In this document: piece by piece, positions 1 through 34,843 of the stretch | How positions within the stretch are numbered: position 1 is the stretch's first letter | How the letters are laid out: every line of letters starts with the position of its first letter | NCBI GenBank assembly: GCA_022801435.1 | Contig: JAAWSG010000021.1 | Location: 1-34,843, forward strand | DNA: 34,843 nt | Source of the DNA: Lawsonibacter sp. | Lineage (GTDB): Bacteria; Bacillota; Clostridia; Oscillospirales; Oscillospiraceae | Reading direction: 5' to 3' | The notes under the pieces: model-generated | What the model was told of the DNA's origin: nothing | The model's input: the letters and a program-made list of their open reading frames with translations, nothing else | Databases searched by the model: none | Translations under genes and position numbers: made by a program

Positions 1-1
1 C

Positions 2-1777
2 ATCCAGGTGGAGGACCAGGGCCGGGGCTGCCCGGTGGACTGGAACGAGAAGGAGCAGAAATTCAACTGGGAGCTGGTGTTCTGCGAGCTGTACGCCGGA
101 GGCAAGTACAACAACGAGGGCGGGGACAACTACGAGTACTCCCTGGGCCTGAACGGTCTGGGCTCCTGCGCCACCCAGTACGCCAGCGAGTACATGGAGG
201 TCACCGTCTGGCGGGAGGGCAAAAAGTACACCCTCCGCTTTGAAAAGGGGGAGAATGTGGGCGGCCTGCACAGCGAGCCCACCGACCGGGGGAAGAAGAC
301 GGGCACCACCATCCGCTGGAAGCCCGACTTGGAGGTGTTTACCGACATCCACATCCCGGAGGCGTACTACCTGGACGTGATGAAGCGGCAGGCGGTGGTG
401 AACGCGGGGGTGACCTTCCGCTTCCGGAACCAGGCTGGCGGAAAGTTCGAGACCACCGACTTCAAATACGACAACGGCATCATTGACTACGTGGCCGAGC
501 TGGCGGGGGAGGGCTCCCTCACCGCCCCCGTCTTCTGGCAGACCGAGCGCAGGGGCCGGGACCGGGCGGACAAGGGGGAGTACAAGGTCAAGCTGTCGGT
601 CTCCTTCTGCTTCTCCAACCGGGTGCAGGTGGTGGAGCACTACCACAACTCCTCCTGGCTGGAGCACGGCGGCTCCCCGGACAAGGCGGTGCGCTCCGCC
701 TTTGTCTCGGCGGTGGACGGGTGGCTGAAGGGGCAGAACAAGTACACCAAGGGGGAGAGCAAAATCACCTTCCCCGACATCCAGGACGCCCTGGTGCTGG
801 TGAGCAACAACTTCTCCACCCAGACCTCCTATGAGAACCAGACCAAAAAGGCCATCAACAACAAATTCGTCCAGGAGGCCATGACCGACTTCCTCCGGGC
901 CCAGCTGGAGGTCTACTTCATCGAAAACCCCATGGATGCCCAGAAAATCGCCGAACAGGTCCTGGTCAACAAGCGGGCCCGGGAGAACGCGGAGAAAACC
1001 CGGCTGAATTTGAAGAAAAAGCTCACCGGGGCCATGGACCTGTCCAGCCGGGTGGCAAAGTTTGTCCCCTGCCGCACCCGGGACGTGGCGCGGAGCGAGC
1101 TGTATATCGTCGAGGGCGACTCCGCTCTGGGCAGCGTGAAGCAGGCCCGGGACGGGGAATTTCAGGCCATTATGCCCATCCGGGGAAAAATTCTGAACTG
1201 CCTCAAGGCGGATTACGGCAAAATCTTCAAGAGCGAGATTATCACTGACCTGCTGAAGGTGCTGGGCTGCGGGGTGGAGGTCCAGGACCGCCGGGCCAAG
1301 GAGATGGCCGCCTTCGACCTGTCCGCCCTGCGGTGGAACAAGGTGGTCATCTGTACCGACGCCGATGTGGACGGGTTCCAGATCCGGACCCTGGTGCTCA
1401 CCATGCTCTACCGGCTGACCCCCACCCTGATCCAGGAGGGGTACGTCTACATCGCCGAGTCCCCCCTGTACGAGATCACCTGTAAGGAGAAGACCTGGTT
1501 CGCCTACTCCGACCGGGAGAAGAGCGACATTGTGGCCAAGCTCCAGGGGAAGAAGTACGATGTGCAGCGCTCCAAGGGTTTGGGCGAGAACGAGCCGGAA
1601 ATGATGTGGCTGACCACCATGAATCCCGAGACCCGCCGCCTCATCAAGGTCATGCCCGAGGACGTGGAGCGCACCGCCCAGATGTTCGACCTGCTGCTGG
1701 GGGACGACCTGGCCGGCCGGAAAACCCATATCGCCGACCACGGACACGAATTTCTGGATTTGGCGGATATTTCATAA
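2..1777 (+). CDS. parE: DNA topoisomerase (gyrase/topo IV type) subunit B, 5' end missing
   Basis: The reading frame enters from the left edge, so the N-terminus (most of the ATP-binding GHKL part) is outside the window; 591 residues are visible. The remainder reads through the GHKL end (GRGCP, AGGKY, GLNGLGS), the transducer domain and the TOPRIM domain. The TOPRIM metal ligands are present: EGDSA with Glu at visible residue 371, and DADVDG at residues 453-458. The usual EGDSAGG of GyrB/ParE is EGDSALG here, and the N-terminal motifs are divergent (DQGRGCPVDW), so this is probably the second, ParE-like pair found in many Clostridia rather than the main GyrB. The B subunit hydrolyses ATP and drives strand passage with the A subunit encoded at 3499. 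Two serine dehydratase genes lie between the partners. Confidence 0.9.
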   Translation: MQVEDQGRGCPVDWNEKEQKFNWELVFCELYAGGKYNNEGGDNYEYSLGLNGLGSCATQYASEYMEVTVWREGKKYTLRFEKGENVGGLHSEPTDRGKKTGTTIRWKPDLEVFTDIHIPEAYYLDVMKRQAVVNAGVTFRFRNQAGGKFETTDFKYDNGIIDYVAELAGEGSLTAPVFWQTERRGRDRADKGEYKVKLSVSFCFSNRVQVVEHYHNSSWLEHGGSPDKAVRSAFVSAVDGWLKGQNKYTKGESKITFPDIQDALVLVSNNFSTQTSYENQTKKAINNKFVQEAMTDFLRAQLEVYFIENPMDAQKIAEQVLVNKRARENAEKTRLNLKKKLTGAMDLSSRVAKFVPCRTRDVARSELYIVEGDSALGSVKQARDGEFQAIMPIRGKILNCLKADYGKIFKSEIITDLLKVLGCGVEVQDRRAKEMAAFDLSALRWNKVVICTDADVDGFQIRTLVLTMLYRLTPTLIQEGYVYIAESPLYEITCKEKTWFAYSDREKSDIVAKLQGKKYDVQRSKGLGENEPEMMWLTTMNPETRRLIKVMPEDVERTAQMFDLLLGDDLAGRKTHIADHGHEFLDLADIS

Positions 1778-1799
1778 CCCCGCCGCCTGCAATACCGGC

Positions 1800-1819
1800 G
1801 GACACGACAGGCCGTGTCC
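1800..1819. repeat. Short hairpin between parE and sdaAB
   Basis: GGACACG and CGTGTCC form a perfect 7-bp stem around a 6-nt loop in the 90-bp gap after parE. A CGCCG/CGGCG pair lies just upstream. There is no U-run, so it is not a convincing terminator. It resembles a small REP-like palindrome or a processing hairpin. Confidence 0.45.
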
Positions 1820-1867
1820 CTACACCCTATTCAGCGGCCCGTGAAAAAATTTGAAAGGAGTGCATCT

Positions 1868-2545
1868 ATGAACCTGTTCGACATCCTGGGTCCCGTTATG
1901 GTGGGGCCGTCCAGCTCCCACACGGCGGGGGCAGTGCGCATTGGGAGGATGGCCCGCTCCCTGCTGGGACAGGAGCCGGTGCGGGCTCAGCTGCTGCTCC
2001 ACGGCTCCTTCGCCTCCACCGGGGAGGGCCACGGAACCCATCAGGCCCTCATCGCCGGACTGCTGGGCCTGGCTCCCGACGACAGCCGGGTCCCGGACAG
2101 CTTTGCCCTGGCCAAGGAGCGGGGGCTGAGCTTCTCCTTCGGCTCCTGCGCTCTGCGGGACGTTCACCCCAACAGCGTCCTCATCACCCTGGAGGGGGAC
2201 CGGGGCGGCCATCTGGAGGTGGGGGCCTCCTCCCCCGGGGGCGGGCGCATCCGGGTCTTCCGGGTGGACGGGCTGGACACCTCCTTCACCGGGGAGCTGC
2301 CCACCCTGGTGGTCCACAACTCGGACACCCCGGGCTGCGTCAGCCAGGTCACCGGCGCGCTGGCCGCTCAGGGGCTCAATGTGGCCACCCTCCAGCTCAA
2401 CCGCGGGGGCCGGGGCGGGAGCGCCGTCATGGTCATCGAGTGCGACCAGCCCATCTCCGATATGACCGCCCAGTGGCTGCGCGCCCTGCCGGGCATTTTA
2501 AGGGTCACCTGCTATACCCCCGACCGGGAGGAGGAACTTGTATGA
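1868..2545 (+). CDS. sdaAB: L-serine dehydratase, iron-sulfur-dependent, beta subunit
   Basis: This 225-residue protein is the beta subunit of the Fe-S L-serine ammonia-lyase, which converts serine to pyruvate and ammonia. The start ATG follows GAAAGGAG, and the protein opens with the family signature GPSSSHTAGA near residues 13-22. The C-terminal part (about residues 150-225, with HNSDTPGCVSQV) is an ACT domain, which in this family commonly senses serine or mediates subunit contact. The stop overlaps the start of sdaAA by ATGA, so the two subunits are translationally coupled. The split two-gene form is typical of Firmicutes. Confidence 0.95.
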   Translation: MNLFDILGPVMVGPSSSHTAGAVRIGRMARSLLGQEPVRAQLLLHGSFASTGEGHGTHQALIAGLLGLAPDDSRVPDSFALAKERGLSFSFGSCALRDVHPNSVLITLEGDRGGHLEVGASSPGGGRIRVFRVDGLDTSFTGELPTLVVHNSDTPGCVSQVTGALAAQGLNVATLQLNRGGRGGSAVMVIECDQPISDMTAQWLRALPGILRVTCYTPDREEELV

Positions 2546-3411
2546 TCGACTTCACATCCATTGCTCAAATGCTGGAGGACTGCCGGCAAAGCGGCCTGCC
2601 TCTCTGGAAAAGCGTCCAGCTGTCCGACTGCGACCGGCAGAACATCACCCCGGAGGCCTCCTGGAAGCAGATGTCCGCCATGCTGGAGGCCATGACCCAG
2701 GCGGACGAGAGCTATCAGGAGGGCGACCGCTCCCACAGCGGGCTGGTGGGGGGAGACGGGGGGAAAATGGCCGCCTACGGACAGGGGGAGCAGACCCTGT
2801 GCGGCCCCCTGCTCACCGACGTGATGGCCGGGGCCCTGCGCATGGGGGAGTGCAACGCCTGTATGAAGCGCATCGTGGCCGCCCCCACCGCCGGGGCCTG
2901 CGGAGTGCTGCCCGCGGTGCTGCTGCCCTACCGGCGGCACTTCGGCGCGGAGGAGGAGGTCTTGGTCCAGGCGCTGTACGTGGCCGCCGGCTTTGGGATG
3001 GTCATCGCCGCCCGGGCCTCCATCTCGGGGGCGGAGGGGGGCTGTCAGGCGGAGATCGGCTCCGCCGCCGCCATGGCCGCCGCCGCGCTGGTCCACCTCC
3101 AGGGCGGGACCCCGGAGCAGATGGCGGACGCCTGCGCCATGGCGGTAAAGAACCTGCTGGGCCTGGTGTGCGACCCGGTGGGCGGGCTGGTGGAGGTCCC
3201 CTGCGTCAAGCGGAACGTCATCGGCGCGATGGACGCCATGTCCGCCGCCCAGATGGCCCTGGCGGGGATCACCAGCCGGGTCCCCCCCGACCAGGTGCTG
3301 GACGCCATGGCGGAGGTGGGCCAGTCCCTCCCCCACACCCTCCGGGAGACGGGAAAGGGAGGTCTGGCCGCCACCCCCTTCGGGCTGGAATACGCCCCCA
3401 AGGAGCTGTAG
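2542..3411 (+). CDS. sdaAA: L-serine dehydratase, iron-sulfur-dependent, alpha subunit
   Basis: This is the catalytic alpha subunit, 289 residues, normal length for the split enzyme. The cysteines expected to bind the oxygen-labile [4Fe-4S] cluster lie in the conserved contexts PTAGACG, EGGCQAEIGSA and LVCDPVGGLVEVPC. The enzyme deaminates L-serine to pyruvate and feeds amino-acid fermentation. The gene starts inside the last codons of sdaAB (ATGA overlap). The 87-bp gap to the topoisomerase A gene has no terminator, so read-through transcription is likely. The position between two topoisomerase subunit genes is unusual. Confidence 0.95.
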   Translation: MIDFTSIAQMLEDCRQSGLPLWKSVQLSDCDRQNITPEASWKQMSAMLEAMTQADESYQEGDRSHSGLVGGDGGKMAAYGQGEQTLCGPLLTDVMAGALRMGECNACMKRIVAAPTAGACGVLPAVLLPYRRHFGAEEEVLVQALYVAAGFGMVIAARASISGAEGGCQAEIGSAAAMAAAALVHLQGGTPEQMADACAMAVKNLLGLVCDPVGGLVEVPCVKRNVIGAMDAMSAAQMALAGITSRVPPDQVLDAMAEVGQSLPHTLRETGKGGLAATPFGLEYAPKEL

Positions 3412-3498
3412 CGCCGCGTTTCAGATATTTTCCGGCAGACCTCACAGGGTTGAGCAAATCATACCACAAACGGATTTTTCAGATAGGACGGAGGCCCA

Positions 3499-5736
3499 AT
3501 GGCAAAGAAGAAAAACGAGAACAAGGCCCGGAAAACCGACCCCAACGTGATGGGCCTGCGGGCGGAGGTGCTGGAGCAGCCCATCACCCAGACCCTGGAG
3601 GTCAACTATATGCCCTACGCCATGTCGGTGATCGTCTCCCGGGCCATTCCGGAGATCGACGGCTTCAAGCCCTCCCACCGGAAGCTGCTGTACACCATGT
3701 ACCAGATGAAGCTGCTGGGGGGCTCCCGGACCAAGAGCGCCAACATCGTGGGCCAGACCATGAAGCTCAACCCCCACGGGGACACCGCCATCTACGACAC
3801 CATGGTCCGCCTCTCCCGGGGCTACGGGGCGCTTCTCCACCCCCTGGTGGACTCCAAGGGCAATTTTGGCAAGGTGTACTCCCGGGACATGGCCTGGGCC
3901 GCCAGCCGGTACACCGAGGCCCGGCTGGACCCCATCTGCGCCGAGATTTTTGGGGACATCGACCAGGACACGGTGGACTTTGTGGACAACTACGACGGCA
4001 AGCTGAAGGAGCCCACCCTGCTGCCCACCACCTTCCCCAACGTGCTGGTCTCCGCCAACAAGGGCATCGCGGTGGGCATGGCCAGCGACCTGTGCGGCTT
4101 CAACCTGGGGGAGGTGTGCGACACCACCATCGCCTTCCTGAAAAACCCGGAGCACGACATCATGACCACCCTGAAGGCCCCCGACCTGCCCACCGGGGGG
4201 GAGCTGCTCTATGACGCCGCCGCTCTGGCCGGCATCTACCGCACCGGCCGGGGCTCCTTCAAGGTCCGGGCCCGGTGGCGGTATGTGAAGGAGGAAAACC
4301 TCATCGAGGTCTATGAGATCCCCTACTCCACCACCAGCGAGGCCATTATGGACAAGGTCACTGAGCTGGTCAAGCTGGGCAAGGTGAAGGAGATCGCCGA
4401 TATGCGGGACGAGACAGACCTGTCCGGCCTGAAGCTCACCATCGACCTGAAGCGAGGGACCGACCCGGACAAGCTGATGGCCAAGCTCTTCAAGCTGACC
4501 CCCCTGATGGACAGCCAGTCCTGCAACTTCAACATCCTCATCGCCGGGATGCCCCGGGTGATGGGGGTGCGGGAAATTTTGGAGGAGTGGACCGCCTGGC
4601 GGATGGACTCGGTGCGCCGGCGGGTGTTCTTCTCCCTGAACAAGAAGAAGGAGAAGCTCCACCTGCTCCAGGGCCTGCGGCGCATCCTGCTGGACATCGA
4701 CCGGGCCATTCAGATCATCCGGGACACCGAGGAGGACGCGGAGGTCATCCCCAACCTGATGATCGGCTTCGGCATCGACCAGCTCCAGGCGGAGTACGTG
4801 GCGGACATCCGGCTGCGCAACATCAACAAGGAGTACATCCTCAAGCGCACCCAGGAGGTGGACACCCTGGAGGAGGAGATCGCCGACCTGGAGGACACGG
4901 TGAACTCCCCCAAGCGGGTCCGGAGCATCATCATCAACGAGCTGACCCGGGTCAAGAAGCAGTACGCCGTCCCCCGGCGCACCCTGATCCTCTACGACCA
5001 CATGGACGAGCCGGTGCTGGTCCCCGAGGACGAGACCCCGGACTACCCCGTCCACCTCTTCCTCTCCCGGGAGGGGTATTTGAAAAAAATCACCCCCCAG
5101 TCCCTGCGCATGGCCAGCGAGCAGAAGTACAAGGAGGGGGACGGCCCCTTCCTCCAGTGGGAGGCCGCGAACCGGGACGAGCTTCTGGTCTTCACCGACC
5201 GGCAGCAGTGCTACAAGACCCGGCTGAGCGAGTTTGACGACACCAAGGCCAGCGTTTTGGGGGACTACCTGCCCTCCAAGCTGTCCATGGACCCGGAGGA
5301 GCGGGCGGTGTGGGCCTGCATTCCTGGGGACTACTCGGGCCACCTGCTGTTCTTCTTTGAGAACGGAAAGGCCGCCCGGGTGGAGCTGGCCGCCTATCAG
5401 ACCCAGACCCGGCGGAAAAAGCTCACCGGGGCCTACTCGGACAAATCCCCCCTGGTCTCCGCCTTCCTTCTCCGGGAGGAGCTGGAGGCGGCGGTCATCT
5501 CCACCGAGGGGCGGTGCGTGGTCTTCCATACCGCCAGCATCAGCCCCAAGGCTACCCGGAATACCCAGGGGGTGGGGGTGATGGCCCTGAAGCCTAAGTT
5601 CCAAGTAGAGCGGGTCCTGCCCCTGGACCGCACCCATATCCAGAACCCCGCCCGATACCGCTCCCGCTCCCTGCCCGCGGCCGGCGCCCTCCTCAAGGAG
5701 GAGGACCGGGGGGAGGAGCAGCTGACCCTGCTGTAA
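3499..5736 (+). CDS. parC: DNA topoisomerase (gyrase/topo IV type) subunit A
   Basis: This 745-residue protein is the strand-breaking subunit partnering the B subunit at the left edge. The breakage-reunion core contains AASRYTEARL with the DNA-linking tyrosine at residue 138. QSCNFN, the tower and a long coiled coil (about residues 370-480) follow. The C-terminal region (about 500-720) has the weakly repetitive blades of a DNA-wrapping beta-pinwheel, shorter and more divergent than GyrA. Start: GGAGG lies 5 nt before ATG. The protein is closer to ParC or a GyrA-like paralogue than to housekeeping GyrA; sequence alone cannot settle whether it supercoils or decatenates. Confidence 0.92.
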   Translation: MAKKKNENKARKTDPNVMGLRAEVLEQPITQTLEVNYMPYAMSVIVSRAIPEIDGFKPSHRKLLYTMYQMKLLGGSRTKSANIVGQTMKLNPHGDTAIYDTMVRLSRGYGALLHPLVDSKGNFGKVYSRDMAWAASRYTEARLDPICAEIFGDIDQDTVDFVDNYDGKLKEPTLLPTTFPNVLVSANKGIAVGMASDLCGFNLGEVCDTTIAFLKNPEHDIMTTLKAPDLPTGGELLYDAAALAGIYRTGRGSFKVRARWRYVKEENLIEVYEIPYSTTSEAIMDKVTELVKLGKVKEIADMRDETDLSGLKLTIDLKRGTDPDKLMAKLFKLTPLMDSQSCNFNILIAGMPRVMGVREILEEWTAWRMDSVRRRVFFSLNKKKEKLHLLQGLRRILLDIDRAIQIIRDTEEDAEVIPNLMIGFGIDQLQAEYVADIRLRNINKEYILKRTQEVDTLEEEIADLEDTVNSPKRVRSIIINELTRVKKQYAVPRRTLILYDHMDEPVLVPEDETPDYPVHLFLSREGYLKKITPQSLRMASEQKYKEGDGPFLQWEAANRDELLVFTDRQQCYKTRLSEFDDTKASVLGDYLPSKLSMDPEERAVWACIPGDYSGHLLFFFENGKAARVELAAYQTQTRRKKLTGAYSDKSPLVSAFLLREELEAAVISTEGRCVVFHTASISPKATRNTQGVGVMALKPKFQVERVLPLDRTHIQNPARYRSRSLPAAGALLKEEDRGEEQLTLL

Positions 5737-5748
5737 AGGAGGATCTCT

Positions 5749-6621
5749 ATGACCAAAACCAAATTCTCCCGCCTGGCGGGGGACTACATATGGATCGCCT
5801 TGGGCTCCATCCTCTACTCCCTCAGCTTCGACTGGTTCTATGTGCCCAACCAGATCGGCTTCGGGGGGCTCACCGCCCTGGGCATGATTTTGAACCACTT
5901 CTCCTCCGCCATCCCCATCGGCACGGTGGTGCTGGTGCTCAACATCCCGCTGTTCCTCCTCGGGTGGAAGTTTCTGGGCGGCGGGACCCTGGTGTCCTCC
6001 CTGTTCGCCATGGCGGCCACCTCGGTGCTGGTGGACCTGTTCGCGGCGCTGTACCCCTTCCCCGCCATGGACCCTATGCTGGCCTCCATTTTCGGCGGGG
6101 TGTCGCTGGGCATCTCTCTGGGGATGATCTTCTCCAAGGGGGCCACCACCGGGGGGACCGACCTCATCGCCCGCCTGCTCAAGCTCCCCTTCGCCTGGCT
6201 CCCCATGGGCAAGCTGCTGCTGGTGGTGGACCTGTCCATGCTACTGGCGGTCTCCATCACCTTCCGCAGCCTGGAGAGCGCCATGTACGGCATCATCGCC
6301 CTGTACATCTCCACCATGGTGATGGACGGGATGCTCTACGGCATGGACAAATCCAAGGTGGCCTATATCGTCACCGCCCGACCCCGGCCTATGGCGGAGG
6401 AAATTGACAAGCAGCTGGACCGGGGAACCACATTCCTCCACGGGGAGGGGAGCTTCTCCGGGGAGGACCGGCTGGTGCTCATGTGCGCCTTCAAGCAGCG
6501 GCAGATCGTCCCCCTGAAGGCCCTGGTCCACGAGATGGACCCGGACGCCTTTATCATCGTCTGTGACGCCCACGAGGTACTGGGCCAGGGGTTCCGCAGG
6601 TATCAAAAGAACGACATCTAA
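5749..6621 (+). CDS. YitT family membrane protein
   Basis: This 290-residue protein has five to six hydrophobic segments in its first about 200 residues, including the conserved YitT elements SFDWFYVPNQIGFGGLTALG and FSKGATTGGTDLIARLL. A soluble C-terminal DUF2179 domain (about residues 205-285) follows. YitT proteins are widespread inner-membrane proteins of Firmicutes, suspected to be transporters; the substrate is not known. The gene starts 12 bp after parC behind AAAGGAGG, so it is part of the same run of genes. Confidence 0.9.
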   Translation: MTKTKFSRLAGDYIWIALGSILYSLSFDWFYVPNQIGFGGLTALGMILNHFSSAIPIGTVVLVLNIPLFLLGWKFLGGGTLVSSLFAMAATSVLVDLFAALYPFPAMDPMLASIFGGVSLGISLGMIFSKGATTGGTDLIARLLKLPFAWLPMGKLLLVVDLSMLLAVSITFRSLESAMYGIIALYISTMVMDGMLYGMDKSKVAYIVTARPRPMAEEIDKQLDRGTTFLHGEGSFSGEDRLVLMCAFKQRQIVPLKALVHEMDPDAFIIVCDAHEVLGQGFRRYQKNDI

Positions 6622-6642
6622 ATCATAGGAGGGGTTTCCGAT

Positions 6643-7233
6643 ATGACAGACTGGAGCAAGCTGACCGAAAACCTGGAGAAGCGGGGGTTCACCCCCAGGG
6701 TCTTCGCCACGAAGGAGGAGGCGCTGGACTACCTGGACCGGGAGATCGACGGGGTAAGTGTGGGCTTCGGCGGCTCTATGACGGTGCAGGAGATGGGGCT
6801 CTTCCCCCGGCTGGCCGCCCACAACCAGGCCGTCTGGCACTGGAACAGGGACGGCTTGGCCCAGGCCGCCGGGACCGACGTCTACATCTGCTCCCTCAAC
6901 GGGCTGGCGGAGACCGGGGAGCTGGTCAACATCGACGGGGTGGGCAACCGTGTGGCCTCCACCCTCTACGGCCACAGGCGGGTCTATTTTGTGGTGGGGC
7001 GGAACAAGGTGGCCCCCGACTACGACCAGGCCCTGTGGCGGGCCCGGAATATCGCCGCCCCCAAAAACTGCCAGCGGCTGGGGCTCAAGACCCCCTGCGC
7101 GGTGAAGGCGGACCGGTGCTACAGCTGCAGCAGCCCGGAGCGCAGCTGCCGCGCCCTGGTGGTTTTGTGGGAAAAGCCCCGGGACGTGGAGCGTATGGAG
7201 GTCATCCTCATTGACGAGGAGCTGGGCTATTAA
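6643..7233 (+). CDS. LUD domain protein (lactate utilisation LutC/YkgG type)
   Basis: This 196-residue protein has a single LUD domain (GFGGSMTVQEMGLF near residues 41-54, NIDGVGNRVA near 102-111). A Cys-rich tail (about residues 152-172; CAVKADRCYSCSSPERSC) could bind metal or a disulfide. LUD proteins include LutB/LutC subunits of L-lactate dehydrogenase, but stand-alone copies like this are common in Clostridia and their role is not established. It is preceded by AGGAGG and lies 21 bp after the YitT gene. Confidence 0.85.
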   Translation: MTDWSKLTENLEKRGFTPRVFATKEEALDYLDREIDGVSVGFGGSMTVQEMGLFPRLAAHNQAVWHWNRDGLAQAAGTDVYICSLNGLAETGELVNIDGVGNRVASTLYGHRRVYFVVGRNKVAPDYDQALWRARNIAAPKNCQRLGLKTPCAVKADRCYSCSSPERSCRALVVLWEKPRDVERMEVILIDEELGY

Positions 7234-8326
7234 GGCCGGGACGGGCCTCCGTCTTCTGGGGTGGGCGCTGGCCCTCTCCCTGCTGGCGGGCTGCTCCGCC
7301 CTGCTGGAGCGGGAGTACAGCTCGGTCACTCCCCACAGCACCGCCCCCGCCACCGAGGGGGACCCCTCCACTCTCCGGGCGGAGAGCTATCAGGAGCTGG
7401 TCAACGCCCTGGTCTACCTGGTGAGCACCGGGGCGGAGGTGGGGACGGTCCGGCTCTATGTGGACTCGGACCGGGTGGAGTCCGACCTGGAGGCCGCCTG
7501 TCTGGAGGTGGTCCAGGAGGACCCGCTGGGGGCCTACGCGGTGGAGTTTATCAAGTACAGCCTCAGCCGGGTGGTGACCTACTCCCAGGCCGACGTGAGC
7601 ATCACCTACCGCCGCACCCGGGAGCAGGTGGACTCCATTGTCCAGGCCACCGGCATCACCGCCATCCGGGGGGAGCTGGAGTCCGCCCTGACCGCCTTCG
7701 CCCCGGAGTGCGTCCTGCGCATCAGCTACTTCGACGGGGATGAGGAGTTTATCCGCGCCCTGGCCCAGCAGGCCTACCGGGACGCCCCCGCCGATATCCC
7801 GGTCATGCCCGAGCTGGAGGTGTTCATCTACCCGGACAGCGGCCGGCAGCGCATTGTGGAGATTTTGCTCCGCTACCCCCTGGAGCCGGCCCAGCTGGAG
7901 CGCCGGAAGGGGGAGCTGGCCCTGGCTCTGGACGCTCTGCGCTGGGAGCTGGAGGGCCGGGCCGGGGACACGCCCGCGCTGGAGGCCGCCCAAAGGCTGC
8001 TGGAGGAGGGCACGTTCGACCCCCAGGGAGGGTCCACCGCCTGGGACTGGCTCCACACGGGCCAGGCCAACAGTGAGGGGCTCTCCCTGGCCATGGCCGC
8101 CCTGTGCCAGCGGCTGGAGCTCCCCTGCCTCTCCGCCCAGGGGGAGCTGGAGGGGGAGTACCACTGCTGGAACCTGATTCAGACCGGGGAGGGCTGGCGG
8201 CATCTGGACCTCAGCCGCCTGGAGGACCCCCTCGCTCTGTACTCCGACAGCGCCCTGTCCGAGCTGGGCTACCTCTGGGACGCAGGCGCGCTGCCCGCCT
8301 GTCCCCCCGCCCCCGGGGAGGACTAG
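7211..8326 (+). CDS. Lipoprotein with transglutaminase-like domain lacking the catalytic Cys
   Basis: A TTG start (7211) with GGAGGT 8 nt upstream overlaps the end of the LUD gene by 23 nt. It gives a 371-residue protein with a hydrophobic N-terminus and the lipobox LLAGC, so export and lipid anchoring are likely. The C-terminal third (about residues 280-350) has the layout of a transglutaminase-like domain: NSEGLSLAMAALCQRL, then EYHCWN (His), then HLDLSR (Asp). The usual active-site Cys after the G of the first block is Ser here, so the domain may be inactive or a binding module. The middle region is not recognised. The gene closes the seven-gene run and is followed by a strong terminator. 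Confidence 0.72.
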   Translation: MTRSWAIKAGTGLRLLGWALALSLLAGCSALLEREYSSVTPHSTAPATEGDPSTLRAESYQELVNALVYLVSTGAEVGTVRLYVDSDRVESDLEAACLEVVQEDPLGAYAVEFIKYSLSRVVTYSQADVSITYRRTREQVDSIVQATGITAIRGELESALTAFAPECVLRISYFDGDEEFIRALAQQAYRDAPADIPVMPELEVFIYPDSGRQRIVEILLRYPLEPAQLERRKGELALALDALRWELEGRAGDTPALEAAQRLLEEGTFDPQGGSTAWDWLHTGQANSEGLSLAMAALCQRLELPCLSAQGELEGEYHCWNLIQTGEGWRHLDLSRLEDPLALYSDSALSELGYLWDAGALPACPPAPGED

Positions 8327-8335
8327 CGCCCCCTT

Positions 8336-8368
8336 TTCCCCGCCCGACAAAAGGGCGGGGAATTTTTT
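8336..8368 (+). terminator. Rho-independent terminator after the lipoprotein gene
   Basis: A 10-bp perfect stem (TTCCCCGCCC with GGGCGGGGAA), a 7-nt loop and a run of six T form a textbook terminator 10 bp after the lipoprotein stop. Confidence 0.95.
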
Positions 8369-8386
8369 CCTTCATTTGCCTGCCCC

Positions 8387-8415
8387 TTGCATTCCCCCGC
8401 GCCTTCGGGTATAAT
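8387..8415 (+). promoter_or_regulatory. Sigma-A promoter of the SLH protein gene
   Basis: TTGCAT (8387-8392), a 17-nt spacer and a perfect TATAAT (8410-8415) lie between the preceding terminator and the SLH protein gene, 65 nt before its ATG. Confidence 0.85.
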
Positions 8416-8479
8416 AGAGATAATAAGCTTCTTCAGCAGTGGAGAATCGGAGACCGTGTGGTGGAAAGGGGGGCTCTCT

Positions 8480-9610
8480 ATGTCATGGAAACGCCGCGGA
8501 CTGGGCTGGCTGGCCGCGCTGGCGGTGGCAGCAGGATCGGTCTGCTCCGTTCAGGCGGCCCAGGCGTGGGAGCCCTTTGCTGATCTGCGCATTGACGCGG
8601 CGGCCATGGACTTCCCCCAGAGGCCGGTGTCCGTCCTGCTCCTCCGCCCCGACGGGGAGGCGGCGCTCCAGGCGGAGTGGACCTGTACGCTGAACCGGGT
8701 GACCGGAGACGCCAGCTTCTACATCCAGCCCAGGATGGAGGGGATCTGGGTGACGGTGGACTGCTTTACCGACCTGGACGGGGACGGCGTCTATGAGCAG
8801 TGGAGAGACGCCCAACGCCCCATCGCCCCCCAGCCGGACTCCATTCTCCAGCCCTCTGACGCCCCGGAGGTGCTGGAGTCCGGCCGCAGCTATGTGCTGG
8901 AGGCCCAGACCCTGGTCCAGTGGGGGGAGGACGCCGTTCAGCGCAGACACCAGTCTCAGGAGGCGGCCCCGGGCCGGCCCCTCTATGTGGTGGGGCTGCA
9001 CCGGGATGAGGGGGAGCCGGAACAGACCTACTACCTGAAAATTTTTGACAGCGTCCTGATTCCGGAGGACGTGTCCCCCTCGGACTGGTACTATGACGCG
9101 GTGGAGTTCGTCCTCTCCCAGGGGTATCTCACCGGCACAGGGGACGGGAGCTTCTCCCCCCAGCTGCCTCTGAACCGGGCCCAGCTGGCCCAGATCCTGT
9201 GGCGGCTGGGCGGGTCCCTGGCCGCGCCCGAGGTGTCGTTCTCCGACGTCGGGTCCCAGGACTGGTACTGCGCCGCCGTCTCCTGGTGCTGTCAGGAGGG
9301 GCTGATGTCCGGGGCGTCGGAGGAAATTTTCGGGGCAAACTCCCCCCTCACCCGGGAGCAGCTGGCCCTGATCCTGTTCCAGTACGTCCACCGGGGGCAG
9401 TTCTTCAGCCAGGCGTCCGCTGTCCCGGCGGAGCGCTTCTCCGACCGGGCGGATATTTCCCCCTGGGCCACACGGAGCGTGGACTGGGCGGCGGAGGAGG
9501 GACTGCTCTCCTGCGATGAGGCGGGCGCGTTCCACCCGGACAGCGAAGTCACCCGGGCGGATATGGCGGTGGTCCTCCTTCACCTGTCCCAGCTGATTGA
9601 ATTGAGATAA
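8480..9610 (+). CDS. S-layer homology (SLH) domain surface protein
   Basis: The ATG at 8480 follows GGAAAGGGGGG and gives 376 residues with a signal peptide (basic MSWKRR, hydrophobic core, AQA cleavage region near residue 30). The first half (about 30-185) is an unrecognised exported domain. The second half carries three SLH repeats, each with a W-Y or W-A motif followed by a G-L/Y-G turn: about 195-250 (DWYYDAVEFVLSQGYLTG), 255-310 (DWYCAAVSWCCQEGLMSG) and 320-375. SLH triplets bind pyruvylated secondary cell-wall polymers, so the protein is probably held on the cell surface. Its role is unknown. Confidence 0.9.
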   Translation: MSWKRRGLGWLAALAVAAGSVCSVQAAQAWEPFADLRIDAAAMDFPQRPVSVLLLRPDGEAALQAEWTCTLNRVTGDASFYIQPRMEGIWVTVDCFTDLDGDGVYEQWRDAQRPIAPQPDSILQPSDAPEVLESGRSYVLEAQTLVQWGEDAVQRRHQSQEAAPGRPLYVVGLHRDEGEPEQTYYLKIFDSVLIPEDVSPSDWYYDAVEFVLSQGYLTGTGDGSFSPQLPLNRAQLAQILWRLGGSLAAPEVSFSDVGSQDWYCAAVSWCCQEGLMSGASEEIFGANSPLTREQLALILFQYVHRGQFFSQASAVPAERFSDRADISPWATRSVDWAAEEGLLSCDEAGAFHPDSEVTRADMAVVLLHLSQLIELR

Positions 9611-9628
9611 TACGCCAATGACTTGTGT

Positions 9629-9668
9629 GAGGAGAGAACTTCGTAAAGAAGTCCTCTCCTCAATTTTT
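9629..9668 (+). terminator. Terminator after the SLH protein gene
   Basis: GAGGAGAGAACTT (9629-9641) pairs with AAGTCCTCTCCTC (9649-9661) with a single mismatch, followed by AATTTTT. It ends transcription from the GC-rich left part. Confidence 0.9.
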
Positions 9669-9684
9669 GTGAAGTTAAATGTCA

Positions 9685-9729
9685 AAACCGTGCGTGCTGA
9701 TACACGATATCAATCAGCACGCACGGTTT
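9685..9729 (-). terminator. Perfect 17-bp inverted repeat, likely terminator of the XRE genes
   Basis: The arms 9685-9701 and 9713-9729 are perfect complements around an 11-nt loop. On the minus strand the hairpin is followed by TTTT, fitting a terminator for the regulator gene that ends at 9765. It marks the left border of the AT-rich island. A repeat element cannot be excluded. Confidence 0.7.
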
Positions 9730-9764
9730 CATTCCTATTGGGAGAAATCATAATTAGAAATCCA

Positions 9765-10010
9765 TCAATCAAACTTTAACAACTGATAAGGGGCAACACC
9801 TAAAGCATTTGCAATTTGATAAATCGCGCTCATTGACATGGGATAAGGAGATAAAGATTCAATGTGACTAATTGTGGAATAGCTTAACCCCGTTTTTTCT
9901 GCAAGCTGTTCTTGACTTAATCCTGACTTTTTGCGAAAAAACTGAATACGAAAACCGATGTTCTTTAAGAAGTCAGCTTCATCGCCTACATATCGTTGCT
10001 TTGCGTTCAT
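9765..10010 (-). CDS. XRE-family helix-turn-helix regulator (81 aa)
   Basis: A small Cro/CI-type DNA-binding protein. The helix-turn-helix spans about residues 20-75 with LSQEQLAEKTGLSYSTISHIE, and nothing else is attached. An in-frame GTG 12 nt upstream would add four residues; the ATG at 10010 is preferred but has only a weak ribosome site. It is one of three short XRE genes on the minus strand of an AT-rich stretch that differs in composition from its neighbours, which suggests an acquired element. Confidence 0.85.
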   Translation of the reverse strand: MNAKQRYVGDEADFLKNIGFRIQFFRKKSGLSQEQLAEKTGLSYSTISHIESLSPYPMSMSAIYQIANALGVAPYQLLKFD

Positions 10011-10066
10011 ATTGCTGCACACCCGTTCAAGATAAGGAATAATAATATTCTAATGGTGTATTTCTG

Positions 10067-10279
10067 TCAAAACACATTTTCGTCATCAATATGCTCCATT
10101 ATGTCCTCTACTTGACAATGTAAAATATTACATAATTTGTCAATCGTATTAACTTGCACATTTTCATTGTGCCGCAAGCGATTCAGCTGTGAGCGATTGA
10201 CATTATAAGTTGTATATAAGGCGTATTGGGAAATGCCTCTTTTTTTCATGGTTTTCCATAGCCTGTCGTATTTTATCAT
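10067..10279 (-). CDS. XRE-family helix-turn-helix regulator (70 aa)
   Basis: The whole 70-residue protein is one Cro/CI-type domain: GISQYALYTTYNVNRSQLNR is the helix-turn-helix, and NTIDKLCNILHCQVEDIMEH is the typical closing helix pair of small YozG-like regulators. The gene sits between two other XRE genes on the same strand, with 56 bp to the next one. The target is unknown. Confidence 0.85.
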   Translation of the reverse strand: MIKYDRLWKTMKKRGISQYALYTTYNVNRSQLNRLRHNENVQVNTIDKLCNILHCQVEDIMEHIDDENVF

Positions 10280-10406
10280 TTCTACACCGCAAACACAAAA
10301 TTATTAACTTGCTTTCTTCATATTATGACTGTATAATAGGCTTAATAATAGTGTTCGCATATTGACACTGTACTCATAGTAAAACGCATGAAAATTTAAG
10401 GCCATA

Positions 10407-10703
10407 TCAGGTTTTACAATTTTTCTCTCGAAATTCATCCAGTATAGCCCTTATAATCAATTCTTGCTGATCTGTTAAGTAACTTGTATCAAAAGTATTA
10501 GTATCTGCTAAACCAAGCATATAATCAGCGGTCACATTAAAAAACCGGCATATATTGATGAGTGCTTCTACAGACGGATAAAGGGCACATCTTTCATAAG
10601 AAGAAATCGTTGCACGTGTAAGTCCAAGAAGTTTCCCCAATTCTTTCTGCGTCAATTCTTTTTCATTACGGAGACGTTTCAGTTTAATTCCAAAAGACTG
10701 CAT
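10407..10703 (-). CDS. XRE-family helix-turn-helix regulator (98 aa)
   Basis: An N-terminal Cro/CI-type domain (about residues 5-62; LTQKELGKLLGLTRATISSYE) is followed by a short tail of about 35 residues like those used for dimerisation. The ATG at 10703 is chosen because GGTGA lies 5 nt upstream; a TTG 12 nt further out is possible. The gene is divergent from the unrecognised gene at 10943. An inverted repeat in the region between them could be its operator. Confidence 0.85.
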   Translation of the reverse strand: MQSFGIKLKRLRNEKELTQKELGKLLGLTRATISSYERCALYPSVEALINICRFFNVTADYMLGLADTNTFDTSYLTDQQELIIRAILDEFREKNCKT

Positions 10704-10826
10704 ATACTTCACCAAGGTAATTTTATGCCACTTTAAGAAATTTTAACTTTCTTTTTCATATTTATAATTTCTAGTTTTGGGAACAACATTTTATCTTTGT
10801 CAAAAGCAGTCAGTAACCTATCCTAC

Positions 10827-10848
10827 TATGGCAAGATAGTTTGCCATA
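10827..10848. promoter_or_regulatory. Inverted repeat between divergent genes, possible operator
   Basis: TATGGCAA (10827-10834) and TTGCCATA (10841-10848) are perfect complements around a 6-nt spacer, in the 239-bp region between the XRE gene at 10703 and the plus-strand gene at 10943. No T-run follows, so an operator is more likely than a terminator. Confidence 0.5.
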
Positions 10849-10942
10849 ACCGGTCAAATGTTGGCTTAAAAGTACCCCCATATCAATATTAATTCGCATA
10901 TGGTCATCAGTGATATTCGTGTAAAACTCTGGAGGTAACATT

Positions 10943-11923
10943 ATGATTGATAAAACGACAGGGAAAGGTTGTGCCTTGCGGTTAATGGCAAAACCAATTA
11001 CCAAGAAACTGATAGCTGATGGCATAGTGGGTAATGTAATCGCTAAAAAATCTCGCTATAACCGCCATGTTTTGCTCTGGGTGATGGACTGTGGAGAAAA
11101 TCAGATATACATTAACTGGTGCTTTGCGGATGAAGTGGCAGAGGCGTCGTTCTGGGTTCCGTCTTTCATTGATGCGGAAGCATGGGAGCGTGCGGTCAGC
11201 AAATTTCATATCGACGAAAGTTTGGACAATAATGTAGCGGAGTATCTGCTGCCGGAAATGGAGGAATATTTGCAGCGCATTCCTGATGCAGAACTTATCT
11301 CTATGACAAAGAACTTCCTGATAGAACATGGTGTGCTGAATAAGCCCATCTGTCAGCATAAGGGAAAAACATATTATTTCGATGATGACGAAGTTTATTC
11401 TCTTGATAGGGGGGCCGAGCGATTTCCATATGAGGGAAAAATGAAATTTAACATCTTCCAAATCAATACAATCTTCTATTTCAATATGACTGTTTGGCGC
11501 AAAGCCGCCTCCTGGTTTCAGGTCGGAATGACATTAGAAGAATGTGTTGGAATTTTTCTGAAAACAGAACTTATACATCGCGCTCCGCAAGAGCCATCTC
11601 CCGTGGACAGATTAGTGCAGTACATAGCGCCCCCCATCTGTGAGCGTAATCCAGAGAACACAAATAAAGCTACCTTTGACCGTATTCGCGTGACCGTTGG
11701 TGTTCCCCGCTATCAATTCAATTCATGGAAAGCCCTGCAAAAAGAAGTGAAAAAATATCAAAAGGAAATATATCAGAGAGTTGTACAAAGATTGGAACAG
11801 GATCGTCAGTTCAAGAAATACGGTGTGCCAATCAGTTTCCTGAAATTAAGTCATGTCATGCTGCTGCGTGATTTTTCGTTAGAGCTTATATTTGAACTGA
11901 AAGAACAAAGTGAACTGTCTTGA
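10943..11923 (+). CDS. Hypothetical protein in AT-rich island
   Basis: This 326-residue protein was not recognised. GGAGGT lies 7 nt before the ATG, so it is a well-formed gene. It has no signal peptide or membrane segment and is rich in aromatic and charged residues, with short clusters such as WVMDCGENQIYINWCF and KTYYFDDDEVYSL. The C-terminal part (about 265-326) is basic and probably helical. It is markedly more AT-rich than the flanking genes and is linked to three XRE regulators, so it may be cargo of a small acquired element. It ends 25 bp from the convergent MFS gene with no visible terminator. Confidence 0.75.
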   Translation: MIDKTTGKGCALRLMAKPITKKLIADGIVGNVIAKKSRYNRHVLLWVMDCGENQIYINWCFADEVAEASFWVPSFIDAEAWERAVSKFHIDESLDNNVAEYLLPEMEEYLQRIPDAELISMTKNFLIEHGVLNKPICQHKGKTYYFDDDEVYSLDRGAERFPYEGKMKFNIFQINTIFYFNMTVWRKAASWFQVGMTLEECVGIFLKTELIHRAPQEPSPVDRLVQYIAPPICERNPENTNKATFDRIRVTVGVPRYQFNSWKALQKEVKKYQKEIYQRVVQRLEQDRQFKKYGVPISFLKLSHVMLLRDFSLELIFELKEQSELS

Positions 11924-11948
11924 CTTGAAGGGATACCTGTCCCGCCTG

Positions 11949-13193
11949 TTAATCCCCGGCCTGGTCCAGCCGCCGGAAGGCTCCTCTGGCCCAGACCCCG
12001 ATCAGCCCGGAGCACCCTGTCGCCCCCAGCAGCACCGCCCAGGCCGGACAGCACTGGAACAGGACCCCATAGACCGCCTGTCCCAGGGGCGCGGCGCAGT
12101 TGGACACCGCCATGATAAAGGCCATCACCTTGCCCAGCAGTCCGGCGGGGGTCTGGCTCTGGACGGCGGCGCTGAGCATCACCACCAGCAGAGTGGACAG
12201 GACCATGACGGCGAAGCTGGCGGCGGTCACCATCCAATAGCCCAGGGCGGAGACCACTCCCGGCAGCAGGGCCGCTCCCATCTGCCCGGCGGCCAGGCTG
12301 GCGGCCAGCAGCAGGACATATCCCTGGCGCAGCCGCAGCCGTCCCCCCAGGAGGGCCGCCAGAACACCGCCCAGCAGTCCGCCCAGCCCCATGGCCCCCT
12401 GCGCGACTCCCAGGGAGCTGTCCCCCATGCCCAGGACCTGAATCACCCCCACCGGGATGCCCACCACCAGGGCGGCGGAGAGCACCAGGTTGAACAGGGC
12501 CAGCACCGCCATGACGGACAGGAACACGGGCCGCTCCCGCCGGATGAACCGCCAGCTCTCCCCCAGGTCCCGCCCCACGCAGGCCAGGGCGCTCCCCTCC
12601 GTGGGACCGGGGGTGTGGGGGATGCGGAGGAACAGCTCCATCACCGCGGACAGGGTGAAGCAGCCCATGCTCACCCACAGGATGGGCCGGATACCGAAGC
12701 CGCCGAACAGCACGCCCCCCGCCACCGGTCCCAGCAGGGCGGCCAGGGTGCTGACCATGTTGATGACGGCGTTGGCTTGGGTGAGCTGCTCCGCCCCCGC
12801 CAGGAGGGGGATGCTGGCCTGGACCGCCGGCTGGTAGGCCCCCGCGATCCCGTACAGCAGCATGAGGCAGAGCGCCATCAGGGGGAGGAGGGGGACCCGG
12901 TCCAGGAGGAGGGTGAAGGCCAGCACCAGGGCCGCCGTGAAGAAGTCCAGGGCCGCCATCATATGCCCCTTGTTCAGCCGGTCCGCCGCCGCCCCGCCCA
13001 GGGGGGAGCACAGCACCGCAGGGATGAGGGCCGCCGCCCCCACCGCGCCGAACTGGGCGGGGGAGCCGGTCTGGCGCAGCAGGTACAGGGGCAGGGCGAA
13101 GCGTAAAATGGCACTGCCAAAGAGGGAGATGATCTGTCCGATGACCACCAGGGTGAAGTCCCGGCGGAACAGCGTGGGAGTGGATGGTTTCAT
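11949..13193 (-). CDS. MFS transporter, drug efflux type
   Basis: This 414-residue membrane protein has about 12 hydrophobic segments and the family loop GGAAADRLNKGHMM (about residues 66-79), matching the motif between helices 2 and 3 of MFS exporters of the macrolide-efflux/enterobactin exporter type. The start is supported by AAGGAGG upstream. The TetR gene lies just behind it on the same strand, and both promoters hold the same palindrome. This indicates an inducible efflux pump repressed by that TetR; the substrate is unknown. Confidence 0.88.
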   Translation of the reverse strand: MKPSTPTLFRRDFTLVVIGQIISLFGSAILRFALPLYLLRQTGSPAQFGAVGAAALIPAVLCSPLGGAAADRLNKGHMMAALDFFTAALVLAFTLLLDRVPLLPLMALCLMLLYGIAGAYQPAVQASIPLLAGAEQLTQANAVINMVSTLAALLGPVAGGVLFGGFGIRPILWVSMGCFTLSAVMELFLRIPHTPGPTEGSALACVGRDLGESWRFIRRERPVFLSVMAVLALFNLVLSAALVVGIPVGVIQVLGMGDSSLGVAQGAMGLGGLLGGVLAALLGGRLRLRQGYVLLLAASLAAGQMGAALLPGVVSALGYWMVTAASFAVMVLSTLLVVMLSAAVQSQTPAGLLGKVMAFIMAVSNCAAPLGQAVYGVLFQCCPAWAVLLGATGCSGLIGVWARGAFRRLDQAGD

Positions 13194-13218
13194 AGGGAGC
13201 CTCCTTTTGTGTATTTTA

Positions 13219-13239
13219 GATACCGACCGTCGGTTTATA
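13219..13239 (-). promoter_or_regulatory. TetR operator in front of the MFS gene
   Basis: ACCGAC-C-GTCGGT is a perfect palindrome 26 bp upstream of the MFS start. Read on the minus strand, the core AAACCGACGGTC plus flanks matches the site at 13977-13997 at 18 of 21 positions by eye. Confidence 0.8.
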
Positions 13240-13304
13240 TAAGGCTGAAAATTTTCCTCCCCTTCCGGGGAGGAGCAAGGGGAGGAGTAAGAGGCGAGGG
13301 GAGG

Positions 13305-13961
13305 TCAGCAGGGTTCATGCTGGGCCATCCGGTGGTAGCTGAGCAGGGTCTGGACGATCTCCTCGTCGATGAGGTCCGTAATGCCGAAGGGAGCGAAGAG
13401 CTGGTTGTACATGGCGCACCTGGCCCGAATTTCCTCCGGGGTGGAGGGCTGGACGATGGGGTTGATCCAGATATCGGAGAGCAGCATCATGGCCTCGGCC
13501 AGCTCCTTGGGGGCGTCCGTCTGGATGGAGCCGTCCGCGATCCCCTGGCGGATGATGGGTTCGATGAAGCAGGGGGCGACCTCCATAAAAATGCTGCGCA
13601 TCTCACTGGCCAGGAAGCGCTCGTTGTCCAGCAGGTAGGGCATCATGCAGAACATCTTGGCCTGCCGGTCGGGGTGGAGGGAGGTTTTGAAGATGGTCCG
13701 CAGCTTGTCCAGCCCGCTCAGCGCCGGGTCGTCCCGCACCTGGGAGAGGACCTCCCCGTTGCGCTGGCCGATCCGGTTGCAGACATAGTAGAAGATGTCC
13801 TCCTTGGAGGCGAAGTGGTGGTAGATCCCCCCCTTGGACAGCCCCGTCGACTCAATGATGTCCTGAAGAGAGGTGTGGTCATACCCCTTTTCAATGAACA
13901 GCCGCTCCGCCGTGTCCAGGATCTTCTGAATGGTCTCCTCCGGGTATTTATTCCGCGCCAC
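13305..13961 (-). CDS. TetR/AcrR family transcriptional regulator
   Basis: This 218-residue protein has an N-terminal TetR helix-turn-helix (about residues 8-55; GYDHTSLQDIIESTGLSKGGIYHHFASKEDIFYYV) and a ligand-binding C-terminal domain. The GTG start at 13961 follows GGGGGGCGGAG. It lies directly upstream of the MFS exporter on the same strand, separated by about 110 bp. The matching operators in front of both genes suggest it represses itself and the exporter and releases on binding a toxic compound. Confidence 0.92.
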   Translation of the reverse strand: MARNKYPEETIQKILDTAERLFIEKGYDHTSLQDIIESTGLSKGGIYHHFASKEDIFYYVCNRIGQRNGEVLSQVRDDPALSGLDKLRTIFKTSLHPDRQAKMFCMMPYLLDNERFLASEMRSIFMEVAPCFIEPIIRQGIADGSIQTDAPKELAEAMMLLSDIWINPIVQPSTPEEIRARCAMYNQLFAPFGITDLIDEEIVQTLLSYHRMAQHEPC

Positions 13962-13976
13962 AGCTCCGCCCCCCTA

Positions 13977-13997
13977 TACAAACCGCCGGTCTGTATC
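13977..13997 (+). promoter_or_regulatory. TetR operator in front of the tetR gene
   Basis: A near-perfect palindrome (ATACA-A-ACCG-C-CGGT-C-TGTAT, 13976-13996) 15 bp upstream of the TetR start. It shares AAACCG, CGGTC and GTATC with the site before the MFS gene. Confidence 0.78.
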
Positions 13998-14068
13998 AGA
14001 TGATACCACAGCTCCCTCCTCCTGTCAAGAAAAACCGGGACAAAACAGCGGCGGGACAGATCATCCCC

Positions 14069-14097
14069 TTTACTTCTCTCCGGAAAGCTGATACAAT
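14069..14097 (+). promoter_or_regulatory. Promoter before the response-regulator remnant
   Basis: TTTACT (14069-14074), 17 nt, TACAAT (14092-14097). It is well spaced and lies 128 nt before the remnant's ATG. It may still be active although the gene downstream is broken. Confidence 0.5.
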
Positions 14098-14225
14098 ATG
14101 GAATCATGGCATCGAACTTTACCGCCGTTCTGCCGGAAACTGTCTTTTGGAACAGAAAAGGAGCACAGGAGCATGACACAGCTGGATACCAAGGTCTGTC
14201 CCTGCGGCGCTGGAGGGCAGCGCAT

Positions 14226-14695
14226 ATGATCCGTGTCCTGATTGCGGAGGATGATCCGCAGTGCTTTCTGCAAATGGAGCAATTTATCCGGGACTACAGC
14301 AGCGAAACCGGCCGGGCCTTCCAGATCACCCGCTACGACAACGGCGAGGACCTGGTGGAGCAGTACCGGCCGTAGTTCGACCTGCTTTTGCTGGATGTGG
14401 ATATGCCGTTTATGGACGGCATGACCGCGGCGGGCCACATCCGCAAAATGGACCCGGAGGTGGTCATCGTCTTTGTCACCAACCTGGCCCAGTACGCCAT
14501 CCAGGGCTATTCGGTCAATGCGCTGGACTATATTCTCAAGCCGCTGAATTACTTCTCCTTCTCCCAGCGCCTCACCCGATGCCTGCGCTATGTGAAGAAG
14601 CGGGAGGACGCCTACATCACCGTGGCGGTCAAGGGCGGCACCCTAAAGCTGGAGATCGGGGACATCTATTACATTTGGTCGTCTACGCCAAAAAG
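14226..14695 (+). pseudogene. LytTR response regulator remnant (nonsense mutation, then truncation)
   Basis: The ATG at 14226 (GGAGGG 8 nt upstream) opens a receiver domain (MIRVLIAEDD). A TAG stop at codon 50 (14373-14375) interrupts it, and the same frame continues with the phosphorylation-site block LLLLDVDMPFMDG, the lysine motif ILKPLNYF, and the first part of a LytTR DNA-binding domain (VAVKGGTLKLEIGDIYYI). The TAG stands where CAG would give RPQFDLLLL, so a single base change is the simplest cause. At about 14680 the frame is lost and the sequence joins a kinase fragment. It cannot make an intact regulator. Confidence 0.88.
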
Positions 14696-14914
14696 GATTT
14701 TTTGGTCATCCAGTGCGGGAACTACTGCGAGGAACAGCTGGAATTTCAGGACGGCCTGCCCGTGTCCACCAAGGGGGACAGCGCCCGCCACGGCTTCGGC
14801 CTCAAGTCCATCCACTACACCGCCGGGAGGTACGGCGGGACTATGACCCTCCACAACCGGGACCGCTGGTTCGAGATCAACATCGTCATCCCCATCCTGG
14901 AGCCGGTTGTTTGA
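14696..14914 (+). pseudogene. GHKL (AgrC-type) sensor kinase, C-terminal fragment only
   Basis: About 70 residues remain, in a frame shifted from the regulator. They match the end of the ATPase domain of AgrC/CitA-like GHKL kinases: NYCEEQLEFQDGLP, then KGDSARHGFGLKSI (the G-box) and a closing FEINIVIP strand. The preceding kinase body and the end of the LytTR domain are missing, so a deletion fused the two halves of a former two-component system. Confidence 0.8.
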
Positions 14915-15054
14915 AATGTCAAACAGCCGGCTCCTCTTTTGCGCAGAAACCACAATACCGAAAACAGTTTGCGCGGAAAAGCGAGCAGTTTACGCGGTCT
15001 CTGTGTCAGGGGCCTGAAAATGTGATAGGATACGCTCTGTCAACAGCCGGGGCG

Positions 15055-15742
15055 CGGCCGGCCCCGGTTACAACTGTCTATGATATGGAGTCCACTCCCT
15101 GGTGGAACAACTTCGGCGACTTCAAATACACCAACACCCAGGAGTTCAACAGCGACACCAGCAGCTTCGACCCCGCCGGGGCCTCTCCCTCCTTCGTGAA
15201 CTATGTGGAGGGCATCTACGTGGGCTACAAGTTCTATGAGACCGCCGCCGCCGAGGGCCTGATCGACTATGACAGAACGGTCCAGTACCCCTTCGGCTAC
15301 GGCCTGAGCTACACCTCCTTTACTCAGGAAATGGGCCCCATCTCCGAGCGCAATGGGACCATCACCTTCGATGTCACCGTCACCAATACCGGCTCCGCGG
15401 CGGGCAAGGACGTGGTGGCCGCCGTCAATCAGTTTGCCTTCGCTGAGGGCGAAATCACCTACCTCTTCCGGGCCAACGGCTTCGCCAACTACGCCCGTAC
15501 CGCCTTCGCCGGACGCAACTTCGAGTACTACGCGGAGGACGGGATGCTCTCCGGCGCCATCGCCTCCAACGCAGTGGCCGGAGCCAAGGAGCACGGTGTG
15601 TACTCCTACATGAAGCACTTCGCCCTCAACGACCAGGAGGGCAACCGCAACTCCATGCTGTGTACCTGGTCCAACGAGCAGGCCATCCGCAACGGAAGCG
15701 ACCTGATGCTGGTGGCCTACCAGACCGCCACCAACGTGGGTC
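15055..15742 (+). pseudogene. Glycoside hydrolase family 3 (beta-glucosidase type) remnant with internal deletions
   Basis: About 230 residues in one open frame carry pieces of a GH3 enzyme of the inverted-domain type (C-terminal GH3 domain first, as in the Ruminococcus albus enzyme): TPWWNNFGD, VNYVEGIYVGYKFYET, YPFGYGLSYTSF with a fibronectin-like start, then AGRNFEYYAEDG, YMKHFALNDQEGNRN and TWSNEQAIR. Such enzymes exceed 800 residues, so large pieces are gone between these blocks although the frame stays open. There is no start codon with a ribosome site, and the catalytic aspartate region is missing. The 3' end runs straight into a GtrA fragment. Confidence 0.82.
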
Positions 15743-16243
15743 CGGGAGGGCGGCCTGTTCTTTCTGTTCAGCAACCTGGTCACGGTGTGGCAGTATCTGC
15801 TGATCCAATTCCTGCCCGCCGCCTTCTCCCAGTACGCCAATGTGGAGTGGATGTGGCCCGGGGTCCCCATGAGCCTGTTCGGGGCCAGCTTCACCTTCAA
15901 CGTGCTGGGCTACAGCGTCCGGGACGGCGGTCTGGCTTACTTCATCGCCTGCCTGATCGCCACCTTTACCGCCCAGTGCATCAATTTCCCCCTCCAGCGG
16001 AACATCACCTTCCGCAGTCACGGAGCGATTCCGCCTCAGATCGCGGGCTACTTTGCGGGCTGGGTGGGGGTCACTCTGGTGGTCAACTCCATCAACAGCA
16101 TTTGGGTCGGCGTGGCGGGCTCGCTGGGCGTCCCCGATTTCCTGTACAATATCCTCACCACTGTCCTCACCGGCGGCGTGTCTATGGTGATCTTCTTCGC
16201 CATCAATAAACTCATCTTCCCGGAAGGGGACGCAAAAAAATAG
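15743..16243 (+). pseudogene. GtrA-like membrane protein, 5'-truncated
   Basis: From about 15743 a different frame encodes FFLFSNLVTVWQYLL and LAYFIACLIATFTAQCINFP, followed by LQRNITFRS and two more hydrophobic segments, ending at a normal TAG. This is the GtrA/DPMS flippase-like family, usually involved in moving lipid-linked sugars. The start is lost at the fusion with the GH3 remnant. An internal ATG at 15785 could give a 152-residue product, but no good ribosome site precedes it, so it is called a pseudogene. Confidence 0.7.
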
Positions 16244-16280
16244 AGCTGTCCGTTTGGATGGCGGGGCGCAGACACTTTCC

Positions 16281-16322
16281 CCACAAAATAAGCGGTCCCC
16301 CTGGCAGGAGCCGGAGGGACCG
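16281..16322 (-). terminator. Terminator of the DCCP/activator operon
   Basis: CGGTCCC (16293-16299) and GGGACCG (16316-16322) pair. On the minus strand the stem is followed by a T-rich stretch (CTTATTTTG), 6 bp after the stop of the DCCP gene. Confidence 0.65.
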
Positions 16323-16327
16323 GTGAC

Positions 16328-17482
16328 TCAAATCATCTCGATAAAGGCGGCGATGCGGGTGGTGAGCTGGCCCACGTCGGCTTTGGAGTAGTCCGTGTCC
16401 ACCGCAAGGAACGGAATTCCCATCTCGCCGGCCAGCCTTTTGATCTCATAGCGCTCCACGGTATAGGGGTGGCAGGTCTGAAGCTCGATTTCCAAAATGC
16501 CGTCCACCTTGAACTCCTCCACCAGGCCGGGGAGCAGCTCCATACGCTGGGTATTGGGGGTCATCACCGCGCAGCCGATGTTCAGATAGCGCCGGGCGAT
16601 GGCGGACATGATATCCTCCGCCTCGGTGTCCACCAGGTAGCGGGTGGGCTTGATGCCGCCGCAGTTTTCAAAGCAGACCACCACGCCGCCGTTCTCCTCC
16701 ACAATTTTCACCGTCTTCTCCAGCACGCCGCCGATGGGACAGCCGGTCACCAGGATGCGCTTCTGCCCGGCGGGAATGGGGCGCTTGCCGGCCTCATAGT
16801 CCGCCTTGAGCTGGGCGGTGAGGCCGGTGAGCTTTTGCAAATTGGCCTGCAGGTCAAAGCTGAACCCCAGCCCATCCATCAGCTGGTACAGCCCCAGGCC
16901 GCTGAAGGGGGGCGGGTCCAGCTTTTGCAGCTCCATCAGCGCGGTCCGGGCCTGGCGCAGCTGGTTGCGCACCCTGGCGGCCTGGCGCAGGGCGTCATCG
17001 GTGATGGTGACCTGGAACTTCTCCTCCAGGGCGGCACGGAAGCGGTGCAGCTCCTTGGTCCACATCTCCAGGGCGTAGCTCCGGTCGATCCCCTGGGGGA
17101 GCTGGAGGATATACACGTCCTTCATCCGCCCCAGCAGCTCATACATCTTCTTTTTGCCGTCGCAGGTGGTCTCCCCCACGATCAGGTCGGAGAAATAGGT
17201 GTAGGGGCAGGTGTCCGACACGGCAAAGCCATAGCTGGACTTAATCAGCGGGCACAGATTTTTGGGCAGGTCCCGCTCGGCGGCGGGGATGGGCTCGGGG
17301 CTCATGCCGCACAGGCTGACGGGATGCACTCCGGCGGCGTCCATAAGCTCGCAGGGGGTAAAGGTGCAGAAGGTTCCGGCAATGTGCCCTCCCGCCTCCT
17401 TGATGGCCTTGGCCCTCAAAAACCCGTCCTTGCGGGCTTGGGTAAACGCTTCAAATTGAGCAGGCAGCTGATATTCGCTCAC
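16328..17482 (-). CDS. Double-cubane-cluster protein (2-hydroxyacyl-CoA dehydratase subunit D superfamily)
   Basis: The GTG at 17482, 9 nt after AAGGAGG, gives 384 residues. The fold family is that of HgdB/FldC-type dehydratases, but the compact single subunit, the adjacent activator and the signature NLCPLIKSSYGF-14 residues-VGETTCDGKKKM point to double-cubane cluster proteins (DCCP), which hold an [8Fe-9S] cluster. Cysteines at 39, 44, 58, 77, 92 and 107 are candidate ligands. Such proteins reduce small substrates such as acetylene in vitro; the natural substrate is not known. It is translated after its activator (36-bp gap). A divergent paralogue lies at 18451. Confidence 0.85.
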   Translation of the reverse strand: MSEYQLPAQFEAFTQARKDGFLRAKAIKEAGGHIAGTFCTFTPCELMDAAGVHPVSLCGMSPEPIPAAERDLPKNLCPLIKSSYGFAVSDTCPYTYFSDLIVGETTCDGKKKMYELLGRMKDVYILQLPQGIDRSYALEMWTKELHRFRAALEEKFQVTITDDALRQAARVRNQLRQARTALMELQKLDPPPFSGLGLYQLMDGLGFSFDLQANLQKLTGLTAQLKADYEAGKRPIPAGQKRILVTGCPIGGVLEKTVKIVEENGGVVVCFENCGGIKPTRYLVDTEAEDIMSAIARRYLNIGCAVMTPNTQRMELLPGLVEEFKVDGILEIELQTCHPYTVERYEIKRLAGEMGIPFLAVDTDYSKADVGQLTTRIAAFIEMI

Positions 17483-17518
17483 AACGAAAAACCTCCTTAT
17501 ATTTGTCTGGCGCAATGG

Positions 17519-18292
17519 TCAGACACTGCTGATTTTGCTGGCGGCCAGCGCCGCGCCGATGGCCCCCGCGTACCGGGCCAGCGGGCTGGAGCGCACCTCC
17601 ACCCCCAGCTTTTGGGACAGGGATTCCAGGATGTAGGGGCTCTCGCACAGCCCGCCGGTCAGATAGCACGGCCCCCCCGGGACGGTGAGCTTGCCGCACT
17701 GGGAGGCCACCTTGTTGACGATGGACTCCACAATCCCGAAGGCAATGTCCTCCTTGGACGCGCCGCTTCCGATGAGGCTGATGACCTCGCTCTCGGCAAA
17801 GACCGTACACATGGAGCTGATGGAGATGCCCGAGCCGCTGCGGGCCAGCTCGCACAGCCTGCCCGGGTCCACGCACAGAGTGTTGGCCATAATCTCCAAA
17901 AACCGGCCCGTCCCGGCGGAGCACTTGTCGTTCATCAGGAAATCCTGCACCATCCCGTCCGCCATCGCTATGACCTTGGTGTCCTGCCCGCCGATGTCGA
18001 TAATCATACAGGGCTGGCTCCCGAACAAAAAGGCGCTGCCTCTGGCGTGGCAGGTGATCTCGGTGACGGTTTTTTTGGCGTAGGGGACGTTGAGCCGCCC
18101 GTAGCCGGTGGCCACGCAGGGCATATTTCCCGGGGAATAGCCCTGCCGCTCCAGATGGTCATAGAGGGCCTGGGCGGTGTCTCCGCTGCTCCACCCGGTG
18201 GGCATGACCATGTGGCAGACCAGCTCGCGGCCGTCCTCCACAACGGCCAGCTTTGCGCAGGTGGAGCCGATATCCACTCCGATACTATACAT
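17519..18292 (-). CDS. ATP-dependent activator of double-cubane / dehydratase type (BadF/HgdC family)
   Basis: This 257-residue ASKHA-fold ATPase has GVDIGSTCAKLAV as phosphate loop 1 and DIGGQDTKVI as loop 2. The two cysteines that bind the [4Fe-4S] cluster between the subunits of the homodimer are C124 (NDKCSAGTGRF) and C162 (ISSMCTVFAESEV). It uses ATP to inject low-potential electrons into its partner, the DCCP directly downstream. It may also serve the second DCCP, which has no activator of its own in the window. Confidence 0.93.
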   Translation of the reverse strand: MYSIGVDIGSTCAKLAVVEDGRELVCHMVMPTGWSSGDTAQALYDHLERQGYSPGNMPCVATGYGRLNVPYAKKTVTEITCHARGSAFLFGSQPCMIIDIGGQDTKVIAMADGMVQDFLMNDKCSAGTGRFLEIMANTLCVDPGRLCELARSGSGISISSMCTVFAESEVISLIGSGASKEDIAFGIVESIVNKVASQCGKLTVPGGPCYLTGGLCESPYILESLSQKLGVEVRSSPLARYAGAIGAALAASKISSV

Positions 18293-18381
18293 AGAAAATT
18301 CTTTTTCCTCCCTTATTTATTTGGATTTTCGATATAAAGCGGGGCGTATGGCATGATTTTTGTTTTATATAATGGGGAAAA

Positions 18382-18409
18382 TTGCTTCTCAAGCCCGGGG
18401 ATCTATGAT
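18382..18409 (+). promoter_or_regulatory. Promoter of the second DCCP gene
   Basis: TTGCTT (18382-18387), 16 nt, TATGAT (18404-18409), located 41 nt before the ATG in the region between the divergent DCCP units. The minus-strand promoter for the activator must also lie in 18293-18450 but no clear box stands out. Confidence 0.5.
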
Positions 18410-18450
18410 ATGATCGTACCACCAAACAGAGATAAGGAGGAGACGTTTGA

Positions 18451-19653
18451 ATGGCCACACTTCCAGAGCGGTTTGAGGAATTTGCCCAGGCCCGGCGCAA
18501 CGGCTTTCTGCGGGTGATGGAGCTGAAGGACAGCGGCGCCACCATCTGCGGGACCTTCTGCCAGTACGCTCCGGCGGAGATCATCCGGGCGGCGGGGCTG
18601 TACATGGTGGGGCTGTGCGGCAAGAGCCAGGAGCCCATCCCGGCGGCGGAGCGGGAGCTGCCCGCCAACCTGTGTCCGCTGATTAAGTCCAGCTACGGCC
18701 ACGTCCTGGAGGATAGCTGCCCCTACGCCTACTTTTCCGATCTGGTGGTGGGGGAGACCACCTGCGACGGGAAGAAAAAGATGTTTGAGATGCTGGGCAG
18801 GCACAAGCCCACCCGGGTCATCCATCTGCCCAACGTGCCCGACCGGGAGCGCTCGCTGGAGGGCTGGGTCCAGGAGCTCCGGGAGTTCCGAGCCGACCTG
18901 GAGCAGCGGTTCCACCTCACCATCACCGACGAGATGCTCCGGGAGTCCATCCGCTGGTGCAACAGGGAGCGCGTCCAGGCCGCCCGGATTTACGAGCTGG
19001 GCCGCTGCGACCCGCCCGCCATCCGCGGGGTGGACATGCGCAATATCATGGAGGGGGAGCAGTACATCTTCAACAAGGAGGAGAAGTACCAAAAGCTCAC
19101 CGAGATCCTGGACCGCTGCGAAGCGGACTGGCGCGCTGGCAGGGGCCCCTACCCCCCGGACGCCCACCCGGTGCGGATTCTGGTCTCCGGAGCCGGCTTC
19201 GGCGGTTCGGCGGAGAAGACCATCAACGTGATCGAGGAGCTGGGCGGGGCCATTGTCTGCTACGAGGGGTGCAGCGGCATCGTCTCCCGCCGCCGTCTGG
19301 TGGAGGAGTCCGAGACAAAGGACCCCATTGTGTGCATCGCGGAAAAGTATCTGGAGGTCCCCTGCGCGGTCATGGCCCCCAACGACGCCCGCTTCGCCCA
19401 GGTGGAGGCCACCATCGACGAGTGGAAGATTGACGGAGTCGTGAGCATCACCCTCCACTCCTGCAACCCCTTCGGCATTGAGGCCCGCAATATTGAGCGG
19501 GTGTGCCAGCAGCGCGGCGTCCCCCATCTGCACCTCTCCACTGATTTCTCCCAGAGCGACGCGGGACAGCTCCGGACCCGGATCGGCGCCTTTTTGGAGA
19601 TGCTCCAGACCCGCCGGAACGCCCGGCAGGACAGCGGCGCGGCCTGCGTCTGA
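18451..19653 (+). CDS. Second double-cubane-cluster protein, divergent paralogue
   Basis: This 400-residue paralogue of the protein at 16328 is aligned through its whole length. The Cys pattern is retained: C37, C56 (LCGKSQEPIPAAE), C75 (ANLCPLIKSSYG), C90 (DSCPYAYFSD) and C105 (GETTCDGKKKM), with an extra C33. AAGGAGG lies 9 nt before the ATG. It is read away from the activator/DCCP pair with its own promoter, so the two copies may serve different substrates or conditions while sharing one activator. A bidirectional terminator follows. Confidence 0.85.
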   Translation: MATLPERFEEFAQARRNGFLRVMELKDSGATICGTFCQYAPAEIIRAAGLYMVGLCGKSQEPIPAAERELPANLCPLIKSSYGHVLEDSCPYAYFSDLVVGETTCDGKKKMFEMLGRHKPTRVIHLPNVPDRERSLEGWVQELREFRADLEQRFHLTITDEMLRESIRWCNRERVQAARIYELGRCDPPAIRGVDMRNIMEGEQYIFNKEEKYQKLTEILDRCEADWRAGRGPYPPDAHPVRILVSGAGFGGSAEKTINVIEELGGAIVCYEGCSGIVSRRRLVEESETKDPIVCIAEKYLEVPCAVMAPNDARFAQVEATIDEWKIDGVVSITLHSCNPFGIEARNIERVCQQRGVPHLHLSTDFSQSDAGQLRTRIGAFLEMLQTRRNARQDSGAACV

Positions 19654-19704
19654 GAAAAAAGCATCCAGGGTACGGCAAATCGCCGTACCCTGGATTTTTA
19701 TCCA
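19653..19704. terminator. Bidirectional terminator between the second DCCP and the seleno-operon
   Basis: ATCCAGGGTACGGC and GCCGTACCCTGGAT form a perfect 14-bp stem with a 5-nt loop (19663-19695). T-runs flank it in both directions (TTTTTA on plus, TTTTTT on minus), so it serves both convergent units. Confidence 0.95.
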
Positions 19705-19716
19705 CGAACAGCGCAG

Positions 19717-19995
19717 TCATTCCATCGGTGTCACGGTGCGGGTGTGCGCGTCATATTCCATGCGATAGAACGAAAAGCTGTGCCCCTCCGGGAACGCGTC
19801 TGGGGCGCTCAGCACCGCCCGGACCTGCTCCAGGGCCTCCGGGGGGCAGCGGAGGGACAGGCCGCAGTGGGCGGTCAGCTCCCGGGGGGTGGGCATCACC
19901 GGCGCGGGCATCCCCGCCTGCTCCAGCGCCTTCTGGGCCCGGATGGCCGCCCTGGAGTCGGGAAACACGATCACACAGTAGCTGTGCTTTTCCAT
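19717..19995 (-). CDS. DUF3343 family protein (putative Se/S carrier-like)
   Basis: A 92-residue protein of the DUF3343 family: opening YCVIVFPDSRAAIRAQKAL, a middle block TPRELTAHCGLSLRC with two cysteines at the place expected for this family, and a beta-rich end. DUF3343 proteins occur with selenium and Fe-S metabolism genes and are annotated as putative Se/S carriers; the function is unproven. It is the last gene of the minus-strand selenoprotein operon, 33 bp after the binding-protein gene. Confidence 0.82.
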   Translation of the reverse strand: MEKHSYCVIVFPDSRAAIRAQKALEQAGMPAPVMPTPRELTAHCGLSLRCPPEALEQVRAVLSAPDAFPEGHSFSFYRMEYDAHTRTVTPME

Positions 19996-20028
19996 TTTGT
20001 GCGAAAGCCGCCGGACAGAGCCGCGGGC

Positions 20029-21387
20029 TCAGCTGACCGCGTGCATGGGGGCCACATAGGCTCCGTCCCCGGTATACGGCTCAATGGGGCTCTCGGTCTT
20101 GCTGCCGTTCTCCATCCACTTGGCCACCTTGCCCACCTGGCTGCTGTGGTCCACGCCGTCAATGGTCTCGGCCATGTACAGCCAGTCGGCGTAGCTCATG
20201 CCCAGGGGCTGGATCTCGTCGATTTTGGCCTCGTCAATAAAGGTCTGGAAATCCTCAATCCCGCACTTCTCCAGCCAGCTCAGATCCATGAAGCCCTCGG
20301 TATCGGTGACCAGGGTCCGCTCCTCCTCGGGCACGCCCAGCATGTCGTACCAGTCCTCATAGTTGCTCATGTTGTCCTTGCTGATGGTCCAGCACATGGT
20401 GCGCCCCTCGGCGTTGGTCTTCAAATACATGGTGCGCAGGCCCACCGCGTCAGAGGTCCCGAAGGTTTTGGCGAACATCAGCCCGGCGCTGTAGGGGTGC
20501 TGATACATATATTTCAGGGACAGGCAGTGGGCCAGGACCAGACGGGTGGTCAGCTCGGGGTGCTGCTCGGCAAAGTCGGCGTTGATGTAGTAGCCGCAGT
20601 GGATGCCCCAGCCGGTGGACTTGTCCTCCTTCACGTCCGCGTGCCAGGCGGTGGCCAGGATCTTGCCAAAGCCCTCCTCCTCCGCGATGGAGGCGTAGGG
20701 GTCGCAGCAGGTAAAGATGTCCAGATGCCCGGCTCTCAGGGCCATCATGGCGTCCTCATCCCCCATGGAGGAGCCTTTGTAATAGGTCCCGATGTCGGAG
20801 GGAATGCCCAGCTTGTCGCAGATCTCCAGCCAGAAGGTGCTGTAGTTGGAGCCCTCCCCCATGTCCAGGGTCTTGCCCACCACCTCGTCCAGCGACTCGA
20901 TCTCGGGGGACACCACCAGGTACATGGCGCCGCCCAGGTGGGAGCCGGCGGGCATGATGACCCGGGCGCCCTTGTTGTAGTTCTGAATCAGGCCGCCGAA
21001 GCCGGCGTAGCCCACCACCATCTCCCCCGAGGCCATGGCGGAGGCCACCTGACCGGTTTTGGTGATATTTACGTGGAGGCCCAGCGCGTCATACAGCCCG
21101 GTGTCCTGGCCGATAATCGCGCCCACCATGTGGTCGCAGTTGTTGTAGCCCATCTCGATGACAAAATCCTTGTCGGCCTCCGGGATCTCGGGCAGGTGGT
21201 CCAGATAGGGGGCGATCTCAGCCTCGGGGTCGTAGTCCACCTGGGACAGGCCCTGGGGCGTGCCGGTCTGGCTTCCCTGGGTCTGCCCGGGGGACGGCGT
21301 GCCGCCTTGGCTGCTGTCGTGGCAGGCAGCCGCCGTCAGCAGCATAGCGGCCGCCAGAGCCAGGGCCAATCTCTTTTTTGTTTTCAT
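20029..21387 (-). CDS. ABC transporter substrate-binding lipoprotein, Cys-rich (NMT1/SsuA type)
   Basis: This 452-residue lipoprotein has a signal peptide with lipobox ending at C22. Two lobes of the nitrate/sulfonate/taurine-type binding fold follow (VIEMGYNNCDHMVGAIIG at the ligand entry, GKTLDMGEGSNYS, ALRAGHLDIFTCCDP). The many cysteines (NNCDH, TCCDP, GIHCGY, AHCLS, TMCW) are unusual for this family and sit where a ligand would bind, suggesting a thiol- or metal-reactive substrate. A His follows the first Cys closely. It lies downstream of the two selenocysteine permeases. It is a second binding protein in the operon besides the one at 24807. Confidence 0.88.
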   Translation of the reverse strand: MKTKKRLALALAAAMLLTAAACHDSSQGGTPSPGQTQGSQTGTPQGLSQVDYDPEAEIAPYLDHLPEIPEADKDFVIEMGYNNCDHMVGAIIGQDTGLYDALGLHVNITKTGQVASAMASGEMVVGYAGFGGLIQNYNKGARVIMPAGSHLGGAMYLVVSPEIESLDEVVGKTLDMGEGSNYSTFWLEICDKLGIPSDIGTYYKGSSMGDEDAMMALRAGHLDIFTCCDPYASIAEEEGFGKILATAWHADVKEDKSTGWGIHCGYYINADFAEQHPELTTRLVLAHCLSLKYMYQHPYSAGLMFAKTFGTSDAVGLRTMYLKTNAEGRTMCWTISKDNMSNYEDWYDMLGVPEEERTLVTDTEGFMDLSWLEKCGIEDFQTFIDEAKIDEIQPLGMSYADWLYMAETIDGVDHSSQVGKVAKWMENGSKTESPIEPYTGDGAYVAPMHAVS

Positions 21388-21472
21388 GTTGCTCCTCTCC
21401 TTATGGGATATTCAGGCTCCATCCGGTTTTGTCCCGAGATGGAACCGTTTCACCTATGCGGCTGCCGCCGCG

Positions 21473-21496
21473 CCTGTCCGCCGGCGGACGGACAGG
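21473..21496 (-). repeat. Hairpin between permease 2 and binding-protein genes
   Basis: CCTGTCCG and CGGACAGG pair perfectly around an 8-nt loop in the 167-bp gap. It has no U-run. It may slow decay or set relative expression within the operon. Confidence 0.4.
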
Positions 21497-21554
21497 GGCC
21501 TGCTCTCAACTGAGAGCTGTTCATTGCGTCCCTGACGAGACTGCCGCCCCGCCC

Positions 21555-22379
21555 CTATGCCCCGCGCTTCCAGCGCAGCAGCACATCCTCCAGCACCAGC
21601 ACCAGACGGTCCATCATAAATCCCACGATCCCGGCTATAAACATATAGGCCATAATCGCGGTGGTATCCAGCTGAACCTGTGCCTCGTGGATCAAAAATC
21701 CAAAGCCGGTGGTGGTCGCAATGAACTCCGCTCAGACGACCGCGCCCCAGGCGCTGCCAATTGATACGCGAAGCCCGGTGATCAGACCGGACATGCTGGA
21801 GGGGAACACGACATCGGTGATGGGGGCCAGTCCCTTGGCTCCCATGCTGCGCACCGCGTTGTAGTAGTCCGGGCTGATCTCCTGCACCGCCGTCACGGTG
21901 GCCAGCAGCACATTGAATGTCGCCTGGAACGCAATGATAAAGATGGTAGGGCCGTCCCCCAGGCCGAACCACACCACCGCCAGCGGGACCCAGCTCATGG
22001 TGGGGATCTGGCGCAGGGAGTTGATAAAGGGGGCGATGGCATACATCACCAGCTTGGAAAATCCCATGGCCATGCCGATTGGAAAGCCGATCACAGCCCC
22101 CCAGAACACGCCCACGGTCACCCGGCGCATGGTAATCGCCACACTGCGCCAGACATACGCGTCCCCCACCGCGTACCCCATCTTACCCAGGATACCCTCG
22201 ATCATGGGGAACTTGAACGAGTCGTCCACCCAGTGGGCCGCCACATACCAGATCACAATGATACAGGCCAGGGACGCCGCCAGATTGCCATAGTAGGACA
22301 CCCAGCTGCGCACGGCTCTGCGCACACGGCCGTTCCGTTTTTCATCTGCCCGGTTTTGTTGATACTGCCTGTCTGTCAT
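21555..22379 (-). CDS. saoP: ABC transporter permease with predicted selenocysteine (copy 2)
   Basis: A binding-protein-dependent permease with about six membrane segments, 274 residues if UGA at 21732-21734 is read as selenocysteine (residue 216). Without read-through the product stops there, yet the same frame continues for 58 more residues of normal permease sequence (AEFIATTTGFGF..., final helix, RWKR) to a TAG. The EAA loop is present (YYNAVRSMGA). The neighbouring paralogue has UGA at the same place with the same AEFIAT following. The gene symbol rests on my memory of the NCBI SAO family naming. This pair forms the channel with the ATPase at 23837. Confidence 0.85.
21700..21712 (-). promoter_or_regulatory. 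Weak SECIS-like hairpin after the UGA of permease copy 2
   Basis: CCA/UGG pair around CCGGCUU starting 20 nt after the UGA. Only 3 bp, but the loop GG lies at nt 25-26, the same place as in copy 1. On its own this would not be convincing. Confidence 0.35.
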
Positions 22380-22519
22380 TCCTGTTTGCTCACATCCTTT
22401 TGCCGCCGTTTACTGCCGGTTGACGGTCTTCATCCCTGCCCAGGGCGGGGACGGAACGCCTGTTCCCGAACCGGGAACTGTCCATTGCGGCAGCGCGCAG
22501 GTCAATTCCTGCAAGCCGC

Positions 22520-23347
22520 CTATCGCTTCCAGCGCAGCAGCACGGTCTCCAGGAGCAGCACAAATCTGTCCTGTGCAAATCCAAATATGCCCACCAGAGC
22601 CATATAGGCCATGACCGTGTCCGTCCAAAGATGGGACTGGGCATAGCTGAGGATATAGCCGAAACCGTCGCTCGTCGCAATGAACTCTGCTCACATAACT
22701 GTCATCCAGGCGCCGCCCAGAGCCATCCGCACACCGGTGATGAGGCCGGAGGTACAGCCGGGGAGCACCACATCGACCACAACGTCCCTGCTGCTGGCCC
22801 CCATGCTGCGCACCGCGTTATAAAAGTCGGGGCTGATATCCTGGATACCGGCAATGACATTGAGAATCACAACAAACACGGTGCTGAACGTGATGATAAA
22901 GATGGTGGGGCCGTCCCCCAGGCCGAACCAGATGATGGCCATGGGGACCCAGGCTGTAATGGGGATCTGGCGCAGGGCGTTGATATAGGGCGCCAGGGTG
23001 CGCATCAGCCAGGGAGAAAAGCCCATCAGCACCCCCACCGGGAAGCCGATCAGCACCGCCAGCCCCACTCCCTTGAGGACCCGGACCAGGGTAATCAGGA
23101 AGTGATGCCAGAAGTAGGGGTCTGCCAGCGCCTCAAAGAACCGGGCCAGCACGTCCTCAAGGTAGGGGAAGGTGATAATGTAGTTGATTTTGTGGGCCGC
23201 AAAGTACCAGACAATCAAAATCAGAGACAGACAGGCCGCAAACGCGAGATAGTAGGCCGCGGAGCCAAACATGCGCCTGAAATTCCGCCGGTCACCAATC
23301 CGCACAGAGGTCTGCATTCGCCGGATATCTCGTTCACCTTGGTTCAT
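22520..23347 (-). CDS. saoP: ABC transporter permease with predicted selenocysteine (copy 1)
   Basis: This 275-residue permease is a paralogue of the next gene downstream. The in-frame UGA (22691-22693, residue 219) lies in GGAWMTVM-U-AEFIATSDGFGY, where taurine/nitrate-type permeases normally have a small residue before AE. The frame continues 56 residues to TAG and ends RWKR like its copy. Three features favour selenocysteine over decay: both copies share the position, the downstream sequence is conserved, and another clear selenoprotein lies in the same operon. The residue sits in the fifth or sixth membrane segment, where a selenol could touch the passing substrate (inference). A 77-bp gap separates it from the DsrE-like gene. 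Confidence 0.86.
22657..22672 (-). promoter_or_regulatory. SECIS-like hairpin after the UGA of permease copy 1
   Basis: AGCGA pairs with UCG(G)CU, one G bulged, giving a loop CGGUU with the GGU expected of bacterial SECIS elements. It starts 19 nt after the UGA, within the usual spacing. Confidence 0.6.
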
Positions 23348-23424
23348 GGAGTGTTTTCATCACCTCGTATTCTCACCGCGGGGGCGCGGGCGGGCGGAGA
23401 GAGGTCCGTCCCGCCCCGGCAGCC

Positions 23425-23760
23425 CTACAGTGTAATGACCTGGTCAATATTGGCGCCCGCCAGGGCGGTGTAGACATTGGGGAAGCATCCGATGCCCGCG
23501 GGCGCGATGAGCTTGTCGTCGATCTCCCGCTGGATACAGCAGCGGTCACAGGCCATCAGCAGCATTCCGGTCTTCTCCGCCAGGGCGGACAGGCGCTTGG
23601 CAATGTCGTTCCCCTCCTGCAGCATGTAGCAGTTGTCAAAGAAGAACATCATGCCTGCCACCTCGGCCACATGGGTGCCCTTCTCCAGCTGGGGAATAAT
23701 CATGTTCTCCAAAATCTCGCGGGCGTGCTCCGACTCAAACAAATACGCTACCTTCATCAT
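23425..23760 (-). CDS. saoD: DsrE-related Cys-rich protein
   Basis: This 111-residue cytoplasmic protein has a DsrE-like alpha/beta fold (VAYLFESEHAREILENMI start, GMLLMACDRCC strand-loop). Cysteines at 44, 71, 74, 75 and 92 include the ACDRCC cluster, well suited to carry sulfur, selenium or a soft metal. AGGAGG lies 5 nt before the ATG. It sits between the ATPase and the first selenocysteine permease. It fits the 'DsrE-related protein SaoD' family as I remember it; the role is inferred. Confidence 0.78.
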   Translation of the reverse strand: MMKVAYLFESEHAREILENMIIPQLEKGTHVAEVAGMMFFFDNCYMLQEGNDIAKRLSALAEKTGMLLMACDRCCIQREIDDKLIAPAGIGCFPNVYTALAGANIDQVITL

Positions 23761-23836
23761 GTTTTCCTCCTAAAAATTTATATTTTGATACGCAGGCTGC
23801 TTCTGTGTCTCCACCCTGTACAGGGCGGGCCGGCAA

Positions 23837-24766
23837 TCAGCGTCTGTGCCGGGGAAGGATGTTTTTCCGCTCCTTCTTTGGAGCTGAGGTGGGCTTCTCA
23901 GGCCCTAAAATGGTGCGGCCCTCATGCAGGCCGGCGCCGGTCTCCACATTTTCGATGAACTTCATCAGGTCCTTGTCCTCTTCGTTGAAAACCTCGCCGT
24001 TCAGCGCCTGCTTCAGCACCTCGGTCAGCTGGTCCATATACTCGTGATACCGCACGCTGGCGCGGTCCCGGGGCCGGGGCAGGTCAATGCGGACATCGGC
24101 CATAATGCGCCCGTAGTCCCGGGACATGACCACCACCCGGTCGCTGAAATAGATGGCCTCGTCCACGTCGTGGGTGACCATCATAGTGGTCACCTTCCGC
24201 TGCTGAAGCATGGCCTCCATCTGGATCTGGAGCAGCTTGCGCATCTGGAAGTCCACCGCGCCCAGGGGCTCGTCCATCAGCAGGATCTTGGGCTCGCAGG
24301 CCAGGCCGCGCAGAATCGCCACGCGCTGCTTCATGCCGCCGGACAGCTCATGGATATAGCTGTTGGCGCTCTCCTCCATCTGGGCGATGGCCAGCAGCTC
24401 TTGCAGTCGCCGCTCCCGCTCCGCCCTGGGGACCCCCTGCTTTTTCATGGGATACATAATGTTGTCCTTCACCTTCAGCCAGGGCAGCAGCGCGTAGTTT
24501 TGAAACACGAAGGCCCGGTCAGGTCCGGGCTTGGTCACCGGACTGCCGTTGACCAGGACCTGTCCCGAGTCCGCGGCCTGAAACCCGGCGATGATGGTCA
24601 ATGTGGTGGTCTTTCCGCAGCCGGAGGGGCCCACCAGACTGACAAATTCCCCCTCGTTCACCTCGAAGGAGATATCCCGCAGCACCAGCTTGCGCTCCCT
24701 CTTGTTCCCCATTCCGGCGAAGGATTTTGTAATTCCTTGTACTGAGATTGACATATTGGCGTCCAT
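23837..24766 (-). CDS. saoA: ABC transporter ATP-binding protein
   Basis: This 309-residue ATPase of the nitrate/sulfonate/taurine (SsuB/TauB) type has Walker A GPSGCGKT (46-53), a Q-loop in VFQNYALLPW (88-97), signature LSGGMKQR (141-148), Walker B ILLMDEP (161-167) and the H-loop THDVDEA. A C-terminal extension of about 60 residues goes beyond the core and is basic at the end. It should power the two selenocysteine permeases. A second in-frame ATG 12 nt inside (24754) is also a possible start. Confidence 0.93.
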   Translation of the reverse strand: MDANMSISVQGITKSFAGMGNKRERKLVLRDISFEVNEGEFVSLVGPSGCGKTTTLTIIAGFQAADSGQVLVNGSPVTKPGPDRAFVFQNYALLPWLKVKDNIMYPMKKQGVPRAERERRLQELLAIAQMEESANSYIHELSGGMKQRVAILRGLACEPKILLMDEPLGAVDFQMRKLLQIQMEAMLQQRKVTTMMVTHDVDEAIYFSDRVVVMSRDYGRIMADVRIDLPRPRDRASVRYHEYMDQLTEVLKQALNGEVFNEEDKDLMKFIENVETGAGLHEGRTILGPEKPTSAPKKERKNILPRHRR

Positions 24767-24806
24767 TCCCTTGCTTTGTGATGATTGAATCCCCTTCCGC
24801 CCTGTG

Positions 24807-25625
24807 CTAGGACGGTCCCGCTTCCGGCAGATACAGGAATTTCAGCCTGACCTCCTGCCAGAACGCGTCGTCCATCCCGTACAGGGACTGTATGGTATCC
24901 TTGTCGTTCAGGGCCTGGGCTGTCTCGTTGTAGTACTTGAGGAACACCTGAAACTGCGGGGTGTCAATAATATCGTCCCGCACCACCAGACAGTAGGATA
25001 CATAGTCCTGGCCGGTCACTCTGGTATAGCGGTACTGGGGCAGCTGAAAGGCCCGGGCGATGTCCATCACCGCCCCGTCCACCTGGCGGTCCTCAAAGGC
25101 GTAGAGGATTGAGGTAGCAGAGACCTCACGGATCTCATCCACCTCCGGGTACTCCTCCCGCACCAGCTTGGCCAGGTGCTCCCGCTTCATGGGGATGGCC
25201 ATGGTTTGGAGCTCCGACGGGTCCTTCCAGCAGCCCAGCACCTCGCCGTTCATCACCACGGGGCCATAGATGGAAAAGCCCTCGTTCTGGTTGACGATTG
25301 CCATGGAGATGTGGGTGCAGTAGAAGCCCAGGTCGGTATCCCGGGTCAGCAGAGACCACTGTCCGGCATTGGAGCAGCAGTCAATAAACAGATAGGAGTC
25401 CAGATCCGCCGCCTGGTCCGGGTTGACAATGCTGTTGTGTCCGTCCTCCTGGCAGCGCTTTATGATCTCTTCCATCATCCGGCCGGTGATGTCGTCGCCA
25501 ACCCCCACTACCAGCTGTGCCTGCGTCTGTTCTCTGGACGCCGCCCACGGGACCGCAAACGCCAGCAGCAGGCCCAGCACCAGGGCCAGCGCAAGAAAGA
25601 GCGCCCCCCGCTTGGTCGCATCCAC
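24807..25625 (-). CDS. saoB: ABC substrate-binding protein, Cys-rich, membrane-anchored
   Basis: A GTG start gives 272 residues with one N-terminal hydrophobic segment (LFLALALVLGLLLAFAV) as signal or anchor. The binding fold then follows (VVGVGDDITGRMMEEII, KDPSELQTMAIPMKREHL, EDRQVDGAVMDIARA). Cysteines cluster in the first lobe: RCQEDGH, FIDCCSN, FYCTH and LGCW. A paired Cys next to the ligand cleft is uncommon in this superfamily and fits a thiophilic metal or organometal ligand. It starts 22 bp after saoC, upstream of the ATPase. The symbol follows the SAO naming as I recall it. Confidence 0.78.
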   Translation of the reverse strand: MDATKRGALFLALALVLGLLLAFAVPWAASREQTQAQLVVGVGDDITGRMMEEIIKRCQEDGHNSIVNPDQAADLDSYLFIDCCSNAGQWSLLTRDTDLGFYCTHISMAIVNQNEGFSIYGPVVMNGEVLGCWKDPSELQTMAIPMKREHLAKLVREEYPEVDEIREVSATSILYAFEDRQVDGAVMDIARAFQLPQYRYTRVTGQDYVSYCLVVRDDIIDTPQFQVFLKYYNETAQALNDKDTIQSLYGMDDAFWQEVRLKFLYLPEAGPS

Positions 25626-25647
25626 GGAAGCTCCGTCCCCCCTCCGC

Positions 25648-26169
25648 TCAGCAGCAATCTTCCATATTTTCCCCGAAGAGGTTGATCAGCTCCCCGTCAA
25701 TTATGCGGTAGATGGCGTATCCCACCTCTCCGTCTTTCTCTCCGGTCAGGACAAACTCCAGGGGCGGTTCCCGGTCCATCTCAAAAAAGCGCAGCGCCTG
25801 GTTCTCAATGGGAGCCGGGGTGGGCTCGGTGATGTCATAGGTCCCGTCCCCCCGGTTGATGAGGGCCACCATCCAGTTTTTCAGGGTCTCCTCCGGGTTG
25901 TGGTAGATGACCACCAGCTCGTCCAGCCCGTCGTCGGTCAGGTCGTCCTCGCAGGCCAGCAGGATCTCCCGGCCGGGGATTTGGGCGTTATAGTACTGGA
26001 GGGCGGGGTGGCTGTCCTCCACCGGCTCGGCGTACTGGATGCCGTTGTTGGGACTGTTCCGCTTCTCCTCCTCCTTGGCGTATATGTACTGGCGCAGGAA
26101 AAAGGCCCCCACCAAAACGGCCAGGACCAGCAGCGGCCCGGCCCAAAAGGGCATGGTTCGTTTTTTCAT
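25648..26169 (-). CDS. saoC: Membrane-anchored protein ending in Cys-Cys
   Basis: This 173-residue protein has an N-terminal membrane helix (about residues 10-28) and a soluble exported domain. The domain contains acidic, calcium-site-like DDLTDDGLDELVV and ends in MEDCC followed directly by a TGA stop. A C-terminal Cys-Cys is the hallmark of what I remember as the 'Cys-Cys-COOH (seleno)protein SaoC' family. In this copy both are cysteines. A free C-terminal vicinal thiol pair can hand soft metals on, as in mercuric reductase. The gene lies 20 bp after the CSCG permease. Confidence 0.8.
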   Translation of the reverse strand: MKKRTMPFWAGPLLVLAVLVGAFFLRQYIYAKEEEKRNSPNNGIQYAEPVEDSHPALQYYNAQIPGREILLACEDDLTDDGLDELVVIYHNPEETLKNWMVALINRGDGTYDITEPTPAPIENQALRFFEMDREPPLEFVLTGEKDGEVGYAIYRIIDGELINLFGENMEDCC

Positions 26170-26189
26170 GGTCTCACCGCCGCCGCGTC

Positions 26190-27287
26190 TCAGGCCGCGC
26201 TCTGCCCGGCCTTGCGCAGCTGGCTGTGCAGAGCCGATACGCCGGCATACAGGGCATAGCCCACCAGGACCGCGGTACACAGGTATTGCAGCCACTCCGG
26301 CCCGGTGTGAATCAGGGTGTTGGCCATGGAGATGGAGTTGGTGGCGGCGTCAAAGTCCAGCACAGGCACAAAGCCGGGAAAAATCTGGTTGGTGATATAG
26401 CCCACTATGTTGGAGATGACCACCACCAGGCCGAAATACATCAGCATGGCCCGCTTCCCGATGGTGCGGTTGATGGTGATGAGCTCCGAGATGTTGGTGG
26501 CGGCGCCCGCCATCAGGAAGGTAATCGCCACCCCGGGGGCCGCGCCGCTGGCCACAATGGCCGCGATAAAGGGGATGTGACCCACCGCGCATACGTACAT
26601 CACCGCCGCCACCACCGTAATCCCCATCAGGGAGACAAAGCCGGGGTTGCCCAGGTAGCGCTGAATGGCCGTCTGAGGGACAAGGCTGAAGATCAGCGCC
26701 GCCGTCAGCATCCCCAGCACGGTGTACTTGCCGATCATCAGGGCCAGCTCACTGAAGGACCAGCGCAGGCCCATCAGGACCCGCCCCAAAAAGGAGGGCT
26801 GTTCCATCTGGAGCTGAATCCGCTTGGGCGCGCTCTCGTCCCGCTTCAGATAGAGCTCCTCCCCGGCAAAGCGGTTGGCCGCAAGGCCGATGATCATGGG
26901 GGCGGCAAACCCGGTGATCACATACACCGCGGTGATCTTCGGGCCCAGCAGGCCGTAGCTGAGGATGATTGCGATGGGATTTATCATGGGCGACGAGGTC
27001 ATAAACGCCAGGGTGGGGCCGAGATACGCCCCCGAGTGGTACAGCCCGATGCCCAGCGGGATACTGCCGCAGCTGCAGATGGGAATGAGCATTCCGGTCA
27101 GGGTGGCCCACAGGATGCCCCGGACCCGGGTCGTGCCCAGACTGCTGTTATGCAGCACCTCGGGCGTCAAAAACTCGTGCAGGCATCCGGCCACAATCAG
27201 GCTCAGCATCATCCAGGAGGACGCCCCGTTGAGCATATTGACCGCAGACCTCAAAACCGCCCACAAAAACTCCAAAAACGCGGTCAT
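26190..27287 (-). CDS. saoE: ArsP/UPF0718-type permease, predicted efflux
   Basis: This 365-residue protein with about eight to ten membrane segments belongs to the DUF318/ArsP permease family. It has the family signature IPICSCGSIPLGIGLY with C71 and C73, and a second block AVGHIPFIAAIVASGAAPGVAITFLMAGAATN. ArsP members export trivalent organoarsenicals, and related ones are linked to other thiophilic compounds. Its ATGA overlap with the selenocysteine thioredoxin-like gene couples the two, consistent with the redox protein serving the permease. Matches SaoE as I recall it; direction and substrate are inferred. Confidence 0.85.
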   Translation of the reverse strand: MTAFLEFLWAVLRSAVNMLNGASSWMMLSLIVAGCLHEFLTPEVLHNSSLGTTRVRGILWATLTGMLIPICSCGSIPLGIGLYHSGAYLGPTLAFMTSSPMINPIAIILSYGLLGPKITAVYVITGFAAPMIIGLAANRFAGEELYLKRDESAPKRIQLQMEQPSFLGRVLMGLRWSFSELALMIGKYTVLGMLTAALIFSLVPQTAIQRYLGNPGFVSLMGITVVAAVMYVCAVGHIPFIAAIVASGAAPGVAITFLMAGAATNISELITINRTIGKRAMLMYFGLVVVISNIVGYITNQIFPGFVPVLDFDAATNSISMANTLIHTGPEWLQYLCTAVLVGYALYAGVSALHSQLRKAGQSAA

Positions 27288-27541
27288 GCCGACTTCAACG
27301 CCTCCTCAAACGCCTTTCGCACTGCGCTCTTGCTCAGCTTGGCCACTGCCTTGCTCTCGTTGACGACCAGCAGACTGGAGGACACCGCGCCGTACTTGGC
27401 CACGTAATCCGTGTCCACACCGGAGCGGTAGACCACCACCTCCACCTGGCCCTCGTACTCTTTTGCCAGGGATTTGACCAATCCCTCATAGACCTCGCAT
27501 CACCCGCAGGCGCTGATGTACTCAATACAAGGATGCCTCAT
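27284..27541 (-). CDS. saoT: Thioredoxin-like selenoprotein with CGUC motif
   Basis: The ATG at 27541 opens a frame interrupted by UGA at 27500-27502 (codon 14), reading ISACG-U-C. Thioredoxin-like folds have C-x-x-C here, so the motif is C12-G13-U14-C15. The 85-residue frame continues with a normal small thioredoxin/glutaredoxin-like fold (KSLAKEYEGQVEVVVYRSG, SLLVVNESKAVAKL). A perfect 7-bp hairpin with loop GGUCA begins 14 nt after the UGA. An automated caller would start downstream at an internal codon and lose the active site. It is the first gene of the ten-gene operon and overlaps saoE by 4 nt. Confidence 0.92.
27468..27486 (-). promoter_or_regulatory. Bacterial SECIS element of the thioredoxin-like selenoprotein
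   Basis: AGGGAUU pairs fully with AAUCCCU around the loop GGUCA. The stem begins 14 nt and the loop 21 nt after the UGA. A short stem with GGU at the top of the loop is what SelB recognises in bacteria, as in E. coli fdhF. Confidence 0.85.
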
Positions 27542-27619
27542 GTTCCCGCCCCCCATCTGTGCTGAATCTGTATATATGCGGCCTGTGTCCAACCGGTCAG
27601 AGTACGGCCCGCACATATT

Positions 27620-27655
27620 TTATGTTACGTTATCATAATTTTTTTCTTTTGTAAA
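27620..27655 (-). promoter_or_regulatory. Possible promoter and operator of the selenoprotein operon
   Basis: On the minus strand TTTACA (27655-27650), 17 nt, TAACGT (27632-27627). The imperfect palindrome TTATGTTACGTTATCATAA (27620-27638, symmetric at 15 of 19 positions) covers the -10, as a repressor or redox sensor site might. The -10 is poor, so this is tentative. Confidence 0.35.
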
Positions 27656-27780
27656 GTGCGCCATTTATTGTATTTTTACCCCCAATTTTCACTTATTCCC
27701 CCCTCAAATAAAAGCTGCCAAAAATAACATTATATAGATTTCCTATATATAATCCGAACGCTGTGTTTATCAATATATTT

Positions 27781-27812
27781 CCCGGGAATCACAAGCCGCT
27801 CTTGTTCCCGGG
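27781..27812. repeat. Strong interrupted hairpin in the control region
   Basis: CCCGGGAA and TTCCCGGG enclose CAAG/CTTG with a 5-nt loop and a 3-nt bulge. No U-run follows on either strand. It may insulate the divergent units. Confidence 0.5.
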
Positions 27813-27861
27813 CGTGCGGCGCTTCGGAAAATCCCCGCATCCGGGCGGGCTCCATTTCCGT

Positions 27862-27902
27862 TTGTAAAAATTACAACGCAAATATTGACATTCCCCTATA
27901 CT
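27862..27902 (+). promoter_or_regulatory. Palindromic operator and promoter, site 1
   Basis: TTGTAAAAATTACAA (27862-27876) is a TTGTAA-N3-TTACAA palindrome. ATACT of a TATACT box starts 22 nt after its end. The same palindrome and spacing recur at 30717. An alternative sigma-A promoter in the same stretch is TTGACA (27885-27890), 17 nt, TAATGT (27908-27913). Confidence 0.65.
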
Positions 27903-27978
27903 TGCGGTAATGTAACCAAGCGGAAGCGGAGCGGCTTTCCCACACAATCTTCATTTTTTGAAAGGAACGGTGAGAATT

Positions 27979-29154
27979 TTGGAATTATCTCAGGAACGGC
28001 TGGAGAGCTATCGAAAAAACCTGCGGTGTCTCCAGGAGGTGACAGAGGAGCTGATGAGCCACATGAAGGGGCGCGACTGGTCCTTCCGGCAGGAGATTAC
28101 GGACAAGCACAGAAAATTCAGCCAAGCGAAGCTCCAAGCCCTGGTGACCGAGCTGCTGGAGCTCTGGACGGAAAAGGTCCGGGAGGGCACAGACGCCGAC
28201 CCGGACACCGGGGAGAGCCTTGCGGAGCCCTGGCTGCGGGAGCGGCGGGAGCTGTACGGCCTATACCTCTACCTGGTCATGCGGTGCAGTCTGGAGCAGG
28301 GAGGGTATACCGACGCCTGGGGCGGTGACATGAAGGAGCGCACCGACTTCGCCTTCCTGCTGGAGCAGGCGAAGCGGCTCTCCCGGGACTGGTGTGTTCT
28401 GACCGGACCGGACGGGGCGCGCCGCAATGAGCTGTACTGGGGCTTTGACGCGTACTTTGGCTTCCATCTCTACTACGCCCTCCACGACCCCGATGTCCTC
28501 AACGGCTATATCAGCACGGGGAACGACTGGTCTCTGACCCCCGACTGGAAGCGGGCCAGCGACCAGCCCAATCACCGGATGACCAACGAGGGCAATTTGA
28601 AGCGGATCTACTTCAGGCACTCCGGGTATCGGTTCCACAAGGCCAGGGCGCCGGAGGAGAAGCCTGAGACAGAGGAGGAGCCCGAGACAGAGGCAGAATC
28701 CGAAACGGAGGAGGAACTGGAGGCGGACCCATTCGACCTGGAGGACACGCTCCTGGATGCCCTCCGGGCGGAGGACGAGGACGACGACGACTGGTACTTC
28801 CCCTTTCCCAGCGCGGAAGCCTACCACGAGTTTCAAATGGCCGAAATGGACCGGCTGGAGGAGGAGGGCGGCCGGGCGATGGGGCTGACCCTACTGGCCG
28901 CGGGCTTTGAAGGGGCGGAGGAATACCGCTCCGCCTGTGAGCGGTTCTCGGAGCTCTTTCTGGCGGCGAGGCCGGAGGTCCTGCGGGACTTTTACCGGGA
29001 GCTGGAGGAGATCGTGGACCTGTATCTGGCCGTGAAGGAAATCGCGCCCCTGACCGATACGGACAAGGCGCTGAACGTGTACAGCCGCATCTACGACGGG
29101 CCTTGCCGGCAGGCGAAGCGTTATGGGAGGGGACTGCAATGGGACAGTCTGTAA
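27979..29154 (+). CDS. Hypothetical protein with acidic hinge (first gene of the ClpP/VirD4-linked cluster)
   Basis: Not recognised. The TTG at 27979 (GGTGA 5 nt upstream) is preferred; GTG at 27970 behind AAAGGA is possible. The 391-residue protein has a helical N-terminal domain (about 1-215, many aromatic residues, DAYFGFHLYYALHDPDVLNG). A very acidic linker (about 222-275, repeats of ETEEE and EDEDDDD) and a helical C-terminal domain (about 280-391) follow. It has no signal peptide or membrane segment. Its end overlaps the next gene by 16 nt, so the two are coupled. The promoter carries the palindrome also found before clpP. Confidence 0.75.
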   Translation: MELSQERLESYRKNLRCLQEVTEELMSHMKGRDWSFRQEITDKHRKFSQAKLQALVTELLELWTEKVREGTDADPDTGESLAEPWLRERRELYGLYLYLVMRCSLEQGGYTDAWGGDMKERTDFAFLLEQAKRLSRDWCVLTGPDGARRNELYWGFDAYFGFHLYYALHDPDVLNGYISTGNDWSLTPDWKRASDQPNHRMTNEGNLKRIYFRHSGYRFHKARAPEEKPETEEEPETEAESETEEELEADPFDLEDTLLDALRAEDEDDDDWYFPFPSAEAYHEFQMAEMDRLEEEGGRAMGLTLLAAGFEGAEEYRSACERFSELFLAARPEVLRDFYRELEEIVDLYLAVKEIAPLTDTDKALNVYSRIYDGPCRQAKRYGRGLQWDSL

Positions 29155-30677
29155 GCGGTCTCCGGGATAAATTCTACCGCAGGCTGATTTTGGAGTATCG
29201 GAAGGACGGGACCGGCTCCTTTCTGTACCGGTACTTCTGGACCGAGTGTGCCACAGAGCTGTTGGCCAGACACCTCCCCGCTTATGCAGGGCCTGTGGAG
29301 CCGGAGGACGAGCCCCAGATCATGGCTCAGCTGAAGGACGCGCTGAAACAGCAGTCCCGTCCGGAGCAAAACAAGCGTTCGAGGAAGAAGAAACGGGAGG
29401 TTTCGGACTTTTGGGAGGAGCTCTGGCTGCGGGACGCCCGTGTTCAGGCGGGGCTGAGTTCAAAGGCAGACTATTTCCTCTGGCTTGTGGAGTATCTGGC
29501 GGCCCACGACACCTATTACAAGGACACCAGTATGTGGGACGGCCGGCTGTGGCTGGACGCCCTTCTGAAAAAAGGGCTGGACTGGAAGGAAGGGACCCGG
29601 GAGCCAGGCCGCCGGGCACAGAAGGAAGCCGCCTCACGCTCAGACAGGGTATATACCTCCCAGCTGGGAAAGGACCTGAACCTGCTGGCGGAGGAGAGCA
29701 GACGGCACCGGGCCAAAATCGCCGGCCGGCTGGAGGGTCTGACCGAGCGGGACCGGTCCGTGCTCACCGGGCGGCTGAAGCAGATGGCGCTCCACATCAA
29801 GATCAAAAACTGGCTTCAGAACAGCGGATATTACCTGCCCACCATCAAGGAGACGGACGTGGATAAGGTGCTGTTTCAAAAAGGAAGCCGGGAGAAGCAG
29901 GATTTTACGATGCGGATGTTTGAGGCCTGCTGTGCCAGGACGGACGGCAGTTTTTTCTTCCAGCAGGCTGCCGGCTCCAGGGGCTGGCGTCTGGACGGGA
30001 ACGGGTTTTGTTTGCTGGAGGCCGGCCAGCTGGCGGAGCTCCAGAAGGAGCTGGAGCTTGTGGAGGACAGCAGTCTCTATCTGCCCCTTGGCGTGGACCC
30101 GCGCAGCGGCTGTGTCTTTTTCCTGGCGGGGAAGGAGCTCTACAGGGCGCTGTATGAGGCGGAGGAGGCGGCGGCAAAGGCGGCTTATCTACAGGCGCAG
30201 AAGAACCTCCGCCAGACCTCGCAGCGGGCCTGTGAGGCGGCCTACCGGCAGGCAAAGCAGGCCAGAGCGGACTATGAGGCCTCCCCGGCCCGCTTCTGCT
30301 TCGACTATCTGCGCCTGGATGGGGAGCACGTGGACCAGTCCCCCTGGGATGTGGGCGGGTCCTTCCGCCTGCGGCCAAAATTTCATAAAAACATGGGGAA
30401 AAGCTATCAGGATATGCTGGAGGACTTTGAATGGTACTGTATCAACGGAGACGACCGGGAGCTTGACGCGGGCAGTCCCCGGGAGGCGGTCCGGGAGCTC
30501 AATCCGGAGGGAGCCGCTCGTATTCCGGAGCCGTTCCGCTGGGCCTTTGACATCCTGGAGCTCCAGGAACCCAGCCCGGAGGCCGCCGCGGCCTTTGACG
30601 CGGCATGGAACAGGCCGGAGGAGCGCCCCGGGTCCGCCCGAAACGGACAGGTGGCCCGATACCCCGATTATATTTGA
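29139..30677 (+). CDS. Hypothetical basic helical protein (second gene of the cluster)
   Basis: Not recognised. 512 residues, starting at the ATG after GGGAGGGG within the end of the previous gene. It is cytoplasmic, with a basic linker near residues 70-85 (QNKRSRKKKREV), a middle domain rich in charged helices, and a likely coiled coil around 345-390 (EAEEAAAKAAYLQAQKNL). The C-terminal region contains RLRPKFHKNMGKSYQDMLEDFEWY. Its overlap with the acidic first protein suggests a basic/acidic partner pair (inference). No terminator follows before the clpP unit. Confidence 0.75.
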   Translation: MGQSVSGLRDKFYRRLILEYRKDGTGSFLYRYFWTECATELLARHLPAYAGPVEPEDEPQIMAQLKDALKQQSRPEQNKRSRKKKREVSDFWEELWLRDARVQAGLSSKADYFLWLVEYLAAHDTYYKDTSMWDGRLWLDALLKKGLDWKEGTREPGRRAQKEAASRSDRVYTSQLGKDLNLLAEESRRHRAKIAGRLEGLTERDRSVLTGRLKQMALHIKIKNWLQNSGYYLPTIKETDVDKVLFQKGSREKQDFTMRMFEACCARTDGSFFFQQAAGSRGWRLDGNGFCLLEAGQLAELQKELELVEDSSLYLPLGVDPRSGCVFFLAGKELYRALYEAEEAAAKAAYLQAQKNLRQTSQRACEAAYRQAKQARADYEASPARFCFDYLRLDGEHVDQSPWDVGGSFRLRPKFHKNMGKSYQDMLEDFEWYCINGDDRELDAGSPREAVRELNPEGAARIPEPFRWAFDILELQEPSPEAAAAFDAAWNRPEERPGSARNGQVARYPDYI

Positions 30678-30716
30678 AGCGCCCATATCCCTCCCGCTCC
30701 CGGCGCGCATAAAGCT

Positions 30717-30757
30717 TTGTAAAATTTACAACTGGAAAAATTCCTTTCTGGCATACT
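30717..30757 (+). promoter_or_regulatory. Palindromic operator and promoter, site 2 (before clpP)
   Basis: TTGTAAAATTTACAA (30717-30731), again TTGTAA-N3-TTACAA, with ATACT of CATACT starting 22 nt after its end, exactly as at site 1. A separate TTGACA at 30774 has no good -10 at the right distance. Confidence 0.65.
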
Positions 30758-30858
30758 ATCCCCACCAAGCACCTTGACAATTGACCCCCACCGGAACGCA
30801 TATCCCCTGGGCGAAACGCAGCCAGAACCCCAATCGGGTGAGCGCGTCAGCAGGAGGT

Positions 30859-30903
30859 ATGCCGGAAGGCGGGGACAGCAAATCAGCAGACAACAATTTA
30901 TGA
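30859..30903 (+). CDS. Possible 14-residue leader peptide before clpP
   Basis: CAGGAGGT lies just before an ATG that encodes MPEGGDSKSADNNL and stops at TGA 14 nt before the clpP start. The ribosome site is good, but so short a frame may be chance. If translated, it could couple to clpP. Confidence 0.25.
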   Translation: MPEGGDSKSADNNL

Positions 30904-30916
30904 AGGAGGAATTGCA

Positions 30917-31504
30917 ATGTATCCATCCCATGAAGCAGGCATCATTAAGGAGTCCACCTACGGCTACCACCTCATCCCCATCCAGGACGAGATGCTCTCC
31001 CACCGGGAGGTGGAGCTGGTGGGGGAGGTGACCCCGGAGACGGTGAACACCCTCATCCGCCAGCTGCGCTATCTCCAGCGGCAGGACCCGGAGGGGGAGA
31101 TCACCCTGTACATCAACAGCCCCGGCGGCAGCGTGGACAGCGGCATGGCCCTTTACGACGTGATGCAGGCGGTGAGCTGTCCCGTCCGGACGGTGTGCGT
31201 AGGGCTGGCGGCCTCCATGGCGGCGCTGCTCTTCGTCTCGGGCCAGCGGCGGGATATGCTCCCCCACAGCCGCCTGATGATCCACGACCCCCTGATCCTC
31301 CAGACCGGCGGCAGCGCCCTGAAGCTGAAGGCGGTGAGCGACGACCTGATGGAGACCCGGCAGATTATCGCCAAGGTCATCGCGGACCACTCGGGCAAGC
31401 CCATGGAGGAGGTGCTGGCCAAAACCGCCACCGACAGCTATTTCCGGGCGGAGGAGGCCGTTTCCTTCGGTCTGGCGGACCAAATCATCACCAGCCTGTC
31501 CTGA
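30917..31504 (+). CDS. ClpP-family serine peptidase
   Basis: This 195-residue protein of ClpP length and fold has a complete triad: Ser100 (GLAASMAALL), His123 (MIHDPL) and Asp173 (TATDSYF). NSPGGSVDSG (67-76) is the oxyanion-side loop. It is not beside clpX, as the housekeeping clpP often is, and it diverges in the hydrophobic strand after the serine. Therefore it is probably a dedicated paralogue that needs an ATPase partner. AAGGAGG lies 8 nt before the ATG. The next gene, 67 bp on, encodes a VirD4-like ATPase. Confidence 0.92.
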   Translation: MYPSHEAGIIKESTYGYHLIPIQDEMLSHREVELVGEVTPETVNTLIRQLRYLQRQDPEGEITLYINSPGGSVDSGMALYDVMQAVSCPVRTVCVGLAASMAALLFVSGQRRDMLPHSRLMIHDPLILQTGGSALKLKAVSDDLMETRQIIAKVIADHSGKPMEEVLAKTATDSYFRAEEAVSFGLADQIITSLS

Positions 31505-31526
31505 CCCAACCATTACACCCCTACAC

Positions 31527-31546
31527 CCCCGTCCCGGAGGGCGGGG
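31527..31546 (+). repeat. Hairpin between clpP and the VirD4-like gene
   Basis: CCCCGTCCC and GGGCGGGG pair (one G-U) around a very short loop, 26 bp before the ATPase gene start. No T-run follows, so it may attenuate rather than end transcription. Confidence 0.4.
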
Positions 31547-31571
31547 CCCAGTCAAAAAGGAGGAACAGAGT

Positions 31572-32867
31572 ATGTATCACAATGTCAACACCAAGCGTAT
31601 CCTGGCCCAAAACACCTTCGCCAGCAACGACACCTGGACCACCGGCCTGAACAACAACGACCTGCTGGTGGGACCCGCCGGCGCGGGCAAGACCCGGGGC
31701 TATGTGATCCCCAACCTTCTCCACACCGGGGAAAACCTGATTGTCGCCGACACCAAGGGGAACCTGCGCCGGCTGTACGGAACGTACCTGGAGGAGAAGG
31801 GCTACACCGTGATGCACCTGGACTTTACCGACGTGGCCAACACCCCCTGGGGCTACAATCCCTTGACCTACATCCGGCCCTGCCGGGACGCCGGGGTCAA
31901 CCAGGACGGGGACTTCTACAGCGAGCAGGACATCAAAAAGGTGGCCCAGGCTGTCTGCCCCTGCAAGGATTTCAAGGACCCCTTCTGGGACCTGGCTGCC
32001 CAGATGTACCTGGAGGCCATCCTCCTCTTCCTCCTGAACCAGCTGCCCCAGGAGCAGCACAACCTGTATGAGGCGTACACCTTTCTCTCCCGGATGGGGA
32101 GCGAGGAGCTGGAGGATATCATCGAGGAGGAGCGCATCACCCATCCCCACAGCGCCTTCGCCCGGAAGATTGGGATGATCCGGCAGAACAAGCAGGCGGA
32201 AAAAATGGACTCCAGCATCAAGGGCATCCTGGCCCGGCATCTGGACGTGCTGGCCAACTCCGGGACCCGCCGGATGTTCCGCATGGAGCGGCAGGTGGAC
32301 CTGGAGAGCTTCCTCAAGGGCAAGACGGCGCTGTTCCTGTCGGTCAGCGACTCCGACCGCAGCCAGGACGCTTTGGTGAACCTCTTCTATACCCAGGCCC
32401 TTCAGTACCTCATGGCCGCCGCCGACCGCCAGCCGGACAGCCGCCTGCCCATCCCAACGCGCTTCATCCTGGACGACTTCAGCACCAACACGGTGATTCC
32501 GGAGTTCGACAAGCTCATCTCGGTGATCCGGTCCCGGGAGATCTATGTCAGCCTCATTGTCCAGAGCCTGTCCCAGCTGGAGGATCTCTACGGACAGGCC
32601 AAGGCCCAGACCATTATCAACAACTGCGACCACTGCCTGTACCTGGGCGGAACGGACACCCAGACGGCCCGGTACTTCGCTGAAAAATTCAACTGCCAGC
32701 TGTCCACCGTGCTCAACCTCCCTTTGGACAGCGCCTTCCTCTTCACCAGAGGCAGCCAGCCCAAACGGGTCCAAAAGTACGAACTGAACCGGGATGACAT
32801 CTACCGCAGCCTGAACCGGCTCCAGCGCGGGGGGCAGACCAATTTCGGAACGGAGTGTGCCATATGA
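31572..32867 (+). CDS. VirD4/TraG-like ATPase without membrane anchor
   Basis: This 431-residue protein is of the type IV coupling-protein (VirD4/TraG, TraM-recognition) family. Walker A is GPAGAGKT (34-41), the ADTKGNL block follows, and Walker B is FILDDF with D301-D302 where most relatives have LLDEF. SLSQLEDLYG and LGGTDTQTARYF are typical of the clostridial VirD4-like subfamily. It lacks the usual two N-terminal membrane helices and starts almost at Walker A. No relaxase, VirB4 or other transfer gene is near. Good ribosome site (AAGGAGG). Its neighbour is a ClpP peptidase, and the downstream gene overlaps by ATGA. Confidence 0.88.
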   Translation: MYHNVNTKRILAQNTFASNDTWTTGLNNNDLLVGPAGAGKTRGYVIPNLLHTGENLIVADTKGNLRRLYGTYLEEKGYTVMHLDFTDVANTPWGYNPLTYIRPCRDAGVNQDGDFYSEQDIKKVAQAVCPCKDFKDPFWDLAAQMYLEAILLFLLNQLPQEQHNLYEAYTFLSRMGSEELEDIIEEERITHPHSAFARKIGMIRQNKQAEKMDSSIKGILARHLDVLANSGTRRMFRMERQVDLESFLKGKTALFLSVSDSDRSQDALVNLFYTQALQYLMAAADRQPDSRLPIPTRFILDDFSTNTVIPEFDKLISVIRSREIYVSLIVQSLSQLEDLYGQAKAQTIINNCDHCLYLGGTDTQTARYFAEKFNCQLSTVLNLPLDSAFLFTRGSQPKRVQKYELNRDDIYRSLNRLQRGGQTNFGTECAI

Positions 32868-33910
32868 TGGAACAGGAAAAACTGACCATGGAGGAACGTA
32901 TCGCGCGGGCGGCGCGGTCTCAGGCGGCATCGCCTGAGGCCGCCGTCAGGCTGGTACAGCAGCTCGCGCAGCTCCATACCGTACACATTTTCCACGGGTG
33001 TGACGATCTTACCCTCATGTATGAGCTGATTGGGCCGTATATGGAGCAGATGGATGACGATCTGCTCCATTACTCCGGCTTCTGCCGCAGCATCTATTTG
33101 GCCCTCGCAGACAACAAGCCCCCGGCGGGAGTCGATCCTCGCTTCCTGCCGGCCATGGGGGTGCTGGCCAGCAACGCGGTGGTCCTGCTGGGGCTGATGC
33201 TGCTGGACCACGCCAAGGGCAGGGGACGGACGAAGAATATCTACCACTGCACCCGGATGACTCTGGGGCAGTATCTGGACGCCCTGGACGCAGCCGCCTT
33301 CTCCCACGCCGAGAATCTGAGTCTGAACTTCCGGAGCTGGCGGGAGGAGTTTCTGAATGTTTATCCCGCCTCCACACCTCTGGGGGATGTGCTGGGGGAC
33401 ATACTCCGGCTGTATATCCACGGGTGGAAGCGGCTGGACTGCTTTGACCATGTCGTTCGCTGCATGAAGGAGCTCTCCAGCTATCTGGAGGAGGAGGAGA
33501 CGGCGGACCTGGACCGGGAGTTCCGGGAGGCCATGCGCCAGGCGGTCTCCACGATGGGCCTCTCAAATGTGGAGGTCGTGGAGGAGGACGAGCGGGAACA
33601 GTACCCGGACCCCGTCAAGCACTATCTCGACCTGGCCCTGGCCTATTCCTGGGACGCAGTAGACCCCGCCGGGGAAACGGTCAAGGCCGGAGCGGTGCGC
33701 AGTCAGATTTTTCTGTCCGACTGGGACTACAGCCCCCAGGCGGTGGAGCAGCTGATGGAACAGGCCCCCACCCCGGAGTTCCGGGTACTTTTGGAGCAGT
33801 TCATTTCGGAGCAGCGGCCGGTCAGCGGGATGTCTGAGGTCAACAGGGCGGTCTCCATTCTGTTCACGCTGTGTGTGTGGCCCTATCTGCAGATGGATAA
33901 GCGCCCGTAA
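32864..33910 (+). CDS. Hypothetical helical protein (last gene of the cluster)
   Basis: Not recognised. 348 residues, start ATG at 32864 overlapping the ATPase stop (ATGA), so translation is coupled. Predominantly helical with no signal peptide. One moderately hydrophobic helix (about 91-106; AMGVLASNAVVLLGLML) is amphipathic rather than clearly membrane-spanning. Acidic stretches lie at about 208-215 and 238-246. Tight coupling suggests it works with the VirD4-like ATPase, for example as adaptor or substrate binder (inference). Confidence 0.75.
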   Translation: MMEQEKLTMEERIARAARSQAASPEAAVRLVQQLAQLHTVHIFHGCDDLTLMYELIGPYMEQMDDDLLHYSGFCRSIYLALADNKPPAGVDPRFLPAMGVLASNAVVLLGLMLLDHAKGRGRTKNIYHCTRMTLGQYLDALDAAAFSHAENLSLNFRSWREEFLNVYPASTPLGDVLGDILRLYIHGWKRLDCFDHVVRCMKELSSYLEEEETADLDREFREAMRQAVSTMGLSNVEVVEEDEREQYPDPVKHYLDLALAYSWDAVDPAGETVKAGAVRSQIFLSDWDYSPQAVEQLMEQAPTPEFRVLLEQFISEQRPVSGMSEVNRAVSILFTLCVWPYLQMDKRP

Positions 33911-33922
33911 TCAGAAGCACTG

Positions 33923-33951
33923 TTGCGCCTGGGGAAAAACTGTGGTAGAAT
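33923..33951 (+). promoter_or_regulatory. Promoter of the secreted-protein gene
   Basis: TTGCGC (33923-33928), 17 nt, TAGAAT (33946-33951), 65 nt before the ATG and just after the end of the preceding gene. Confidence 0.65.
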
Positions 33952-34015
33952 AAGATAATTTTTTGGGTGCAAATAGAAAAGCGGCTGAAAATGAAATGCA
34001 AGGAGAATGAACACT

Positions 34016-34843
34016 ATGAAGAAAAAAATCGCGTCCCTTCTTCTGGCCCTGGTGATGTGCCTGGGCCTGCTGCCAACGGCGGCGTTTGCGGTCCAGAGCA
34101 ACGATCTTACCATCTCTTTCAAAACCGCCGTTTATTCTATTTCCAAAGAAACCTTTGTGCGCTGGGTCGACGAACCTGCCTCCCAGGGCGAGTGCGGCCC
34201 GGATGAGTATGTCACAGTATGCCCCATTGTAAAAAATACATCGGGCGCGGCTGTGACGCTCCAGAATATCTATGTCCGTATCGACGGCGGGGAGGAGCTG
34301 CGCTGGGCAAAGGATATCACGCTGGAGCCGGGGAAATCGGTCCAGCTCTACATATACCACAGCAATGAGAAGTATCTCACACCCGGCCTGCACACGGCGG
34401 CGCTCTATGCGGGGGATGCGCTGCTGGCCTCCGGCCGTTTCAGCATCGGCCGGGACTGGCCGGAGATTTTCAAATTTCCCTCGGAGGAACAGGTTGCCGC
34501 CCGGCCCGCCGACAGACGCTCGCTTTATTTGTCCACATGGCTCTCTGTGGACAGCGACGTCCGGTATGACGCCTACTGCGTGGATTTCAAGTCGGACCAT
34601 ATCCCTTATGGCACTTATAGCGCTGTATTCAATGGCTATATGGACTATTCCAGCTTGAAAGAGCAATATGTGTCTGTTGACAACGGCGGCCACATCGGCC
34701 TCTATGGGGGCCTGCAGCAGGGGGCCGAAGGGAAAGAGAGCAACTCCATTTTGACCATGTGGGACATTTACTGCACCGACAAAAATGGCAAAAAGACCAT
34801 TATCCACCCGGAGAGAACTTATACAGCGGAGAAAACCGACATA
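34016..34843 (+). CDS. Secreted protein, possibly DUF3472-like, cut by the window edge
   Basis: AAGGAG 10 nt upstream supports the ATG. The 276 visible residues begin with a clear signal peptide (MKKKIASLLLALVMCLGLLPTAAFA, cleavage after AFA). A beta-rich domain with an Ig-like feel follows (VTVCPIVKNTSGAAVTLQNIYVRI). The last part, HIGLYGGLQQG followed by SILTMWDIYC and IIHPERTY, resembles DUF3472 carbohydrate-associated proteins; this is a weak match by eye. The frame is open at the right edge. Base composition is somewhat more AT-rich than its neighbours. Confidence 0.75.
   Translation, partial: MKKKIASLLLALVMCLGLLPTAAFAVQSNDLTISFKTAVYSISKETFVRWVDEPASQGECGPDEYVTVCPIVKNTSGAAVTLQNIYVRIDGGEELRWAKDITLEPGKSVQLYIYHSNEKYLTPGLHTAALYAGDALLASGRFSIGRDWPEIFKFPSEEQVAARPADRRSLYLSTWLSVDSDVRYDAYCVDFKSDHIPYGTYSAVFNGYMDYSSLKEQYVSVDNGGHIGLYGGLQQGAEGKESNSILTMWDIYCTDKNGKKTIIHPERTYTAEKTDI

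Follow-up and report, generated by a model that had tools for sequence, protein, structure and literature searches.

The Sec-assisted organometallic (SAO) system and its ABC permease, SaoP, were reportedly described by Haft and Gwadz in 2023. By sequence and by fold, the closest solved structures are those of CmpB and NrtB, the permease components of CmpBCD and NrtBCD, which import bicarbonate and nitrate in cyanobacteria, but both permeases have an alanine in the column that carries selenocysteine (Sec) in SaoP, and they act on other substrates. Passages of a 2026 review list SaoP, SaoB, SaoC, SaoX, SaoT, and SaoL among selenoproteins, name the SAO operon with a citation of Haft and Gwadz 2023, and note that the roles of the SAO proteins need further work (PMC13188914); the same 2023 work appears in the reference list of PMC10418091. 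Because SaoP is a catalogued selenoprotein family within a catalogued multi-selenoprotein operon, predicting Sec in one of its members is no surprise. Family and operon are already known, and the less usual part of the locus described here is a tandem pair of SaoP genes, a modest variant; our literature search found no paper on such a pair, although one may exist.

The window is a stretch of 34,843 nucleotides from Lawsonibacter sp. (GenBank assembly GCA_022801435.1, contig JAAWSG010000021.1, positions 1 to 34,843). An earlier note on this DNA had pointed to two tandem ABC permease genes, each interrupted by a UGA in frame (codon 216 in one, 219 in the other) directly before the motif AEFIAT, and this is confirmed when the TGA is read through; both frames stay open past the UGA and end, as described there, in RWKR (RWKRGA in copy 1) and a TAG. 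The two genes and their UGA codons are as follows.

21555..22379, minus strand: SaoP copy 1, ABC permease, 274 aa with predicted Sec216; NF040733, 291.2 bits (cut-off 295); Pfam BPD_transp_1
21732..21734, minus strand: UGA codon 216 (predicted Sec) of SaoP copy 1, read from the DNA
22520..23347, minus strand: SaoP copy 2, ABC permease, 275 aa with predicted Sec219; NF040733, 295.4 bits (cut-off 295); Pfam BPD_transp_1; structure modelled
22691..22693, minus strand: UGA codon 219 (predicted Sec) of SaoP copy 2, read from the DNA

The SaoP family profile, NF040733, is the best NCBIfam match of both copies and covers nearly their whole length; copy 1 lies just below the family cut-off, and in a six-frame search the two copies score 289.8 and 285.1 bits, both below 295. 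The next best NCBIfam matches are the taurine, nitrate, and alkanesulfonate permeases TauC (120-128 against a cut-off of 342), NtrB (106-112 against 209), and SsuC (94-125 against 347), for all of which the window genes fall far short. Both copies carry the BPD_transp_1 domain, and the fold modelled for copy 2 matches permeases of ABC type I importers. The locus thus resembles known SaoP loci in its family match, in a column restricted to U or C, and in the partners SaoA, SaoB, SaoC, SaoD, SaoE, SaoT, and SaoX, but it differs in having two diverged tandem copies with a UGA in each. At 51% identity, the two proteins share the UGA column, and the same is true of both copies in three related genomes, so its retention is more than chance.

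Each of the seven partners scores over its own cut-off, and together with neighboring genes they are arranged as follows.

16328..17515, minus strand: double-cubane-cluster reductase; NF040772, 492.3 bits
17519..18292, minus strand: acyl-CoA dehydratase-type activase, adjoining the double-cubane protein; TIGR00241, 225.9 bits
18451..19653, plus strand: second double-cubane-cluster reductase; NF040772, 447.3 bits
19717..19995, minus strand: putative Se/S carrier-like protein, adjoining SaoX; PF11823, 67.1 bits
20029..21387, minus strand: SaoX, substrate-binding protein (SsuA-like), Cys form; NF040735, 397.3 bits (cut-off 300)
23425..23760, minus strand: SaoD, DsrE-related protein; NF040732, 186.3 bits (cut-off 169)
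23837..24766, minus strand: SaoA, ABC ATPase; NF040729, 406.5 bits (cut-off 360)
24807..25625, minus strand: SaoB, second substrate-binding protein, Cys-Cys form (DCCS); NF040727, 260.9 bits (cut-off 140)
25648..26295, minus strand: SaoC, Cys-Cys-COOH protein; NF040734, 155.3 bits (cut-off 80)
26190..27287, minus strand: SaoE, efflux transporter; NF040736, 509.5 bits (cut-off 325)
27284..27541, minus strand: SaoT, thioredoxin-like protein with the motif CGUC; NF040730, 97.1 bits (cut-off 65)

SaoT is the third UGA gene of the cluster, with its UGA (predicted Sec14) at 27502-27500. In the window and its kin this codon is the third position of the CxCC motif (CGUC or CAUC); SaoT genes at L069 (5254-5487) and L078 (4955-5191) have the UGA in the first motif position (UPGC, UPSC). 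Unlike the SAO system as catalogued, the window has SaoB, SaoC, and SaoX in Cys forms; SaoC ends in MEDCC with UGA as its stop, and it likely starts at an ATG at 26169. The MerB-like lyase SaoL gives a weak match (79.4 bits against a cut-off of 140) on another contig of the window genome (G000:C52:25816-26097), which is 81% complete. Nine of the 32 SaoP genomes were tried for SaoL and three have it over the cut-off, so the SAO system does not always include it; it lies over the cut-off on the SAO contig in G975 (C32:3763-4242), G771 (C25:152677-153138), and G700.

Homologues of the double-cubane reductase or the activase adjoin SAO genes in 18 of the 26 SAO loci of at least 16 kb, which suggests a functional link between the two sets of genes. 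Within these 26 loci, which include some near relatives of each other, the UGA form is found for SaoP in 20 of 26, SaoT in 10 of 25, SaoB in 4 of 25, SaoC in 3 of 26, and SaoX in 0 of 26. SaoP, as the SAO site most often in UGA form, is thus a good place to ask what selenium does in this system, and selenium within a transporter channel is unusual.

The UGA codons of both SaoP copies are very probably decoded as Sec, as judged from comparative sequence evidence. Among 44 SaoP genes, taken as phmmer hits scoring at least 150 bits and with the residue in the UGA column left free, the column before AEFIAT holds U in 33 and C in 11, with no other residue in any. At the DNA level, with a search pattern admitting only U or C, there are 42 distinct genes (31 U and 11 C); the counts leave aside L016 and L017 (the window) and L065, L066, and L087 (apparently the contig of L026). 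In relatives outside the Sao family this column holds I in one and A in two others. The window genome also codes for the Sec machinery, with selA (588.5 bits), selB (378.9 bits), and tRNA-Sec, the selC product (69.3 bits), all on contig C88 and selD (388 bits) on contig C105. On two of the points that the earlier note had singled out for checking, the homologous column and the sel genes, its prediction stands, and the two together support Sec at the shared column well.

Selection on the two sides of the UGA can be compared among the four genomes with tandem copies. In 12 comparisons dN/dS is 0.039-0.222 past the UGA and 0.040-0.161 before it, with somewhat higher values past than before in four of the six copy-1 comparisons, and selection past the UGA is about as purifying as that upstream. 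It is very improbable that the UGAs are true stops, making the genes truncated permeases or decaying copies with the tail as a remnant. Such a reading could point to the absence of a clear SECIS in either window copy and to a decoding call that is drawn from sequence, but it has to contend with the low dN/dS past the UGA, a UGA in the same column across four genomes and two paralogues, full-length Cys homologues, a family profile that matches almost from end to end, and the complete Sec machinery. In two homologues, L047 and L056, there is one more TGA in frame, early in the aligned stretch and beyond the limits of the family match; the match itself contains one TGA.

Selenium-free reading of the UGA as another amino acid, such as Trp or Cys, has a similarly minimal probability. 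The open frame is compatible with it, and nothing further was found in its favor; against it, at least five window genes (SaoX, SaoA, SaoC, SaoE, and SaoT) end at UGA as an ordinary stop, in agreement with what the earlier note had said of UGA in the window, Trp is absent from the column in all 44 genes, and selA, selB, tRNA-Sec, and selD are all present.

A selB match over the cut-off is found in all 32 SaoP genomes, a set that leaves out the genomes behind L025 and L027-L032, and in 263 of 396 genomes of a phylum sample, a comparison that ignores kinship. Cys-form SaoP is present in 11 of these 32 selB-positive genomes, so the presence of selB has no predictive value for U. Among the genomes listed for the phylum sample, a list from which 110 genomes with no match are absent, strong selB matches occur in none of five in the window's family or order (its own genome excluded) and in one of eight others in the class; the congener G975 has selB. 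Sec use may thus have a patchy distribution in the lineage of the window.

Evidence for an RNA signal downstream of the UGA is more limited. The GG that had been noted at nt 25-26 after the UGA is indeed at that position in both copies, but it is not evidence for a SECIS, since it belongs to a glycine codon (+9) that is also present in all 11 Cys genes. The stem of 5 bp with its GGUU loop that had been drawn for copy 1 was not found as an unbroken stem, and the GGUU belongs to copy 2. Around the GG, the longest unbroken stem has 3 bp in copy 1; in copy 2 it has 4 bp and a 7-nt loop, and five pairs with one bulge can be drawn there by hand but are not chosen by the folding program. Compared to synonymous shuffles, the window copies have z scores of -0.37 and +0.54 and fold no better than the shuffles. 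Given the glycine codon, the short stems, and the shuffles, the GG and hairpin are not supported as independent evidence of Sec.

At the level of the SaoP family there is some sign of a hairpin after the UGA, as judged from predicted folds, although the window copies show none. The mean z score against synonymous shuffles is -0.84 for the 31 U sites and +0.57 for the 11 Cys sites (Mann-Whitney p 0.0005, with rows that are related to each other). When 17 of the 31 distinct U sites are folded to a consensus, three pairs result with no two-sided changes, and thus no covariation. Codon conservation after the UGA is a weaker sign at the RNA level, from a statistic that ignores kinship: where two U genes have the same residue, the codon is identical in a fraction of 0.59 at positions +1 to +8 and 0.43 in the 20 codons before the UGA, and the corresponding fractions for Cys genes are 0.46 and 0.39. 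Scanning the window against Rfam with gathering scores gave no match, which says little on bacterial SECIS elements.

The tandem pair, with a UGA in both copies and the same order of Sao genes, is present in four genomes (those of the window, of L025, of L026, apparently the same contig as G975:C32, and of L027); the 22 other SAO loci of at least 16 kb have one SaoP each, and G862 has two SaoP genes on separate contigs. In a tree of SaoP genes, which leaves out L055, copy 1 and copy 2 each form a supported (starred) group, and the distribution of U and C needs at least three changes. The one SaoP of L041 groups with copy 2, although weakly (91/56), and very long branches lead to the outgroup.

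The simplest reading is that the tandem SaoP genes replace a homodimer with a single heterodimer, and we infer that the two copies probably pair in one importer. SaoP1 and SaoP2 would then be the two halves of a channel served by the ATPase SaoA and the binding proteins SaoX and SaoB, and the assembled channel would carry a Sec at the corresponding place in each half. The presence of two binding proteins also fits two homodimeric importers that work separately, with SaoX serving one and SaoB the other, but this arrangement is unlikely, as SaoX and SaoB are both present in 21 of the 22 loci with a single SaoP, and one SaoA was found in the window cluster. The tandem form offers a natural test, in which two diverged channel halves both keep the UGA.

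A predicted model of copy 2, made with 38 sequences, has a mean pLDDT of 90.1 and replaces an earlier two-row model (pLDDT 49.7) that was discarded as poor; its best fold matches are the CmpBCD and NrtBCD permeases, with TM scores by query of 0.72-0.78. Residue 219 is in a helix spanning residues 186-224, five residues before the helix end. In the topology of this class of ABC permease, that helix end faces outward, and the Sec would therefore lie close to the outer mouth, at the docking site of the binding protein. With the UGA decoded, Sec in each copy would lie toward the end of the transmembrane helix next after the cytoplasmic coupling loop. In an alignment of 35 SaoP genes and three relatives (L055 and L056 being left out of the references), the only Cys among the invariant or nearly invariant columns is that of the Sec column itself.

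It is quite possible that the putative selenol contacts the ligand, and near the outer mouth of the channel Sec may bind a soft metal, metalloid, or organometal ligand or pass it on. In such a scheme, the Sec of SaoP would be a link in a chain of Cys and Sec proteins comprising SaoB, SaoP, SaoT, SaoC, and SaoE. It is conceivable that the inserted Sec instead has a redox or structural role with no substrate contact, for example by gating or protecting the channel through a selenenylsulfide or diselenide, in keeping with the thioredoxin-like UGA gene SaoT in the cluster and the modelled location of the residue five from the end of its helix. The lack of a second Cys among the conserved SaoP columns argues against such a role, although a diselenide across the dimer is conceivable. 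Taking ligand contact further, to a heterodimeric importer whose two selenocysteines, near the outer mouth of one channel, form a joint site for a ligand of the soft-metal or organometal kind, and whose permeases diverged for the cargo of the two binding proteins, is rather doubtful.

The occurrence of SaoP was counted in several genome sets (E up to 1e-60), which overlap and of which three include the window's genome. It is present in 1 of 394 genomes of the order, 9 of 398 of the phylum, and 2 of 64 of the genus, and is found in 16 of 113 genomes in the class of G771 and 9 of 63 in the order of G556. A type IV secretion coupling protein (PF02534) is encoded near the cluster at 31572-32867 on the plus strand, and, with SaoP in 2 of 64 genomes of the genus, a mobile element may have carried the cluster.
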